DNA from: a virus
Strand: one strand, 5' to 3'
Length of the DNA stretch: 55,941 nucleotides
Virus record (IMG/VR): IMGVR_UViG_3300036715_003593
Coordinates: 1 to 55,941 of that record
Under the pieces are notes generated by a model. That model was not told the DNA's origin. It worked only from the letters and a program-made list of their open reading frames with translations, and ran no database searches. A program made the position numbers and the translations under genes. This document shows positions 1 through 55,941 of the stretch, in pieces (positions within the stretch are counted from its first letter, which is position 1; each line of letters opens with the position of its first letter).

Positions 1-2
1 GG

Positions 3-2741
3 GACTACATGGGTTACATCACCCAAGTGGCTGCCGAAGATCAGTATATAGGATGGGTGTTCAGTGCTTGGCAATTTATTGTCGACGGTACGAATGGCAT
101 TGTCATGCGCCAGTGGGTCAAGTTTGGCGTTGGCTCACCGTTTGTCTATAACGAAGCAACTGTTACGGTAGCGAGTTATCAATCGCTGACCAGTCAGCCG
201 ACATGGACACCGGGTGCGCTGAGCAGCATCGGCATCGGAGGTGATGTACAAGCGGGTGATGCCAATGTCTTTAGCATGACTCACATGAAGGTGTTTAGCC
301 GGTCAACTAAGCCGACTGAAGCTGAAATAAATGCAATCGCGCTGCAAACTTCTGTTGATACTACGGCATGGGGTGATTACCTGATGGAATGGGTATCCGG
401 CGCAGCTGATATATCGGATAGATCAGGCAATGGCAGAAATTTGTCAGTCGGGCTGGGTGCAGTTTCATCTGGTCTTGACGATACAACTTTAGTGCCTGCC
501 GGATATGCGGTCAGACAATCCCCGATCAAAGTTTTTTACGGCGGCACATCTGCCGGCACACTGGCTGCCAGCTTTGAAGTGCCGCCCGTGTCCGGCAATC
601 TCATTGTTGTTGAAGGCGGCTCATCGACAGATAATGGCTCGATTATAATTTCAGACAACAAGGGTAATAATTTTACAGTTATTGTCAGTAATCCAGCGGG
701 CGGAGACCATCCATTTATTGCCTATCTAGTGGTTCCTGCGACATATACCGGAACGTACACGATCACTGCGACAAATCTTGGCGTATCGGCAGGTATGCGC
801 ATATTTGAATGGCAGGGCAATGCGGCTTCCCCGCTAGACTGGGCAGCTACGCCTCGTGATTTAAAAACCTCATTAATCATACCCGCTCCCGATGCAGACA
901 CCTATGCTGGTACACTTATTATCAGCTCGATGGAAACACCCAGTGGCTTTAGTGCTCAGCCTATATATCCGGCAGGATGGTATTGTGATGGCAATGACAA
1001 TGGCGGGAATGGAACTGCTGCTCGCAAAATAACATACGCAGTCGCAACAGAATCAATCTCATGGGCTTTGCAGGCAAGCAGCCCGACGTTTGCTGGCGCG
1101 ATGGTTGGGTTCCGGCCTTATGTTGCCAACCCACCTCCGCTGATTACCCAGCAGCCACAATCGCAGGTCGTGAAAATAGGCGGCACTGCAACATTTAATG
1201 TGATCGACACTTATGCGACTAGTTACCAATGGCAACTTTTCAGCGGGACATGGGGGAATATAAGTGGCGCAACCTCGTCGAGTTATACAACAGGGGCTCT
1301 GACACTGGGAGATGATGGTTCACAGCGGCGTTGTGTGACAACAAATGCATACGGAACGGCAACATCACAGCAAGCTGGGGTAAATGTTCATGCTGCTTAT
1401 AGCCCATGGCGGCGCAGGCAGGCAAGCGGAAAAATAACTAGTAGTAATCTTATTAAATTAAAAGAAGCTGGAGCATCACAGACTGTTGCTGCTAGGTTCT
1501 TTGAAGCGGTCGCGACTGGAACTCAATATAATCAGGCTGTTGCCGGTACACTTTCATTTACCAGTGGTATTGTGTCGCGTGCCACCTCGAAATTTATTAC
1601 GGGCGGATTATCTTTTACTGGAGTCGCCTTAAAACTTACCCGCCGAGCTATAGCAGGCGGCTTGTCATTTTTGGGTACCTTAACCACCAGCCGATTATTC
1701 GTTCGTACAGTTGGCGGTACGCTATCGATGGCTGGTGGTATATCCAAGACTACATCCAAGCTTGCATTCGGCAGCTTGTCATTTACCGGTGGATTAATTA
1801 AGCGCGCTGTAAAATCAATTGCAGGCAGCTTGTCATTTACCGGTGGATTAATTAAGCGCGCTGTAAAATCAATTGCAGGCAGCTTGTCATTTACCGGTGC
1901 GGCGGTAAAGACTACACAAAAAACCATTACCGGCACGCTATCAATATCTGGCGTGCTCGGTGCCATCAAGCAGGCGGGTGGAATGCTTTATACCCGGGCT
2001 GTCGGAGGTGTGCTGGGTTTTTCTGGTGCTAGCACCAAGGCAGTATCTCGTGGTATATCGGGTAGCGTTTCATTCTCTGGCTTGATAGCCAAGAGGTACC
2101 TAAAATCAATACAAGGCGGATTATCATTCACTGGCATCTTGGGCAACATCAAGGCGCGCGTTGTGTCGGTAGGTGGAACGCTTGGGCTTAGTGGTGGAAT
2201 TGGCAAGAAGGTTGGTAAAAAGGTGGCGGGAACTTTAAACCAGATGGGGGTATTGACAAAGCAAACTAGCAAAACTATTGTGGCAAACTTGTCTTTCGCT
2301 GGAGTTCTAACTAGAATAAGAATTCGGTTGCTTTCAATTGGAGGGAGCTTAGGTTTCTCTGGATCCGTTGTGAAAAAAGTGGGAAAAGGTTTGGGTGGAA
2401 CTTTAATCCTTTCCGGAGCAACCGTTAAGAAAATTAATAGAGGCATCATCAGCGGCTTGTCATTTGTAGGGGGAACCTTTAAACTTACTAGCAAGTCAGT
2501 AGTAGGAGGAATATACTTTACTAGCACTCTTTTCAGAATGACCGGTAAAACTGTATCCGGTCAAATTAATTTTATAGGCAATCTAATTACCGCCTTTACA
2601 GGCATGGTAGTTTCTATTGTGAAAAGGATCTTCAAGAGGTCCAGTTTCAAACCTGCCATACTTAGAAAATCGAAATTTGCAGCAGTGGTAGTCCGGAAAG
2701 CTTTTTTCGGTTCCGTTATAAAGAAAACTAGGAGATTCTAA
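3..2741 (+). CDS. Large adhesin / tail- or head-fibre-like protein, 3' part (5' end lies across the window edge)
   Basis: The reading frame is open from base 3, so the first ATG at 9 is probably internal; the true start is likely the ATG at 55675 at the other end of the window. The N-terminal part looks like a LamG/concanavalin-type lectin domain (W- and G-rich beta pattern, about residues 1-130). An Ig-like domain follows at about residues 375-460 (QQPQSQVVKIGG start, Y-QW core). From about residue 510 to 860 the protein is a chain of roughly 18-26-residue repeats of the form GxLSFxGxxxKxxxKxI. The C-terminus is very basic. A role in receptor or surface binding is inferred from this architecture. 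It sits inside the head-gene block rather than with the fibre genes at 19926-22709, so it may decorate the capsid or be an accessory adhesin. Confidence 0.7.
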   Translation, partial: DYMGYITQVAAEDQYIGWVFSAWQFIVDGTNGIVMRQWVKFGVGSPFVYNEATVTVASYQSLTSQPTWTPGALSSIGIGGDVQAGDANVFSMTHMKVFSRSTKPTEAEINAIALQTSVDTTAWGDYLMEWVSGAADISDRSGNGRNLSVGLGAVSSGLDDTTLVPAGYAVRQSPIKVFYGGTSAGTLAASFEVPPVSGNLIVVEGGSSTDNGSIIISDNKGNNFTVIVSNPAGGDHPFIAYLVVPATYTGTYTITATNLGVSAGMRIFEWQGNAASPLDWAATPRDLKTSLIIPAPDADTYAGTLIISSMETPSGFSAQPIYPAGWYCDGNDNGGNGTAARKITYAVATESISWALQASSPTFAGAMVGFRPYVANPPPLITQQPQSQVVKIGGTATFNVIDTYATSYQWQLFSGTWGNISGATSSSYTTGALTLGDDGSQRRCVTTNAYGTATSQQAGVNVHAAYSPWRRRQASGKITSSNLIKLKEAGASQTVAARFFEAVATGTQYNQAVAGTLSFTSGIVSRATSKFITGGLSFTGVALKLTRRAIAGGLSFLGTLTTSRLFVRTVGGTLSMAGGISKTTSKLAFGSLSFTGGLIKRAVKSIAGSLSFTGGLIKRAVKSIAGSLSFTGAAVKTTQKTITGTLSISGVLGAIKQAGGMLYTRAVGGVLGFSGASTKAVSRGISGSVSFSGLIAKRYLKSIQGGLSFTGILGNIKARVVSVGGTLGLSGGIGKKVGKKVAGTLNQMGVLTKQTSKTIVANLSFAGVLTRIRIRLLSIGGSLGFSGSVVKKVGKGLGGTLILSGATVKKINRGIISGLSFVGGTFKLTSKSVVGGIYFTSTLFRMTGKTVSGQINFIGNLITAFTGMVVSIVKRIFKRSSFKPAILRKSKFAAVVVRKAFFGSVIKKTRRF
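1770..1899 (+). repeat. 54-bp tandem duplication inside the adhesin gene
   Basis: Units 1770-1823 and 1824-1877 are identical, and a third partial copy runs from 1878 to 1899. Each unit encodes 18 residues (GSLSFTGG plus a basic linker), which is one period of the protein-level repeat. The surrounding repeats have diverged, so this copy is recent and suggests repeat-number change by slippage or recombination. Confidence 0.9.
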
Positions 2742-3044
2742 ATGACTTATGATTTGGTAACCGGAGACACTGGATCAACCTTACGTGTTACCTGTTTTGA
2801 TGGGGATACTGGGAATCCTATTAATTTAACAGGAGCAACAGTTAGATTAAACATAGTCGGAGCGACTCCTGGCAAATTAATGACTATCATCAGTGCGCTA
2901 GATGGAACTGTGGAATATAAATTCTTAGCCGATGAAATTGCCGGATCTTTCATGTCGATGGAAGTGGAAATTACAGATTCTCAAGGATCGATTCTCACCT
3001 GTTTGGATCCAATAACATTAGATGTAAGAACTCAACTAGGATAA
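2742..3044 (+). CDS. BppU-like Ig-fold virion protein
   Basis: This 100-residue all-beta protein has the pattern of the BppU N-terminal domain: GDTGSTLRVTCFD, then INLTGATVRLNI, then a strand-rich C-terminus. In lactococcal phages that domain docks receptor-binding proteins to the baseplate; here a docking role for the upstream adhesin is inferred. The ATG follows the adhesin stop codon directly, so the two are probably translationally coupled. The preceding adhesin tail supplies an AGGAG-like ribosome site. Confidence 0.55.
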   Translation: MTYDLVTGDTGSTLRVTCFDGDTGNPINLTGATVRLNIVGATPGKLMTIISALDGTVEYKFLADEIAGSFMSMEVEITDSQGSILTCLDPITLDVRTQLG

Positions 3045-3049
3045 CCAAA

Positions 3050-4255
3050 ATGAAACCAACCATACATATCCACATTAACGTACCGGTCGTTAAGACTCGG
3101 GATGCTGGTTTTTCCGGACCGTTGATTCCTCGTGCAGTGAAGTCGCAATTTAATAACGGGTTTCGTGCAGCTTTGAATTACGAAGGTAGAGAAGTTTGGA
3201 TAAGTCAGTATTCTTGGAAAACAGAAGCTGGGGCAAAGGAAGCCGCTAAAGAAGCCATACCAGCGGTTAGGGTGGGTAGATCCCCAAGTGTGCGCCCATC
3301 CTCAGCTGAAAACGCATCCGCCAAAGATGCCCTCTCCCTAGCTGAAGCCGAGCGCGAACTCAAAGCTGAATTGAAGCTCATCGAAGTCTTCAAGAAGTCC
3401 GGCAAACCTGTTCCGAAGGAAATGATCCAGCGTCAGAAGATGTTGGAGGAAGAAGTCGAGAAGCAGAAGTTTAAGACCGGTGATGCCTTCGCCGAATACA
3501 ACCCTCGCGAAGTAGCCAGGTTGAAGGATCAATTAAAGAAAGCGGACAATGCTCTTTCTTCCGGCAAAATTAATCCAGGTCAGCATTCCAAGTTAGTTGA
3601 GTCGATTGAAAAAGAGCTCAAAGGTTTCAGAGGGGACAAGACTAAGGATACAATTTACCGCTCCCGCTTTCTAAACGAGATCGGTCGCATTAGTCAGAAA
3701 CTTCGCCTCGGTCTCACTGGTGCCGAATTAACAAAGAAGACTGACGGTGAGCTGGAATCCTTGATGAAGGAATTGCAGAAACGTGAAAAGTCATACTCCA
3801 ATGATGCCTCCGTTCCGACCACTTTCTTTGAGGGGTCAGCTGGGCAGTTTAAATCGGAAGTTAAGAATCTCCATCCGGATGCTACTTTTACAGAGTCTCA
3901 GTTCCGCGGAGGATATATGGAAATTACTGCCAAGTCGAAAGGAGAGACGGTCGGTAGTGTTCAGGAGTTGCCCACCGGTAAATTCAGAGGCGGCTTTAGA
4001 AAGGATTTACAAAAGACAAAAGATGCCCTCTCCTCAGCTGAAAACGCACCCGCCAAAGATGCTGAATATCCTCAATGGTTGAAACATGCCAAGAACTCTT
4101 TGTCTCCAACAGACTTTGCAAAAGTGTTGCATGTCATGCAGACCCAAGGTGAAAATGCTGCGATGGTTATGACTAAGAAAATGCTTACCGGTGATGCCTA
4201 CTCAAACTATCCATCTTTCAAGGAAGAGGCCAGACGGAAAAAATCAGGTGACTAA
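3050..4255 (+). CDS. HxHxH N-terminal, Lys/Glu-rich helical phage protein, function unknown
   Basis: The 401-residue product starts MKPTIHIHINV, a motif also seen in other small head-region proteins of this genome. The middle (about 85-250) is charged and helical with coiled-coil character. The segment SAENA-AKDA occurs twice (near residues 85 and 328), and the corresponding DNA is also repeated. A folded region lies at about 255-320 (TFFEGSAGQFKSEV, FTESQFRGGYMEI). I recognise no catalytic family. The reading frame continues for 30 sense codons beyond the TAA to a TAG at 4346, so the protein may once have been longer. Confidence 0.6.
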   Translation: MKPTIHIHINVPVVKTRDAGFSGPLIPRAVKSQFNNGFRAALNYEGREVWISQYSWKTEAGAKEAAKEAIPAVRVGRSPSVRPSSAENASAKDALSLAEAERELKAELKLIEVFKKSGKPVPKEMIQRQKMLEEEVEKQKFKTGDAFAEYNPREVARLKDQLKKADNALSSGKINPGQHSKLVESIEKELKGFRGDKTKDTIYRSRFLNEIGRISQKLRLGLTGAELTKKTDGELESLMKELQKREKSYSNDASVPTTFFEGSAGQFKSEVKNLHPDATFTESQFRGGYMEITAKSKGETVGSVQELPTGKFRGGFRKDLQKTKDALSSAENAPAKDAEYPQWLKHAKNSLSPTDFAKVLHVMQTQGENAAMVMTKKMLTGDAYSNYPSFKEEARRKKSGD

Positions 4256-4348
4256 ATTCTCAAAACTATCTCCAAGGCTAACATTGCCAAGAAGTTCAGA
4301 GAGGGAGACTGGGAAGCTATTCCAGTCTTGACTAAGTCTGGTTACTAG
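4256..4348 (+). other. In-frame open extension after the stop of the preceding gene
   Basis: Directly after TAA (4253-4255) the same frame stays open for 30 codons and ends at TAG 4346-4348. The residues look protein-like (KKFREGDWEAIPVLTKSGY) rather than random. This may be a nonsense-shortened C-terminus or a site of occasional readthrough. From 4349 to 4506 I see no gene, only an A/G-rich leader before the next start. Confidence 0.35.
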
Positions 4349-4506
4349 GGAGTTCGTGACCTAGCTTCAGGTAAGTGATTTACAGTTGTGGTGACAGAAT
4401 AAACAGTGGCATCAACATGGAAGGTGCTAAACGTCCCTGATCCATTTAGACTGCCCTTGGCAGAGAAACATTAGCCTCGATCAATATATAGAGAAAAGGA
4501 ATAGAC

Positions 4507-4941
4507 ATGAAAAAAATGCTTTTAGTATTAGCCTTGTTGTTTGTATCACTGAGTGTCGCAATCGCTGCTCCAACCTATCCATTCTCAAACCCGACTTACA
4601 TCCCCACCGCAGTTAGTGCCCCAGTCGCTTATACCGCTCCTGGCACCTACATCTTTACAGCCAACGGCATTTCAACTCTATCCATGCGAATTACCGGTAC
4701 ATGTACCTCTTTGTCAGGGGTGTTGCAAGGCACTAACGATGATACCAACTGGTCTTCTTTGACATTGCATCCAGTAACTGCTTCTGCCACAACAACCACC
4801 CCAGTCGTAGCAGTAGCTGCTGTCGGGTTTTGGCGGGCAAGTGTTGCAGGCTTTAAATCGGTACGGCTTAACATTACCGCATTGACAGCCACTTGCACGG
4901 TTGCCATGGCAGGTACACAAGCATACGGGTTAATGGAATAA
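4507..4941 (+). CDS. Secreted or exported small beta-rich protein, unknown function
   Basis: The 144-residue protein begins with a clear Sec signal peptide (MKKMLLVLALLFVSLSVAIA, cleavage probably after AIA-A). The remainder is Thr/Ala/Val-rich beta sequence with two Cys pairs' worth of cysteines (TCTSLS, TATCTVAM), consistent with an Ig- or discoidin-like sandwich. A signal peptide on a gene embedded in the capsid block is unusual and suggests a periplasmic or surface product made late. AAAAGGAATAGAC before the ATG is a good ribosome site. I cannot name a family. Confidence 0.6.
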   Translation: MKKMLLVLALLFVSLSVAIAAPTYPFSNPTYIPTAVSAPVAYTAPGTYIFTANGISTLSMRITGTCTSLSGVLQGTNDDTNWSSLTLHPVTASATTTTPVVAVAAVGFWRASVAGFKSVRLNITALTATCTVAMAGTQAYGLME

Positions 4942-4945
4942 CCAC

Positions 4946-6349
4946 ATGGCTACTCCGGCACGCAGACTGTTTCATACTGTTGAGCGCATCAGTGCAAGAC
5001 AGAGCTTGACACAAGAAGGCTACTTACTTTGTGAAGGTGTCCCAATCGCCCGTACTGGCGAGATGCTTTACGGGGGATCAGAGTTGGAAGGGGCAGACGG
5101 CAAACCGGTTGTTACCCCAAACGATGAAGGTCTTGTACGTATTGCCAGAGACGCAGATGAAGTTTTCCGTGCTGAAACGATTGCCAGTTTCAATGGAAAA
5201 TCAGTATCTGATGATCACCCCGAAGATGGCGCAATTGCTCCAAGCAATTGGCAAGAACGTACTGTTGGTATTGTACTCAATCCTCGCAGAGGTGAAGGAG
5301 AACAGCACGATCTTTTGTTGGCGGACTTGTTGATTACGGTTCCCTCAGCAATTGAGGCAGTACGTTCTGGCAAGCGCGAAGTAAGTTGTGGTTATGAAGC
5401 TGACTACGAGGAGGTGGATGTCGGACAGGGTAGACAAAAGAACATAATTGGTAATCATGTAGCGTTAGTCGAATCGGGTCGCTGCGGCTGGCGTTGTGCT
5501 ATCGGCGATCGTAAATTAGAGGAGAAACAAATGAGCAAGAAATTATCTTGGCTCGACCGTGCTAAAGCAGCTTTCCATTCGAAAGATGAAGAAGGCTTCA
5601 ATAAGGCAATGGAAGAAGCTAAAACTGGTGACGAGCTGGGTAGTGAGGGTGAAGAAAACGAGCAGCATATTCATATTCATATGAATAGCAATGGATCAAC
5701 TGATCCAGTTGTCCCAGCATTAGGTGACGAAGATCCTGAAATCAAGAACAATGACGACGATGAACTCGCTACTCATATTGCTCAGAACTCAGCGGAACAC
5801 GAGGCTTTTGCTTCCCGCCTCGCTGCTATTGAAGAGCAATTAGGTATCGGCGCGACTGACGAGATGCCAAGTGAAGAAGTTGAAGATGCTTTGGAAGCTG
5901 AAGCTCCAGTGGGCACAGGTGACAAAGCTCGAAAGTCGACCGACTCTGCATACATGGCTGATAGCTACAAGAATACAGTTGCTCTTGCTGAAATCTTGGC
6001 ACCTGGTATCAAAGTTCCGACATTCGACTTCGCGGCTAACCCGAAGAAAACCTTCAAGGATGTTTGCGGCCTACGCCGTCAAGCATTGGATGCAGCTTAT
6101 GCGCACCAGGATACACGCAACATGATCGAAGACATTATGGGTAGTAAAACCATTAATTTCAAGAACATGTCGTGTGATGCAGTGCGTACGGTTTTCAAAG
6201 CCGCAGGCTCAATCAAACGTGCTTCCAACAACGATGCTGCTCGCGGCAAAGGTGCTCTGGATACACAAACCAACCAACCTGCCAAGAAGCCAACGCTGCG
6301 TGATATGAACAAAGCAGCTGACGCCAAATGGCTTGATAAACAACATTAA
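4946..6349 (+). CDS. DUF2213-type capsid maturation protease fused to scaffold domain
   Basis: Residues 1-190 match the DUF2213 prohead protease pattern: GYLLCEGVPIARTGEMLY, then GKSVSDDHPE with a conserved His, then SAIEAVRSGKREVSCGYEADY. The family processes the capsid and scaffold during head maturation. Residues 196-467 are acidic and helical, as expected for a scaffold, with a HIHIHM motif near residue 235. The gene order (portal and MuF-like protein upstream, decoration and capsid proteins downstream) is the usual one. An internal start at 5531 probably also yields free scaffold. Confidence 0.8.
   Translation: MATPARRLFHTVERISARQSLTQEGYLLCEGVPIARTGEMLYGGSELEGADGKPVVTPNDEGLVRIARDADEVFRAETIASFNGKSVSDDHPEDGAIAPSNWQERTVGIVLNPRRGEGEQHDLLLADLLITVPSAIEAVRSGKREVSCGYEADYEEVDVGQGRQKNIIGNHVALVESGRCGWRCAIGDRKLEEKQMSKKLSWLDRAKAAFHSKDEEGFNKAMEEAKTGDELGSEGEENEQHIHIHMNSNGSTDPVVPALGDEDPEIKNNDDDELATHIAQNSAEHEAFASRLAAIEEQLGIGATDEMPSEEVEDALEAEAPVGTGDKARKSTDSAYMADSYKNTVALAEILAPGIKVPTFDFAANPKKTFKDVCGLRRQALDAAYAHQDTRNMIEDIMGSKTINFKNMSCDAVRTVFKAAGSIKRASNNDAARGKGALDTQTNQPAKKPTLRDMNKAADAKWLDKQH
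5531..6349 (+). CDS. Probable separate scaffold protein from an internal in-frame start
   Basis: The codon at residue 196 of the protease is ATG and is preceded by TTAGAGGAGAAACAA, one of the strongest ribosome sites in the window. The protein from here (272 residues, MSKKLSWLDRAKAAF) is acidic in its first half and helical, with the C-terminal part probably contacting the capsid. Lambda makes Nu3 scaffold from inside gene C in the same way; the analogy is inferred from layout, and no expression evidence is available. Confidence 0.55.
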   Translation: MSKKLSWLDRAKAAFHSKDEEGFNKAMEEAKTGDELGSEGEENEQHIHIHMNSNGSTDPVVPALGDEDPEIKNNDDDELATHIAQNSAEHEAFASRLAAIEEQLGIGATDEMPSEEVEDALEAEAPVGTGDKARKSTDSAYMADSYKNTVALAEILAPGIKVPTFDFAANPKKTFKDVCGLRRQALDAAYAHQDTRNMIEDIMGSKTINFKNMSCDAVRTVFKAAGSIKRASNNDAARGKGALDTQTNQPAKKPTLRDMNKAADAKWLDKQH

Positions 6350-6360
6350 GGAGAACTACC

Positions 6361-6885
6361 ATGGTTGCATTTTTGTATCGTATGGGAGCCGGTTTTGCAG
6401 GTGATGTAAACCGTACCCATCCTGTTTCAATTGAAGCAGACTTAATTCACGAACTGTCTCCACCCACCGCTTACGGTCAAGCTGTATTGATCGATCCTAC
6501 TTCACAAGGCGTTCGTCCTTTTGCAGCAGGCGATGTAGCAATTGACAAAGCTTACGGTATAATAGTTCGCACTTTCCCAACTCAACAAACTTCTGCCCCA
6601 ACTGGCAACTTCGCTCCTGCAGCATTGGGCGCCGCGACCCCTCCTTTGTCAGGTGTCATTGACGTATTGCGCTCTGGTTACATCATGGGCAAAGTACCTG
6701 TCGGTCAGACCTGTGTGAAGAATGGCGCAATGTACATCTGGGTTGGCGCAGCAGGTGGCGGTCACGTGCTTGGTGGTTTCGAAACGGTTGATGCCGGTGT
6801 AGATACTACTCCAGCTTTGACCAACGCAGTCTTCAACGGTATCCCCGATGCTGACGGCAATGTTGAAATTCAGTTTAACGTTTAA
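6361..6885 (+). CDS. Head decoration / structural cement protein
   Basis: The 174-residue protein is beta-rich and contains VNRTHPVSIEADL, AYGQAVLIDP and VDVLRSGYIMGKVP-like stretches typical of cement proteins that stabilise expanded capsids. It lies 11 bp after the protease/scaffold gene and 11 bp before the major capsid gene, the standard position. AAGGAGAACTACC precedes the ATG. The function comes from pattern and position; there are no catalytic residues. Confidence 0.7.
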   Translation: MVAFLYRMGAGFAGDVNRTHPVSIEADLIHELSPPTAYGQAVLIDPTSQGVRPFAAGDVAIDKAYGIIVRTFPTQQTSAPTGNFAPAALGAATPPLSGVIDVLRSGYIMGKVPVGQTCVKNGAMYIWVGAAGGGHVLGGFETVDAGVDTTPALTNAVFNGIPDADGNVEIQFNV

Positions 6886-6896
6886 GGGGAATCAAT

Positions 6897-7958
6897 ATGA
6901 TGACTTATGATGGAAATCGCGTTGTAGACGCATTGGGTACACAAGCTGGTAAGCAATTGCCAGCCGGTATGGTAACCCGTGATGGTAAAACTGTGGACTC
7001 CACAGGTGCCTTCCTGGTGGGTGAGTTGGAGCGTCTGGATCAGACGTTGCACATGCCTTTGGCTGCTGTTACTTTTGCGCGCGACATTGACTTGCGCGAA
7101 GACGTAACAATCGCAGACGAAGCATCCAGCTTCACCTTATCAAGCTTTGGTTCAGCTGGCGGTTTGGGTATAGGTAACGGTATCGGTAATGGCAAAGCTT
7201 GGATCGGTAAGACAACAGACCAGATTACCGGCGTGAGTGTTGACATCGCCAAGATTCCAAATCCTTTGGATCTGTGGGGTATGGAATTGAAGTATACTAT
7301 ACCTGAAATCGAAAGTGCAGCACGTCTGGGTCGCCCTGTTGACCAGCAAAAGTTCGAAGGTATGCAACTGAAGCACCAGATGGATATCGATGAACAAGTG
7401 TACATTGGTGACACAAGTAAGAAAACTAAAGGTATGGTTAACCATACTCTGGTTACTCCTACCGCTCTACCGAATGGTGTTGGTGGTTCAGCAACATGGG
7501 CAACAAAAACGCCTGACGAAATCCTGGCTGACGTAAACCTGATGTTGGTGACTACATGGAAGAACTCAGCATTGGCAGTCATGCCAGATCGTCTGTTGTT
7601 GCCTCCTAACCAGTTCGGCTATATTGCTACTCAAAAAGTATCATCTGCTGGTAACCTATCTATCCTGAAATATATCCTGGAAAACAACATCCTGGTAACA
7701 TCAGGTCAAGGTAAGTTGAATATCTTCCCCCTCAAGTGGCTACAAGGCGCTGGTGTGGGTGGTACATTGGGCACACCGGGCAACGATCGCGCAGTTGTGT
7801 ACTTGAAAGAGTACCAGCGCATTCGTTATCCAATGACAATGTTGCAACGTACTCCAATCCAGTACGACAGCATCTACCATAAGACGACTTACTATTGCCG
7901 TCTTGGTGGCGTCGAATTGGTCTATCCTGAAACAATGGGTTACTATGACGGTCTGTAA
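6897..7958 (+). CDS. Major capsid protein (DUF2184-like, HK97 fold)
   Basis: At 353 residues the length fits the family. An N-terminal acidic helical arm is followed by VTFARDIDLREDVTIADE and by WIGKTTDQITGVSVD, IPEIESAARLGRP and HQMDIDEQVYIGD, which are features of DUF2184 capsid proteins. The C-terminal part (RIRYPMTMLQRTPIQYDS, GGVELVYPETMGYYDGL) would form the A and P domains. It is preceded by GGGGAATCAAT and follows the decoration gene. This is the main shell subunit of the icosahedral head. Confidence 0.85.
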   Translation: MMTYDGNRVVDALGTQAGKQLPAGMVTRDGKTVDSTGAFLVGELERLDQTLHMPLAAVTFARDIDLREDVTIADEASSFTLSSFGSAGGLGIGNGIGNGKAWIGKTTDQITGVSVDIAKIPNPLDLWGMELKYTIPEIESAARLGRPVDQQKFEGMQLKHQMDIDEQVYIGDTSKKTKGMVNHTLVTPTALPNGVGGSATWATKTPDEILADVNLMLVTTWKNSALAVMPDRLLLPPNQFGYIATQKVSSAGNLSILKYILENNILVTSGQGKLNIFPLKWLQGAGVGGTLGTPGNDRAVVYLKEYQRIRYPMTMLQRTPIQYDSIYHKTTYYCRLGGVELVYPETMGYYDGL

Positions 7959-7976
7959 CAAGTAGTGTGGTACATG

Positions 7977-8027
7977 AAGGGGTTGGGCAACCTACCTCTT
8001 TGTGTAACATATTAAAACAACCCCCTT
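7977..8027 (+). promoter_or_regulatory. Inverted repeat between capsid gene and next gene, next to its ribosome site
   Basis: AAGGGGTTG (7977-7985) can pair with CAACCCCCTT (8018-8027) with one bulged C. The right arm abuts TTTAGGAG, the ribosome site of the gene at 8042, so folding could lower its translation or stabilise the capsid message. There is no T-run, so it is not a clear terminator. Confidence 0.4.
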
Positions 8028-8041
8028 TAGGAGAAACAAAA

Positions 8042-8473
8042 ATGTCTAAAACCGTAACAATGATCCTAGCTACTAAAGTAATTATTACTGACAATGGGCA
8101 CGTTCCTCATTCCTTTGGTCCTGGCATTTGCGAAGTGCCAGCTGAGTTTGCTGATCATTGGTATATGAAGGCTCATGGCGCGGTAAAGTATGACCCCGCT
8201 GCTAAAGCTGCTGAACTGTTGAAAGAAGCTGCAGCACTTGAAGAAGCTGCCAAGATTGAAGCTGAGAAAGCTGCCAAGATTGAAGCTGAGAAAGATGCCA
8301 AGGTTGAAGCTGAGAAAGATGCCAAGGTTGAAGCTGAGAAAGATGCCAAGGTTGAAGCTGAGAAAGATGCAGCAGAAAAAATGGCTCCACTGTCAACAAG
8401 TACAACGCCGACAGTGGAAGCAACCTCAGCAACGGTTGCTGCACCTGCTTCTCAACCATGGGCAAAGAAGTAA
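8042..8473 (+). CDS. Small head-region protein with Lys/Glu repeat tail
   Basis: The start at ATG 8042 follows TTTAGGAGAAACAAAA; the longer upstream frame lacks a ribosome site. The first 50 residues are a small folded domain (SKTVTMILATKVIITDNG, FGPGICEVPAEFADHWYMKAHG). The rest is a helical tail built from 8-residue AKVEAEKD repeats, then a Thr/Ala/Pro end. Its place just after the capsid gene suggests a head accessory or fibre-like role. I do not recognise the family. Confidence 0.55.
   Translation: MSKTVTMILATKVIITDNGHVPHSFGPGICEVPAEFADHWYMKAHGAVKYDPAAKAAELLKEAAALEEAAKIEAEKAAKIEAEKDAKVEAEKDAKVEAEKDAKVEAEKDAAEKMAPLSTSTTPTVEATSATVAAPASQPWAKK
8246..8365 (+). repeat. Five 24-bp tandem repeats coding AKxEAEKx octapeptides
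   Basis: Units start at 8246, 8270, 8294, 8318 and 8342. The last three are identical in DNA sequence (GATGCCAAGGTTGAAGCTGA followed by GAAA), and the first two differ at few bases. The array encodes a highly charged helix and may vary in copy number. Confidence 0.9.
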
Positions 8474-8479
8474 TTTATC

Positions 8480-8950
8480 ATGACTGCCACCTCCGCAACT
8501 TTGCGAGCTCACTTTCCAGAATTCGCCAACGTTATCGACTACCCGAATGCTCAGATCGAGTTCTGGTTAAGCATTGCGGTACAGATGCTTAACGCGGGTC
8601 GATGGGGTACGATGCTGGATGCTGGTGCCGAGCTATATGCTTGCCACCATATTGCCTTGGAAGCTCGAGATATGGTAACGGTAGCTGCTGGTGGATCACC
8701 TGGACAGAATACCGGACCGGTTAATTCCAAATCAGTAGACCGAGTGTCCATCGGCTACGATACCGGTGCGGCTGCGGAAGAACGTGGCGGGCATTGGAAT
8801 TTGACCACATATGGAACTCGGTATCTACGTTTCGCAAGAATGTTCGGGGCTGGCAGTTTACAGGTTGGAGTAGATGGACCGATTCCACCATTGAGTGCGT
8901 CTTCAGCTTGGGGCACACCTTGGTATGTGGCACCCAATCCGAGCAACTGA
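8480..8950 (+). CDS. Head-tail connector protein (DUF4054-like)
   Basis: The 156-residue protein starts with LRAHFPEFANVIDYPNAQIEFWLSI-type helices and a central MLDAGAELYACHHIALEAR helix, as in DUF4054 proteins that sit in the neck between portal and tail. The C-terminal half has Gly- and Pro-rich loops (FGAGSLQVGVDGPIPP). It is the first gene of the neck module. Its stop overlaps the next start (TGATG), which suggests coupled translation. Confidence 0.7.
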   Translation: MTATSATLRAHFPEFANVIDYPNAQIEFWLSIAVQMLNAGRWGTMLDAGAELYACHHIALEARDMVTVAAGGSPGQNTGPVNSKSVDRVSIGYDTGAAAEERGGHWNLTTYGTRYLRFARMFGAGSLQVGVDGPIPPLSASSAWGTPWYVAPNPSN

Positions 8951-9435
8951 TGGCTAAGCCGCTCGAGTACGATGGGCTTCCGGATTTGCTGAGAAACATA
9001 AAGAAGCTGACCAAACAGGAAGTTTTAATAGGTGTACCGTCTGATCACGCTCACCGTAAAGATGAAGATGAAGTTTTAAATAATGCTTCGTTGGCGTACT
9101 TGCATGAACATGGTTCACCTGTTAATAACCTACCAGCTCGTCCGTTTTTAGAGCCAGGTATTAAGGTTGCGAAAGATAAGATTTCGAAACACCTCGGTTT
9201 GGCCGCTGAAGCAAGTCTCAGTGGGCAGAAGGAAAAAATGGGTCAGCAATTAGTATTGGCTGGACTAACTGCTCAGAATGCGACAAGGGCGAAGATCAAT
9301 TCAGGGGTGGAGCCAGCCTTAGCACCTTCCACGATTGCTGCGAGGCAACGAAGAGGTAGAACCGGAACAGTGCCTTTGATCGATACTGGTCAATTGCGAA
9401 ATTCAATTATATATGTAGTCAAGGAGAAAAAGTAA
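8950..9435 (+). CDS. Tail completion / HK97 gp10-like protein
   Basis: The start at ATG 8950 overlaps the upstream stop. The 161-residue product contains VLIGVPSDHAHRKDEDEVLNN, YLHEHGSPVNNLPARPFLEPG and a C-terminal PLIDTGQLRNSI, which are the hallmarks of the phage virion morphogenesis (gp10/gpS-like) family that joins tail to head. Longer upstream starts in this frame would overlap the DUF4054 gene by over 150 bp and are unlikely. Confidence 0.75.
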   Translation: MAKPLEYDGLPDLLRNIKKLTKQEVLIGVPSDHAHRKDEDEVLNNASLAYLHEHGSPVNNLPARPFLEPGIKVAKDKISKHLGLAAEASLSGQKEKMGQQLVLAGLTAQNATRAKINSGVEPALAPSTIAARQRRGRTGTVPLIDTGQLRNSIIYVVKEKK

Positions 9436-9632
9436 TGGCAAAGATACATGTGCATGTGCATACAAACGATGCGTTCGATGAAGCTGCTTCTCAAGCCCTC
9501 CAACTTATTAACAAAGCCGGTGATATCTTGTACAAAGCTAATTTGCAAAATACAAAAGATCCAAAAGTGGCCGGAAGAGAAGCAGTAATCCGGTCACTTC
9601 TCGAAGCCAAGACTCTCGCTCAAAAAGTTTAA
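9435..9632 (+). CDS. Small HxHxH-motif protein
   Basis: The 65-residue product starts MAKIHVHVHTND, then continues as two amphipathic helices (EAASQALQLINKAGDIL, EAVIRSLLEAKTLAQKV). The same His-x-His-x-His start recurs in the proteins at 3050 and 53271 and inside the scaffold. It overlaps the previous stop by one base. The alternating pattern would form a beta strand with His on one face, suitable for metal binding or stacking; that is inference. Confidence 0.55.
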   Translation: MAKIHVHVHTNDAFDEAASQALQLINKAGDILYKANLQNTKDPKVAGREAVIRSLLEAKTLAQKV

Positions 9633-9635
9633 TCC

Positions 9636-10007
9636 ATGCCCTTCCTCGACGTCACCGAAATACTAACTGATCCGGAATTTCAGGATTCTTTAGTTTGCCA
9701 TCGAATTGTCCAGACCATCGGAGCAAACGGTTTGGCAACAAGTGCGACTACAAACACAAACTTTAGAGGGGTCGTTACCAGTGACCGTGGTGACATTATG
9801 GAACGGATTGCCGGTGGTGAAAGGGTAAGCGGATCAATTACCATTCACACTCGATTCGCATTGGAGGACGGTGCGGGATCAACACGGTCGGCAGACGAAG
9901 TGACTTGGAATGGACGTCTATATATAATCAACAATGTAAACGATTATTTACGTTTTGGTAGAGGCTTTATTGCAGCTACTGCGGAACTCAAACCTTTAGC
10001 AGGTTAA
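9636..10007 (+). CDS. Head-closure / head-tail joining protein
   Basis: The 123-residue beta-rich protein (DVTEILTDPEFQDS, FRGVVTSDRGD, GERVSGSITIHTRF, WNGRLYIINNVNDY) resembles small neck proteins with a beta-barrel core. Its place between the gp10-like and terminator-like genes supports a head-closure role. There are no enzymatic motifs. Confidence 0.6.
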   Translation: MPFLDVTEILTDPEFQDSLVCHRIVQTIGANGLATSATTNTNFRGVVTSDRGDIMERIAGGERVSGSITIHTRFALEDGAGSTRSADEVTWNGRLYIINNVNDYLRFGRGFIAATAELKPLAG

Positions 10008-10008
10008 C

Positions 10009-10581
10009 ATGGCAGATAGCTCTACAGGTAGTTACTTAAACCCAGCACTTGCCACCCCTCCACTGGAGGACTTGGATCTAGATGCGGAGTTCCAAAAAGC
10101 AGTAGTTGGTATTACTGGGCTAGCAGGAAATTTGGTTCGTCCGAGATGGCAGGCCACTCCACCAAAGCAACCAGAGCCTTCCGTGAATTGGTGCTCAATT
10201 GGAGTCACTTCACAAGTACCGGACGCCGGACCTTTGATCGACCATGTCGGAATTGGCAACGGAACAGATGAGTTGCAACGGCACGAAGATATTGTTTTAG
10301 AGAGCACGTTTTACGGACCTTTGGGTCAGAGATATGCAGCACTGTTTCGAGATGGTTTAGGGTTGCCACAGAACATGGAAGGTTTGAGTGCCGTTTTAAT
10401 TTCCTTGACAGAGGTAGGTGAAATTGTAACCGCACCCGAGTTGTTTAATCAACAATGGATTAGAAGATTCGATATTACAGTGAAGTTTCGCAGGCAGGTA
10501 AAACGGACTTATGCTATTTTGAACGTGCTATATGCTGACCCTGTGCTTTCGTTCGAAGATGTTAGCGGGGCACCAGTTTAA
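10009..10581 (+). CDS. Tail terminator / neck protein
   Basis: The 190-residue protein has NLVRPRWQATPPKQPEP, NWCSIGVTSQ, HEDIVLESTFYGP and a C-terminal QQWIRRFDITVKFRRQ, matching phage neck or tail terminator proteins of the gp12-like (LIC_12616) type. Such proteins cap the tail tube. It immediately precedes the sheath gene, the usual order in contractile-tailed phages. Confidence 0.65.
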   Translation: MADSSTGSYLNPALATPPLEDLDLDAEFQKAVVGITGLAGNLVRPRWQATPPKQPEPSVNWCSIGVTSQVPDAGPLIDHVGIGNGTDELQRHEDIVLESTFYGPLGQRYAALFRDGLGLPQNMEGLSAVLISLTEVGEIVTAPELFNQQWIRRFDITVKFRRQVKRTYAILNVLYADPVLSFEDVSGAPV

Positions 10582-10602
10582 TAATTAAAGAAGGAGAAGA
10601 GA

Positions 10603-12420
10603 ATGACCACTCAGCTTGACGTATCAGGTATTGTAAATGTTCAAATTGTAATGTCTCCACTGGCTGCGGCTACGAGATCTTTCGGTAACCTATTGATCCT
10701 TGGTGACAGTAACGTCATCGACACCAACGAACGTTTACGTTTGTACACCACTTTAGCTGGCATAGCCACTGACTTCGGTACAGCTTCACCTGAATATGCT
10801 GCGGCAGCTTTGTACTTCGGTCAATCTCCAACTCCTACGAACTGTTATGTTGGTAAATGGGTGCGCGTTGCAACTTCTGCGGTAATGCATGGTGGCATCA
10901 TGTCCACCTTGCAACAAACTATGTCGAACTTTACCACCATTACAAGTGGTGGATTCCAGATTACTGTGGATGGAGTTGTCAAGTCTCTCACTGGTTTGGA
11001 CTTCTCCGGAGCAACCAATCTAAACGGTGTGGCATCAATAATTGACTCAGCATTGGCAGGTGCCTCCTGTATATGGGATTCAGTGCTCGGACGTTTCAAT
11101 ATCACCAGTGACACATCCGGCGCTGGTGTCAAAGCATCTGGCACCATTACCCTCGCAACGAATCCAGTTGCCAATAACACGGTAACTATCGGGGGTGTTG
11201 CAATCACCTTCGTTGCGACTGCCCCAGTGGGTAACCAAGTGCTGATCGGGGCAACTGCTGGAGATACCGCGGCGAACCTACAAGCCTTCCTGACCGCTAC
11301 TGCGGAAGCTGCATTGTTATTGGCCGATTACTCCACAGTTGGAAACGTAACTACTATTACCTATGCTACTGTTGGCACCACTGGTAATTCTTACACACTG
11401 GCAAAAACCGGGACGAACGTTACCATATCCGGTGCGACTTTGGCAGGCGGCGTAGCGGCTTCGAGTTTGGGTTATGCGGTAGCACCAGTTTCTGGCACGA
11501 ATATCTCAGGTTTGTTGCGTCTGGTCACAGGGGTAGCTTCCGTTCCAGTTAACGGCGTAACAGCTGAGACCCTTGTGTCTGCAGTTAACACCATGGCTTC
11601 CATGTCGCTGGATTGGTACGGGCTATATGTGTCCTCTTCAGTTGCACCAAGTACGGATGATTACTTGGCGGTAGCTGCTAACATAGAAGGGCAATCAGCT
11701 TCACGCATCTTCGGTATAACCACTCAGGATGCTGCAACTACCTTATCAACTTCAACCACAGATCTGGCAAGCCAGCTGAAGGCGTTGGGTTATAAACGCA
11801 CGTTCGTTCAGTATTCTAGCAATAGTGCTTATGCTGCGGCTTCAATATTCGGTCGCGCGTTCACCGTCAACTTCTTGGGCACCAATACTACACTAACTAT
11901 CAAGTTTAAACAAGAACCAGGTGTTGTGGCTGAGAACATTACCGAAAGCCAAGCTTCAGTATTGCGCGGCAAGAACTGTAACGTGTTTGTGGCTTACAAC
12001 AACAATACAAACATTGTTCAAGAAGGTGTGATGGTAAACGGTTACTTCTTCGACGAAGTGCACGGTACTGATTGGCTCCAGAACGATGTGCAGACAGCTG
12101 TTTATAACCAGTTGTACACTAGTGCTACTAAAGTCCCACAAACAGACGCTGGCGTCAATTCCATTCTGGCAACCATTAGCCAACGTTTGGACCAAGCGGT
12201 AGCCAACGGATTAGTGGCTCCTGGCGTCTGGGCAGCAAGCGGATTCGGTGTCTTGAACGAGGGCGACTTCCTATCCAAAGGATATTATGTCTATGCCCCA
12301 CCTGTGGCCACTCAGTCTTCTGCCACTCGCGCTCAACGCCGTGCTCCAGTGATTCAGGCGGCTATCAAACTTGCAGGCGCAATCCACTTTGTGGATGTTA
12401 TTATCAACGTTAACCGATAA
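10603..12420 (+). CDS. Tail sheath protein (DUF3383-like)
   Basis: The 605-residue protein begins IVNVQIVMSPLAAATRSFGNLLILGD, the start of DUF3383 sheath proteins. An Ig-like insertion is visible at about residues 180-290 (GTITLATNPVANNTVTIGG, GNSYTLAKTGTNVT). The C-terminal part (AVYNQLYTSATKVPQTDAGV, INVNR end) is the conserved sheath core that polymerises around the tube. AAGGAGAAGAGA precedes the ATG. Its presence makes this a contractile-tailed phage. Confidence 0.85.
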   Translation: MTTQLDVSGIVNVQIVMSPLAAATRSFGNLLILGDSNVIDTNERLRLYTTLAGIATDFGTASPEYAAAALYFGQSPTPTNCYVGKWVRVATSAVMHGGIMSTLQQTMSNFTTITSGGFQITVDGVVKSLTGLDFSGATNLNGVASIIDSALAGASCIWDSVLGRFNITSDTSGAGVKASGTITLATNPVANNTVTIGGVAITFVATAPVGNQVLIGATAGDTAANLQAFLTATAEAALLLADYSTVGNVTTITYATVGTTGNSYTLAKTGTNVTISGATLAGGVAASSLGYAVAPVSGTNISGLLRLVTGVASVPVNGVTAETLVSAVNTMASMSLDWYGLYVSSSVAPSTDDYLAVAANIEGQSASRIFGITTQDAATTLSTSTTDLASQLKALGYKRTFVQYSSNSAYAAASIFGRAFTVNFLGTNTTLTIKFKQEPGVVAENITESQASVLRGKNCNVFVAYNNNTNIVQEGVMVNGYFFDEVHGTDWLQNDVQTAVYNQLYTSATKVPQTDAGVNSILATISQRLDQAVANGLVAPGVWAASGFGVLNEGDFLSKGYYVYAPPVATQSSATRAQRRAPVIQAAIKLAGAIHFVDVIINVNR

Positions 12421-12435
12421 GAGGGAGCATTCACT

Positions 12436-12876
12436 ATGCCAAGCTATTCATTTCAAAACGTAACCGCAACTTTGATCGGTCCAACCGGAATCATTGATCT
12501 CGGTTACGGTGCGGCAGTGGCCGAAGAGGGTATTACCATTGCGATGGCAGAAGACAAAAACACCATGTTGATCGGTGCAGACGGTGAAGGTATGCACAGT
12601 TTACATGCCGGCAAATCTGGACAGGTTACTGTTCGATTGCTGAAAACCTCTTCTGCCAATGCGAAACTAATGCTGGCTTATGATGTGCAAACAGCCGATG
12701 CTACTTTGCATGGTCAAAACCTCATTGCAATCTCAATGCCAAATGTTGGTGACGTGTCAACTGCTCGTAGTTGTGCATTCAAGAAGAAGCCCGATCTGGA
12801 ATATGCAAAAGATGGTCAGGTGGTAGAGTGGGTATTTGACGCTCTGAAGATTGACACTCTGTTGGGTAAATTCTAA
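12436..12876 (+). CDS. Tail tube protein (DUF3277-like)
   Basis: The 146-residue protein starts SYSFQNVTATLIGPTGIIDLG and has KSGQVTVRLLKTSSANAKLM and VVEWVFDALKIDTLLG, the pattern of DUF3277 tube proteins that form the inner tail tube. It directly follows the sheath gene. GAGGGAGCATTCACT provides the ribosome site. Confidence 0.85.
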   Translation: MPSYSFQNVTATLIGPTGIIDLGYGAAVAEEGITIAMAEDKNTMLIGADGEGMHSLHAGKSGQVTVRLLKTSSANAKLMLAYDVQTADATLHGQNLIAISMPNVGDVSTARSCAFKKKPDLEYAKDGQVVEWVFDALKIDTLLGKF

Positions 12877-12886
12877 GGAGTAGAAC

Positions 12887-13315
12887 GTGGTCGAATTCGA
12901 AATAGCTGGACAAAATTATCGCGCGGAAAAACTGGATGCCATGAAGCAATGGCATATCAGCCGCAAGATCGCTCCACTCATCCCAGCCATGTTACCTGCT
13001 TTCTTGGCTATTAAGGATCTGAACAATCTAGAAGAAGACTTACCGGCCTTGGCGACAGTGCTTCAGCCTTTGGCCGAAGGTTTGGCCAGTATGTCGGATG
13101 AGAGCAGTGAGTACTTGATAGCCACATGTTTATCCGTAGTTCAACGTCAGGTCGGTAATACGTGGGGTCGGGTTTGGGATGCCCCTACTAAGACCACTAC
13201 ATTTACTGACATCGACATGGGCGTAATGATGAAGATTGTCATCCAAGTCATTCAAGATAGCTTAGGTTCTTTTATCGCAGGTCTGTCTATCAACCAACAG
13301 AGCGCGCAGGAATAA
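12887..13315 (+). CDS. Tail assembly chaperone, unshifted form
   Basis: The start is GTG at 12887, preceded by AAGGAGTAGAAC. The 142-residue product is helical (KQWHISRKIAPLIPAML, ALATVLQPLAEGLASMSDE, VMMKIVIQVIQDSLGSFI) and lies between tube and tape-measure genes, where chaperones that bind the tape measure are always found. Its 3' end overlaps an open -1 frame, so a longer form is likely also made. Confidence 0.75.
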   Translation: MVEFEIAGQNYRAEKLDAMKQWHISRKIAPLIPAMLPAFLAIKDLNNLEEDLPALATVLQPLAEGLASMSDESSEYLIATCLSVVQRQVGNTWGRVWDAPTKTTTFTDIDMGVMMKIVIQVIQDSLGSFIAGLSINQQSAQE

Positions 13316-13515
13316 GGTCTATCAGTTGGCGGAGTTTGCCAACTGGCGAAGATTGGTTGATGGCTCCAGTTATAGCCGGCATGTGCCGGTTCGAGAGTCT
13401 CAAAGACGGTTCGATCGATCTGGCAGATATAGGTCTAATGAACGATGCCCTAGCTGTCAAGAGTGACAACGAACACTTATTCAGAGAGTGGGAAAAAGAG
13501 CAAAATGGCAACTAA
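12887..13515 (+). CDS. Tail assembly chaperone, predicted -1 frameshift fusion
   Basis: The -1 frame is open from 13261 to TAA 13513-13515 and encodes a sensible C-terminal domain (EDWLMAPVIAGMCRF, IDLADIGLMNDALA, NEHLFREWEKEQ), which resembles the second chaperone domain of other myophages. A shift must occur between 13261 and 13315. The run TTTT at 13270-13273 within codons TCT-TTT-ATC is the best slip candidate I see, but it is not a textbook heptamer. Independent start at ATG 13360 is possible but would cut off the conserved EDWL. Confidence 0.6.
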
Positions 13516-14989
13516 CCTCAGAGAGTATCTGGTTAACTTAGGCTTCAAGGTCGATGAAAAGACTTTGAAGAATTTTGTTGCCGGCACAAAAACTGCAGCA
13601 AAGGGTGTTGCCACTTTGGTAGCAGCTGTCGGCGGTGCTGCGCTGGGTGTAGCCACAGGTGTGGCTGTCTTTGCTGCCAATCTCGAAGACCTATATTTCG
13701 CTGCCAAGAAAGCCGGATCTACTGCCCTCAACCTCAAAGCCTTTGGGCAAGCCTCCCAAAACTTCGGTGTGTCGGCAGATGAAGCCCTCGGGTCTGTCCA
13801 AGCTCTTGCTAGATTCATGCGTGAAACTCCGGGTGCTGAAGGCTATCTAGCATCTCTTGGCGTACAGGCGCGCAACGCCAATGGTGAGATGCGAGACACT
13901 ACCGATATCATGCAAGATGTCGGTAAAGAGCTCGCTAAGAAACCGTATGCTTTATCTAAACAGTATGGCGACTTGCTTGGAATAAGCGAAGATACTTTGC
14001 GAGCAGTTATGACAGGTGACTTTGCTGCCGCGATGGCGAAACAAAAAGGCATTCTGAAAAATTCAGGTTTCAATAAGGCCGCAGCTGATGCCCACAAATT
14101 CATGGTGGGTTTACGTAATCTTCAAACTCAGCTTGAGGTGTTTGCCATTCAGGTTCAGGATGCCCTTCTCAAGAAGTTTGGAACTAGCCTCGATAAAATA
14201 GGAGTCTGGTTCGAAAAGAACGGACCGATGATGGCGGCGCGAATAGCTGATGTGATTAAAGGTTTCCTAGAACTGGCTGAGAAAGTTATTCCGGCTATCG
14301 GTTGGTTGGTTCAGAAATTCATGGATCTGGATAACGCAACGGATGGCGCCAGCACCAAGGCGGCTCTCGCGGTGGCAGCTTTCACCTTGTTGGGCGGAGC
14401 TTCAGTAGTATCCGGCATTATGGGTGTAGTGAAAGCAGTGGGCATGCTTGGTGGAGCCTTGATGTCCACTGCTACGGCAACTTCGGCCGCTGGGATAACT
14501 TCTTCTCTAGGTGCTCTTGCCAAGTCAGCTGGCTTGCTCGGAGCAGCAGCAACAGTGGGCTATGCCATAGGCACAGCCATTAATGATGCTTTCATAAGCG
14601 GGACCGACTTTGGCGACTGGATAGGTGAAAATGTCGCCAAAGTGTTAGCTTTCTTTGGAAATGATGAAGCTCAAGCAGCCTTGGATGGGGGAAAGAAAAA
14701 GGCTCCGTCGACCCTTGAGAATATTGCGGCCTTGGACGGAGGAAAGAAAAAGTCTCAGTTGACCCTTGAGAATATTGCGGCCAATTGGGGAAAAAGCGGA
14801 GCTGATTTGACCCATGAGGCATATAGTCCAGCTATGCCTCATGGGTCTTCAAAAAGCGCTACCGTTAACCAAACCACTAATATCAATATAAACGGAGGCG
14901 AAGCAGCTTCAACTGGTAAAGCTGTTGCGAGATCTCAGGATCGAGTTAATGAAGATATCGTCCGTAACCTCAGCCTGAGGGTATATTAA
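13505..14989 (+). CDS. Tail tape measure protein
   Basis: The start at ATG 13505 (MATNLREYLVNLGFKVDEK) overlaps the frameshifted chaperone by 11 bp. The 494-residue protein has an Ala/Gly-rich hydrophobic segment at about 30-65, a long helical middle and a second hydrophobic region at about 290-385, typical of tape measures. Its modest length predicts a rather short tail, of the order of 70-75 nm by the usual 0.15 nm per residue rule. A 17-residue ALDGGKKK-type unit is tandemly duplicated near residues 392-425. Confidence 0.8.
   Translation: MATNLREYLVNLGFKVDEKTLKNFVAGTKTAAKGVATLVAAVGGAALGVATGVAVFAANLEDLYFAAKKAGSTALNLKAFGQASQNFGVSADEALGSVQALARFMRETPGAEGYLASLGVQARNANGEMRDTTDIMQDVGKELAKKPYALSKQYGDLLGISEDTLRAVMTGDFAAAMAKQKGILKNSGFNKAAADAHKFMVGLRNLQTQLEVFAIQVQDALLKKFGTSLDKIGVWFEKNGPMMAARIADVIKGFLELAEKVIPAIGWLVQKFMDLDNATDGASTKAALAVAAFTLLGGASVVSGIMGVVKAVGMLGGALMSTATATSAAGITSSLGALAKSAGLLGAAATVGYAIGTAINDAFISGTDFGDWIGENVAKVLAFFGNDEAQAALDGGKKKAPSTLENIAALDGGKKKSQLTLENIAANWGKSGADLTHEAYSPAMPHGSSKSATVNQTTNININGGEAASTGKAVARSQDRVNEDIVRNLSLRVY
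14678..14779 (+). repeat. 51-bp tandem duplication in the tape measure gene
   Basis: Units 14678-14728 and 14729-14779 are near-identical and encode ALDGGKKKxxxTLENIA twice. Duplication inside a tape measure would lengthen the tail by about one unit if the region is part of the stretched helix. Confidence 0.85.
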
Positions 14990-15528
14990 TGGGACTATTC
15001 ACATTGTTTTCCACTCCCGCTAATGCCATTGGAGAATTGATTATTCCAGCAACATTGGAAGAAAACCACAATGACTCGTTGACCATTACTGAGCACCCTG
15101 TGGAATTCGGCGCGCCAATAACCGACCATTCTTATAAGAATCCTCCAGAATTGATAATGAGGTGTGGTTGGACGAATAGCAGTTTTGCTGCTATAAAGGC
15201 CATTTTTTCATCTCTCTTAGCGGATGGAGATTTGCCTGGCGATAATTACATTGATAGCATCTATTTCAAGCTGTTGAAAATGCAAGAAGATCGTTTACCC
15301 ATTACTGTTCAGTCCACCAAACGGTGGTATAAAAATATGATGATCACAGGTCTTCAGGTTACTACTGATGACAAGACTTCTAATATTTTACTGATTGTGA
15401 TTACTTTAAAGAAGATCAATATTGTAAAAACACAAGCGACTGTTTTGCCTCCAAAGGAGAACCAAAAAAATGCCGCCGATACAAGTTCACCCACTAGTTC
15501 CGGACAAAAACAACTGGTAGCTAAATAA
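14989..15528 (+). CDS. Baseplate protein, Dit-like N-terminal domain
   Basis: The 179-residue product contains GELIIPATLEENHNDSLTI, THPVEFGAPITDHSYKNPPEL and ITVQSTKRWYKNMMITGLQV, the pattern of Dit-like/LysM-less baseplate hub adaptor domains in short-tailed myophages. The C-terminus is polar and flexible. It overlaps the tape measure stop by one base and opens the baseplate block. Confidence 0.7.
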   Translation: MGLFTLFSTPANAIGELIIPATLEENHNDSLTITEHPVEFGAPITDHSYKNPPELIMRCGWTNSSFAAIKAIFSSLLADGDLPGDNYIDSIYFKLLKMQEDRLPITVQSTKRWYKNMMITGLQVTTDDKTSNILLIVITLKKINIVKTQATVLPPKENQKNAADTSSPTSSGQKQLVAK

Positions 15529-15532
15529 AAAT

Positions 15533-15844
15533 ATGCCATCTTACTACATACCTTTAACTCCGGAGCCTCAACGTTTTCCGATAACATTGGGAGGCATCGA
15601 CTACCAGATTTTACTTACCTATAAAAACGTAACAGAAGGTGGGTGGGTGATAGATATTGCGGATAAAACAGGGGTTAATCTGGTGGCAGGATTACCGCTG
15701 ATTACTGGAGCAGATATTCTCGGGCAGCATCAACATCATGGATTTAAAGGGTCACTGACCATTGAATCTTCTGACGGTCTTGATCACATTCCGACTTTCG
15801 ATAATTTAGGTATTGATACACTTTTGATTTGGACAACAACGTGA
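15533..15844 (+). CDS. Baseplate plug-like protein (cyanophage Pam3 gp18 type)
   Basis: The 103-residue beta protein (YYIPLTPEPQRFPITLGG, YQILLTYKN, GWVIDIADKTG, LIWTTT end) matches the small baseplate domain described as a plug in Pam3-type myophages. It lies between the Dit-like and hub genes. Its stop overlaps the next start as GTGA. Confidence 0.65.
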   Translation: MPSYYIPLTPEPQRFPITLGGIDYQILLTYKNVTEGGWVIDIADKTGVNLVAGLPLITGADILGQHQHHGFKGSLTIESSDGLDHIPTFDNLGIDTLLIWTTT

Positions 15845-16815
15845 GCGTTCAACAATATCTCAGGAAAGCTAGTTTGATCATTGGACCCAGTGAGGGGACA
15901 GGTCTCGACCTATCAACCTTGAGGTTCAAGTTTGATATTAGACGCGGAGATCTTGAGACCCCGAACTCTGCTGATATACGGGTATACAACGTTAGTGACC
16001 AAACCTCCAAGAGTGTTGAGAATGTAGAATTTTCCAGAGTAGTTATCCAAGCTGGATATGAAGGCAACTACGGAGTCATTTTCGACGGACAGATCAAACA
16101 GGTTCGACGAGGGCGTGAGTCTCAGGTGGATACTTATCTAGATATTACTGCTGCAGATGGAGACTCTGTTTATAACTTTTCGATGACCGCTTTGTCATTG
16201 GCGGCAGAGAATAGCAGCCCAGTGGATTCGGTGTCTGCTGTGATAAAAGGAATGGCAGAATTCGGAGTGGAGCGAGGTTATATTCCGGACTTGCCTGGTG
16301 ATCCCCCCACTCGCGGGAAAGTCTTATTTGGAATGTCCAGAGATGAAATGCGCAAGTTGGCTAGGAATACCCAAACGTCTTGGAGTATTCAAGATGGAAA
16401 AGTGGTCATGATTCCTTTGACTGCTTACGTGCCAGGTGAGATTCCGGTACTGAGTGCTGAGACCGGTGTGATAGGAATGCCAGAGCAAACCTCTAATGGA
16501 ATTAACTTAAGGCTGTTACTCAACCCGAACATTAAGATAGGGCAATGCGTCAAGTTGAATAACTCTAGTATTCAGAAGATGAAATTTGGCATAAATCTTT
16601 CTCAAACTAAGACTAATTTATTGACCGAGCAAAGCAATAAAATAAATAAAGAAGAACTGTATTACGTAATGATAGCAGAGCATGTTGGCGATACGCGCGG
16701 GAACGAATGGTATACTGAATTAAACTGTTTGGCGGTGAACGCGGATATCCCACCGAGCTATATTCCCAAACAGGGGGTTTACGGTGCAGTTGGGACTATA
16801 AAACGTTATGGATAG
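15841..16815 (+). CDS. Baseplate hub protein (gp27 / protein D-like)
   Basis: I choose GTG 15841 because it overlaps the upstream TGA (GTGA) in the usual coupled way; a TTG at 15829 is the alternative. The 324-residue product has LRFKFDIRRGDLETPNSADIR, a VIFDGQIKQVRRGRES-like tube domain strand, and SWSIQDGKVVMIPLTAYVPG. These match hub proteins that thread the spike below the tape measure. Confidence 0.7.
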   Translation: MSVQQYLRKASLIIGPSEGTGLDLSTLRFKFDIRRGDLETPNSADIRVYNVSDQTSKSVENVEFSRVVIQAGYEGNYGVIFDGQIKQVRRGRESQVDTYLDITAADGDSVYNFSMTALSLAAENSSPVDSVSAVIKGMAEFGVERGYIPDLPGDPPTRGKVLFGMSRDEMRKLARNTQTSWSIQDGKVVMIPLTAYVPGEIPVLSAETGVIGMPEQTSNGINLRLLLNPNIKIGQCVKLNNSSIQKMKFGINLSQTKTNLLTEQSNKINKEELYYVMIAEHVGDTRGNEWYTELNCLAVNADIPPSYIPKQGVYGAVGTIKRYG

Positions 16816-17668
16816 AAGAGAACGATACTCTGACCCGCAGGAAGCCTTGCGCGCTGCCATGGAGGGTCATCAAAGCAAATTGTGGACAGCTTTGCCTGGC
16901 ATAATAGTGGCTTTTGATCCAGTGCGCCAAACTTGTGATGTGCAACCTTCTATCTCAGCAACCGTCATTCAACAGGATGGATCGTTCAAAGAGTTGAAGA
17001 TACCAATACTTTTGGATTGCCCGATACAGTTTCCTTCAGGTGGCGGTGTAACTCTTACTTTCCCGATTGCCATAGGCGATGAAGTCTTGGTGGTGTTCTC
17101 TTCACGCTGCATCGATGCTTGGTGGTCTCAAGGCGGAGTCCACATGCAGCCGGAATTCAGAATGCACGACCTAAGCGATGGTTTCGTGTTGCCCGGAGTC
17201 AAGTCTCAGGCCACCAAGTTCACTGTTAGTACAACCGCTGCCCAATTGCGAACAAATGACGGTCAGACTTACATTGAACTTGATCCCGCTACCCATAATG
17301 TAAAGATTAACACCTCCAGCGACTTGACTGCAATAGTCGGCGGCAAAGTTACCGCCACCGTAACCGGAGACTTAGAAGCCACTGCCGCCAGTGCTAAGGT
17401 CACTACAAGCGGTAATACAGAAATAATTGCCCCGACCATTAAATTGACCGGAGCTGTCAATATTAGCGGGCTTTTAACGCTCGCTGCTGGGTTTGCAATG
17501 ACAGGTGGTGCTGCTGCCCTAGGCGCAGGTAATCTTAGCACCACTGGAGATATAGGGGCTTCTAACGTGACTGCTGCAGTTGGGGTAAGTTCTGGAGGCA
17601 AACCATTCAACACCCATACACATGGCGGCGTTCAAACCGGCACAGGCACCTCAGGAGTTCCTTCATGA
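16808..17668 (+). CDS. Baseplate central spike protein (gp138-like N-terminus)
   Basis: Residues 20-130 match the Gp138 N-terminal domain (LPGIIVAFDPVRQTCDVQP, LDCPIQFPSGGGVTLTFPIAIGDEVLVVF). The C-terminal half is a repetitive beta helix (TSSDLTAIVGGKVTATVTGD). Near the end lies FNTHTHGG; an HxH site at the tip binds iron in P2 gpV-type spikes, so the same is likely here. The protein pierces the outer membrane at contraction. Confidence 0.8.
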   Translation: MDRRERYSDPQEALRAAMEGHQSKLWTALPGIIVAFDPVRQTCDVQPSISATVIQQDGSFKELKIPILLDCPIQFPSGGGVTLTFPIAIGDEVLVVFSSRCIDAWWSQGGVHMQPEFRMHDLSDGFVLPGVKSQATKFTVSTTAAQLRTNDGQTYIELDPATHNVKINTSSDLTAIVGGKVTATVTGDLEATAASAKVTTSGNTEIIAPTIKLTGAVNISGLLTLAAGFAMTGGAAALGAGNLSTTGDIGASNVTAAVGVSSGGKPFNTHTHGGVQTGTGTSGVPS

Positions 17669-18018
17669 AATATAGAAAACTAGACACCGCTGGGGATTAT
17701 ACCTTGGGCACCGGCGCAGACTTTTTAACAGACACCCCCGAAGCAGTCGGACAAGCCATATCTACCCGATTGAAACTGTGGCAAGGGGAGTGGTTTATTG
17801 ATACCTCTAAAGGAATGGCTTGGGCTACCGAAGTCTTAGGTAAGCGTTTTCAAAATACAAGTCTCGATAGCGCTATTCAGAGATGTATTCTAGGCACACA
17901 GGGGGTTATTGAGATCGAAGAATATTCCAGCACCTATGAGGGTAACACTCGAAAATTAACAGTGACTGCTACCGTAAGCACTATTTACGGGTCTGTTGCT
18001 TTACAGGAGACCGTATAA
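17665..18018 (+). CDS. Baseplate wedge protein (gp25/GPW-like)
   Basis: The 117-residue protein (DTPEAVGQAISTRLKLWQGEW, FIDTSKGMAWATEVLGK, TLDSAIQRCILGTQGV-like, then a beta strand end) fits the small gp25-like wedge component. It is located between spike and baseplate J genes, the usual order, and overlaps the spike stop by four bases (ATGA). Confidence 0.7.
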   Translation: MKYRKLDTAGDYTLGTGADFLTDTPEAVGQAISTRLKLWQGEWFIDTSKGMAWATEVLGKRFQNTSLDSAIQRCILGTQGVIEIEEYSSTYEGNTRKLTVTATVSTIYGSVALQETV

Positions 18019-19200
18019 ATGACATCACCAACTGCAGCAACAATATCCCCAACTGGGATTACCGCGCCTTCTTATTCCGATATTCTAACTTGGTTAAAAA
18101 ACCAATATCGGCTGATCTATGGTCCAGATATTTATCTGGAGAGCGATTCTCAGGATGGGCAATTTTTAGCTATTATTGCCTCAGCGATGAACGATAGTAA
18201 TTCTGCCACCGTGGCAGCTTATAACTCGTTTAGTCCGGCTACGGCACAAGGCCAGAGCTTGTCATCGAACGTGAAGATTAATGGAATTTCTCGTCTGGTA
18301 GCGACGAATTCTACTGCAGATATTCTCATCATAGGTGTAGCAGGAACGGTTATCACTAATGGGGTAATTGGTCCGGATGTAACTGACCACAAGTGGAATC
18401 TACCAGCTTCGGTTACCATTCCAGCAGGTGGAGCAATAACTATTACTGCTACTTGCCAAGATCTAGGTGCAATAACTGCAGCTATTGGAACATTGAATAA
18501 AATTGCTACCCCTGTTTATGGATGGCAATCCGCGAACAATCCAGCGGCAGCTTCTGTTGGAAATCCAGTGGAATCAGATGCGGAGTTGAGAATACGTCAA
18601 GGGTTGGCCACAACCTTGAGAGCTTTAACAGTCATGGAGGCCATTACTGCAGCGGTGGCGGCAATAACCGGTGTGTCCAGATCAATAGGTTACGAGAATG
18701 ATAGTAATATAACTGATGCAAACGGAGTGCCGGCTCATAATATTTCGATGGTGGTAGAAGGAGGTGATTCTCAAGTCATTGGTAATACTATAGCCAGTAA
18801 GAAAACGCCAGGCACTGGGACTTACGGCACGACTCCTATATTTACCTACGATAGCAGAGGGGTGCTGAATGTAATTAATTTCTTCAGACCTATTGTGGCC
18901 ACAATAGGAGTTGAAGTTACTATTACAGCACTGTCTGGCTACATTTCAAGTTACGCTAACCAGATCAAAACGGCGGTGGCGGATACTTTGAACAATCTGA
19001 CAATTGGTGATGATGTATTGCTTACCAAACTATATGTACCTGCTAACTTGCCAACTTTGGCGGCTGGGGCAACGTTTGATATTTCGCTAATTCGCATAAA
19101 AAAGAACGCCGGAGCATTCGGTACAACTAACATAGTTCTCGCATTCAACGAAGTAGCTGAATGTACTCCAACTGTTGACGTAACGGTGATAGTATTATGA
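18019..19200 (+). CDS. Baseplate J-like protein
   Basis: The 393-residue protein has SYSDILTWLKNQYRLIYG, DSQDGQFLAIIASAMNDSN and NPVESDAELRIRQGLATT, the recognisable baseplate J (gp6-like) signatures; SDAELR is especially typical. It forms the wedge ring linking hub and fibres. It overlaps the next gene by four bases. Confidence 0.85.
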   Translation: MTSPTAATISPTGITAPSYSDILTWLKNQYRLIYGPDIYLESDSQDGQFLAIIASAMNDSNSATVAAYNSFSPATAQGQSLSSNVKINGISRLVATNSTADILIIGVAGTVITNGVIGPDVTDHKWNLPASVTIPAGGAITITATCQDLGAITAAIGTLNKIATPVYGWQSANNPAAASVGNPVESDAELRIRQGLATTLRALTVMEAITAAVAAITGVSRSIGYENDSNITDANGVPAHNISMVVEGGDSQVIGNTIASKKTPGTGTYGTTPIFTYDSRGVLNVINFFRPIVATIGVEVTITALSGYISSYANQIKTAVADTLNNLTIGDDVLLTKLYVPANLPTLAAGATFDISLIRIKKNAGAFGTTNIVLAFNEVAECTPTVDVTVIVL

Positions 19201-19862
19201 TAGCCAACTACTTAGAGCTCGTTACGAGTGAGCATCGAAATAAGCCAAAGTTCGAAGCCATGTTATCGGCAGTGGTATCCGCGTTTGTAGATCAGCAATC
19301 TACTTTAACCAGCATGCCAGCTAAGTTTGATATCAACACCGCTCTCGGTTCTCAATTGGACGTACTTGGACTATGGATTGGGCGCAGTAGGCACGTCTCT
19401 GTTCCTCTCACTGATGTTTATTTAACTTGGGATTCCTTAACGATTAACGGTTGGGATTCTGGAACTTGGCAAGATCTATATGATCCTTCATCCGGGCTGG
19501 TCACGTTGCCGGATGACTCATACCGAGTCCTGCTAAAAGCAGTTATAGCATCCAATAACTGGGACGGCACTATCCCACATGCTTACTCCATCTGGGAATC
19601 AGTGTTCGGCACATCTAGCATTATCTTAATCCAAGATAATCAAGATATGAGCATGGTGGTGGGGTTAGGTGGACAGCCGCTCGGAGCAGTCAATCAGGCA
19701 TTACTGCTCGAGGGATCGCTCTCTCTTAAGCCAACAGGTGTGCGTGTCAGCTATTACGCCGTTGCACCTACACCGGGTCCATTGCTGCTATGGGATGCTG
19801 TGAGTGGACCAGGTGCGGATGGATGGGATCTTGGGCAATGGCCAGTTGAAATAATGCCTTAA
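19197..19862 (+). CDS. Baseplate/tail protein, DUF2612-like
   Basis: The 221-residue protein shows LVTSEHRNKPKFEAMLSAVV, LGSQLDVLGLWIGRSR and DDSYRVLLKAVIASNNWDGT, which match DUF2612 proteins that follow baseplate J and probably attach the fibre (gpI-like role). The C-terminus is Trp-rich. It overlaps the J gene by four bases. Confidence 0.75.
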   Translation: MIANYLELVTSEHRNKPKFEAMLSAVVSAFVDQQSTLTSMPAKFDINTALGSQLDVLGLWIGRSRHVSVPLTDVYLTWDSLTINGWDSGTWQDLYDPSSGLVTLPDDSYRVLLKAVIASNNWDGTIPHAYSIWESVFGTSSIILIQDNQDMSMVVGLGGQPLGAVNQALLLEGSLSLKPTGVRVSYYAVAPTPGPLLLWDAVSGPGADGWDLGQWPVEIMP

Positions 19863-19902
19863 TAAGGATCTTAACAAAAGCCCATGTTATTTTAAAATGA
19901 CA

Positions 19903-19908
19903 TATAAT
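19903..19908 (+). promoter_or_regulatory. Possible -10 box upstream of the tail fibre genes
   Basis: TATAAT is present 18 bp before the ATG at 19926 in the only gap of the baseplate-fibre block. No good -35 lies at the right spacing, so if it is a promoter it would need an activator. It overlaps a TTTTAAAA palindromic stretch. Confidence 0.3.
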
Positions 19909-19925
19909 TAGGAAAAGGGGATCAC

Positions 19926-20888
19926 ATGCCAACCAATGATTTTTTAAAGTTTTCGGAAACCGATATCGTTACCAATCTGCTTACTCAAGCAGAGTATTTG
20001 GCAGACACGCAGCGTTTAATTGGAAATCAGCCTGGAATAGCACGTTCAAAACTTGTCAATAAAGCACTTCGACAAAGCTCTTTGATTACCTCAAGCGTTG
20101 CGCAGCTGATAGCTGATGTGGCAGGGCAAGACGTTCTAGATACCGGAGCTAATACTGAGATTCTGAAAGATCTTTTGGCATCCCTGTTGATGGCCGGATA
20201 TGCTGTCGATAACGGCATAGCAAATGCCTATTCAATATCCATGCTACCAGCACTAACAGTACTTGGCGTAGGCATGGAGTTTAAGTTTATCGTAGCCAAC
20301 GCGAACACCAGTGCTGCCACTCTTTCTGTTAACGGATTGACTCCTGTCGCCATCACTAAAGGTGGTAGCACTCCATTAAGTGCCGGCGATCTACCTCTCG
20401 GGGGATTGGCTAAAGTAGTTTATGACGGAGTACAATTCCAAATCGTAGCAAGCCCTGCCAGCCCCGGTGCGGCAGGTGGTGGTGCTGACAAGGTATTCTA
20501 CGAGAACGATGCAACCATCACAACTTCATACACAATAGGTCAAGCCGGTCTAATCTCAGGTGCTACTGTAACTATAGCGACTCCTGGTGTGGTTACTCTA
20601 ACCGGTCACGGCTTTATCGCTGGTTCGCAAGTATTCTTCAAAACTACCGGAGCTTTACCTACGGGACTTTTAGTAGACACAGGATACTGGGTTATCGCCA
20701 ATGGATTAACCGCTAACACTTTTCAGTTGAGTTTAACTCAAGGCGGTGTAGCTATTAATACCACGGGGACTCAGAGTGGTACTCATTCGTGTGGGAAGTT
20801 AAAGAATGCTACGAGTGCTGGAACAGTGACGATAGCAACGGGTGTGACGGTAACTATACCTACTAATGCAACTTGGAGTATTGGTTAA
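19926..20888 (+). CDS. Tail fibre protein, proximal part
   Basis: The 320-residue product starts with a helical attachment region (DFLKFSETDIVTNLLTQAEYL, QSSLITSSVAQLIADVAGQ) typical of fibre proteins in this position. It continues as a beta-rich shaft (LSVNGLTPVAITKGGS, GLAKVVYDGVQFQIV) and ends in a Thr/Gly-rich region. AAAGGGGATCAC precedes the ATG. It is the first of three or four fibre genes that probably together form one fibre. Confidence 0.7.
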   Translation: MPTNDFLKFSETDIVTNLLTQAEYLADTQRLIGNQPGIARSKLVNKALRQSSLITSSVAQLIADVAGQDVLDTGANTEILKDLLASLLMAGYAVDNGIANAYSISMLPALTVLGVGMEFKFIVANANTSAATLSVNGLTPVAITKGGSTPLSAGDLPLGGLAKVVYDGVQFQIVASPASPGAAGGGADKVFYENDATITTSYTIGQAGLISGATVTIATPGVVTLTGHGFIAGSQVFFKTTGALPTGLLVDTGYWVIANGLTANTFQLSLTQGGVAINTTGTQSGTHSCGKLKNATSAGTVTIATGVTVTIPTNATWSIG

Positions 20889-21073
20889 TGAGCGCACAAA
20901 TAAAAGGAACAGGAAATTCAGTATTGGGTGGTGCAGACTTAGGTATACCGTTATCTGAAGCTAGTGGTGGTACGAGCGTATCTACATTTTTAGCAGCTAC
21001 TAAGACAGCATTGAATGCTTCTGGTTCTGCAATTAGTGTGTCTGAGTTGAAGTTGATTGTTGAGGGTCTATGA
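20888..21073 (+). CDS. Small fibre-associated protein
   Basis: The 61-residue protein begins at an ATG overlapping the previous stop (TAATG), so translation is coupled. IKGTGNSVLGGADLGIPLSEASGGTS-type Gly/Ser-rich sequence, split here for length, suggests a short fibre segment, perhaps separated from the longer gene by mutation. No family is recognised. Confidence 0.45.
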   Translation: MSAQIKGTGNSVLGGADLGIPLSEASGGTSVSTFLAATKTALNASGSAISVSELKLIVEGL

Positions 21074-21104
21074 CTAATAAATTAAAATCAGATAAAGGAC
21101 AATC

Positions 21105-21422
21105 ATGCCAGTCATCTCAGGATTAGAAACTAACGCAGTAACAATCGGTACATCAGCTATAGATACGAATAATTTTCAACTACGATCTAACGCAGATGGT
21201 ACAGCAACTCTAGCACGTAAGAGTGATGGTAGTGGTGGGGATGTATTGTCTATTGATTCTGCTAATAATATAAAGGCTGCTACATGCCTAATAGTTCCTA
21301 GTTATACGACTACACAGAAAAATGCTCTCACTCCATTAGCGGGGATGGTTATTTTAGACACCACTCTATCGAAAGTTTGTATTTACACTGGTTCTGCTTG
21401 GCAAACAGTAACAAGCACTTAA
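21105..21422 (+). CDS. Fibre segment protein
   Basis: The 105-residue protein has FQLRSNADGTATLARKSDGSG and a C-terminal LTPLAGMVILDTTLSKVCIY plus TGSAWQTV, a motif widely seen in phage fibre tips just before the receptor domain. It is preceded by AAAGGACAATC. It is probably one module of the fibre. Confidence 0.6.
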   Translation: MPVISGLETNAVTIGTSAIDTNNFQLRSNADGTATLARKSDGSGGDVLSIDSANNIKAATCLIVPSYTTTQKNALTPLAGMVILDTTLSKVCIYTGSAWQTVTST

Positions 21423-21432
21423 AGGATAAAAA

Positions 21433-22305
21433 ATGTCACTCTCATTTACAGACGATGGATCACAAGGATCATTATCAATAGGAGGTGTTCAATCCTTGGT
21501 TTTTAATAAACAAGGTCTGACAACTACCCCGATAACTATTAGACAAACTGTTGAACTTGGTACAGTAGATTCTAATGGATTCGCTGCATTCGGTGGGTCA
21601 ACTGGCTCAACAATTGTAACGACTGCAACTACACTTTATCTTAATGCCGCTAATGGCATGGTAAACCGTAGAGGGTCAATTACTAACCCTTCCTGGACTG
21701 GCTTATCTACTAACGGCACGATGTACGCTTACTTAGATATTGCTGCCGATGGTACTTGTACTACTGGCTCAACTACCTTAGCTCCTGTATATCAATTTGG
21801 CGGTACTTACTCAGTTACTTCAGGACAGTTTACTTTCAACATCCAAGAAATGACTGGCAAGGTAGGTAACGGTGCAACTGCTGCTCAAACTTATAGAGTG
21901 TTTGTTGGTGAAGTGACGGTAGCAGGTAACGTGGTTACGGCTATTACTTGGTATGCGTTGATGGGTAGATTTGTATCTACAGCGCAAACTATAGTATCTG
22001 CCACAGTGACTACGCTAAATCATAATATTGGAGTCAATCCACCCGAAGTGAAGCAAACAATTCTTACTTGTCTTACTGCTGAATTTAATTACTCTATTGG
22101 TGACAAAATACAGATGGCAATCGGTGGTATAAGCGTAGGAGGTGACAATGGATTGGGTATATCGACTACCAATAAAACCCTTAGCGCAATAACAGGATCA
22201 TCAGCGGGTTCATCTTTTCGATATATAAATAAAACAACTGGTATAAATATTGGCTTGGCTAACGCAAATTGGAATATTGTATATATAGCAGGTAGGGATT
22301 GGTAA
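21433..22305 (+). CDS. Distal tail fibre / receptor-binding protein candidate
   Basis: This 290-residue Thr/Gly-rich beta protein lies directly before a chaperone-like gene, where receptor-binding fibres are normally coded. Visible features are TTATTLYLNAANGMVNRRG, a beta-rich centre (YRVFVGEVTVAGNVVTAITW) and a C-terminal NANWNIVYIAGRDW. No enzymatic motif is seen. Its receptor is unknown. Confidence 0.55.
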   Translation: MSLSFTDDGSQGSLSIGGVQSLVFNKQGLTTTPITIRQTVELGTVDSNGFAAFGGSTGSTIVTTATTLYLNAANGMVNRRGSITNPSWTGLSTNGTMYAYLDIAADGTCTTGSTTLAPVYQFGGTYSVTSGQFTFNIQEMTGKVGNGATAAQTYRVFVGEVTVAGNVVTAITWYALMGRFVSTAQTIVSATVTTLNHNIGVNPPEVKQTILTCLTAEFNYSIGDKIQMAIGGISVGGDNGLGISTTNKTLSAITGSSAGSSFRYINKTTGINIGLANANWNIVYIAGRDW

Positions 22306-22307
22306 TC

Positions 22308-22709
22308 ATGGGATACATATCAAGCAAAGACGGCAGCTACTATGAAGGTGATAAACAGTATGGGGATATTGATGTACCTCAACGACCATCACCTAGTAAT
22401 ATTTGGCAGGATGGATGGGTTCTAGTTCCTCCTACGCCTCAAGAGCTATTAAAAGCCATAGAGCAAGCTATTGAAAAGCACATGGATGAAGTTGCTCAAG
22501 ATAAGAAATATGACAACCGCGACTCATGCAGATTGTATGCTGGTTATGCTAATCCATTCCAAGCCGAAGCAATTGCGTTTGGTCAATGGGTATCGGCTTG
22601 CTGGGTGGCTAGTAACCAAGCACAGGCTGATATTGTAAAGGGGGTCAGAACTATTCCTACACCTGAAGAAGCTGTTGCTGCATTGCCTATTATGGGATGG
22701 CCTGTATGA
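22308..22709 (+). CDS. Tail fibre assembly-like protein
   Basis: The start at ATG 22308 is preferred to the TTG at 22299. The 133-residue product has WQDGWVLVPPTPQELLKAIE and SCRLYAGYANPFQAEAIAFG plus WVSACW, which resemble the C-terminal part of fibre-assembly (DUF4376-like) proteins; these help fibre trimers fold. It follows the fibre gene, as expected. Confidence 0.6.
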   Translation: MGYISSKDGSYYEGDKQYGDIDVPQRPSPSNIWQDGWVLVPPTPQELLKAIEQAIEKHMDEVAQDKKYDNRDSCRLYAGYANPFQAEAIAFGQWVSACWVASNQAQADIVKGVRTIPTPEEAVAALPIMGWPV

Positions 22710-23056
22710 AACATATTATTTTAGATTGGGTGTTAATCAGTTTGTTTTTGTTTATATCAACGTTCGTTTTCTTTGTAGCAATTATGAAGATGAGGGAAAT
22801 TAAATATGAAATTCTTGCGCTGCACTGGTCTGTTCGGTGGGTATGTTATTTTATTTTGTTTATCGGTTTACTTCTTGATACGCTCCTTAATTGGGTATTA
22901 CTTACCGTAGTATTTATGGAGTTTCCTAAAGAGTTTCTTTCGACAGCCCGTGTAATTAGACACAAGTATTATTCAAGGGGGTGGAGACAAGATCAGGCTT
23001 TGTGGTGGTGTAAGAATTTCTTAACCCCTTTTGATCCTAAGCACTGCGAGGAATAA
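22706..23056 (+). CDS. Small integral membrane protein in the lysis region
   Basis: The start at ATG 22706 overlaps the upstream TGA (ATGA). The 116-residue product has two strong hydrophobic segments (about residues 5-28 and 45-72) and ends with a basic stretch and CKNFLTPFDPKHCEE. Proteins of this layout (a tail resembling WFCKNFLDPFDPxGHC) occur before lysis genes of several betaproteobacterial phages, as I recall. Function is unknown; a holin role is possible. Confidence 0.5.
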   Translation: MKHIILDWVLISLFLFISTFVFFVAIMKMREIKYEILALHWSVRWVCYFILFIGLLLDTLLNWVLLTVVFMEFPKEFLSTARVIRHKYYSRGWRQDQALWWCKNFLTPFDPKHCEE

Positions 23057-23485
23057 ATGACTCTCACTTTATCATTTGAGCAGATACTAGCGATAGTCGG
23101 TATGTTACTGGCGGGCGGATTTGGCATTCTAAAATTAGCAGGTTCACATTTTATAAAGAACATAGCTTCCAAATTTTCTGAGATTGAAGCCGACATGAAG
23201 AAACAAGCTGTCGATCTAAACTTGGCTTTAGACAATAAGCTCAACGGCATGGCGTTAACCACAAAAGATAAAATCGAACATGAGTCTGTAAAAATAAGAC
23301 TGGCGAACGAGGAACGGCATTCCGCATACCTCGAAAAGTTCAGCACGAAAGATGAGCTGCTCTCAATGTCGGCCAAACATGATAAACACATGGATGATAT
23401 ATTCAAATTGTTACGCAGCATTGACAACAAGGTCGCCAACTCTGTTACTCGTGAAGAGTTTAACGCCATAAAGGACCGATCATGA
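23057..23485 (+). CDS. Membrane-anchored coiled-coil protein in lysis block
   Basis: The 142-residue product has one N-terminal hydrophobic segment (ILAIVGMLLAGGFGILKLAG) and a long charged coiled coil (EIEADMKKQAVDLNLAL onward). It starts directly after the previous stop and overlaps the endolysin gene by four bases. Topology fits a pinholin- or antiholin-like membrane protein, but this is only inferred from layout. Confidence 0.45.
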   Translation: MTLTLSFEQILAIVGMLLAGGFGILKLAGSHFIKNIASKFSEIEADMKKQAVDLNLALDNKLNGMALTTKDKIEHESVKIRLANEERHSAYLEKFSTKDELLSMSAKHDKHMDDIFKLLRSIDNKVANSVTREEFNAIKDRS

Positions 23486-23967
23486 AACCAACCTGGCTAC
23501 TTGAAGCAGAAAAATACATTGGGTTGAAAGAAATTCCAGGACTTAAACACGAATCTAAAATACTGAACTTCTGGCAAGTAATCAAGATGGGCGGAATCAA
23601 GGATGACGAAACACCCTGGTGTGCAGCTTTCGTTGGTGCCATGTTGGAGGCATCCCGGATAACTAGTACTGAGTCAGGTTGGGCAAAGTCATACTTAAAA
23701 TGGGGAGTGCTTTTAACAAAACCTGCTTTAGGTTGCATCGTTGTATTTGACCGGGCAGGAGGGGGAGGACATGTCGGTTTCGTAGTCGGGCTCACCACCG
23801 ATGGAAGAATAAATGTGCTGGGTGGAAACCAAGAGGATGGGGTTAACATTAAGCCATTTCCATTAACCCGCGTGCTTGGGTATAGATGGCCAAAAGGATA
23901 TAGCATCCCCATGTTAACATTAAGTGAAGTTGACAACAATGAAGTTTCATCAACAAACGAGGCATAA
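23482..23967 (+). CDS. Endolysin, CHAP/NlpC-like (TIGR02594 family)
   Basis: The 161-residue cysteine hydrolase has the catalytic region ETPWCAAFVGAMLEAS (Cys47), the His in GGGGHVGFVVG (His97) and a polar LGGNQEDGV around residue 113, as in TIGR02594 proteins. It would cleave peptidoglycan peptide bonds or act as an amidase. There is no signal peptide, so it depends on a holin, consistent with membrane proteins on both sides. Confidence 0.8.
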   Translation: MKPTWLLEAEKYIGLKEIPGLKHESKILNFWQVIKMGGIKDDETPWCAAFVGAMLEASRITSTESGWAKSYLKWGVLLTKPALGCIVVFDRAGGGGHVGFVVGLTTDGRINVLGGNQEDGVNIKPFPLTRVLGYRWPKGYSIPMLTLSEVDNNEVSSTNEA

Positions 23968-23970
23968 GAA

Positions 23971-24354
23971 ATGATCGAAGAAATCAAAAGCTACATATCA
24001 ATAGCGAGCGAATATCTACTCTTAATCTTCACAGCATCGCAATGGCATATTCTTTTTCTGATAGTGTTGTGCGTGTCATTTATGACATGGGGTATTAAGA
24101 ATATGCTCCCTTATACTGGGAAGAAACGTGATCGATACATCATTGCAATATCCTGGATACTCGGTATCGTAGCTGTGATAGTTGCCGCTAATTATGCCAG
24201 CAAACCGCAACCCATGTGGTACTGGTTTGTAGTTGGAGCAGTGACCGGTCCTGTAACTAACATTCTGTATAGGTATACTATGCCGATGATCAAACGGTTT
24301 GCAATAGCTAGATTTCCAATGCTGGACAGCAGGAAAACACAAAGGCCATCGTGA
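23971..24354 (+). CDS. Holin-like membrane protein
   Basis: The 127-residue protein has three hydrophobic segments (about 13-37, 50-75 and 80-97) and a basic C-terminus (MIKRFAIARF). It directly follows the endolysin and overlaps the next gene by GTGA. This makes it the best holin candidate, although its family is not recognisable by eye. Confidence 0.55.
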   Translation: MIEEIKSYISIASEYLLLIFTASQWHILFLIVLCVSFMTWGIKNMLPYTGKKRDRYIIAISWILGIVAVIVAANYASKPQPMWYWFVVGAVTGPVTNILYRYTMPMIKRFAIARFPMLDSRKTQRPS

Positions 24355-24887
24355 TTAATTTACTAACAGCAATTGCGATTTTCATAACAGGTCTCTTGGC
24401 CGGGATTTATTGGCAAGGTTCATACGATCCCTCAGTCTCATCCGCTCCGGCTATGGTTACACCTGAAGTGGCAAAGATCGAAAAGGAAGAGATCAAACCT
24501 GCAAAATTGAAAGTGTATAAACAGGAGGCCAAGGATAAGCTACCTTTGCCCGAAAAGATCAAAGACGATAAAGACGAGCACGTCATCTCTGCTTCCCAGA
24601 TAAAAGGCGATGGTCAAGATCATACTGTTATTACTGTGGTCAATGCAGCAACCGGAGAAGCTACCACTATTGACCACAAGAAGCCTCTGCCGTGGTTGGC
24701 GCAGGAAAAGAAAAGCGAATTTCGTCTGGATTACGGGTTAAAAGGATATATAGCCCCGACTCCAGTTGGCAGATTATCTTTTCGTTCAGAATTGGTTAGA
24801 GTTAAAGGACTGGTACTCGGTCTAAACACTTCCCTTGATTTTGACGGGGAATACTTCTTAGGTGGCGGGGTTGGATATCGTTGGTAA
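24351..24887 (+). CDS. Membrane-anchored periplasmic protein, possible spanin-type lysis protein
   Basis: The start is GTG 24351, overlapping the upstream TGA. One N-terminal transmembrane segment (LLTAIAIFITGLLAGIYWQG) is followed by a Lys/Glu-rich periplasmic stretch. The C-terminal beta-rich half ends GGGVGYRW, with aromatic-terminated strands like outer membrane proteins. A protein anchored inside and reaching the outer membrane at the end of a lysis cassette suggests a spanin-like job; it is not a classical Rz. It is the last gene before a terminator. Confidence 0.45.
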   Translation: MINLLTAIAIFITGLLAGIYWQGSYDPSVSSAPAMVTPEVAKIEKEEIKPAKLKVYKQEAKDKLPLPEKIKDDKDEHVISASQIKGDGQDHTVITVVNAATGEATTIDHKKPLPWLAQEKKSEFRLDYGLKGYIAPTPVGRLSFRSELVRVKGLVLGLNTSLDFDGEYFLGGGVGYRW

Positions 24888-24911
24888 AACTTTTGCCGTG
24901 GCGGCGTTTAT

Positions 24912-24934
24912 CACCCTCTCCCGAGGGTGTTTTT
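24912..24934 (+). terminator. Intrinsic terminator of the late plus-strand operon
   Basis: CACCCTC (24912-24918), loop TCCC, GAGGGTG (24923-24929), then TTTTT. It lies between the convergent late plus-strand operon and the minus-strand modification/replication operon. Confidence 0.85.
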
Positions 24935-24936
24935 AT

Positions 24937-25200
24937 TTATAGGAAGTGTTTGTTCTTCAGCCAGGTTTTAAAATGCTGGACGGTGCCTTTATGGGTTCGC
25001 CCGTGATGCTGCCACGTACCGGAAGTTGGATAATACATCACCGCACCGTGTTGGGTATCCATTCTAAACACATTCTTACTTTGCTCATAGACCTCAATAC
25101 CCTGTTGCTTCAAGGTTTCGAGATTGGCAGCAGCATCTTCGTTTCTCCAATGTTTACGTGCTTCTTTCAAAGCATTCATATCGTCGATTGTTTCACTCAC
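24937..25200 (-). CDS. Small conserved-looking phage protein, unknown function
   Basis: The start is GTG at 25200, preceded by AGGGGGTTAAG. The 87-residue product has a helical N-terminus (MNALKEARKHWRNEDAAANL) and a compact beta C-terminus with aromatic and His residues (FRMDTQHGAVMYYPTSGTW, QHHGRTHKGTV). It is the last gene of the minus-strand operon. I do not recognise it. Confidence 0.5.
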   Translation of the reverse strand: MSETIDDMNALKEARKHWRNEDAAANLETLKQQGIEVYEQSKNVFRMDTQHGAVMYYPTSGTWQHHGRTHKGTVQHFKTWLKNKHFL

Positions 25201-25201
25201 C

Positions 25202-25900
25202 TTAACCCCCTATTTTTAATTGATTGCGACCAGTTACTTGGTTATTCAAACCGATCCCGTTACCGTATTCTTTACCGGCAGCATAAGCCTTCATATTGAC
25301 ATGAGTGCTTCTACTTGCTTTTGACACCAATTCCGTTCCAGATGCTTTGATGAATGCTTCGTTGGCGTCTTGCTCGGTTTTGTAAAGCCCCACGACTACC
25401 AATGAGGTTGAATCGGAACCTTCTGGTTTGGCTTCCTTAATCATTTCAGCAATCCGCTCGCGAATCTTAGCGGCGACCCCCATTGAAAAAGAACGGGACT
25501 CCGGAGCCAGGTTATGCCCCCAGTTCTTGCGGCACTCTTTTAATACCGAAGCGATTACGTAGTCGGACATGAGTGCCGCGGTGGCCGCGTTGGAAGCCTT
25601 ACCTACGAAGTGGTGCTCAATCTTTGTCCCGTTAATTTTTCGACCGAAATAGTACTTGCAGAAAAATAATTGAGCAATGCCAGACGAAATATTGCGACAC
25701 CAGAGCATCCCATAAGTAGCGTTTACATAATCTTCGCGACCTTCCATCTGACAATGTGCATTCAAGTCTGCCATGTCTAAGTTATGTTTTGCCAACATGC
25801 CGTGTGCCATGCGAAGGGCATTGTCGCGCTCACCTTCAGAAGCACCAGCATCGTTGGCAAGCGCCAGGAGTTTTTTGACTTTTTCGAGTATTGGGTTCAT
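25202..25900 (-). CDS. DUF2786-domain protein
   Basis: The 232-residue product starts ILEKVKKLLALANDAGASEGE and continues NALRMAHGMLAKHNLDMADL, the DUF2786 signature of a short helical domain of unknown function common in phages. The C-terminal part (KASNAATAALMSDYVIASVL, FSMGVAAKIRERIAEMI) matches the associated downstream domain. Start overlaps the neighbouring stop by ATGA. GGAGAATCAAA precedes the ATG. Confidence 0.7.
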   Translation of the reverse strand: MNPILEKVKKLLALANDAGASEGERDNALRMAHGMLAKHNLDMADLNAHCQMEGREDYVNATYGMLWCRNISSGIAQLFFCKYYFGRKINGTKIEHHFVGKASNAATAALMSDYVIASVLKECRKNWGHNLAPESRSFSMGVAAKIRERIAEMIKEAKPEGSDSTSLVVVGLYKTEQDANEAFIKASGTELVSKASRSTHVNMKAYAAGKEYGNGIGLNNQVTGRNQLKIGG

Positions 25901-26172
25901 TTTGATTCTCCTGAAATAAGACTACCGTTTTTATTGATTCCACTAAAGTTATCGTCTTCACATAATGCAAACTGACGACTTTGAACAAACTGAATCGAAG
26001 CTGTATTTGGATTGTAACCTTCCCTTACTGCAGCCTCGATGAACTCTTTTTTGGTGGCATCCGGATTAATTGCAGCAACATATCTAAGTAAAGGTGAGAT
26101 ATGTTTGAAATCGTCAGTGCATTCTTTCGCAAACCAAAAGTCAGCCTGGATAGATGATACAGTTACTCCCAT
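25897..26172 (-). CDS. Small protein with a degenerate GIxxxTAxTQF-type domain
   Basis: The start at 26172 follows GAGGAGAACGAA. The 91-residue product contains HISPLLRYVAAINPDATKKE and REGYNPNTASIQF, which aligns by eye to the C-terminal domain of the early proteins at 34439, 34887 and 35526 (GINxxTAxTQF). The shared domain looks like a small helix-turn-helix module. It sits between DNA polymerase and the DUF2786 gene. Function unknown. Confidence 0.5.
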   Translation of the reverse strand: MGVTVSSIQADFWFAKECTDDFKHISPLLRYVAAINPDATKKEFIEAAVREGYNPNTASIQFVQSRQFALCEDDNFSGINKNGSLISGESK

Positions 26173-26212
26173 TTCGTTCTCCTCATTCACTCTTGTTCGA
26201 ATGATTAGATTA

Positions 26213-28291
26213 TCAGACTTCGTCTTCTTCGTGGCACGCACTTTCGTCTTCTTTTTCGTCTTTTTTTAGATAGCCAATATCATATAGAATTCTTGTTGCC
26301 ATGGCCTCGTATTTAAGGTAATCAACGTCATCAGGGAATGTGTCCGGCAGATTCATACAAGGTCTGGCGCCTTCGCTCAACGCGACCTTGTTACCGGTTT
26401 TAGCGTAAACGATATCACCTTGGACTTGGCTAGAATAATACCATCGGATTAGTTTTCCAAGGAACACACCACTAGTCACCTGTTCACCTAACCCAACCAG
26501 ATCGCCCTTCACCGCACCGCCAGACACAGCTCGCATGGTTGTGAACTGTGTAATGTCTCGGCATTCTGCAATGGTCTCAATCAAAGGCTTACCTGTGGCA
26601 ATAAAGTTTTTAACTGCCTCAACACATATTTCATTGACCGCGTTCTTCTTGGGGGCAGTCGGACCGTAGGCACCTTTTAGTTTAAACAACTTTCCCTTCT
26701 GGGGGGTTTCATACACCGCGATGTAATTATTGATATCGCGGGAATAAGTGGCTTTGTACCGAATCTCTTCTGTAATGAAACCAGTATCTCTTTCCCACTG
26801 CTTGACGATAGCGTTAAATTCGGATTCTTTAGATCGCAAGCATTTAACTACGATACCATCAGTATTGATTGAGGTTACTTCTATCCCAGCTAATTCAAAT
26901 CTCTCCGCCAGCATGAGAATTGAAAGCTGACCGGTAACCGTCACTTGAATCAATAAATTCGGGGCGTAAACAATTGACCACATGCTGCCCAGCTTACCGA
27001 AAGTTCCGTTCGCAACAATCTTCAAGCACTCTGCTACAATAATGTTGCCAGCTTCCTTGGCGCTAATTCGCTCTACCACTATGCCATTGTAGACCAGCAG
27101 GAAATCGTGCCCAAGATTCTCCGGAGCAAGACCTGCATTCAAAATCAACTTCGGGTAATAGGAAGTAGCATCAGTATCCGCGATAAAGTAATCTTCATCC
27201 GCAACATGGGCAACGCTTTTCTCTTGACTATGTAATCCACCGATACCGATTTTATACTTGCTGTTGCCCATCTCGATGACTAATTTTGCCAACTCAGGTG
27301 GCATAACAATCGCGCCATGGAAAGGATCAACCTCGAAAGTAGCATTCCGAACAATGTCCAGAATATGATTCATCAACGGGGTTGAATACTTGATAAAGAT
27401 GGGCACTTGAAACTTGTAAGAGGTGCCAGGAGGTAAGGTGGTCCGCTTTAAGAACTTACGACCAGTAGTGCGTTTAACTTCTGCTGAAATAATAGATTCA
27501 GCCATCTGAGCATCAGAATGAGATCGCAAGTCAACATGGAACCTAGTACTCATCTGTTCGCGGAGTTCGATTTGCTTAATGGTGGCATTATACAAGATTT
27601 CAGTATTATCTAGATCGTTAACACAATATCGACGTAAGATGGTAATCTGATCTTCTGTAAGATAGGTTCCAGGCTTGAAGGGCAGGTCTTGTAACTTCGG
27701 GGCATGAAGTCTTCCTGCACATACTTTCAAGCCCGGTGCCAAGGCGGTCAGTTCGATCAAGTCAATTTGATCGACTTGCAACTTCTTAACCTTGAATTTT
27801 TTATAGACTTCTTTCTCGCGCAATTGCTGGGCGATAATCATATCGGTAGCCGCCCAAAGGGCTTCGGAGTCATGACCTGCTAGAGCAACCGCGGTTACTG
27901 GAAAGTCATAACTTAGACCGTTGAAGTTAACGATAAGGAAGTTTTCAAGAATCCACTTTAGTTTTGGAATATCCAACGTTCTTCCGAGCGGTTGGTTATC
28001 CACTTCGAAATAAACCACCTTCTTTGATTGGATACCTTTGAAAGCGAACAGGGCATAGTTCGGGTAAGACTCGATGTCAAATACTAATCGTTCTCGGGTT
28101 TGGCTGGCTTGATATAGTTCTTGGTCAGAATACAGGTTAGGTCGCCAGGCACGCGCCTCCTCCAAGTCAGGTAGGTAGGCAGGGCTTTCCCAGAACCTCA
28201 AAGGTGGGATGGCTTTCGGCTTTTCTTTTTTTGGTGGCTTTGGCGCCGGCGTGTCGTCCCACCAAAATCCTTTCACGTCAGTACGTGCCAT
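26213..28291 (-). CDS. Family B DNA polymerase with proofreading exonuclease
   Basis: The start at 28291 overlaps the clamp-like stop (TAATG). The 692-residue protein has exonuclease motifs VFDIESYPN, NFNGLSYDF and YCVNDLDNTE, then polymerase motif A TDATSYYPK, motif B KIVANGTFGK and motif C INTDGIVV. Motif C has Asn where most family B enzymes have the first Asp of DTD; the second Asp, the main metal ligand, is kept. The acidic C-terminus may bind the clamp. It replicates the phage genome and is cotranscribed with the base modification genes. Confidence 0.85.
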   Translation of the reverse strand: MARTDVKGFWWDDTPAPKPPKKEKPKAIPPLRFWESPAYLPDLEEARAWRPNLYSDQELYQASQTRERLVFDIESYPNYALFAFKGIQSKKVVYFEVDNQPLGRTLDIPKLKWILENFLIVNFNGLSYDFPVTAVALAGHDSEALWAATDMIIAQQLREKEVYKKFKVKKLQVDQIDLIELTALAPGLKVCAGRLHAPKLQDLPFKPGTYLTEDQITILRRYCVNDLDNTEILYNATIKQIELREQMSTRFHVDLRSHSDAQMAESIISAEVKRTTGRKFLKRTTLPPGTSYKFQVPIFIKYSTPLMNHILDIVRNATFEVDPFHGAIVMPPELAKLVIEMGNSKYKIGIGGLHSQEKSVAHVADEDYFIADTDATSYYPKLILNAGLAPENLGHDFLLVYNGIVVERISAKEAGNIIVAECLKIVANGTFGKLGSMWSIVYAPNLLIQVTVTGQLSILMLAERFELAGIEVTSINTDGIVVKCLRSKESEFNAIVKQWERDTGFITEEIRYKATYSRDINNYIAVYETPQKGKLFKLKGAYGPTAPKKNAVNEICVEAVKNFIATGKPLIETIAECRDITQFTTMRAVSGGAVKGDLVGLGEQVTSGVFLGKLIRWYYSSQVQGDIVYAKTGNKVALSEGARPCMNLPDTFPDDVDYLKYEAMATRILYDIGYLKKDEKEDESACHEEDEV

Positions 28292-29244
28292 TATGCTCTC
28301 ATCCCAACAATAGCGCCGCGCACTTTGTCTCCTACAAACAAACAAGGCGCTGGATAGGCATTCAGATCAATTGAAGTCGCTACTTTTTCCAACAAGAGAA
28401 TCTGTTTAAAATGATAGCAGCCTTCTGAAATCACTTCAGGGAGCTCGACCGATGCACCAACCCCTTCATATTGACCGGTCGAGATTGATCCATCTTGTTT
28501 CAAAAAGATTCGACCTAGATCATCCACGAATGGCGACAGGTCGGTTATAGCTTCAAACAGACCAGCAGGTATTGGCAAGCGATTACATCCTACATTTAAG
28601 ATTCGTTCCAAGTCTGGCCATTCTGTCGAATAGGTTTGAGTGCGCAGCCATCTACCTTCCGGATAATGGAAAGTAACACTTTGATCAGTAGCCTGGATGC
28701 TAATTGGTTCAACTCCGATTCTGATTAATTCCAACACAGCAGAACGAGGAAGATTAACCTCGACTGGAAATACTTGATCTAACCAATGCTCGATTACACA
28801 GATGTTATTTGTGGCAAAAGCAGATTGCCCTCGAAGGAGAATACCCCGCGCCCAAGGCCTTGAAGCGTCTTCGGCAATGAAAGGGGCAAGGGTCTTAAGA
28901 ACTCTCAATAACGAGCCGGATAACGGGGTGGTGACCCCTTCCGGTGGCCTATCTGGAAACTCCGCTTCAATACAGTCAATAAAGGCTTTAAACTTACCAG
29001 ATTTGACAGCCAGCTTGCCTGCTGGGGTAACATGAAGCTGCACTGTATCTTTACAGGTCTGAATCGCTTTGATGAACGGTACAGCTTTCGGGCTAACGTT
29101 CAAGTCAAGTGCGATGGGGCAACACAAGCCAAGCATGCCATTGTATCCGCGGATAGTACCGTTCTCGATTTTGAAGTGCATGAGCTCGGGTACAAAATCT
29201 TTTGAAGCGACCGACCCCTGCACAAATTTTAAAGCATCAAGCAT
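28291..29244 (-). CDS. Beta sliding-clamp-like processivity factor
   Basis: The start at 29244 (MLDALKFVQGSVA) is preceded by TTGGAGAAAAAG, which also encodes the end of the upstream membrane protein. The 317-residue product follows the DnaN-like plan of repeated alpha/beta units: KFKAFIDCIEAEFPDRP, SAFATNNICVIEHWL, ILRTQTYSTEWPDLERIL-like and a final EGVGASVELPE. Its position directly before DNA polymerase supports a processivity role. Overall identity to bacterial clamps looks low. Confidence 0.6.
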   Translation of the reverse strand: MLDALKFVQGSVASKDFVPELMHFKIENGTIRGYNGMLGLCCPIALDLNVSPKAVPFIKAIQTCKDTVQLHVTPAGKLAVKSGKFKAFIDCIEAEFPDRPPEGVTTPLSGSLLRVLKTLAPFIAEDASRPWARGILLRGQSAFATNNICVIEHWLDQVFPVEVNLPRSAVLELIRIGVEPISIQATDQSVTFHYPEGRWLRTQTYSTEWPDLERILNVGCNRLPIPAGLFEAITDLSPFVDDLGRIFLKQDGSISTGQYEGVGASVELPEVISEGCYHFKQILLLEKVATSIDLNAYPAPCLFVGDKVRGAIVGMRA

Positions 29245-29503
29245 CTTTTTCTCCAACATAACGGTTATGTAAGAACATAGCTGAGATCATCCCCAACGCG
29301 GCTCCGGTACCAGAAGATAATACCAAACCCCACCCATGTCGGACAACCAATCCAATGAAGATAATATCGGTAAGAGTCATAACATAGGAGGTGATGACCA
29401 CAAGTTTGTAATGATGTCCTGTTACATTCTTCTGCTGAAAAGCTTTCATTCCGATTGCGATAAAACTAATCGCAAAAGCCAAAAAGTGAGTATAGATTGT
29501 CAT
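29237..29503 (-). CDS. Small membrane protein
   Basis: The ATG at 29503 lies next to the DpdA stop. The 88-residue product has three hydrophobic helices (YTHFLAFAISFIAIGM, VVITSYVMTLTDIIFIGLVV, GLVLSSGTGAALGMISAMFL). Its 3' end overlaps the clamp gene and carries that gene's ribosome site. Similar helical proteins appear in other phage genomes, but no function is known to me. Confidence 0.55.
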   Translation of the reverse strand: MTIYTHFLAFAISFIAIGMKAFQQKNVTGHHYKLVVITSYVMTLTDIIFIGLVVRHGWGLVLSSGTGAALGMISAMFLHNRYVGEKDA

Positions 29504-29504
29504 T

Positions 29505-30440
29505 TTAAAAAAGTCCCAGTTGGTCGGGAATAAATTTTGGCTCAGATCCTTTTTCTTCCGAAACCATTTTACCAAGTTTATCGAAAGCGAACATGTTATA
29601 TGTCCAACGCCCGAGATAAGTTTCTTGCATACGTTCCAAGTCAACCCCTTCGTTAGTTAATTTGTCCTCAACTGCTTGACGTAAAATGGGAGGCAAGGTA
29701 GTTATATGTTGCCCTTCCACCTTTCGTTGCGGAGATTGGTTTGAAACGTTAATGACTCTGGCTTCCGGTAATAGGAGCATTCCACCCACTCTCGCAATCT
29801 GAACCCATGAAGACGAGTCTACAGAGTACCATGGGTAGCGCCGCATCAAAATTGGCGTGGTTAAGCCGAAGCCATGGACTTTGAGTTTGGGTCTACCTGA
29901 ACCATCGGTTAAATATTTTCCCCAGATTTCATCCAGCCATAAAAGTAATTGCGGAGTAGACTGAGCTACCATTCCTCCCAAGGTTATGTACTTATAGTTC
30001 TTAATGTAGTGCTCAAGGTAACGGGGATCCTCGCCAAAGTGATAGCACGGCAAAGGTCGGACCCCCATCGATTCCATATGAAGCTGATTCTCATAGGTAC
30101 CTTGGGCATCCCCGATCGCGTCCATCACGGAAGCCAAAATATCCCCATCGTCTTTCCGGATTATGTCATCATTCTTTTTGATATAATCACAATAAGCCAC
30201 CATGTCAACTTTGGCACCCAGTGACCAAGCAGAGAACGCACCACTGTCTAGGAAGACCTGAATTCCGTCCGCCCGAATCATGTCAACCGATCTTTGTCTT
30301 CCAATGTAGTGGTAACTCTCCAAAAGGTTACCAGCGCCGGCACAGAGACGTTGGTATTTTTCGTTTTCAGTTAGACGTTCCCAAAGGGTGCCCCCAATAC
30401 AGAAACCAGCAGTATAGATTCCGGCATTATAAAGTTTCAT
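29505..30440 (-). CDS. dpdA: DpdA-like DNA guanine transglycosylase
   Basis: The 311-residue protein has features of the phage DpdA/TGT-like family: GIQVFLDSGAFSAWSLG with the candidate catalytic Asp, a conserved YKYITLGGMV stretch, then KVHGFGLTTPILMRRYPWY and SVDSSSW. DpdA swaps guanine in DNA for a 7-deazaguanine base, by analogy with tRNA-guanine transglycosylase. It is the last enzyme of the queE-queC-queD-folE cluster here. It overlaps the upstream DUF6884-like gene by 14 bp. The DpdA subfamily cannot be decided by eye. Confidence 0.8.
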   Translation of the reverse strand: MKLYNAGIYTAGFCIGGTLWERLTENEKYQRLCAGAGNLLESYHYIGRQRSVDMIRADGIQVFLDSGAFSAWSLGAKVDMVAYCDYIKKNDDIIRKDDGDILASVMDAIGDAQGTYENQLHMESMGVRPLPCYHFGEDPRYLEHYIKNYKYITLGGMVAQSTPQLLLWLDEIWGKYLTDGSGRPKLKVHGFGLTTPILMRRYPWYSVDSSSWVQIARVGGMLLLPEARVINVSNQSPQRKVEGQHITTLPPILRQAVEDKLTNEGVDLERMQETYLGRWTYNMFAFDKLGKMVSEEKGSEPKFIPDQLGLF

Positions 30441-31026
30441 GTTTTACCAGCCTGATAATATTTCCATCTATTATTTTATCATATCCACGGTGCTTATGTT
30501 TATCACTTAGAACACTTTTGATCGCTTTAAAATAAGAACGATCCGGCAAGAAAACAGTTTTAAGGAAAGCATCTAAATCCTCAACTGTGCCACCTGAATC
30601 TTGAAAAAAGTCCAAGGTTATCTGTCGAATTGATCTTGGAGGATTTCCAGAAAAATACAACTCTCTGGATGCGAAATCTGCTTTCAATCTGTTGATGGCA
30701 CTTTCCGCTAACCCATATGTCATCTTCGGTAACAATCGTTGGTATTGGTCAGGGGCATCTGAAAAATAATCATCCGATCCAAACCAGTAACCTGAGCCTT
30801 CTGGATATTCTCCGAGCAATCTGTTTTGTGCCCGATGATCATAAATCTCGATTTGAGTTTCGGGAAGAATGAAACCGTAGACAGCTGACCGAATCCATAA
30901 AGTAAAACCCTGAATAGCGGCCAGCTCATCCAAATGTCGAAACATCTTCGAACCTGAATAAATTTCCCGAGCTGTGCTACCCTCAATTTTTGTTTTGGGG
31001 CAGGTTATAAGTAGATTGGGTTTCAT
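30427..31026 (-). CDS. DUF6884-like protein adjacent to dpdA
   Basis: The 199-residue protein begins NLLITCPKTKIEGSTAREIY-SG, followed by TLWIRSAVYGFILPETQIE and YD, the N-terminal pattern of DUF6884 proteins, which often have a [ST]C-KTK start and an SAxYG motif. Its coupling to dpdA (14-bp overlap) and to the GTP cyclohydrolase gene (ATGA) suggests a role in making, inserting or recognising the modified base. The exact role is unknown. Confidence 0.55.
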   Translation of the reverse strand: MKPNLLITCPKTKIEGSTAREIYSGSKMFRHLDELAAIQGFTLWIRSAVYGFILPETQIEIYDHRAQNRLLGEYPEGSGYWFGSDDYFSDAPDQYQRLLPKMTYGLAESAINRLKADFASRELYFSGNPPRSIRQITLDFFQDSGGTVEDLDAFLKTVFLPDRSYFKAIKSVLSDKHKHRGYDKIIDGNIIRLVKHETL

Positions 31027-31940
31027 TTACGCTTCGGTATCAACGACATGAACTCTGCGCGAGTTGCTGCCTCAGCCATGAAGAGACCTCGCATCGAAGA
31101 TGTTGTGGTCATTGTGCCATGCACACGAGCACCGCGAGAGCTCATACAAGTATGTTCACATTGAACTACTACAGCTACCCCTCGCGCTTCCAGATGCTCT
31201 GCCAAGGCATCTGCGATTTGATTAGTCAAACGTTCCTGAACCTGAAGGCGGTGGCTGAATGCCTTTACCAACTTTGGTATCTTGGATAGACCAACAATGC
31301 GACCATTTGGTATGTACGCAACATGGGCAACTCCGTGGAAACGAGCCATGTGGTGCTCACAGAAACTTTCCACAGGGATGCTATCGATAATAATCATCTC
31401 ATCACAACCTTCTGCACCGTCCGTGAAGGTCTTGAACAAGCCAGCGATGTCGGTGGTATAACCATCGAACCATTCCTGATATGCCTTGGCTACTCGCTTC
31501 GGGGTTTCTAGTAAGCCTTCACGGTTTGGATCCTCGCCGATGAACTGAAGCAGGCGACGAATATTGTCTTCGATGCTGCTTTCTGAATCGCCTTCCCAAG
31601 GAAACACCACCCAATCATATGCCTCTCTGTAAATCGGATCGGTCTTATCGATTAGAGCATAAAATGATTTGCCTGGATACATATCGCAATAACGTTCCAT
31701 AGTTGCGCCGGAGTCAATAATGTCGTCGACAAAAATGTCCGCCTCTTCTGGGGTGAGCGCAATCCTGATGTCCAGGTGCGTATAGTTAGCAGCAGCTATC
31801 ACCGCATATAAAGCAGGTATACCACCTCGAGGAATTGCGTAAGCTCGAATATGATCTTTGCCATTCATCTGGATCTTGCTGGCAACGATTACCGCTAGAT
31901 CCATAATATCGTTGTGGTTTAAAATTGTTTTTGCGGACAT
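31023..31940 (-). CDS. folE: Fusion of xanthine/guanine-type phosphoribosyltransferase with GTP cyclohydrolase I
   Basis: The start at 31940 (MSAKTILNHNDIM) gives a 305-residue protein, with a 65-residue upstream extension rejected because it overlaps queD. Residues 1-118 form a compact PRT domain: AIPRGGIPAL, the PRPP loop ADIFVDDIIDSGATM at 67-81, and a C-terminal DWVVFPWE as in Gpt-type enzymes. Residues 120-305 are GTP cyclohydrolase I with EDPNREGLLETPKRV, zinc ligands in SFCEHH and QCEHTC, and KIPKLVKAFSHRLQVQE. The second half makes dihydroneopterin triphosphate, the first precursor of 7-deazaguanines. The fusion may channel guanine to GTP or act on a deazapurine base; that is speculation. 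Confidence 0.8.
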   Translation of the reverse strand: MSAKTILNHNDIMDLAVIVASKIQMNGKDHIRAYAIPRGGIPALYAVIAAANYTHLDIRIALTPEEADIFVDDIIDSGATMERYCDMYPGKSFYALIDKTDPIYREAYDWVVFPWEGDSESSIEDNIRRLLQFIGEDPNREGLLETPKRVAKAYQEWFDGYTTDIAGLFKTFTDGAEGCDEMIIIDSIPVESFCEHHMARFHGVAHVAYIPNGRIVGLSKIPKLVKAFSHRLQVQERLTNQIADALAEHLEARGVAVVVQCEHTCMSSRGARVHGTMTTTSSMRGLFMAEAATRAEFMSLIPKRK

Positions 31941-31942
31941 GG

Positions 31943-32368
31943 TTATTCCTTTATAAATGATGCTGCACATTTGCGAGTTTCTTCGAATCGCACCGAGATA
32001 AGAACTGCCCCTGTTCCAGCCAATTGAACTGGTCCAACCACTTCGACCAAATACTTGGCGAGATTTTCTGCGGTAGGATTGAAAGGGACTATTACTGTCC
32101 CGACCGGATCGATCTCCGGCAAGGTCTTTGACCATGGATCATTCTCCCACAAAAGGAATTTATGATCCCAGTTATCTTCGAGCCATTGAGCCAGCAACGT
32201 TTTCATCACCGAAAAGTCAAGAACCCGCCCTACTGAATCCAAACCATCGGAAGTAATTGTAAAATGAACACGGCCGTTATGACCATGCATCATGCTGCAT
32301 TTTGATTCGTGTTGGTATACCCGATGACCGTACGAAAAGTCATGATATCTATCTGCGGTGAAAGTCAT
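31943..32368 (-). CDS. queD: QueD, 6-carboxy-tetrahydropterin synthase
   Basis: The 141-residue protein carries the zinc histidines at 15 (YGHR), 28 and 30 (MMHGHN), the catalytic Cys24 (SKCSMMHGH) and a C-terminal VRFEETRKCAA with the conserved Glu. It turns dihydroneopterin triphosphate into 6-carboxytetrahydropterin, the QueE substrate. It overlaps queC by ATGA, and its stop lies 2 bp before the PRT-folE start. All key residues are present. Confidence 0.9.
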   Translation of the reverse strand: MTFTADRYHDFSYGHRVYQHESKCSMMHGHNGRVHFTITSDGLDSVGRVLDFSVMKTLLAQWLEDNWDHKFLLWENDPWSKTLPEIDPVGTVIVPFNPTAENLAKYLVEVVGPVQLAGTGAVLISVRFEETRKCAASFIKE

Positions 32369-33138
32369 GCTAATACTCCTTTGCGATATGAATCATAGTT
32401 GGAAGATAAAGGGAGATTCATCAAACCCTCAGTGTGTGCGCGCAGCACCAACGGATCAGGCTGACCAGCATCCTCAAATCCTTTGGCGCGCAGCACATTG
32501 GCATGATTCATGTCGGTGGGAGGATACTTGCCATCGTAACTTGTATGAGAATAGGCTAGTGCTTCCCAGCAGCCGGGCAATGAGCGCGCCATGTCCACAG
32601 TTTCAGCTTTCGATAAATTCATCAGTGGGGTATGGATAAAGATTTCAGGAGTTCCCCTGTGGTCATGGCCAAGGGCGGTATTGATATATTGCTCAGTAGT
32701 ATAAATGAAGTTTGGGCGACAATCATCGTAGTTAGCACCGTCCATTTGGCACACGCCGGTCATAAGATTAGGAATGCCAAGAGCTTCAGCCCGGTTGGCT
32801 GCGATCGTCAAAAAAAGAGCGTTGCGCATTGGCACAAAAGTCAGCTCTCTGCGATTGCCGATTTTGTTACCCATCTGTTCAGCGTTCTCATATTGCTCCA
32901 AACTTGAATTGCTGGTTAAAGGAGACATGGAGATCAAGCAATTCGGAACCTCGACAATTTCATGGGAGGATACGTTAGCCAGCTGTGCCACCTTTATTGC
33001 AGCCTCAATTTCGATAGCATGGCGCTGGCCATAATCAAAAGTGATGGCATGCACTTCAGAGTACTGTTGCTTTGCCAAAAAGAGGCAAGTGGTTGAATCC
33101 TGCCCTCCCGATAAGACAACTAAAACCTTTGTTTTCAT
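32365..33138 (-). CDS. queC: QueC-like 7-cyano-7-deazaguanine synthase variant lacking the zinc cysteines
   Basis: The 257-residue ATP-pyrophosphatase-type protein has the PP loop LSGGQDSTTC (9-18), FDYGQRH and ELTFVPMRNALFL. Normal QueC makes preQ0 from 7-carboxy-7-deazaguanine using ATP and ammonia, with a zinc site of four Cys. Here those positions read Ser200, Thr208, Asn211 and Asn214 (TSYDGKYPPTDMNHANVLRAKGF), so the zinc site is gone while the surrounding LRAKGF is kept. It may make a different derivative (carboxamide, carboxy or free deazaguanine) or work without zinc. Position in the operon supports a pathway role. Confidence 0.85.
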   Translation of the reverse strand: MKTKVLVVLSGGQDSTTCLFLAKQQYSEVHAITFDYGQRHAIEIEAAIKVAQLANVSSHEIVEVPNCLISMSPLTSNSSLEQYENAEQMGNKIGNRRELTFVPMRNALFLTIAANRAEALGIPNLMTGVCQMDGANYDDCRPNFIYTTEQYINTALGHDHRGTPEIFIHTPLMNLSKAETVDMARSLPGCWEALAYSHTSYDGKYPPTDMNHANVLRAKGFEDAGQPDPLVLRAHTEGLMNLPLSSNYDSYRKGVLA

Positions 33139-33139
33139 T

Positions 33140-33847
33140 TCATTCGACTCCTATGATTTTGTGAACTTGTAATTGTAAAAGGTAACCATATTTTAACACA
33201 CTTTCTGTTATTGCCTTTAGATTAGATAGATTCTTTTCATCATCTTGCTCATCGGCAGGTTGCAGATAAATCGGACCATCAAATCCTGCCGGTGGGCGTG
33301 CGAGGCGAGGGTTTGCGGGGTGATCGAGTGCTGACAGGGGTAATCCATCATCCTCTGCTAAGTCTCCCGCTTTGCCCACGTATTTAAGGGCGGAGATATA
33401 CGGTGCCAAGTTTTTATTAATTGTGCCAGTCTTTGGACTACAAACCACTGTGATTCCATCATAAGGCAAATCGCGATATAATGATCCATTGGTTTCAATT
33501 TGAACGTCGAAGTTGAATTCCAATAAAATGGAAACGGTTGGTTTAACGTTTTGCCGAAGGGGCTCCCCGCCAGTGATTACCACTAACTGTCTTTCCTGAC
33601 CAGGCTCCCAATCTTCCGGCAAAAGAGAATTGACTTCTTCCAACAGTTGACGGGGGGAAAGCCAAACACGCTCCGAGGTATAATTTGTATCACAAAGAGG
33701 GCAAGCCAAGTTACAGCCAGCTAGACGGATGAAAACTGCTCGCCTGCCAGTAAAAGGACCTTCTCCTTGAATGGTATTGAAAACACTATGGACTGCTAAA
33801 ATTCCAGAGTCATCGTGAGTGGATTTTTCTATTTTTTGCGTATTCAT
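33140..33847 (-). CDS. queE: QueE, 7-carboxy-7-deazaguanine synthase (radical SAM)
   Basis: The start at 33847 follows GGAGATCTT; upstream residues of the longer frame are not needed. The 235-residue protein has VHSVFNTIQGEGPFTGRRAVF and the 4Fe-4S motif CNLACPLCDT (CX3CX2C), followed by ITGGEPLRQ. It rearranges 6-carboxytetrahydropterin to 7-carboxy-7-deazaguanine. It is the first gene of the modification-replication operon, behind an extended -10 promoter. Confidence 0.9.
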   Translation of the reverse strand: MNTQKIEKSTHDDSGILAVHSVFNTIQGEGPFTGRRAVFIRLAGCNLACPLCDTNYTSERVWLSPRQLLEEVNSLLPEDWEPGQERQLVVITGGEPLRQNVKPTVSILLEFNFDVQIETNGSLYRDLPYDGITVVCSPKTGTINKNLAPYISALKYVGKAGDLAEDDGLPLSALDHPANPRLARPPAGFDGPIYLQPADEQDDEKNLSNLKAITESVLKYGYLLQLQVHKIIGVE

Positions 33848-33868
33848 AAGATCTCCGTAGGTGTATCC

Positions 33869-33896
33869 ATTATAACACAATCTCCTTGGTACCCAA
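33869..33896 (-). promoter_or_regulatory. Sigma70-type promoter of the queE-to-polymerase operon
   Basis: On the minus strand TTGGGT (33896-33891), 16 bp, then TGTTATAAT with an extended -10 TG (TATAAT at 33874-33869). The queE ATG lies 22 bp further on. No structure resembling a preQ1 riboswitch is seen between promoter and start. Confidence 0.7.
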
Positions 33897-33917
33897 TGAG
33901 ATCAATGAACCCTTTAT

Positions 33918-33943
33918 AAAAAGAGACCGCCACATGGCGGTCT
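33918..33943 (-). terminator. Intrinsic terminator downstream of the structured gene-free region
   Basis: Read on the minus strand, AGACCGCC, loop ATGT, GGCGGTCT (33943-33924), then CTTTTT (to 33918). It would end transcripts arriving from 34783 or from inside the structured region, just before the queE promoter. Confidence 0.8.
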
Positions 33944-33944
33944 T

Positions 33945-34438
33945 AAAGTGCAGCAGCAAATTGAAGTTGATGTTTCGACAGTTGTTCAACTCCCCGATAT
34001 TTCAAAAGACCTTCGGCGCTATCTTGCGATATGAAAGGACGCTTGCGTCTTTGCCCTCGGGGTGAGCGGGGCTACCTGAGTCTTTCCTACTCCAGAGCGT
34101 CCTCCGGATTAATGGGGTTTTCGATCCCCCGCAGATTTGACACCACGTCAGGCACTTGAAACACCAACAGGTCGGAAACGCTTTAATCAGCACGCTGAGT
34201 GCTACTGACATCCTTTGGATAGTCTTCGCTATCAAACGTTCCCGCCTCTTGGTGCTACTTTTGAAGACCTTCCTGTTTCATTTAAGCTGCCCTGAAGCTC
34301 ATCTGCTTAAAACGCATTCCATATAGGTGCTAGTTCCAAGTTCTATTGCTGCGGAGGAATCACTTAATCTATACACAGGGAGGTCTTCAAAAGGGACTGG
34401 CCGAAACCAATCCCACCTCAACAACCACGTCGAAGGTA
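33945..34438 (-). ncRNA. Candidate large structured non-coding RNA (about 490 nt), gene-free
   Basis: No convincing ORF fills this stretch. On the minus strand a 13-bp stem (CTTTTGAAGACCT, 34393-34381, with its complement at 34270-34258) closes a domain. That domain contains a 7-bp TTTAAGC/GCTTAAA hairpin (34311-34305 with 34287-34281). Further down are GATAG/CTATC, AGCAC/GTGCT, GGGG/CCCC, GACGC/GCGTC and a TATC-GCAA-GATA hairpin with a GNRA tetraloop. AGGTCTT recurs near 34010 and could compete for the outer stem. A terminator follows at 33943. It may be an independent RNA or a long 3' UTR of the 34439-34783 gene. I found no match to a known class by eye. Confidence 0.5.
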
Positions 34439-34783
34439 TTACTGTGCCGGTACTGCTTCAGCTGCCGGTACTGCTTCGGCCTTAGCTTTTTTAGCCTTTG
34501 GCTCTTTTGGTGCCTTTGGTGCCTTTGGTGCAGCCACGATACCGTGGAACTTGCACCAGCGACCAAACTGAGTTGCAGCAGTGGTAATGTTGATACCTTC
34601 GGCTTCAGCTTTGCTCAACACTTCTGCGCGCTTGGCAGGTGCGCCAGCTGTTGCAGAAATTTCATCCGCAATTACCCAGATACGTTCTGTGGCAGTACCT
34701 TTGCCAGGACGGGATACACCATTTTGTTCGATTTTTGGTGCCTTAGGTTCTTTTACTTCAGGTGCTGTGGCGGTTTGTGTCAT
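34439..34783 (-). CDS. Small basic early protein with GIxxxTAxTQF domain
   Basis: The 114-residue product has Ala/Pro/Lys-rich ends (APKAPKAPKEPKAKKAK) around a core IWVIADEISATAGAPAKRAE then EGINITTAATQFGRW. The core recurs in the two neighbours upstream. The basic tails suggest nucleic acid binding. GGAGTTTCAAC precedes the ATG, and a promoter lies at 34842-34868. The gene-free structured region follows its stop. Confidence 0.65.
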   Translation of the reverse strand: MTQTATAPEVKEPKAPKIEQNGVSRPGKGTATERIWVIADEISATAGAPAKRAEVLSKAEAEGINITTAATQFGRWCKFHGIVAAPKAPKAPKEPKAKKAKAEAVPAAEAVPAQ

Positions 34784-34841
34784 GTTGAAACTCCTTATTT
34801 ATTGTTTATGAAATATCGTTTTTGCTTACTACGGATTGGAT

Positions 34842-34868
34842 ATTATAGACCTACCTAACAAAGGTCAA
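34842..34868 (-). promoter_or_regulatory. Sigma70-type promoter before the 34439-34783 gene
   Basis: On the minus strand TTGACC (34868-34863), 15 bp, TATAAT (34847-34842). The spacing is short, but both boxes are good and the location is intergenic, 59 bp before the ATG. Confidence 0.55.
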
Positions 34869-34886
34869 GATCCAAAATTTGTTCTT

Positions 34887-35489
34887 TTAGATCCCAGTGA
34901 TAGTTTTCTTCCACTTGGCGAATTGTGTAGCAGCCGTGGCAGAATTGATTCCAGTTGCTGCACATTCTTCCATCACTAATTTACGATCAGGCATACTGTT
35001 ACCTGCTGCCTGATAAAGCCGGTCTGCAATTTCCCAGACTTGACCGGTGACACCTTTTGCTTTTGGTCGCTCTGCTTGCGGAGCAGGAATCCGACCTCCT
35101 TCAGTTGAACTGGGAGGAGGTACGGAGCCTGAATCGTTTATGGCAAGGGATGTCCACAATTCCGCTACTTTCGCAATCAGGTCATCTAGCGACTCAGTAT
35201 CGGTCTGGAACTTCTTAGCCAACTCAAAACACCCTTGTGCAAGCTCGTGATAATCCTCTGGAGGGGTTTGACCGCCAGATAATTGATAATACAAATACTG
35301 AAGTTGTAATTTATAAAGTTTCGAGAAGCTGCGCCCTTCCAAAGGTGGGGCAATCACTTGACGACCGGCAGCTTTCAAAATATATCCGCGGTGTACTGCC
35401 CTGCGGATATCTGTTATATAAAGCAGTTTTATTTCCACAACATTGGTGACATCCAGAATCATATACCAGTAAACAGCAGCTGTGCTCAT
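34887..35489 (-). CDS. Two-domain early protein with C-terminal GIxxxTAxTQF domain
   Basis: The 200-residue product has an N-terminal mixed domain (MILDVTNVVEIKLLYITDIRR, GRSFSKLYKLQLQYLYYQL) and a C-terminal domain VWEIADRLYQAAG, then CAATGINSATAATQFAKWKK. It is preceded by GGGAGAATGAA. It stands between two other proteins of the same domain family. Function is unknown; the N-terminal half matches nothing I recognise. Confidence 0.6.
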   Translation of the reverse strand: MSTAAVYWYMILDVTNVVEIKLLYITDIRRAVHRGYILKAAGRQVIAPPLEGRSFSKLYKLQLQYLYYQLSGGQTPPEDYHELAQGCFELAKKFQTDTESLDDLIAKVAELWTSLAINDSGSVPPPSSTEGGRIPAPQAERPKAKGVTGQVWEIADRLYQAAGNSMPDRKLVMEECAATGINSATAATQFAKWKKTITGI

Positions 35490-35525
35490 TTCATTCTCCC
35501 AAAGAGGTTTCCCCCTTTCGTTTAA

Positions 35526-36200
35526 TTATTTAGATTTGGCTTCATTAGCAAGACGGGTTGCTTCTTCTTCCTTGCAAACGCTTAACCATGCTTGATACTG
35601 GGTACGGGCAGTATAGTAAGCTATACCTTGTTTAACGCATTCTGCTAGAACTGCGCCGCGCTTAACCAGTGGGTTAGCAGCCTTCATATCTATTGCGATG
35701 CCCCATACGGTTTTGCAAGGATTTTCGATTGTGGAAACGTGGGTGATCGGTGTGCTGGATTTCTTGGCACTATGATTAAACGACCAATCACATTGGTGAC
35801 AACCACCAACCGTATCCTCGTTAATAATGCGACCCATACTGGCATTTGAATTTTCAGCTTCACCTTGATACAATTCAGTCGAACCGCATTTTGGGCAGCA
35901 AGCGTGACCTTCTTCATTTATTGCGAAGTCGTCCAAGTTAACTTCTTTTTTTGCAGCTTCCGCAGCTTCGAGGGCGGCGAGCAGGTCAAGGGCGGTTTTC
36001 TTAGCTGGAACTTGTTGATCAATTATTTCAAACTCGATTTCAGATTTGTTTTTAACTGATCCAGCTAATCCGGTTGCTTTAGCTTCGCGAGCTAACGTAC
36101 GACTTTTATAGCTACCGACAGCACAGTCTTCGTTGACAATAACCCATGAATCTGTTTCCAAGAGAAGGGCGAAAGCTGCTGTGATTTTAACTGTTTTCAT
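35526..36200 (-). CDS. Early zinc-ribbon protein with C-terminal GIxxxTAxTQF-type domain
   Basis: The start at 36200 (MKTVKITAAFALL) follows AAGGAGCTTC; longer frames lack a ribosome site. The 224-residue product has an N-terminal beta domain (residues 1-60), then a zinc ribbon at about 100-142 (CCPKCGSTELY and GGCHQCDW). The C-terminal domain is TVWGIAIDMKAANPL, then CVKQGIAYYTARTQYQAW. It is driven by a good promoter at 36260-36288. A DNA- or RNA-binding regulator is plausible. Confidence 0.6.
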   Translation of the reverse strand: MKTVKITAAFALLLETDSWVIVNEDCAVGSYKSRTLAREAKATGLAGSVKNKSEIEFEIIDQQVPAKKTALDLLAALEAAEAAKKEVNLDDFAINEEGHACCPKCGSTELYQGEAENSNASMGRIINEDTVGGCHQCDWSFNHSAKKSSTPITHVSTIENPCKTVWGIAIDMKAANPLVKRGAVLAECVKQGIAYYTARTQYQAWLSVCKEEEATRLANEAKSK

Positions 36201-36259
36201 TTTGAAGCTCCTTATAATGTGGTTGTTGTATCGATCAGGTTCTCCCAATCGATGTACCC

Positions 36260-36288
36260 ATTATAAAGATGCCCTATCGGGTTAGCAA
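36260..36288 (-). promoter_or_regulatory. Sigma70-type promoter before the zinc-ribbon early gene
   Basis: On the minus strand TTGCTA (36288-36283), exactly 17 bp, TATAAT (36265-36260), followed by GGGTAC. The -35 overlaps the end of an inverted repeat (36286-36294 with 36342-36350). Confidence 0.75.
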
Positions 36289-36350
36289 CAGGTTTCTCAT
36301 CTATTTTCAATAAAAAGTCTTCTTTTTAGATCCTTTTCACTAACCTGTTG
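36286..36350 (-). repeat. Nested inverted repeats upstream of the promoter
   Basis: CAACAGGTT (36286-36294) pairs with AACCTGTTG (36342-36350), 9 bp perfect. Inside it TAAAAAG-TCTT-CTTTTTA (36311-36328) forms a 7-bp A/T hairpin. On the minus strand the inner hairpin ends in TTTTTA and may terminate upstream transcripts. The outer arm covers part of the -35 box. Confidence 0.55.
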
Positions 36351-36352
36351 AA

Positions 36353-36553
36353 CTAAAACGGAATATCGTCTTCCCAACCTGCGCCGCATGAATAAAGAAT
36401 GATTTCAATAGGCGGGACAACGTTATATTTAAGGCATTTAGTGCTGGCAGATAACATCTGTGAACAATTGGCACAACTCTTTAATTCCCCATTGCGAATA
36501 AATGATTTAATAATAAATGTTGCAGCTTCTTGGTTAGTCATCTTGCGGTTCAT
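36353..36553 (-). CDS. Small cysteine-rich (zinc-finger-like) protein
   Basis: I favour ATG 36553 (MNRKMTNQEAAT); ATG 36541 is an alternative, and both overlap the helicase 3' end. The roughly 66-residue product has SCANCSQM, a lone Cys in TKCLKYN and SCGAGW, giving four Cys that could hold zinc. Similar small proteins follow helicases in other phages, but I cannot name it. Confidence 0.5.
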   Translation of the reverse strand: MNRKMTNQEAATFIIKSFIRNGELKSCANCSQMLSASTKCLKYNVVPPIEIILYSCGAGWEDDIPF

Positions 36554-38228
36554 GTTCGGCCTCATTGTATATGTAAGAAAGAATTTCATCATACTTGTGC
36601 GTCTGTCCACTCTTCAACCAGATTCGGACATGGGTGGGAGTACGTAAACCGTTTAACAGCTCAAATGCTTCTGCAGTGGTATCAGGAGGAGGTATATCGG
36701 TACGCTCCCGCCATAAATCCCGAGCCTTCTTTCTGGCAAAGCCTTCGTGCTCCAAACATAAGTATCCATGGAATACTCGAAGCCCGCAATAATAGCTGAT
36801 CTTAATAGAAGGGGGTCGGTCTGCTTTATCATAGCGAGTATAGGTAACCCTATCCACTTTAAAGGTCTCGGTAACCGGTGCCGCGCTTGCGTTTGCTGCG
36901 ATCAATACATCTGTGCTGGCTGAGTTTACAATCTTAACCTGACGAGGAAACTCATGGCCACAGTTAACACAGAACCTAACGCTGGCATGATTGTAAACTC
37001 CGCAAGCATCGCAAACCTTGACCGGTGCCATCCCGCCGCCTTTGTCACCTTTAGTCTTAGGAAGTACCACATCATTAATTGGACCGAGCCTTTTAGTATT
37101 GCTAGCGAAGTCCAGAACTAAGCAATGCTGCTTGGAACTATTAGCTATGGCCTCCAACCGCCCTTCTTTTGTACCCAGATCATATCCCTTGACGTAATTT
37201 GGTCGCGTGCCCCTGCCGAGCATTTGGACCCATAGCGAAGGCGATTGAGTGGGTCGAAGCATACCAATCAAATCTACAGGAGGGTGATCGAAACCGGTTG
37301 TCAGGATTCCATTGTTTACTATGGCGCGGTATTTGCCTGATTTATAATCAGCCAAATTGGCATCTCGTTCACCCCCAGACATTTTAGAATGCACATAGGT
37401 GGATGCTATTCCCATTCTATTAAGCATTTCGTTTACATGGATAGTGTGCTCGATACCAGAAGCAAAGATTAACCAGCATCTGCGATCTTCTCCGAATTCG
37501 ATCATTTCCTGAACCGCGGCAGCGGTCACGCCATCTATGTCAACAGCTTGTTGGAGCTCATTCTGTTTATACTCCCCACCTGATTTGTGGACACCTGAAA
37601 CATCCAACTCCGTTTTGGTTCGCTTCGGGATGAGGGGGGCTAGATATCCTTCAGACACAAACCAATTGAATGCTTCGAGGGTAGTGGCATCAAAGCAGAT
37701 ATCCGTAAACAGGCCACCTGGATCAGTAAGCATACCCTGTCCGAGCCTGTAATGAGTGGCGGTGAATCCGATCACTTTCAAATATGGGTTAATCGCTTTG
37801 AGGGCGTTTATTATTTTTCGATATTGGGTACTCTCAGAAGGGGATACCAGATGGCATTCATCAATGAGCAATAAATCCACCCTACCGAACTTCGCAAGGT
37901 CTTGTTTAGCGACCGACCCGACTCCACCAAAGGTAATCGGAAAACTAGATTCTTTTCGTTTAAGACCTGAAGAATAAACGCCAGCGGGAGCAGTCGGCCA
38001 AATTGCTAGAAGTTTATTTAGATTTTGTTCGATTAATTCTTTGGAGTGAACCAACTTCATAATTCGGGTGTATGGATACTGTTCGAAAGCCTGGCGGATG
38101 AATTCTGCAATCACTATGCTTTTACCCACTCCAGTGGGCATGGCCACCACGGGGAATCCACTATTACCTTTTATGAAATAGTCGAAGATGCTTTTTACAG
38201 CAGCATATTGGTACTCACGGGGTTTCAT
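36534..38228 (-). CDS. DEAH-type superfamily 2 helicase with zinc ribbon
   Basis: The 564-residue protein has a Q-like start PREYQYAAVKSIFDYF, Walker A PTGVGKS (31-37), Walker B IDECHLV (DECH 123-126), GFTATHYR, and motif VI QMLGRGTRP. A zinc ribbon CDACG-VRFCVNCG lies near residue 412. The layout resembles UvsW/SSL2-type helicases that remodel forks and recombination intermediates. It overlaps the Cas4-like nuclease by ATGA, so the two probably act together. Confidence 0.8.
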   Translation of the reverse strand: MKPREYQYAAVKSIFDYFIKGNSGFPVVAMPTGVGKSIVIAEFIRQAFEQYPYTRIMKLVHSKELIEQNLNKLLAIWPTAPAGVYSSGLKRKESSFPITFGGVGSVAKQDLAKFGRVDLLLIDECHLVSPSESTQYRKIINALKAINPYLKVIGFTATHYRLGQGMLTDPGGLFTDICFDATTLEAFNWFVSEGYLAPLIPKRTKTELDVSGVHKSGGEYKQNELQQAVDIDGVTAAAVQEMIEFGEDRRCWLIFASGIEHTIHVNEMLNRMGIASTYVHSKMSGGERDANLADYKSGKYRAIVNNGILTTGFDHPPVDLIGMLRPTQSPSLWVQMLGRGTRPNYVKGYDLGTKEGRLEAIANSSKQHCLVLDFASNTKRLGPINDVVLPKTKGDKGGGMAPVKVCDACGVYNHASVRFCVNCGHEFPRQVKIVNSASTDVLIAANASAAPVTETFKVDRVTYTRYDKADRPPSIKISYYCGLRVFHGYLCLEHEGFARKKARDLWRERTDIPPPDTTAEAFELLNGLRTPTHVRIWLKSGQTHKYDEILSYIYNEAEHEPQDD

Positions 38229-39154
38229 TGTGCTGACTTAATAACAGGATTCATTTCCCAGAAATCACATTCCGCGCGCTGCTCTTCCGGTGTTAAGATT
38301 TCAGAATCTCCGGCAAGTTTGGCAACCGGATGAACGCATGCCCACTTACCTTCATCCAATATCCGACTCGATATACAAGTGCGGCAATTTTTAACCGGCA
38401 ACATGTCTAGGTGGCAGAGCTTAATATGCGAGCAGAACTTACACTTAAAGAAGCCAGGAGTGTTCGAGATACGAGGAGGTGGAGTAGCCGAATCTATGAT
38501 CATGGCGGAGCGATCCAAGTATCTTTGATATTGAGTGGGATCGAAAGGGATGAGCTCGGCATGCAACTCATCCGTATTCTTATTCACCGCCATATAGAAC
38601 GCCCAAGTCAGACTATTCTTCCCCATATAGATATTCATCTGGGTTACATGCTCCGGCTTGGCAACACGAACGCCGTCCGCAACCAACTTAACGAAAGATT
38701 TTTCTCCGTGAGTTTTAAATTCAGTTATGGCAGCAAGACCTTCGGGGAGGTCCGGAATACCGACTGCTACCCCGTCCATTGATCCACCGAAATGCCCTCT
38801 GTGGCCATTAATTCGAAATTGCTTACCATTGGCGTCTATTTGCCACACTTGGCAACCGATTAGCTTTAACAAGGCTACCATCTTGGGCTCAGCCAGGTGC
38901 CCAGTATTAAATAGTCTTAACATGCGGCCGTCGAATCTTTCGAGGGTGCACCAATGGAAGGAAAACCAAAGTTCACGTGCACATTCTCTACCAATTAACG
39001 ATGCACCCAAGTGATTGCGGAAGTCTTCTTCTTTGGTCGAATAGGCATCTGAAGCAGTGGGCATCAAGTCTTTCAATAACCCGCGATACTTGGCGCCCTG
39101 ATCTTTAATTAAAGCGGCCTCAATGGCAGCTAACGTTTTAGTTGCAATTTGCAT
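38225..39154 (-). CDS. Cas4/RecB-like PD-(D/E)XK nuclease
   Basis: The 309-residue protein has SLIGRECARELWFSFHW, the active-site pair GGSMDGVAVG and ITEFKTHGEKS (D...ExK), and QMNIYMG as the QhxxY motif. Cysteines at KCKFCSHIKLC and NCRTC could hold an iron-sulphur cluster as in Cas4/AddB nucleases. The role is probably in recombination and DNA end processing with the adjacent helicase, Sak4-like ATPase and DUF669 protein. GAAGGA precedes the ATG, just after a structured leader. Confidence 0.75.
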   Translation of the reverse strand: MQIATKTLAAIEAALIKDQGAKYRGLLKDLMPTASDAYSTKEEDFRNHLGASLIGRECARELWFSFHWCTLERFDGRMLRLFNTGHLAEPKMVALLKLIGCQVWQIDANGKQFRINGHRGHFGGSMDGVAVGIPDLPEGLAAITEFKTHGEKSFVKLVADGVRVAKPEHVTQMNIYMGKNSLTWAFYMAVNKNTDELHAELIPFDPTQYQRYLDRSAMIIDSATPPPRISNTPGFFKCKFCSHIKLCHLDMLPVKNCRTCISSRILDEGKWACVHPVAKLAGDSEILTPEEQRAECDFWEMNPVIKSAQ

Positions 39155-39171
39155 AGCTATTCCTTCGTTAT

Positions 39172-39311
39172 AGTTTAGTGAGGACTCCGAACCTTGTGTA
39201 CCTTAGTCGATCCGGCTACTGAGCTCTCGGCGATCTCAAAGTCCCACCCGTCAAGCTAGTGGCTTATTTATCCGGAGCCCTCACTAAACTGCCCTTCTCA
39301 TAAAAAGGCAG
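39172..39311 (-). promoter_or_regulatory. Structured RNA leader upstream of the Cas4-like nuclease gene
   Basis: AGTTTAGTGAGGRCTCCG arms at 39172-39189 and 39273-39290 form an 18-bp stem with a single G-U pair, closing an 83-nt internal region with smaller hairpins (AAGC/GCTT, CCAC/GTGG). A second hairpin (39289-39311, CTGCC/GGCAG with A/T-G extension) abuts it. The stem ends 18 nt before the nuclease ATG, next to the ribosome site ACGAAGGA. This could be a riboswitch-like control, an RNase III site or a stand-alone small RNA. It is not a tRNA. Confidence 0.55.
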
Positions 39312-39320
39312 GCTGTTACT

Positions 39321-40070
39321 TTATGCTGCAGGTGCTGCTGGTCTTTGAGCCCAAGGTGGTACCTCTGATGGGGCTTGAGGGGCTACTGGGGCTACTGGTG
39401 CCGGTACTGGGGCAATCGGGGCTACTGGTGCCGGTGCTGCTGCCCACGCTGGTTGTGCTGGTGCCTGCGGGGCTACTGGGGCTACTGGGGCAATCGGGGC
39501 AATCGGGGCTACTGGTGCTGGTGCCTGCGGGGCTACTGGGGCTACTGGTGCCGCTACTGGGGGTTGCCAGGCAGGGGCAGCAGGTGGTGTCCAAGCTGCG
39601 GCTGGTGCAGCAGGTGGCATTCCAGCAGGTGGCATTCCAGGAACCACAACAGTGGTGGCTGCTTGAATTGCCTTATAACCTTTAACCTCGTTACTGGCAT
39701 CATACATATTGCCATCTGGACCTTTACCAGCAGCACGCATTCCCACTTTAACTTGCAGTGGGATGTTATGTAACTGAGCACTGTCTTGAACTTGAATAAC
39801 GCCGGTGGCATGGCAAATAGCTGACAAGGCAGCGTAAGCGATTTCCTGAGCAACCGGATTCTTGTTTTGCAGATTCAAGTTGGTAAAGATTTTGCGTTTT
39901 GCAAACTGACCATCGAGGATGGTGAATTCACAAGCCAGATAGCTACCGTCCGCGGCAGTAGTCGGTTTCATTTCTGAAGCGGTCATCATCATGTTATACC
40001 AGCCTGCCGGAATTACTTCCATGGGTTGTTGCGGTGCTACGTTAGTTGAATCAAAATTAAGTATAGCCAT
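39321..40070 (-). CDS. DUF669-like ssDNA-binding protein with long Pro/Ala tail
   Basis: Residues 1-140 match DUF669 (MEVIPAGWYNMMMTASEMKP, YLACEFTILDGQFAKRKIF, NPVAQEIAYAALSAICHATG). DUF669 proteins act as phage ssDNA-binding partners of Sak4-type recombinases. Residues 143-249 are a low-complexity tail of APVAP-type repeats ending SEVPPWAQRPAAPAA, comparable to flexible SSB tails. A GAGACC-TC-GGTCTC hairpin (40091-40104) precedes the ribosome site ACGAAGGAG. The order with the Sak4-like gene is standard. Confidence 0.7.
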   Translation of the reverse strand: MAILNFDSTNVAPQQPMEVIPAGWYNMMMTASEMKPTTAADGSYLACEFTILDGQFAKRKIFTNLNLQNKNPVAQEIAYAALSAICHATGVIQVQDSAQLHNIPLQVKVGMRAAGKGPDGNMYDASNEVKGYKAIQAATTVVVPGMPPAGMPPAAPAAAWTPPAAPAWQPPVAAPVAPVAPQAPAPVAPIAPIAPVAPVAPQAPAQPAWAAAPAPVAPIAPVPAPVAPVAPQAPSEVPPWAQRPAAPAA

Positions 40071-40118
40071 TTTTAATACTCCTTCGTTATGAGACCTCGG
40101 TCTCGGTTAATAAAACTG

Positions 40119-40958
40119 TTAAATGTCGCGATTGAAGTAATCCAAACCACTTGAATTATACACCTCATGAGCTAACGAATTCCACCCTCCAGTCTTTGGA
40201 ATTGAGATGTCATTGAGCATTCCATAGCGGTTGCCGGCAACAAAGCCAGGTGTTCTATTTACACCCAGAATGCGACCTTTGTTGGCAGAGATGCCCCTCA
40301 TTAAAGACTTGCCTTCCACTTCAGCTACAAATAAAGGCTCATGTAAGAAACCGATCAAGTCTGCCCACTGAGTCAACATTTCGCGCTTACCGTGAGTCTT
40401 TTGGTTCTTAGGGGAATGTAACAACAAGTCCCAAGTGTCGAACTCACCGAAAGCTGGATCCATAACCTTGGCAGCAAATACGTGACAGGTCAAGATGATG
40501 TTAATCCCGCCATGCGTGGCAAGCCAGTCACATTGTTGCAAGAAGCCATGGAAAAGCTCGTTGGAATATTGATAAGCCTTTCCATATCCCCCGAGTGCGC
40601 TTTCCATAGTTAGGGCTTTCTTGTTTCCTTTACCATAGGTCGGATCAGCTTGGAGCACTGCGTCATGGATCATACGCTCCAAAGCGGTGGCACTATCAAA
40701 TACCAACGTCTGGTAAGGGAACTCGCCCGTTTGAACCTTGGCAACGATCTCACCTAAAAGAATCATCAAGTCACCATATGTGGTCAACAATGGGGTCTTG
40801 TTAACTACAACGCCAGCAAAGCCCTGTTCGAGAGGTACCAGCAAGGCACGTGGAGCATTGCATGCCAAAGTGGTTTTACCCACTTTCTCAATACCAGAGA
40901 TGACGGCTCGAATGCCGACCTTCTGGTTACTGCTGTTTACATAGTCGAGAATTCCCAT
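40119..40958 (-). CDS. Sak4-like RecA-fold ATPase (recombinase)
   Basis: The 279-residue protein has Walker A SGIEKVGKTT (21-30), Walker B YQTLVFDSATALE and a conserved NIILTCHVFA strand, as in AAA_24/Sak4 proteins that promote single-strand annealing and recombination. CGGAGGTTAATC precedes the ATG. It lies beside its likely DNA-binding partner, the DUF669 protein. A replicative helicase loader is a less likely alternative. Confidence 0.75.
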   Translation of the reverse strand: MGILDYVNSSNQKVGIRAVISGIEKVGKTTLACNAPRALLVPLEQGFAGVVVNKTPLLTTYGDLMILLGEIVAKVQTGEFPYQTLVFDSATALERMIHDAVLQADPTYGKGNKKALTMESALGGYGKAYQYSNELFHGFLQQCDWLATHGGINIILTCHVFAAKVMDPAFGEFDTWDLLLHSPKNQKTHGKREMLTQWADLIGFLHEPLFVAEVEGKSLMRGISANKGRILGVNRTPGFVAGNRYGMLNDISIPKTGGWNSLAHEVYNSSGLDYFNRDI

Positions 40959-40960
40959 GA

Positions 40961-41197
40961 TTAACCTCCGACGAGGTCAAGAACTGCACAGTTGGTCATA
41001 ACACTATGGAGACCTGATTCCAACGCTGAACCAGCTTTTAAATAAGCATCTCTAGCCTCCATGAAATCGCGATCTGCTTGGATTTTAATATCCTGAGTAA
41101 TACGCAGGTTTTCAGCTGCCTGCTCACAACGGATTTGAAGAGCACCCAGATCCGTTGTGTTTGCTTTTGATACGGTCTTACGTTTCGATTTAGACAT
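40961..41197 (-). CDS. Small basic helical early protein
   Basis: The 78-residue product begins SKSKRKTVSKANTTDLG, is mostly a helical hairpin (LQIRCEQAAENLRITQDIKI, MEARDAYLKAGSALES) and ends hydrophobic. AAGGAGAAACAAG precedes the ATG. It is separated by 2 bp from the Sak4-like gene. The function is unknown. Confidence 0.55.
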   Translation of the reverse strand: MSKSKRKTVSKANTTDLGALQIRCEQAAENLRITQDIKIQADRDFMEARDAYLKAGSALESGLHSVMTNCAVLDLVGG

Positions 41198-41225
41198 CTT
41201 GTTTCTCCTTATTAAAGTTTACAAA

Positions 41226-41450
41226 TTAGAACGACCATGACCCCGACCATGACCGCGACCATGACCATGACCATGACTGTGACCCCGACAGTGACCATGA
41301 CCCCGACCGTGACCGCGACCGCGACCATGACCGCGACCGCGACCATGACCCCGACCGTGACCCCGACCGCGACAGTGACCCCGACAGTGACCCCGACAGT
41401 GACCCCGACAGTGACCGTGACCATTGTTCTCGCAACATAATGGCGTTCAT
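41226..41450 (-). CDS. Low-complexity Ser-X dipeptide-repeat ORF, doubtful gene
   Basis: The ATG at 41450 overlaps the stop of the upstream gene (TAATG), as in coupled genes. After MNAIMLREQW the product is a run of SR, SG, SL and SW dipeptides to its end, encoded by the hexanucleotide array. The start context is good, but the sequence could equally be non-coding repeat. If made, it is an RS-like disordered protein, very unusual in a phage. Confidence 0.3.
   Translation of the reverse strand: MNAIMLREQWSRSLSGSLSGSLSGSLSRSGSRSGSWSRSRSWSRSRSRSGSWSLSGSQSWSWSWSRSWSGSWSF
41233..41424. repeat. Hexanucleotide tandem array, 32 units of GACNNN
   Basis: The plus strand reads GACCAT, GACCCC, GACCGC, GACAGT, GACCGT and similar six-base units without interruption from 41233 to 41424. 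The first two bases never vary and the third is always C. Higher-order periods such as GACCCC-GACAGT repeat at the right end. All reading frames give dipeptide repeats (Asp-X, Ser-X, Val-X, Thr-X). Confidence 0.9.
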
Positions 41451-41791
41451 TACTTTTGGCTCCGAGGAAGATCTTTCTTCAACTCACACATATCCAGCAG
41501 AGCACCGCGATTGATATATACCGGCAATCCTTCAGGGTAAGGCTCGCACTCTCTAACCGACCCATTTGCTACAAACTGCATGAAACGATCGGTTTCTGGA
41601 ATCCAGGAGCAGTCAACAAGTATCAGATCGCTTTCGGTTACTTCTTGCAGCCGACCTGTATAAATCATAGTCACTGTGCGTACAATTACATTCTTGCCAA
41701 CCGGATAATTGCTTACGACTTGCGCCGGAGCAACAATGCTCATGGCTAGTATTTCACGCAATTGCTTAAGAGTTAAATCTTCAATGTTCAT
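41450..41791 (-). CDS. Hypothetical early protein
   Basis: The 113-residue protein begins MNIEDLTLKQLREILAMS (a short helical unit), then shows a beta barrel-like middle (KNVIVRTVTMIYTGRLQEV, SDLILVDCSWIPETDRF) with similarity in style to SH3-like phage proteins of the HU/RNA-binding kind. GGAGAAACAAG precedes the ATG. I cannot assign a function. Confidence 0.55.
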   Translation of the reverse strand: MNIEDLTLKQLREILAMSIVAPAQVVSNYPVGKNVIVRTVTMIYTGRLQEVTESDLILVDCSWIPETDRFMQFVANGSVRECEPYPEGLPVYINRGALLDMCELKKDLPRSQK

Positions 41792-41804
41792 CTTGTTTCT
41801 CCTT

Positions 41805-41984
41805 TTAGTATGTTATTAAATCTATTACCCAATCGGGTTCAAGTCCGAATTGTTCCATCAAAATCTTTTCCGGATCGGCACCGGCAGCAACTTGTTCTCT
41901 TGCCCAGTTAACTGCTTCTTCGGCATCTGCGCGAGATAGATGATCACGTTTCATCAATACCTCAAACAATTGATCGCTTGTCAT
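41805..41984 (-). CDS. Small acidic early protein (59 aa)
   Basis: This short reading frame starts at ATG 41984, two bases before the stop of the upstream gene, and ends at TAA 41805-41807. The product (MTSDQLFEVLMKRDHLSRAD, then AEEAVNWAREQVAAGADPEK and a tail) has helical, acidic, gene-like composition. Its position fills the only gap between two tightly packed genes. Function unknown. Confidence 0.6.
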   Translation of the reverse strand: MTSDQLFEVLMKRDHLSRADAEEAVNWAREQVAAGADPEKILMEQFGLEPDWVIDLITY

Positions 41985-41985
41985 A

Positions 41986-42417
41986 TTACTTCTCCTTAGG
42001 TTCTACAAGTTCCATTGTAGGGGAAGCCGGCTTAATAGTCAAACAAGTGTCGAACACTTTTACAGCTTCTTTATTACTAATCATCATAGCCTTGTAAGTT
42101 TTAGTAGCCAGCTCCGGTTTCATATTAACCACTGTATCGAAATTGATACCTTTAGATCGCAGTTCAGTTAATACCTCTTGCAAAACGGTTTCATCAATCT
42201 TACGATCGATCTTGTGGGTAAGTTTTAACTTCCAACCACTGGGCAATTCAATAGTATTAACACCTTCAACTGGGTCCGGAAAGAACATGGCTGAAACTTC
42301 CTTGCGAAGGGCTTGCTCTTTTTCGACCAGAGGCTTGGCAGCGGCGGCAGCTTGAAGGGCTTCATACCATTCTTGCAACTTGGCTTGCTTCGGCTCAAGA
42401 TTAAAAGGAATGGTCAT
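41986..42417 (-). CDS. Conserved-type phage early protein, unknown function
   Basis: The 143-residue protein has KLQEWYEALQAAAAAKPLVE, then a beta unit TIELPSGWKLKLTHKIDRKI and a helical FDTVVNMKPELATKTYKAMM. I recall such proteins next to Sak4/exonuclease genes in several phages but know no function. It overlaps the MazG-like gene by four bases. Confidence 0.5.
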   Translation of the reverse strand: MTIPFNLEPKQAKLQEWYEALQAAAAAKPLVEKEQALRKEVSAMFFPDPVEGVNTIELPSGWKLKLTHKIDRKIDETVLQEVLTELRSKGINFDTVVNMKPELATKTYKAMMISNKEAVKVFDTCLTIKPASPTMELVEPKEK

Positions 42418-42884
42418 GATTTATCTCCTTCCAACTCTATTTTGACATTCAAAGGAGATTGTAACGTTTTGAGCAGCAATAGCTCACGTATTTTTGTTTC
42501 AGGTTTCCAATAATTAGGACCCTTCAAGAACTTACCTTGTTCGTTATAAATAGGCTCACCATCTGCTCCAAGTTTACTTTCGTTACTATCCATGATGATT
42601 TCCAAAACTTCCTCCAGAGGAATACCATACTTCAGTGCTTCAGAGCGGCAGTAAACTACAATGTCACCAAGCCAGTCTGCTATCATAGTTAGAGCCTCGA
42701 GGTCATCGATACCATTATCCATAGCATCTACTATATCTCTACCTTCGCCGATCTCATCCGCTAAGGTCACCCCAAAATTGTCAATTCTTTGTATGGTATT
42801 AGCACCCAATGTGGGTACAAACTTAATTGGCAATTTATACATTTCATTCATTGCCAGGATACGTTGTGCAAAAGTCTTACTCAT
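42414..42884 (-). CDS. All-alpha NTP pyrophosphohydrolase-like protein (MazG/HisE-like)
   Basis: The 156-residue protein is helical with ADEIGEGRDIVDAMDNG and ALTMIADWLGDIVVY, where the acidic residues fit the metal-binding pattern of MazG/HisE-type pyrophosphohydrolases. A GADGEPIYNEQGKFLKGPNY segment is typical of the phage branch. It may tune nucleotide pools. It sits next to thyX, suggesting a nucleotide metabolism unit. Confidence 0.6.
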   Translation of the reverse strand: MSKTFAQRILAMNEMYKLPIKFVPTLGANTIQRIDNFGVTLADEIGEGRDIVDAMDNGIDDLEALTMIADWLGDIVVYCRSEALKYGIPLEEVLEIIMDSNESKLGADGEPIYNEQGKFLKGPNYWKPETKIRELLLLKTLQSPLNVKIELEGDKS

Positions 42885-43603
42885 TTTTGTTGCTCCTTTT
42901 CTTGTTTAAATAATTTCCAAGTCTGAGGGAATCTTTCTGCAATCAATGTTCCAACTGCATCGGCATATACTCGAATCTCCCACTGTGCGGACGGATGAGA
43001 ACGCAGGGTTAAGAATGCCATCCAATTGCGCAGGTTGGCACTAGCACGCATCCGGGAATATCGCGCCACCGGAACAGGAAGACGAGCCAGTTCTTTAGGC
43101 ATACCAATTCGGAGTCCGTATTCATAAGTCTCTTGGGCATCCTCATAAGAACGGATTAATTTGTCGCGCCAAACTTCTGCTTGAATACAAGTCAATCCGC
43201 CTGAACCTTGAGCCTGCTTGTTCGCGGTTATAATATTGGCTCCGTCCATCATGCGCTCAATGCTCGGAATGTAATTCTCATCCGGCAATGGAATATAACG
43301 AGCTGACATTTCGTTGTAGCTTTGAGTGCGGTGGCGATGCCATTCACGGAATACAAAGATCGGCGCCTTGATCTCAATAATCATGCCGGCCATCTCGAAA
43401 GGGGTATGGTGTTTGTTGTTGTAGAGATAGCCAAGCAATTTTTCATCGCCAGGTTGGCCAGGAGTTCCCCAACCGTTGAAGCCTTTACCGGTGGACATGC
43501 GAGCCGCTTCAATAACAGACTCGTCGCTACCCCAAGATTCAACTAACTTAATATAACCTTTGTCGAGGATTTGAATAGACTCTTTTTCAACTAGCTGTAT
43601 CAT
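42881..43603 (-). CDS. thyX: ThyX, flavin-dependent thymidylate synthase
   Basis: The 240-residue protein has the ThyX signature RHRTQSYNEMSAR (residues 90-102), the HHTPFEMAGMIIEIKAPIFV region and LRNWMAFLTLR near the C-terminus. It methylates dUMP using methylene-tetrahydrofolate and FAD. It raises dTTP supply for phage replication. It overlaps the MazG-like gene by four bases. Confidence 0.9.
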   Translation of the reverse strand: MIQLVEKESIQILDKGYIKLVESWGSDESVIEAARMSTGKGFNGWGTPGQPGDEKLLGYLYNNKHHTPFEMAGMIIEIKAPIFVFREWHRHRTQSYNEMSARYIPLPDENYIPSIERMMDGANIITANKQAQGSGGLTCIQAEVWRDKLIRSYEDAQETYEYGLRIGMPKELARLPVPVARYSRMRASANLRNWMAFLTLRSHPSAQWEIRVYADAVGTLIAERFPQTWKLFKQEKEQQK

Positions 43604-43880
43604 TGGTAATTACTCCTTTAGTTCCTTTAATAGTCGGTACAACATATTCTTCAGCCCGCATCTCACTATAGCGTTCCAGACTCAATTGAGCTTCGTAAAT
43701 ATCCTGGCTGATATCTTTGCCTGCGCCTCGACCGCCAGCAACCAACAACTTCTTAATCGCATGTTGTAAACACGGATCGGTAACTTCAAACATTTTAAGG
43801 ACGCGGTATACATCAACGGTCTCTGTGCCAGGTGGGACGGTTTTATAGTAATGAGGATTCTTCTCTGCGGCTTGTGACAT
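43587..43880 (-). CDS. Small conserved phage protein, first gene of the early operon
   Basis: I take ATG 43880 (MSQAAEKNPHYYKTV), since the longer form crosses the promoter. The 97-residue product contains VYRVLKMFEVTDPCLQHAIKK and LLVAGGRGAGKDISQDI plus YEAQLSLERY, a pattern common in phage small proteins of unknown function. It is the first gene behind the minus-strand promoter at 43911-43940. Confidence 0.6.
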   Translation of the reverse strand: MSQAAEKNPHYYKTVPPGTETVDVYRVLKMFEVTDPCLQHAIKKLLVAGGRGAGKDISQDIYEAQLSLERYSEMRAEEYVVPTIKGTKGVITNDTAS

Positions 43881-43910
43881 TTTATTTCCCTTCTTGGTTA
43901 AGGTGGAGCC

Positions 43911-43940
43911 ATTATATTGAATAGGGAGAAGGATCTTCAA
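43911..43940 (-). promoter_or_regulatory. Leftward early promoter
   Basis: On the minus strand TTGAAG (43940-43935), 18 bp, TATAAT (43916-43911), about 30 bp before the ATG at 43880. It faces the plus-strand promoter and regulator gene across a short divergent region. Confidence 0.65.
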
Positions 43941-43991
43941 CCCCTATTTAGTTCCCCTTAAAAGGGGGTGGTGAATAAAATTATTACCCTA

Positions 43992-43997
43992 TATAAT
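43992..43997 (+). promoter_or_regulatory. Rightward -10 box before the Cro-like gene
   Basis: TATAAT at 43992-43997 lies 31 bp before ATG 44029. The -35 region (GTGAAT-like) is poor, so activity may be regulated. Together with the leftward promoter it defines a divergent control region. Confidence 0.45.
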
Positions 43998-44028
43998 TGC
44001 CCGGTCAAATTTCACTCAAGGGGGCACC

Positions 44029-44241
44029 ATGTCAAGCAAAGAAGGACTATTCGATCAACCGAATTCGTTAATGGTAGAAACCATTAAGCTGGTTAAGAAA
44101 GCTGACCTAATTAAAATCAGTTATGAAACTGGAATTCCTTTTTACTGGTTACGGAAATTCAAAGAAGGGGTGTATCAAAATCCTAGCTGTAATAGAGTAC
44201 AGTATCTATATGAGCATCTTTCCAACACTAAATTAGTTTAA
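44029..44241 (+). CDS. Small Cro-like helix-turn-helix protein
   Basis: The 70-residue product has KKADLIKISYETGIPFYWLRK, which fits a short helix-turn-helix of the Cro/YdaS type, and a C-terminal VQYLYEHLSNTKLV helix. CAAGGGGGCACC precedes the ATG. Its location at the divergent promoter pair suggests it controls the early-late switch. No repressor partner is found, which fits a lytic phage. Confidence 0.6.
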   Translation: MSSKEGLFDQPNSLMVETIKLVKKADLIKISYETGIPFYWLRKFKEGVYQNPSCNRVQYLYEHLSNTKLV

Positions 44242-44249
44242 AGGCAACC

Positions 44250-46484
44250 ATGAATCCAAATTGGAATAATGTGCCTTTCGAGTTGAGGCAGCTTAAACAA
44301 TGGGTCTGTACCAATACAGACAAAGTTCCACTTAATCCGATAACCAAGAAAGGTGCCTCACCGACCGATCCGAAAACATGGGGCACCTTTCAACAGGCTT
44401 GCGAAGCTGGGATGCCAGCAATCGGTTTTGTAATAACAGCACAAGATCCATACACTTTTATAGACTTAGATCATACAGACGACCTAACCCAGTTAACCCG
44501 TCAGACTAAGATATATGAATCTTTCAATAGTTATTCTGAAAGATCAGTCTCCGGCAAAGGTGCCCATATAATAGTCAAGGGCAGAATCCCAGCCGGTGTT
44601 CGTCGGGACAAAGTAGAAGTCTATTCAGCGGAACGATATATGATCTGCACCGGAGACATTCTACGCAATGCCCCAATCAATGATTATCAAGCCCTACTTG
44701 ATGTCTTGTATAATGAGATGCAAAATACGGCTCCAGTGGTTGAGTTACAAGAAACGGAAGCCGACCTCAACGATGAAGATATTGTGGACAGAGCCATGCG
44801 CGCGAGCAATGCGGACAAATTCAATTCGCTTTGCTCTGGCGAGATAGCCGAATACCCAAGCCAGTCGGAAGCAGACTTCGCTCTCCTCAGTATCATTGCT
44901 TTCTATACCAAGAGCAATGAACAAGTGCGACGCATTTTCCGGATGACTAAACTCGGCAAGCGGGAAAAGGCAATCAAGAATAATACTTATCTAGACTTCG
45001 CACTTCGCAAGGTACGCGCGCAGCAACCCGAGCCAATAGATATGGCACAAGTGTCTGCGAATGCTATAGCGATAATGAAGCCTAAGATCGTTCTGATGCC
45101 AGCACAAAACGTTCCAATGGAAACCCCACAGGTTCCAATAAAATCTGACTGCCAGCCAATCCCAATTGAACTTCCACCTGGACTTGTCGGCGAGATAGCC
45201 CAATACTTTTATCAATCCTCCATTCGACCGGTAGCCGAGATATCCATGGTTGCGGCTATTGCTTGCGTTGCCGGAGTAGCTGGCAGGGCTTACAACATTT
45301 CTGGTCAAGGGCTTTCTCAGTATCTTATTCTACTAGCGCGAACCGGTACCGGTAAAGAAGCAGCCTCCTCAGGTATATCTAGATTGTTTCAATCTATTCG
45401 ACCCATGTTACCAATGTCAGACCAGTTTCTCGGACCATCTGTGTTTGCATCTGGACCTGCCCTTCAGCGAGTGCTATCAGAACGACCCTGCTTTGTTTCC
45501 ATCTTAGGAGAATTCGGATATACCGTTCAAAGGCTATCCAGTCCAAATGCAAACTCCGCCGAACTGACCTTGAAGCAATTGCTTCTCGATGTGTATGGTA
45601 AATCCGGTTTCGGTCAAACCTTACAGGCTTCAGTCTATTCTGATAAAGAAAAGAACGTTAATCCAGTTGCCAGTCCTAATATAACTATCTTGGGTGAAAG
45701 CACCCCGGAATCATTTTACGAAGGTTTGGACCAATCTCATATTGCATCCGGTTTTCTCAGCCGGTTTTTGATTTTGGAATACACCGGCGACCGACCAGAG
45801 CTTAATGATAACCACAATATGCCACCATCCGATCAGTTAAAACAAAAGTTCGCAGATCTAATGACAGTGGTTATTACCACTACGAACAACAATACTTGTC
45901 TTCAGGTGAAACAGGATAAAGAAGCTCAAGATTTGTTAACTAAGTTTAATTTGAAAGTGGATGGCAAAATTAGAGCGGCTGGCGGAGACGCTATTCGGGA
46001 AATATGGAATCGTGCTCACCTCAAGGCTTTAAAGTTGGCAGCATTAATATCCGTGGGTAATAACCCTCATATGCCGCTCGTGGACGCGCTTTCAGCCAGG
46101 TGGGCAATACATATGGTGGAATCGGATTGTCAAGCCCTACAAAAGCGTTTTTCAGCCGGCGACATCGGTACTGGGGACAGTAAGCAGATTAACGATGTCA
46201 AGCGAATTATCGAAAATTACTTGAGTTTGCCATTTGGAGACGTTGTCAAATACGGTGCCACGGAAAAGTTATACAAAGCCCACGTGGTTCCATACCAATT
46301 CGTTATCAAAAAAACCTATAGCTTATCCTCGTTCAAGAACGATAGATCGGGTAGTACTGTGGCACTGAAGCGAACTATCCAAACCATGATGGATATGGGC
46401 ATGCTGAAAGAAATTCCGAAAGCCCAACTAGAACAAGCTTATGAATATACTGGTGGTGCCTACTCGATCGGCAGGCATTGGTAG
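44250..46484 (+). CDS. Primase-like N-domain fused to DUF3987 ATPase
   Basis: The 744-residue protein begins with a primase/polymerase-like domain (about 1-180: LKQWVCTNTDKVPLNPITKK, FIDLDHTDD metal site, ERSVSGKGAHIIVKG). The second half matches DUF3987 ATPases: Walker A LARTGTGKEAASSG near residue 365, VSILGEFGYT and ITILGESTPESFY. Such proteins prime and unwind DNA at phage replication origins. The downstream region has repeated ATTAAC motifs. Confidence 0.75.
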   Translation: MNPNWNNVPFELRQLKQWVCTNTDKVPLNPITKKGASPTDPKTWGTFQQACEAGMPAIGFVITAQDPYTFIDLDHTDDLTQLTRQTKIYESFNSYSERSVSGKGAHIIVKGRIPAGVRRDKVEVYSAERYMICTGDILRNAPINDYQALLDVLYNEMQNTAPVVELQETEADLNDEDIVDRAMRASNADKFNSLCSGEIAEYPSQSEADFALLSIIAFYTKSNEQVRRIFRMTKLGKREKAIKNNTYLDFALRKVRAQQPEPIDMAQVSANAIAIMKPKIVLMPAQNVPMETPQVPIKSDCQPIPIELPPGLVGEIAQYFYQSSIRPVAEISMVAAIACVAGVAGRAYNISGQGLSQYLILLARTGTGKEAASSGISRLFQSIRPMLPMSDQFLGPSVFASGPALQRVLSERPCFVSILGEFGYTVQRLSSPNANSAELTLKQLLLDVYGKSGFGQTLQASVYSDKEKNVNPVASPNITILGESTPESFYEGLDQSHIASGFLSRFLILEYTGDRPELNDNHNMPPSDQLKQKFADLMTVVITTTNNNTCLQVKQDKEAQDLLTKFNLKVDGKIRAAGGDAIREIWNRAHLKALKLAALISVGNNPHMPLVDALSARWAIHMVESDCQALQKRFSAGDIGTGDSKQINDVKRIIENYLSLPFGDVVKYGATEKLYKAHVVPYQFVIKKTYSLSSFKNDRSGSTVALKRTIQTMMDMGMLKEIPKAQLEQAYEYTGGAYSIGRHW

Positions 46485-46493
46485 TAATCAAAA

Positions 46494-46705
46494 GTTAATG
46501 AAAAAATTTGCTTTTAAGGGCAGTTTAGGGGGTAACCCGTTGAGTTCATTAACTGTTTATGGATTTAAGGGGTTAAGGGGGACCCCTAAAGGAAAAGGAA
46601 AGAATTAGAAGCAATCCCTAATAAGAAATATATATACCCCATTAACATTATTAACTCATTAACATATATAATTATAAAGGCTTTTTTTGAAACAATTGCA
46701 TTAAC
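46494..46705. repeat. Six ATTAAC/GTTAAT motifs in an AT-rich intergenic region
   Basis: ATTAAC is found at 46548, 46641, 46650, 46658 and 46700 and its complement GTTAAT at 46494. The central three are 8-9 bp apart and are followed by TATATAAT. An AGGGGT-ACCCCT hairpin lies upstream around 46574-46597. This gap of about 240 bp after the primase gene holds no protein gene before 46729 and could be a replication origin or operator set. Confidence 0.45.
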
Positions 46706-46728
46706 CACTAGTAACAGGAGATTAGATT

Positions 46729-46824
46729 ATGGAAATTAAGGTAGTAGTGGAAGGAAAGATTATGATAGTGGAATTCGATCTTAAACAAACAGCAGAAAAC
46801 GAATGGAGTAATCACAATGGCTAA
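46729..46824 (+). CDS. Leader-like small ORF (31 aa)
   Basis: ATG 46729 has a strong AGGAG 8 bp upstream (46716-46720). The product (MEIKVVVEGKIMIVEFDLKQ, then TAENEWSNHNG) ends at TAA 46822, eight bases inside the next gene, so it probably couples translation. Beta-rich and acidic; function unknown. Confidence 0.5.
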   Translation: MEIKVVVEGKIMIVEFDLKQTAENEWSNHNG

Positions 46825-47239
46825 AAGTTTCGCACAATCAAAAGGGGCTCGCGGCGAACGAGAGATTATAAACATACTACAACCCATTGTGGATAAAGTC
46901 TGTATCGAATGCGGGAAGGAACAAATTAGTCTGCTTCGAAATAGTTTACAATCTAGGCAGGGTGGCTACGACATGCTCGGGCTGGATTGGCTGGCGCTGG
47001 AAATAAAGAGATGTGAAACTTTGAACATCCCCGCATGGACTAGACAATGCCTTGAGCAAGCATCTAATCAGCAAGTACCTGTTCTAATCTATAAACAGAA
47101 CAATCGAGCTTGGAAAGTTATGATGCATGGACTATTGGTTCCAGGCGGATCAACTAACCTGAAAGTCTGGTGTGAAATTAGTGTAGAATCATTCCTGGCT
47201 TATTTCGAACTGAGATTAAAACATGAGGTGTGTAAATGA
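46817..47239 (+). CDS. Holliday-junction-resolvase-like PD-(D/E)XK nuclease
   Basis: The 140-residue protein has KGARGEREIINIL at the start, RQGGYDMLGLDWLALEIKR with the D-ExK catalytic pattern, and WTRQCLEQA. The layout fits phage Hjc/RecU-type nucleases. It would resolve junctions or trim branches during replication and packaging. It overlaps the next gene by ATGA. Confidence 0.7.
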   Translation: MAKSFAQSKGARGEREIINILQPIVDKVCIECGKEQISLLRNSLQSRQGGYDMLGLDWLALEIKRCETLNIPAWTRQCLEQASNQQVPVLIYKQNNRAWKVMMHGLLVPGGSTNLKVWCEISVESFLAYFELRLKHEVCK

Positions 47240-47433
47240 GTAGCGCTGATCCAATAGATCAAGGATGTGAACACGAACAACAAGATCGGGATGCTGGTAT
47301 TGAGGAAGTTCGGAAACTGGCTGCAGCTTTCGAAAAAGGAGAACCTGGAATCTGTATCCATTGTGGTTATGACTTCATTCGCTTGGTCAGAGGTCGGTGC
47401 GGTAAGTGCAGAGATGAATTGGGGTTACCTTGA
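47236..47433 (+). CDS. DksA/TraR-type C4 zinc-finger protein
   Basis: The 65-residue protein has a charged N-terminus (CEHEQQDRDAGIEEVRKLAA) and a C-terminal zinc finger CIHCGYDFIR and CGKCRDELG. It resembles phage TraR-like proteins that bind RNA polymerase secondary channel. The DksA tip acidic residues cannot be judged by eye. Confidence 0.55.
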   Translation: MSSADPIDQGCEHEQQDRDAGIEEVRKLAAAFEKGEPGICIHCGYDFIRLVRGRCGKCRDELGLP

Positions 47434-47639
47434 AACTGAGGATTGTTAATCTGCCAGACCATTCTACTTTGGTTTATCTGGAGCAGAAGGCCAACGGAAA
47501 AATATATGCCCTCCAGATCATATCCACTTGGGCAGAGCAGCGTAACTGCATAAACGGGTGGCGAAAGTTAATTTATGATCATATCCGCCAGGGTCGTCGT
47601 TACATCAGAAGGAGTATTGAAAATGATAGCAAAGATTAA
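47430..47639 (+). CDS. Small hypothetical protein with TTG start
   Basis: The best start is TTG 47430, overlapping the previous TGA. The 69-residue product (LRIVNLPDHSTLVYLEQKAN, then a Trp/Arg-rich middle and basic C-terminus) looks coding. It overlaps the next gene by 17 bp. The unusual start codon and lack of a clear ribosome site lower confidence. Confidence 0.4.
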   Translation: MKLRIVNLPDHSTLVYLEQKANGKIYALQIISTWAEQRNCINGWRKLIYDHIRQGRRYIRRSIENDSKD

Positions 47640-47844
47640 ACAATGGTTCAAAGATGCAGATGAAAAAGATCTCGCTCGGCTCAAGAGAAGTGGTTATAAT
47701 TATGCAGCCGGTAGATTGTTGAAGGAGGGTAATGCAGCTATTACCCCTTTGTGTTATGAATCGGATAACCCTTTCGATGGAAACGAATTCGATATCGGTA
47801 TAGTGGAAGCGTTGCTGGATTTTGAGAGGCGGGGTAAGAAATGA
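47623..47844 (+). CDS. Small acidic-basic helical protein
   Basis: ATG 47623 is preceded by AAGGAGTATTGAAA, so the longer upstream frame is not used. The 73-residue product has MIAKIKQWFKDADEKDLARL and YNYAAGRLLKEGNAAITPL, then an acidic C-terminus. Function unknown. It overlaps the next gene by ATGA. Confidence 0.6.
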   Translation: MIAKIKQWFKDADEKDLARLKRSGYNYAAGRLLKEGNAAITPLCYESDNPFDGNEFDIGIVEALLDFERRGKK

Positions 47845-48053
47845 ATCTTAATGGTTGCCATAACAGACCACACTTGAAACATTTCGCAACTGTTCAAATT
47901 GGATGGATACCTAGCTTGCATCCTATCCAGACTCGGTACCCGCTTTTGAAATCGATCCCCGACCCCATGTCGAAGGATTGCCAGTATCAGAAGCTGAGGA
48001 AAGACGATCCGAAGTGTGCTGGATGCAAACATTTAGTGGAGGAAGTGAAATGA
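47841..48053 (+). CDS. Small hypothetical protein with C-terminal Cys motif
   Basis: The 70-residue product begins at an overlapping ATGA and has a His/Pro-rich start (GCHNRPHLKHFATV) and CQYQK...KCAGCKHLVE at the end, which could form a small zinc knuckle with upstream His. Function unknown. The overlaps on both sides support translation. Confidence 0.45.
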   Translation: MNLNGCHNRPHLKHFATVQIGWIPSLHPIQTRYPLLKSIPDPMSKDCQYQKLRKDDPKCAGCKHLVEEVK

Positions 48054-48400
48054 AAACATTTGATCAATATCAAGCCGCGCGCGATACTCTTGTGGCAGCA
48101 GAGATCCAAGATCTACTTAAAGGTGACTACTCACCATTTAATCGTGATAATTTCGAACAGTATTTGAGAGAACTAGCGGAAGACGACGAACTGAATAAAA
48201 CAATGTTTCGTTATGCGGAAGCCTATTCTCAGCAAATCGAGCCTCATCATATGAACCTAGCACTACTGGGCGAATCTGTAATAATCGGACTTCGCAAGTA
48301 TTGGGAATCGCAAGCAGCACTGAGGGCTGATGCAGGAATTCCTAGTGTGGTTGATATGATGGGAGACGATCGCGGAACACATGGATGTTATGGAAGGTAG
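48050..48400 (+). CDS. Hypothetical helical protein
   Basis: ATG 48050 lies after GGAAGTGAA and overlaps the previous stop (ATGA). The 116-residue product is helical and acidic (FEQYLRELAEDDELNKTMFRY), with a C-terminal IIGLRKYWESQAALRADAGI. No family is recognised. Confidence 0.5.
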   Translation: MKTFDQYQAARDTLVAAEIQDLLKGDYSPFNRDNFEQYLRELAEDDELNKTMFRYAEAYSQQIEPHHMNLALLGESVIIGLRKYWESQAALRADAGIPSVVDMMGDDRGTHGCYGR

Positions 48401-48401
48401 T

Positions 48402-48464
48402 ATGAAAGTATCGCATTATGTTCAAATCATTTATATTCGCTATCTCAAAGGTCTGCGAAAATGA
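48402..48464 (+). CDS. Very small ORF (20 aa)
   Basis: MKVSHYVQIIYIRYLKGLRK is encoded from ATG 48402 and its TGA overlaps the next ATG. GGAAGG lies just upstream. It may be a leader peptide that feeds ribosomes to the next gene rather than a functional protein. Confidence 0.35.
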   Translation: MKVSHYVQIIYIRYLKGLRK

Positions 48465-48631
48465 AGCGGGTCTGGTTAATCTGGATGCTGGCGATGAATC
48501 CATTGGGATCTGCTGAAATGAATATCTTCTGCATTGGTGCACCTTTATACAATAAACCATGCAGTTATAACGTAGAAGATATAAAATGCGATCCAGTGGT
48601 GCTAACTAAAGAAAGGGTGAGACGAAAATGA
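48461..48631 (+). CDS. Small probable exported Cys protein (56 aa)
   Basis: From ATG 48461 (ATGA overlap), the product begins MKRVWLIWMLAMNPLGSAE, which looks like a short signal peptide with cleavage after GSA. The rest has three Cys (FCIGAP, KPCSYN, KCDPV). Its stop overlaps the next start. No function can be assigned. Confidence 0.45.
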   Translation: MKRVWLIWMLAMNPLGSAEMNIFCIGAPLYNKPCSYNVEDIKCDPVVLTKERVRRK

Positions 48632-48729
48632 AACGATTGATAGACGTCATGTTGTTTTATGGCATTAGTCCTAGCATGTTAGTGCTTATTGTAGGTTTAA
48701 CAGGCGTGTTACTTTTCAGATACCTTTAA
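48628..48729 (+). CDS. Single-span membrane micro-protein (33 aa)
   Basis: ATG 48628 overlaps the previous TGA. The product has one transmembrane segment (MLVLIVGLTGVLLF) with basic ends (MKRL, RYL). It is typical of phage membrane micro-proteins, but function is unknown. Confidence 0.45.
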   Translation: MKRLIDVMLFYGISPSMLVLIVGLTGVLLFRYL

Positions 48730-48792
48730 AAGGTGGCAGCGAATGCTAGGGTCTGTATATCGATGAATAACTTTAAATCATAGGGATAAATT

Positions 48793-49158
48793 ATGAGTAA
48801 TCAAGAATCAGCAGTGGATCAAGAAGCGTTAGCTCGTCATAAAAAAGTGCTCGAAGACTTCAGGGGACTCGAGCATCACATGTCAGCTGAATTGCGTGCT
48901 AACCTTGAAGCCACCATCCCGCAGGAAGCGCGTGAGCACCTGTTAACTGTTTGCCTCCTGGCTATCCAATACGGTCGCAGTCTTGAGCAGCATGATATGA
49001 TTGCTCAAGTTGCCAAGGCTCCGGAACACATGCAAGTTTTGATCAAAGAGGTATTGACCGGTACAACTGAGCGTAAAATAATCATCGGTGAAACAAACGC
49101 AGGTGCTTCATCTCTAGTGCGTCAGCTCATGGCCAATATGGATCGCACTAAACATTAG
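48793..49158 (+). CDS. Hypothetical helical protein before the terminase genes
   Basis: The 121-residue acidic helical product (QEALARHKKVLEDFRGLEHH, HLLTVCLLAIQYGRSLEQH) starts after AGGGATAAATT. It immediately precedes the terminase small subunit but shows no helix-turn-helix. A regulatory or packaging accessory role is conceivable only from position. Confidence 0.5.
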   Translation: MSNQESAVDQEALARHKKVLEDFRGLEHHMSAELRANLEATIPQEAREHLLTVCLLAIQYGRSLEQHDMIAQVAKAPEHMQVLIKEVLTGTTERKIIIGETNAGASSLVRQLMANMDRTKH

Positions 49159-49229
49159 GATCTACTGCCGGTTGACCTGTTCGATCCTTCTCGGGTATCT
49201 TAATCCCATTAAATTATCTGAGCCACGAT

Positions 49230-49850
49230 ATGTCCGAAGAATCCATCGCTGAATTAAGGAAACGGCCTAAGTTGCCATACGAGGATGCCGCCGTCAAGGC
49301 TGGCATGCAGTATGAGCGCCGCCGTCATATCCTTGCAGAAAGAGTGAAGGGGGTTAGCTTCCCGAAGATTGCTGCTGAATTGGGTCTAACCCAAGGTTAT
49401 GTGTTTAAGCAATATAAGCTCGCTCTAAAGTCAGCCATCACCGAAGATGTGTCGCAAGTCCGTAAAATAGAACTTGCTCGGTTAGATGAATTACAAGAAG
49501 AAGTTATCAAGATCATGCATTCTTTCAATCCGATGGTTAGTGGTGGCAGAGTGGTCTATGATGTAGTGGAAGGTGAAGTAGAACCTCGAGATGGGGAGGA
49601 TGAAGTAACTGAGCGCGTTCTGAAAAAGCTCGAAGACCCTAAAGTTAAGTTTGACGCAGTTAACACGGCTCTACGTATCATGGATCGCCGTGCTAAGTTA
49701 CTGGGACTGGATGCCCCTGTCAAAGCCGAATTGTCCGGTCCAGATGGTGGTCCGATTCAACAATACACCGTACCTAGACCAATGACCCGCGAAGAGTTAG
49801 TTGCAGAAGCAGCTGCACGCGGATTACCAACTACTATTTTTAAAATATGA
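49230..49850 (+). CDS. Terminase small subunit
   Basis: The 206-residue protein has a helix-turn-helix (VKGVSFPKIAAELGLTQGYV, FKQYKLAL) for DNA recognition, a coiled central region (KIELARLDELQEEVIKIMHS) and a segment DAVNTALRIMDRRAKLLGLD typical of terminase small subunits. It selects phage DNA for packaging. Its stop overlaps the HNH gene start by ATGA. Confidence 0.8.
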   Translation: MSEESIAELRKRPKLPYEDAAVKAGMQYERRRHILAERVKGVSFPKIAAELGLTQGYVFKQYKLALKSAITEDVSQVRKIELARLDELQEEVIKIMHSFNPMVSGGRVVYDVVEGEVEPRDGEDEVTERVLKKLEDPKVKFDAVNTALRIMDRRAKLLGLDAPVKAELSGPDGGPIQQYTVPRPMTREELVAEAAARGLPTTIFKI

Positions 49851-50260
49851 ATCTACCTGTTTATAAATTTGTACTCTTTACAACCTGCGCCTTGCTCTTG
49901 GCCAAGTGTGCCACTCAAGAAGTTCGGGCGGAAGGTATCTATGAGGAAAATCGATACGAGGTCAGCACTCTTCGGAATGCTGACGGGTCTTATGCTCGCT
50001 CAAAGAAAGTGGCCAGAGAGTTCCAAAAAATTCACCCTTGCCCGTCCACCGGATTACAGACTGGCGCTTGTCCAGGTTGGGCAAAAGACCATGTTATTCC
50101 GAGAGCATGTGGTGGAATAGATGCTGTCTGGAATATGCAATGGTTGCCAGATGACATTAAACATTCTGTTGGAGATCATGCCAAGGACAGCTTTGAGAGG
50201 AAGATTTATTCTTTATCCGATCTCCCGATGCCTAACTGCAAGTCTGCTAAAGTTGAATGA
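49847..50260 (+). CDS. HNH-like nuclease with signal peptide
   Basis: The 137-residue protein has an N-terminal hydrophobic signal (YKFVLFTTCALLLAKC) followed by a likely cleavage after VRA. The His-metal finger region is AKDHVIPRACGG, then DAVWNMQWLPDDIKH, with the catalytic His in DHVIP and the downstream Asn and Lys/His. Cys pairs (CPSTGLQTGAC, PNC) could form disulphides, supporting export. It sits between the terminase subunits with ATGA overlaps on both sides. Typical packaging HNH proteins are cytoplasmic, so an exported one is odd. Confidence 0.65.
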   Translation: MNLPVYKFVLFTTCALLLAKCATQEVRAEGIYEENRYEVSTLRNADGSYARSKKVAREFQKIHPCPSTGLQTGACPGWAKDHVIPRACGGIDAVWNMQWLPDDIKHSVGDHAKDSFERKIYSLSDLPMPNCKSAKVE

Positions 50261-51651
50261 AGCCCTCAGACGTTGACATTCTCGAGCAGCTAGCTATTGC
50301 AGAAGCTCGATGGAGCTTCTATGCATACCGCCAGTACATTAACCCGAAACTGAAACTAGGTTGGTGGCAGCGAGAGAGTGCTTACGAGCTGCAACGGTTC
50401 TATGAAGACCTGATCGCAGGGAAACGCCCGAGACTGATTATCGAAGCCCCTCCTCAACATGGTAAGAGTTTACTTATTGTGGACTTCATATCCTGGCTAG
50501 CTGGCAGGCACCCCGAACTCCGTACCATTTACACCTCTTTCAGCGAGCGCCTTGGAGTACGTGCCAACTTAAGATTACAGCGCACATATGCTTCAGATAA
50601 ATACAAAAAGACTTTCCCAGATACTAAAACAGGGGCTACAGTCAATCGTGATTTGATTGAATACGAAGGTGCGGATGGCTACTTCCGTAACACTACTGTT
50701 CGAGGTAGCATTACCGGTGAAGGTTTGGATCTGGGGGTTATAGACGATCCGATTAAAGGTCGTGAACAAGCGCGCAGTGCTACCGTACGTGATGCAACAT
50801 GGGATTGGCTGACCGACGATTTCATGACCCGCTTTGCAGATGATGCAGGTCTGCTTATTATTTTAACTCGGTGGCACATTGATGACCCAGTCGGGCGCTT
50901 AAAAGAGATAGACCCTAACATTCGCTGCGTTTCACACCCTGCCATTGCCACAGAGGATGAACAGTTCCGTAAGAAGGGTGAGCCGCTTTTCCCCGAACAT
51001 AAGAGTCTGGAATTCTTGCTGGGTATCAAAAAGATTATGGCAGCGTCTTCATGGGAGTCGTTGTATCAGCAGCGTCCGTTTATCGAGGATGGCGAATTCT
51101 TTAAGCCAGATATGATTCCAATTGTGGATGCCATCCCTGCGGGCATTAAACAGATTACCCGAGCATGGGATCTGGCCGCAACCAAGGATGGAGGAGACTG
51201 GACTGTTGGATTTAAGTTTGGCAAACTACCAGACGGTCGTGGTATTATTCTGGATATAGTGAGATTCCAAAGAGGTCCAGATCAGGTTCGATTAGCATTG
51301 AAAAATACCGCTGACTTAGATGGCAAGCAGGTTAAGATTAGAGGTCCACAAGATCCTGGTCAAGCCGGTAAAGATCAAGCTCAACAGTTGACTATGCTGC
51401 TTACTGGTTATAAGGTAGAATTCAAAACGGTATCCGGAGACAAGACCATCCGAGCCGAAGGATTTGCCTCGCAAGCGAACGTGGGTAATGTGGTCATGTT
51501 GCGTGGATCTTGGAACCATGCTCTAATAGAAGAGTTGAGGTCTTTCCCGAATGGAGTACATGATGACCAGGTGGATGCTGGCTCCGATGCCTTCAATGAC
51601 TTAATGGGATCACCTGACGTGTTGTCGATGTGGGAGAAATTGGGTAAATAA
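50257..51651 (+). CDS. Terminase large subunit
   Basis: The 464-residue motor has Walker A IIEAPPQHGKS (61-71), a Walker B stretch LDLGVIDDPIKG, a coupling motif LLIILTRWHIDDP, and nuclease acidic sites in ITRAWDLAATKDGGDW and GVHDDQVDAGSDAF. It packs and cuts DNA. Its length is on the short side for the family but all motifs are there. It overlaps the HNH gene by four bases. Confidence 0.9.
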   Translation: MKPSDVDILEQLAIAEARWSFYAYRQYINPKLKLGWWQRESAYELQRFYEDLIAGKRPRLIIEAPPQHGKSLLIVDFISWLAGRHPELRTIYTSFSERLGVRANLRLQRTYASDKYKKTFPDTKTGATVNRDLIEYEGADGYFRNTTVRGSITGEGLDLGVIDDPIKGREQARSATVRDATWDWLTDDFMTRFADDAGLLIILTRWHIDDPVGRLKEIDPNIRCVSHPAIATEDEQFRKKGEPLFPEHKSLEFLLGIKKIMAASSWESLYQQRPFIEDGEFFKPDMIPIVDAIPAGIKQITRAWDLAATKDGGDWTVGFKFGKLPDGRGIILDIVRFQRGPDQVRLALKNTADLDGKQVKIRGPQDPGQAGKDQAQQLTMLLTGYKVEFKTVSGDKTIRAEGFASQANVGNVVMLRGSWNHALIEELRSFPNGVHDDQVDAGSDAFNDLMGSPDVLSMWEKLGK

Positions 51652-51804
51652 GGGTTGCCCCACTGAAAATCCTGACTTACAATTGCCTGGCAGTGAAAGC
51701 CGAGGGGATCGATCTCGGATTGTCCAAAGGGGGGCAAGTCGCAGGTTTGCGTCAAACCGAGTACCACCTCACGCCGGTTCACTGCTTCAAATTTGAGGAT
51801 CATA

Positions 51805-53274
51805 ATGGCTAAACGTGACATTACCAAGACTGTAGACAAAGCTTTCGCAACTGACGAAGCCGCACGCCTTGCTGCCACAGTCAATGATTCGTTCAACAAC
51901 TTCGCACAGAAGATGGGTGTCGGTGCAGACAACCCTCTTTCCACTTCTTCTTACGGCTTCAATCCAGTTACGCGCGTTCGTACCTTGCTCGAATGGATCC
52001 ATCGCGGCTCATGGGTGGGCGGAGTAGCGGTTGACGTAATTGCAGATGATATGACTCGCGAAGGAGTCGATCTGGACGGTGAGCTCGACCCTGATGATAT
52101 TTCCCGTTTGCACCGCGAAGCCAATCAACTGAACATCTGGGCACAGGTTCGCGATACTGTTGCCTGGTCGCGTCTTTATGGTGGATGTCTGGCTGTCATG
52201 TTGATAGACGGTCAGGATTCTTCTACCCCCTTGCGATTAGATACCATCGGCAAAGGCGATTTCAAAGGCTTGCTAGTTTTAGACCGTTGGATGGTTGAAC
52301 CGTCCATGGGTGATCTGGTAACAGAATACGGTCCTCATTTAGGTCTGCCAAAATATTACAAAGTCACTGCGGATGCGCCAGCCTTGCCCCGCATGAAGAT
52401 TCATTATTCCCGTTGTATTCGATTGGAAGGCGTTCGCTTGCCCTATTGGCAACGGGTCATGGAAAACCTTTGGGGTATTTCCATTTATGAGCGTATATAT
52501 GACCGCATGCAAGCCTTCGATTCAGCAACGACTGGTGCAGCCCAATTGGTTTACAAAGCATACATCCGGACTTACAAGATCAAGGATATGAAAGAGGTAG
52601 TTGCTGCCGGTGGTCCTGCTTTGGATGGCTTAGTTAAGTATACAGAAATGATGCGTCGCTTCCAAGGCGTGGAAGGTATTACCTTAATGGACGCCGATGA
52701 TGAGTTCGAAGGCCATTCACATACCGCCTTCTCTGGCTTGTCTGATGCCTTGACCCAGTTCGGCCAACAGCTCTCCGGCGCGCTTCAAATCCCGCTAGTT
52801 AGATTGTTTGGCCAATCTCCTGCTGGCTTCAGCACCGGTGAAACAGACCTACGCAATTATTACGACAACGTCAAGACTCAGCAGGAGCGAGAACTTGGCG
52901 TACCACTGGTTACCATTTTCCGTGCCTTGGCGGCATCTTGTGATATCAAACTTCCCGACGATTTCGGGGTAACCTTCCGATCATTGTGGCAACTGAGTGA
53001 TACTGAAAAATCGACTATTGCTCAAACTACTTCCGGTTCGATTCTGGCTGCTGAAAGTGCTGGTATAATTGATCATGCGACTGCGCTCAAAGAGTTGAAA
53101 CAATCAAGTCGTATCACTGGGGTGTTTACTAATATCACTGAAGAGATGATCCAGGATGCTGAAGGTGAAGAAGCTCCGGACGCAAGCGACCTGATTGTTA
53201 ATCCTCCGGTTGATCCAGCTCAGAAGATTGGGGATACTCGGTGGCAACGTATTCTTAAAAAGGTAAGACTATGA
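51805..53274 (+). CDS. Portal protein (DUF1073-like)
   Basis: The start at ATG 51805 (MAKRDITKTVDKAF) follows TTGAGGATCATA. The 489-residue protein has LEWIHRGSWVGGVAVDVIAD, LPYWQRVMENLWGISIYERI, and LVRLFGQSPAGFSTGETDLR, which are typical of DUF1073/anti-CBASS-type portals. It forms the dodecameric DNA gate. The 150-bp leader (51652-51804) has CCGAG/CTCGG and GTTTG/CAAAC hairpins but no ORF. Confidence 0.85.
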   Translation: MAKRDITKTVDKAFATDEAARLAATVNDSFNNFAQKMGVGADNPLSTSSYGFNPVTRVRTLLEWIHRGSWVGGVAVDVIADDMTREGVDLDGELDPDDISRLHREANQLNIWAQVRDTVAWSRLYGGCLAVMLIDGQDSSTPLRLDTIGKGDFKGLLVLDRWMVEPSMGDLVTEYGPHLGLPKYYKVTADAPALPRMKIHYSRCIRLEGVRLPYWQRVMENLWGISIYERIYDRMQAFDSATTGAAQLVYKAYIRTYKIKDMKEVVAAGGPALDGLVKYTEMMRRFQGVEGITLMDADDEFEGHSHTAFSGLSDALTQFGQQLSGALQIPLVRLFGQSPAGFSTGETDLRNYYDNVKTQQERELGVPLVTIFRALAASCDIKLPDDFGVTFRSLWQLSDTEKSTIAQTTSGSILAAESAGIIDHATALKELKQSSRITGVFTNITEEMIQDAEGEEAPDASDLIVNPPVDPAQKIGDTRWQRILKKVRL

Positions 53275-53486
53275 AAAACACACATATCCATGTTCACGTT
53301 GGAACGAAAGATGGCGACAGAGAAGATTCTTCCAATATCACTTCTTTGAAAGGTGATTTGGTTCGGCTTGCTTCAAAAATATCCGCCTTGGGTTCTACCA
53401 CTTCAAATCCGCAATTGAAAAAAGCCTGCAAGGGGGCAGAGCAGAAAGTGGATGAAGCACGGTCGCTTCTCCATGATGCCCAATAA
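53271..53486 (+). CDS. Small HxHxH-motif protein after the portal
   Basis: The 71-residue product starts MKNTHIHVHVGTKDGDRED and continues as two amphipathic helices (KGDLVRLASKISAL, LKKACKGAEQKVDEARSLL). It has the same plan as the protein at 9435: a His-alternating strand then a helical hairpin. It overlaps the portal by four bases (ATGA). It probably takes part in head assembly, but function is unknown. Confidence 0.55.
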   Translation: MKNTHIHVHVGTKDGDREDSSNITSLKGDLVRLASKISALGSTTSNPQLKKACKGAEQKVDEARSLLHDAQ

Positions 53487-53491
53487 ATGAT

Positions 53492-54259
53492 ATGCAAAGA
53501 ATTAATGACCGTAAGCCGAAGAACTTTAGACTGGCTCAACAACGGTTTTTAAAGAGCCGTAAAGCCGAGATCGAGTATGCCCGTAAGCTAAGATCCATCG
53601 CGAAACAGGTTGGCCATATTGTGCAGGGATTTGCCCCAAAAGGGGTGGTGTTGAATCAAGAGGCTTTGTTATCATCCTTGCGAAAGTATGCGGAGATGAT
53701 AACTCCATGGGCAAAGACGGTTGCCAAGACCATGCTAGAGGATATTGCACGGCGCGATGAATCTATGTGGTCACAAATGGGCGAGGATATTGGTCGGAAC
53801 TTAAAAGCCGAGATTATGGTGACTCCGACCGGTACTTTGATGGCTGAAGCGTTAAACGAACAGGTGAGGTTAATTACCAGTTTGCCACTTGAAGCAGCTG
53901 AACGGGTGCATGGGCTGGTTTTGATGGGTATGACGGATAGCACCCGAGCAAAGCAAGTTGCCGAAGATATTTTGGCGACTGGGCAAGTGACCAAAGGCCG
54001 CGCCAATTTAATAGCTCGCACCGAGGTTTCTAGGGCGGCTACTGAGCTGACGAAGGCACGGGCTACCCAAGCAGGGGTAACGCATTACATATGGCGTACG
54101 AGCGGGGATAGCGATGTTCGGACTAGCCACAAACACATGAACGGAAAGGTGGTGGCTTTTGCAGAGCCTCCTGAAGTGGAGCCAGGTAAGTTTTATCATG
54201 CAGGTAGCTTTCCCAATTGTAGATGTTATATTGAACCAATAATTTCAGAAGAGGAGTAG
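53492..54259 (+). CDS. Minor head protein, Mu gpF / SPP1 gp7-like
   Basis: The 255-residue protein has a helical N-terminal half and the conserved C-terminal region: KGRANLIARTEVSRAATEL, WRTSGDSDVRTSHKHMNGKV and FYHAGSFPNCRCYIEPI. This is the MuF domain with its Cys and His residues. It follows the portal gene as in most phages and is packaged in the head. Confidence 0.8.
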   Translation: MQRINDRKPKNFRLAQQRFLKSRKAEIEYARKLRSIAKQVGHIVQGFAPKGVVLNQEALLSSLRKYAEMITPWAKTVAKTMLEDIARRDESMWSQMGEDIGRNLKAEIMVTPTGTLMAEALNEQVRLITSLPLEAAERVHGLVLMGMTDSTRAKQVAEDILATGQVTKGRANLIARTEVSRAATELTKARATQAGVTHYIWRTSGDSDVRTSHKHMNGKVVAFAEPPEVEPGKFYHAGSFPNCRCYIEPIISEEE

Positions 54260-54263
54260 TAAA

Positions 54264-54875
54264 ATGAACATGGAAAAAATTACCTACGCAATACGTAACT
54301 GGAAAGCTCATTGGAGAGCGTTCTATCTTGGCTCTTACATCGTAATCGAATGCGCGATTGCTCGCACCCTTGGCGCTTATGAAGGCCGCATAGCCGCATT
54401 CGGTACTGTGGATGCGATACTGACTCGCGCAAATCCTAAATGGTATCAATCCAAGCATGTTGACCTTGGATGTATCGGAAAGCGCGTCGTCACAACTGCG
54501 TTCGTCAACTACTTGCGCGACGACATGAACGCCGCTGCCGGCGCTGCTGACGTATCCACGTTTAAATATCATGGATGCGGAACAGGTGCCGTGGCCGAGG
54601 CAATTGGTGATACAGCTTTGGGCGCTGAATGCACTACCGTTTTAAACCCAGACTCCACCCGCTCAATTGGAACTCAGGTTGGCTCTACTGCGAAAACGTA
54701 TCAATCTGTAGGTACATTGACATTTGACGGTGTTGCCGCTGTAACCGAACACGGGATATTTAATGCTGCTGCGGCTGGTATTTTGCTTGACCGTACTGTA
54801 TTTGCTGCAATTAATACGGCATCCGGTGACTCAATTCAGTTTACATATACTCTGACCATAGCTGATGGTGGTTAA
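54264..54875 (+). CDS. Virion-type protein, unknown function
   Basis: The 203-residue protein has an N-terminal helical part (AIRNWKAHWRAFYLGSYIVI) and then a beta-rich C-terminus (STFKYHGCGTGAVAEAIGDT, YQSVGTLTFDGVAAVTEHGI, SIQFTYTLTIADGG). Proteins with TLTFDGVAAVTEHG-like ends are common in phage structural blocks. A capsid-associated role is likely from position only. Confidence 0.55.
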   Translation: MNMEKITYAIRNWKAHWRAFYLGSYIVIECAIARTLGAYEGRIAAFGTVDAILTRANPKWYQSKHVDLGCIGKRVVTTAFVNYLRDDMNAAAGAADVSTFKYHGCGTGAVAEAIGDTALGAECTTVLNPDSTRSIGTQVGSTAKTYQSVGTLTFDGVAAVTEHGIFNAAAAGILLDRTVFAAINTASGDSIQFTYTLTIADGG

Positions 54876-54878
54876 GCC

Positions 54879-55673
54879 ATGACAATTACGACAGTAGACG
54901 GAATCATCGCTGCCGCAAAACAGCGAGTATTGATAAATAGATCAGCCTCACGCACCGCAGTTGCAGCTGCACCATTCAGTGTGTTTGATCTGGCAGGTGT
55001 TCCTGGCAGCGGTGTGCTTGCTGGAACAAGTACCACAACTGGTGTAGTTCCTACAGATGCAACAGCCGGATGCCCAACGATCAATGCTTTTGGCGGAAGC
55101 AATACCGGATATATCTCGCGCATAGAAGGAAACAGCCAAGTGTCCTGCCGCATTCAGCTTTATGACATGCTATGGAAGGCTGGCGCTTATGCATTCAACG
55201 TCAGCACGTCCGGTAATAGTCCGACTAGTTATTCTAGTAGAGTGCCGGGTGGTACGGACTATACTGGGCTTGAGCTGTGGCTTGAACAAGTCACAGCGGG
55301 TACGCTGGTGCAGAACGTCAACGTAAACTACAACAACGAATCAGGTGCGGCTCACAGCACAGGGGTAATTGCCTGCCCTGCCGCCATGATAGTAGGCCGC
55401 ATGTTTCAACTTCCTTTATTGGCTGGTGACAAGGGCATACAGGGCGTTACCGGTGTGGCAGGTTCGGTAGCTTCTGCTGGTACATTTAACTTGCTGGTGA
55501 TGAGGCCATTGGGAGAAGTTCGCATCCGTGTTGCCAACGATGGAATTGTACAGGATGCGCTATCGACCGGCCTGCCGATTGTGTTCACGGATAGTGCGCT
55601 GGTGATGATTGTAAGTGCTGATAGCACGGCAACCAGTGTGCCTGAATTGGTTATTGATGTAATCAACGGATAA
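54879..55673 (+). CDS. Virion-type protein, unknown function
   Basis: The 264-residue protein has TTVDGIIAAAKQRVLINRSA at the start and a beta-rich body (FGGSNTGYISRIEGNSQVSC, MLWKAGAYAFNVSTSG, MLQ-like LVMRPLGEVRIRVANDG). It starts 3 bp after the previous stop and ends just before the adhesin start. It seems part of the same head/adhesin cassette. No known family by eye. Confidence 0.6.
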   Translation: MTITTVDGIIAAAKQRVLINRSASRTAVAAAPFSVFDLAGVPGSGVLAGTSTTTGVVPTDATAGCPTINAFGGSNTGYISRIEGNSQVSCRIQLYDMLWKAGAYAFNVSTSGNSPTSYSSRVPGGTDYTGLELWLEQVTAGTLVQNVNVNYNNESGAAHSTGVIACPAAMIVGRMFQLPLLAGDKGIQGVTGVAGSVASAGTFNLLVMRPLGEVRIRVANDGIVQDALSTGLPIVFTDSALVMIVSADSTATSVPELVIDVING

Positions 55674-55674
55674 G

Positions 55675-55941
55675 ATGAGCAATAGCCTTTTACTGGGCGC
55701 TGGAGGTAATAACAACATACTCCAGCTATCCGCCACTGTACCGGACATCACTGCTGGAGTGCTGCTGACGTGCTGGACAAAAAATCCTGTTCAATCTGGA
55801 TATCCCTACTCGGCGCCTAATAAGTACCCATTCACCGTAAAAGGAACTAACTGGGGCATCTGGTGCGTGACGGGGAATATGTTTGCGACGAACTCGCCGA
55901 CAGATTCCTATTTCAACCAGAACGTAACTGTGCTCGGCATA
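55675..55941 (+). CDS. 5' part of the adhesin gene, cut by the window end
   Basis: From ATG 55675 (one base after the upstream TAA) there are 89 open codons to the last base. The product (LLLGAGGNNNILQLSATVPD, VLLTCWTKNPVQSGYPYSAP) is the start of a concanavalin/LamG-type lectin domain, which continues in style in the frame starting at base 3. The two frames do not join exactly: one base (or 3n+1) is missing. With one extra base the join would read VLGI-W-DYMGY for T, giving a sensible lectin-domain strand. Confidence 0.65.
   Translation, partial: MSNSLLLGAGGNNNILQLSATVPDITAGVLLTCWTKNPVQSGYPYSAPNKYPFTVKGTNWGIWCVTGNMFATNSPTDSYFNQNVTVLGI

What the first reader, a model, noticed from the sequence alone, without database searches (positions are those of the whole stretch)
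29505..33847. Phage 7-deazaguanine DNA modification pathway fused to the replication operon
queE, queC-like, queD, a folE fusion, a DUF6884-like gene and a DpdA-like transglycosylase are overlapping genes behind one promoter, followed by clamp and DNA polymerase. Pathway enzymes are established; in phages they replace guanine in DNA and block host restriction. No queF or amidotransferase gene is seen. Co-transcription with the polymerase suggests modification is timed to replication.
Basis: partly seen in the sequence, partly recalled or inferred. Interest (0 to 1): 0.75.

Follow-up and report, generated by a model that had tools for sequence, protein, structure and literature searches.

The report
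Phage DNA-guanine modification cassette with recycler
This virus carries a complete, already known kind of gene set that swaps guanines in its own DNA for 7-deazaguanines to resist restriction enzymes, with two extra parts that seem not to have been described: an enzyme domain that could recycle the discarded guanine and a probable enzyme for a final chemical step.

Summary
Minus strand 33,847-29,505 encodes QueE, QueC, QueD, a FolE fusion, a DUF6884 protein and a DpdA1-type DNA transglycosylase, then a small membrane protein, sliding clamp and polymerase. Pathway and clamp-polymerase linkage are established: this is the Queuovirinae cassette (CAjan, VpKK5, NP1), and pathway genes are collinear in 142 of 143 dpdA loci. 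Timing of modification to replication stays untested.

(1) FolE's partner is a xanthine-guanine phosphoribosyltransferase (AlphaFold pLDDT 93.7; top Foldseek hits all XGPRT) with intact PRPP loop. The fusion recurs in about half of dpdA loci, unmentioned in the papers I could read. I propose it returns guanine released by DpdA to GMP, hence GTP for FolE. Two other dpdA phages carry divergent DUF6884 genes in the same region, but the window's match to DpdC models is weak. (3) QueC belongs to a phage subtype lacking the zinc cysteines.

A structured RNA of about 460 nt, without Rfam match, lies just upstream of queE. Known kind, new variant; chemistry needs mass spectrometry.

The parts
33140..33847 (-). 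[quoted passage not shown]
   Evidence: phrog_2076 4e-50; NCBIfam QueE models 7e-23 and weaker, under their cut-offs; 52% identical to CAjan QueE
32365..33138 (-). queC, bare (no glutamine amidotransferase domain), P-loop SGGQDS intact, the zinc cysteines (CxxCxxC) replaced by [24 protein letters not shown]
   Evidence: Pfam QueC 2e-50; TIGR00364 over cut-off; motif comparison
31943..32368 (-). queD, 6-carboxytetrahydropterin synthase
   Evidence: PTPS 1e-23; phrog_2389 1e-47
31023..31940 (-). XGPRT-FolE fusion: N-terminal guanine phosphoribosyltransferase (31940-31575) plus GTP cyclohydrolase I (about 31574-31023)
   Evidence: FolE 4e-70; PRT profile to XGPRT chains 2e-7; model pLDDT 93.7; Foldseek top hits XGPRT, VIA Z 11.4; PRPP loop DIFVDDIIDSGAT
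30427..31026 (-). DUF6884 protein, candidate DpdC-like dPreQ0 hydratase; CxxxK (CPKTK) and SAxYG (RSAVYG) motifs present
   Evidence: PF21818 2e-6, 1e-7 in the genome search; PADLOC DpdC 0.0045, weak; DUF6884 = DpdC domain in PMC11888242
29505..30440 (-). dpdA, DpdA1-type DNA-guanine transglycosylase
   Evidence: phrog_887 6e-73; 49% identical to CAjan DpdA, 53% to VpKK5; invariant residues in 9 phage homologues
29237..29503 (-). 88-aa membrane/holin-like ORF of unknown role, seen at the same slot in several relatives
   Evidence: phrog_7045 2e-12; hits at the same slot in L003, L015, L025, L026, L034
28291..29259 (-). DNA polymerase processivity factor (clamp)
   Evidence: phrog_947 5e-65
26213..28291 (-). 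DNA polymerase
   Evidence: phrog_1252 4e-192
33869..33877 (-). extended -10 promoter element TGTTATAAT in front of queE (weak -35 TTGGGT at 33896-33891)
   Evidence: read from the sequence; not tested
33924..34390 (-). structured non-coding RNA ending in an intrinsic terminator (33943-33924), directly upstream of the queE promoter; its 5' end is approximate
   Evidence: fold z -5.0; conserved in L015, L016 at the same place; 13 of 59 pairs with double-sided changes; no Rfam match

Best explanation
[quoted passage not shown] shown for homologues, inferred here). Two additions are inferred. First, the XGPRT domain fused to FolE takes up the guanine that each exchange releases and, with PRPP, makes GMP; kinases return it to GTP, the substrate of the fused FolE, so modification draws less on the cell's GTP (about 0.5). 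Second, the DUF6884 protein between folE and dpdA acts like bacterial DpdC and hydrates the nitrile of dPreQ0 to the amide, so the final mark would be dADG (about 0.45). The confidence given is for the core pathway together with at least one of the two additions.
For: Core: all five enzymes present and intact, in the gene order of CAjan, whose DpdA is proven (PMC6884629). XGPRT domain: profile finds solved XGPRT chains at 2e-7; model pLDDT 93.7; the first 23 Foldseek hits are XGPRT, VIA Z 11.4; the W-(I/V)-x-x-PW(D/E) stretch of XGPRT aligns; PRPP loop in 48 of 51 and WxxxPWE in 47 of 51 distinct fusions; fusion in 67 fetched loci, duplicates included; unfused PRT beside folE in L069 and in the queD-queE-PRT-folE-dpdA run of a distant Flavobacterium phage. 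DUF6884: motifs conserved, PF21818 2e-6; DUF6884 is the DpdC domain, and DpdC hydrolyses dPreQ0 to dADG; the gene overlaps both folE and dpdA; the only other DUF6884 genes among about 125 dpdA records lie in the same region (L056 clamp/pol, L052 helicase/queE), and those match DpdC models at 2e-8 and 2e-10.
Against: The window's own match to DpdC models is weak (0.0045), no usable structure was obtained for it (pLDDT 34), and no close relative was found in phages, IMG/VR or genome contigs. DUF6884 genes also occur in many mycobacteriophages, where no link to dpdA was shown, so the domain alone does not mean DpdC. Other dpdA phages manage without it. For recycling: GMP needs two kinase steps before FolE can use it, host enzymes can salvage guanine anyway, and half of the dpdA loci lack the domain. 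The fusion correlates with lineage or QueC type, so its spread is not independent evidence at each locus.
Confidence: 0.65

Rival explanations
1. The final mark is dPreQ0, as in CAjan and Rosebush. DUF6884 is a YaaA/YfjM-like DNA-binding or lesion-binding protein that happens to sit in the variable slot between folE and dpdA.
For: Phages with the minimal FolE, QueD, QueE, QueC, DpdA set carry dPreQ0 (PMC6884629); the slot holds unrelated genes in other phages, such as a homing endonuclease in NP1; weak DpdC score; Pfam links DUF6884 to YaaA and to lesion binding by YfjM.
Against: Overlapping start and stop with both pathway neighbours; all three DUF6884 genes found among about 125 dpdA records lie in the modification-replication region, which by position alone would happen about 1% of the time (rough estimate, 12 kb of 55 kb, cubed).
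Confidence: 0.35
2. The zinc-less QueC stops at the first half-reaction and delivers 7-amido-7-deazaguanine as free base, which DpdA inserts directly; DUF6884 then has another role.
For: The CxxCxxC zinc site is absent and replaced by a motif conserved in 38 of about 95 distinct QueC sequences from dpdA loci; the amide is the known intermediate of the QueC reaction (established knowledge).
Against: The protein passes the QueC equivalog cut-off and much of the rest of the enzyme is conserved; no phage with this subtype was found measured in the papers I could read.
Confidence: 0.12
3. The phosphoribosyltransferase domain acts on a 7-deazaguanine base, making a nucleotide for the polymerase to incorporate, or merely senses PRPP or nucleotides to regulate FolE.
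For: Phosphoribosyltransferases accompany preQ0 genes in toyocamycin clusters (from memory); a modified-dGTP route was considered in PMC6884629 for other phages.
Against: Fold and base-pocket stretch are those of XGPRT, and dpdA, which makes the nucleotide route unnecessary, is close by in every fetched locus (the loci were fetched by dpdA).
Confidence: 0.2

Closest known systems
Queuovirinae dPreQ0 cassette (Escherichia phage CAjan, Seuratvirus)
   Same: Order helicase, queE, queC, queD, folE, dpdA, small gene, clamp, polymerase; bare QueC; DpdA1 49% identical
   Different: CAjan has a preQ0 transporter gene, plain FolE, canonical zinc QueC and no DUF6884 match
Vibrio phage VpKK5 and Nipunavirus NP1 cassettes
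   Same: Same order and the same XGPRT-FolE fusion, 54-55% identical
   Different: No DUF6884 match; NP1 has Gat-QueC, predicted dG+; the fusion is annotated only as GTP cyclohydrolase
Bacterial Dpd system (DpdA, DpdB, DpdC)
   Same: DUF6884 is the domain reported for DpdC, which hydrolyses dPreQ0 to dADG (PMC11888242, PMC12839542)
   Different: No DpdB or restriction genes seen among the ORFs scanned; the window's DpdA is the phage type; the DpdC match is weak
E. coli XGPRT (Gpt)
   Same: Fold, PRPP loop, PRGG loop, W-I/V...PW(E/D) stretch
   Different: The phage domain is shorter, about 20% identical, and fused to FolE

Membership tests
[quoted passage not shown]
Queuovirinae-type 7-deazaguanine DNA modification cassette | Gene order queE-queC-queD-folE-dpdA-clamp-polymerase | tested here: met
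   same order in CAjan, VpKK5, NP1, R7M and 142 of 143 loci
Queuovirinae-type 7-deazaguanine DNA modification cassette | 7-deazaguanine present in virion DNA | not testable with these tools
   needs LC-MS; only a metagenome contig exists
DpdA1 (phage DNA-guanine transglycosylase) | Sequence homology to experimentally proven phage DpdA | tested here: met
   49% to CAjan DpdA over full length, phrog_887 6e-73
DpdA1 (phage DNA-guanine transglycosylase) | TGT fold | tested here: inconclusive
   profile reaches solved bacterial DpdA 7ui4 only at E 0.29 on the GGM stretch; DpdA was not folded
XGPRT-type phosphoribosyltransferase | Type I PRT fold closest to XGPRT | tested here: met
   (VIA ties XGPRT and HGXPRT)
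XGPRT-type phosphoribosyltransferase | PRPP-binding loop | tested here: met
   FVDDIIDSGAT, kept in 48 of 51 distinct fusions
XGPRT-type phosphoribosyltransferase | Converts guanine and PRPP to GMP | not testable with these tools
   enzyme assay needed
DpdC (dPreQ0 hydratase) | DUF6884 domain with CxxxK and SAxxG motifs | tested here: met
   PF21818 2e-6 though under cut-off; CPKTK, RSAVYG
DpdC (dPreQ0 hydratase) | Match to DpdC models over most of the protein | tested here: inconclusive
   one model, E 0.0045, residues 17-63 only
Canonical QueC | ATP P-loop SGGxDS and equivalog score | tested here: met
Canonical QueC | Four-cysteine zinc site | tested here: not met
   replaced by [16 protein letters not shown]
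dG+ phages (Gat-QueC, ArcS or QueF-L) | Amidotransferase gene | tested here: not met
   none among the ORFs scanned; small ORFs not all scanned

The most novel reading that the evidence does not exclude
The phage runs a closed guanine cycle: DpdA ejects guanine from DNA, the XGPRT domain captures it on the same polypeptide that starts preQ0 synthesis, and a phage DpdC-like enzyme finishes the mark as dADG, a dedicated last step not assigned in phages in the papers I could read. A zinc-independent QueC and an upstream structured RNA would belong to the same unit.
Probability: 0.22. Interest if true: 0.65.

Novelty: new variant of a known kind. Interest (0 to 1): 0.48.

Why it matters
It would explain why so many of these phages fuse a salvage enzyme to GTP cyclohydrolase: every exchanged base costs one GTP and releases one guanine. 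A rough count gives about 1.2 million guanines, or 1.9 mM in a 1 fL cell, per infection if 30% of Gs are replaced in 150 progeny (assumptions mine). It would also name a candidate for dADG formation, which PMC6884629 left unassigned in phages, and make both testable with single genes in E. coli.

Tried and rejected
A structure for DUF6884 from its single sequence failed (pLDDT 34), so no fold search was made with it. Direct homologue searches for it found nothing in phages, IMG/VR or genomes; searches with the L052 and L056 proteins returned only their own contig, an identical copy, or nothing. A three-sequence DUF6884 profile found no solved relative. Rfam found nothing in the window. The ncRNA profile and pattern found no relatives beyond L015 and L016. 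No covariance model was built, because only three sequences exist. I considered that DUF6884 presence goes with one QueC type and dropped it: the window is zinc-less while L052 and L056 are canonical. Three key papers (Cui 2023, Gedara 2023, the 2024 MMBR review) are not held, so I could not check whether they mention the fusion, a phage DpdC or the QueC subtype. Rosebush QueC could not be fetched.

Full report
Check of the observation. The window is an IMG/VR virus record of 55,941 bases. Family searches give QueE, QueC, QueD, FolE, DUF6884 and DpdA, followed by a small membrane/holin-like ORF, clamp and polymerase. Upstream are helicase, Cas4-type exonuclease and single-strand-binding protein genes. 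A perfect extended -10 element stands about 20 nt before queE, after an intrinsic terminator, so one promoter for the run is plausible.

What is ordinary. The cassette and its link to clamp and polymerase are the hallmark of the Queuovirinae and kin. Annotated phages from Burkholderia, Vibrio, Pseudomonas, Rhizobium, Alteromonas, Shewanella, Stenotrophomonas and Achromobacter hosts, and E. coli phage CAjan, show the same order. Of 143 fetched loci with dpdA (some from the same contig), the pathway genes present are collinear in 142, and clamp lies downstream of dpdA in 137. DpdA is 49% identical to CAjan DpdA, which is required for dPreQ0 in about 32% of Gs and for restriction resistance (PMC6884629). 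The core function is therefore close to certain by homology, though not measured here. The loci were fetched by DpdA sequence, so they sample the DpdA1 family only.

The FolE partner. Residues 1-122 of the fusion align with 28 homologues; the model has pLDDT 93.7. Foldseek's first 23 hits in the PDB are XGPRT, and VIA-align gives Z 11.4 with XGPRT and 11.3 with HGXPRT, so those two are tied by structure. A profile search places XGPRT first by sequence, aligning W-I-V-x-PWE with W-I-E-Q-PWD. The PRPP loop is kept in 48 and the WxxxPWE motif in 47 of 51 distinct fusions, so the domain is probably catalytic. The fusion occurs in 67 fetched loci, including duplicates, and in about 33 isolate records, annotated mostly as GTP cyclohydrolase. 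L069 has the two proteins separate and adjacent, and a distant Flavobacterium phage has queD, queE, PRT, folE and dpdA in one run. This points to a functional bond with the pathway. Since DpdA releases one guanine per exchange, salvage of that guanine is the simplest role; this is inference. Searches of the held papers found no mention of it, but three central papers could not be read.

The DUF6884 gene. It matches PF21818 at 2e-6, just under cut-off, with both motifs that Pfam describes, one of them with its first residue changed. A genome-mining paper gives DUF6884 as the domain of DpdC, and another states that DpdC, filed there under DUF328, hydrolyses dPreQ0 to dADG. PADLOC's DpdC model matches the window protein only weakly. 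In about 125 dpdA records, DUF6884 was found in three, always inside or at the edge of this region: the window, L056 between clamp and polymerase, and L052 between helicase and queE. They share 19-24% identity with the window protein, which suggests separate acquisition or fast divergence. L052's protein matches one DpdC model over most of its length and is the better case. Mycobacteriophages have DUF6884 genes too, so the domain alone is not proof. I put dADG at about 0.45 and dPreQ0 at about 0.35.

QueC subtype. The window's QueC lacks the CxxCxxC zinc site; [24 protein letters not shown] stands there, and 38 of about 95 distinct QueC proteins from these loci share the pattern. The XGPRT fusion accompanies 27 of those 38, against 5 of 26 bare canonical ones, which may be lineage rather than function.

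Upstream RNA. Between about 34,390 and 33,924 lies a non-coding stretch; folded with its flanks it has z -5.0, and it is conserved with L015 and L016 in the same place. Thirteen of 59 predicted pairs show double-sided changes among only three sequences. Rfam has no match. It ends in its own terminator, so it may be a separate transcript rather than a leader.

Verdict. Established pathway, confirmed; new variant because of the recycling fusion (undescribed in what I could read) and the probable phage DpdC-like gene. Co-transcription with the polymerase is a general trait of the group and does not by itself show timing.

Noticed in passing
window 33924-34390 (-): Structured non-coding RNA of about 460 nt with its own terminator, conserved in two related contigs (L015, L016) just upstream of queE; no Rfam match.
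   Followed up: partly
L010 4383-6125: The XGPRT-FolE protein of this relative carries an intein-like insert of about 270 residues exactly at the active-site Cys of the HCEHH motif.
   Followed up: no
window 34439-34783, 34887-35489, 35526-36248 (-): Three adjacent ORFs share a C-terminal module of about 45 residues (VWEIADRL...AATQFAKWKK type); a similar one is at 25897-26241 and in L052 4090-4539. Unknown function.
   Followed up: no
L052 3374-4036: A better DpdC candidate in another dpdA phage (PADLOC DpdC 2e-10, one long match), between helicase and queE, next to a canonical bare QueC.
   Followed up: partly
L032 4035-5489: A QueC of the zinc-less type in a protein of 484 residues, possibly a fusion with another domain.
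   Followed up: no
window 41221-41430: Array of short units (GACCATGACCCC type) encoding a low-complexity stretch, 12 overlapping copies in the repeat search.
   Followed up: no
window 1770-1931: Two exact 54-nt tandem copies plus a diverged one inside the 910-aa ORF at the start of the window.
   Followed up: no

Follow-up and report, generated by a model that had tools for sequence, protein, structure and literature searches.

With a single active site, QueC takes a carboxylic acid all the way to a nitrile, and its listed requirements include zinc. In E. coli QueC, Y35, R99, Y131, and Y189 are indispensable, or almost so, to preQ0-dependent Q formation, and zinc has been described as required for function (PMC13329287), which counts against a preQ0 synthase that is free of zinc. 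The anti-phage defence proteins QatC and Cap9 have the QueC fold and the PP loop in common with the protein described here but, unlike the latter, act by modifying proteins, have retained the zinc site (PMC13279940, PMC13329287), and sit in defence operons. Work on QatC indicated that the zinc site completes the fold, suggesting a structural role of zinc in the family (PMC13279940). Among phages, those of the Seurat/CAjan type possess a four-cysteine QueC in a dPreQ0-type cluster; the QueC of Seurat (L015) keeps the HTCYNG...CGECPAC segment. Zinc and zinc-free (C-minus) paired forms, the latter having lost all cysteines together, are known from the zinc-ribbon ribosomal proteins L31, L36, and S14.

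The present analysis concerns a queC gene in a viral sequence record 55,941 bases long, the whole of which is referred to as the window. Its product shares with canonical QueC (E. coli, B. subtilis 3BL5, and P. atrosepticum 2PG3) the fold, the PP loop, the YxQxHxxE, VPxRN, and YxDC motifs, the lysine, the essential tyrosine in the zinc region, and an operon with queD and queE. It differs in lacking the four zinc cysteines and in having a YDGxYPP...[ND]H motif and a tail of about 20 residues. As the zinc site is missing, this protein represents a zinc-free variant and not canonical QueC. The FolE-QueD-QueE-QueC-DpdA cluster is common to the window and the Seurat/CAjan-type phages, the window QueC being about 38% identical to that of Seurat. 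As in the C-minus ribosomal proteins, zinc and zinc-free forms occur in pairs, whereas zinc-free QueC is an enzyme and is spread mainly by phages.

The window QueC and its gene cluster

The gene (Table 1) is preceded by a GGAG resembling a ribosome site, and its product matched the Pfam family QueC (PF06508; E=1.9e-50; 171.7 bits, cut-off 22) and the NCBIfam QueC equivalog TIGR00364 (160.7 bits, above the cut-off of 150.3). The phosphate loop has the canonical SGGxDS form, and the catalytic residues Y36, Q38, H40, E43, R105, N106, Y137, D139, C140, K177, and Y201 are in place. The published YxQxHxxE, VPxRN, Lys165, and Tyr189 signature (PMC13329287) was present, YPDC reading YDDC, and Tyr201, which corresponds to Tyr189, an essential residue in the E. 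coli enzyme, lies inside the old zinc region. The C(x)8CxxCxxC zinc site was absent. The preliminary description had placed S200, T208, N211, and N214 at the positions of the zinc ligands, which was exact: across 171 aligned, distinct QueC proteins, these residues occupy the cysteine columns; it was also right about the intact PP loop and LRAKGF motif. Structure prediction, which it had proposed for the C-terminal region, gave a model that keeps the QueC fold: the AlphaFold model of the window QueC had a pLDDT of 96.4, the blocks covering the former zinc region and the tail averaged 94-98, the last few residues excepted, and its closest solved folds were the QueC structures 2PG3 and 3BL5.

Table 1. 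Features of the 7-deazaguanine gene cluster and of the QueC protein in the window
Feature	Position	Strand	Evidence
Zinc-free QueC (predicted preQ0 synthase, 257 aa)	32365..33138	-	Intact ORF, ATG start, Pfam and NCBIfam matches
PP loop SGGQDS, residues 10-15, intact	33094..33111	-	Invariant in 12-phage alignment
Former zinc region, residues 194-221, LAYSHTSYDGKYPPTDMNHANVLRAKGF	32476..32559	-	Alignment; Ser200, Thr208, Asn211, Asn214 for the four cysteines
C-terminal tail, residues 229-257, conserved Pro243, Asn247, Tyr248	32368..32454	-	Sequence comparison
QueE	33140..33880	-	PHROG 2076 E=5e-50; NCBIfam QueE models E to 9e-23, below cut-offs
QueD (6-carboxytetrahydropterin synthase)	31943..32368	-	PF01242 E=1.3e-23; PHROG 2389
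Phosphoribosyltransferase-like domain and FolE (GTP cyclohydrolase I) fusion	31023..31940	-	PF01227 E=4e-70; phrog_8995 E=1e-6
DUF6884-like gene between FolE and DpdA	30427-31026	-	Weak, 28.4 bits, just below cut-off
DpdA-type DNA base-exchange enzyme	29505..30440	-	PHROG 887 E=6e-73; 48% identical to Iggy DpdA

The queC gene is part of a minus-strand cluster coding for QueE, QueC, QueD, a phosphoribosyltransferase-FolE fusion, a DUF6884-like protein, and DpdA, adjoined by genes for a sliding clamp and a DNA polymerase. Hence queD, queE, and folE lie alongside, as is the case for canonical QueC, and the neighbours QueE, QueD, FolE, and DpdA are not those of a QatC/Cap9 defence operon with QatA/QatD or a CD-NTase. 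No QueF was recognised in the window cluster. The reading frame of the FolE fusion is open from 32135, the methionine at 31940, beside the queD stop, being the likelier start. Among 47 viral loci of at least 12 kb with a zinc-free QueC, DpdA and FolE were found in all 47, QueD in 44, QueE in 42, and QueF in ten.

Two further components of the cluster were compared between loci. The phosphoribosyltransferase-like domain is N-terminal in the window FolE and contains a VDDIIDSGAT motif; such domains, fused or separate, occurred in 21/47 zinc-free and 8/23 zinc-bearing viral loci, the separate copies matching PF00156, one of them above the cut-off and the rest weakly. Possibly, this domain salvages the guanine released by DpdA, thereby supplying GTP to FolE. 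The DUF6884-like gene had almost no relatives in the loci fetched for comparison.

Distribution among phages and bacteria

Viral contigs were scanned with search patterns outside the zinc region, the best 80 loci being kept, and phages already in hand were added. Within this selection, 79 distinct clade members were obtained, 77 of which lacked all four cysteines, two had four, and none had a partial set. Y35, Q37, E42, R99, N100, Y131, D133, K165, and Y189 (E. coli QueC numbering) were kept in 79/79 of these members of the best 80 loci and the phages, and H39 and C134 in 78/79. The same replacement was present in the Pseudomonas phages Iggy (L001), Knedl (L223), HTN2/AA17 (L222), and Baskent, as well as in the phages MMDA13 (Sphingomonas), HD01 (Acinetobacter), RHEph06 (Rhizobium), Erebus (Aminobacter), R5C and R26L (Dinoroseobacter), Pan1 (Pseudanabaena), Me-ZS1 (Microcystis), ZHS (Edwardsiella), ART (Achromobacter), 83AMN (Vibrio), and VPv64 (Variovorax). 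It also occurred on numerous viral contigs and on the chromosomes of some bacteria. A literature search on zinc-free QueC or DpdL returned nothing helpful, and loss of the zinc site was not mentioned in what it returned.

Addition of zinc-bearing relatives and bacterial copies gave the wider set of 171 distinct QueC proteins, of which 98 had none of the cysteines, 73 had all four, and none was intermediate, in agreement with the complete loss that had been noted for the window protein. The view that this loss, which marks out a group, is not random decay held as well, nonsynonymous change being far below synonymous change: pN was 0.18 and pS 0.80 between the window QueC and that of L017, and dN/dS was 0.06-0.10 in unsaturated bacterial pairs. 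Decay of the gene was thus rejected on the basis of this selection pattern, the intact reading frame, and the many independent relatives. Similarly, a frameshift or misassembly that hides the cysteines, named in the preliminary description as a possible refutation, was ruled out because the frame is intact and independent phage isolates and contigs carry the same replacement.

Two other arrangements were encountered. Vibrio phage GR7B (L012 5989-7579), as well as GR11A (L227), contained two tandem genes annotated as queC; in GR7B, these were a zinc-bearing relative of the window QueC clade and a divergent paralogue with a CxxCxxC end, and a scan with GR7B QueC as the query gave no matches. In Ensifer, open reading frames (L174 4081-4485 and L175 6785-7189) corresponded to only the C-terminal part of zinc-free QueC, directly followed by queD in L175, and are possibly prophage remnants.

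When genomes were scanned for the zinc-free ending, 16 assemblies turned out to have it. As judged from draft and MAG assemblies that are incomplete, zinc-free QueC was the only full QueC in Brackiella oedipodis (G011, Alcaligenaceae) and in a lineage with genomes of about 1 Mb, represented by metagenome-assembled genomes and one single-cell genome, of which 14 species have it in common. The next PF06508 matches in these genomes, of about 20 bits and in other, longer frames, are presumably other PP-loop enzymes. Genes for Tgt, QueA, QueF, and QueD were found in both Brackiella and the 1-Mb genomes, except that QueA is in three pieces in G008 and the Tgt frame is shortened in G005. For QueE, the 1-Mb genomes tested gave a weak match adjoining QueC (E 2e-12 to 3e-9) and Brackiella a stronger one adjoining QueD (E 3e-27), all of them under the curated cut-off. 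In the 1-Mb lineage, the queC neighbours were chromosomal, namely genes for methylmalonyl-CoA mutase, ThyX, and the QueE-like radical SAM protein. Since the substrate of QueC comes from QueE and its product goes to QueF, the zinc-free QueC fills the gap in these bacteria. The QueC proteins of the relatives of Brackiella and of more distant relatives of the 1-Mb lineage were only 29-47% identical to it and had four cysteines in all cases read. It thus looks as if canonical QueC has been swapped for zinc-free QueC twice, once in Brackiella and once in the 1-Mb lineage, providing natural complementation tests.

The former zinc region and the evolution of the zinc trait

The zinc-free QueC proteins share a replacement motif, HT[SA]YDGxYPP...[ND]Hx[NTS]xLR, in which the residues in place of the four cysteines are patterned (Ser/Ala; mostly Thr or Val; Asn/Asp; and Asn/Thr/Ser) and His212 is invariant. 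By raw counts that ignore relatedness, positions 211 and 214 formed the pair N-N in 60 proteins, D with T, S, or N in 37, and A-N in one, a covariation that would fit a mutual contact. The tail, ending in P...NY, was present in 98/98 zinc-free and 1/73 zinc-bearing QueC proteins; in L010 and L167 it was recognised by reading, as the pattern match did not pick up these two rows.

A single clean loss of the zinc site was considered as the origin of the trait. The full-length tree nearly fits this, needing two changes, with 36 zinc-bearing rows nested inside zinc-free ones. When the tree was built only from the sequence preceding the zinc region, 11 changes were needed, and a single zinc-free clade was rejected (p-AU 2.8e-5). 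Both trees came from quick searches and had many weak branches, and the number of changes is uncertain because of this quick search and the 196 columns of the shorter alignment. In addition, the QueC proteins of L118, with four cysteines, and L089, with none, were 81% identical before the zinc region and lay in matching gene clusters, and the QueC of L048 combined four cysteines with the tail. Tentatively, the zinc knuckle may be an exchangeable module in phages, swapped with the zinc-free motif plus tail in both directions and several times, by recombination or because the four cysteines were lost and regained together more than once, with the function unchanged.

Proposed reaction product and mechanism

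In all likelihood, the window QueC is a preQ0 synthase in which the zinc knuckle has been replaced by a polar cluster and a tail, and which, as judged from its sequence, would perform the ordinary reaction without a zinc site. Since some bacteria with a complete queuosine pathway have no QueC other than a zinc-free relative, the normal product, preQ0, is very probable; we infer this product, the absence of a bound metal, and the DNA base of the window phage. The zinc-free QueC would convert 7-carboxy-7-deazaguanine (CDG) with ammonia and two ATP into the amide and then into the nitrile preQ0, FolE, QueD, QueE, and QueC of the phage together leading from GTP to preQ0. DpdA would subsequently swap guanine in the phage DNA for preQ0, and the resulting dPreQ0 would shield this DNA from restriction. 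In canonical QueC, the C-terminal end of the fold is closed by a Zn(Cys)4 knuckle, and this structural role would be taken over by the polar cluster (Ser/Ala, Thr/Val, Asn/Asp, and Asn/Thr/Ser), the invariant His212, and the P...NY tail. The sequence would also be compatible with another metal or another set of ligands. Phage Iggy, which has the same zinc-free QueC, carries dPreQ0 in its DNA according to the title of Olsen 2023, a reference given by PMC11008142 and PMC11945000; in the same two articles, the DNA of AA17 is described as resistant to eight restriction enzymes.

The preliminary description had drawn a further consequence from the missing cysteines, namely that the enzyme derives from QueC but makes something else, such as 7-deazaguanine for the DNA if it were a CDG decarboxylase. 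The unusual C-terminal region would favour such an enzyme, as would DpdL, a phage CDG decarboxylase that has reportedly been proposed. This consequence was not supported and is highly improbable, given that all residues essential for preQ0 formation are kept, including the counterpart of E. coli Tyr189, within a complete catalytic set; that zinc-free QueC alone can link QueE to QueF in bacteria that also have QueD, Tgt, and QueA; that zinc-bearing and zinc-free QueC occur in matching clusters, as in the 81% identical pair; and that Iggy DNA is, by the cited title, a dPreQ0 DNA (PMC11008142, PMC11945000). A milder departure would be an enzyme that halts at the amide, 7-amido-7-deazaguanine, the second ATP step being lost without zinc, so that the DNA carries dADG. 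The amide is indeed an intermediate of the QueC reaction (PMC13329287) and dADG a known phage DNA base (PMC6884629). Nevertheless, this is quite unlikely, as QueF, which takes the nitrile, accompanies a sole zinc-free QueC in bacterial genomes and stands beside 10/47 zinc-free viral copies; the dPreQ0 in the title on Iggy also argues against it, and the dADG phage MED16 has dpdA while lacking the preQ0 synthesis genes.

Alternatively, the phage protein could be non-catalytic, with a regulatory or channelling role, and preQ0 could come from the QueC of the host. Hosts such as P. aeruginosa, that of Iggy, have a QueC of their own, and host preQ0 could therefore explain the dPreQ0 of Iggy. In addition, the Gat-QueC of phage 9g did not complement an E. 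coli delta-queC strain, yet fed DpdA (PMC6884629). A non-catalytic role is very improbable all the same, in view of the strict conservation of every catalytic residue, the purifying selection, and the bacteria in which zinc-free QueC is the sole copy.

Conclusions

Zinc-free QueC is a real feature of a known enzyme, absent from the literature found, from which the preliminary description drew a less likely consequence. The published signature C(x)8CxxCxxC would overlook or misname such proteins. Zinc-free preQ0 synthesis, if true, means that the chemistry of QueC does not need zinc, and zinc in QueC should then be structural only. Because a large natural group without zinc ligands retains the full catalytic set and provides the only QueC in living bacteria, the role of zinc can be tested directly, and Brackiella oedipodis, available as a cultured type strain, could serve for such a test at once.
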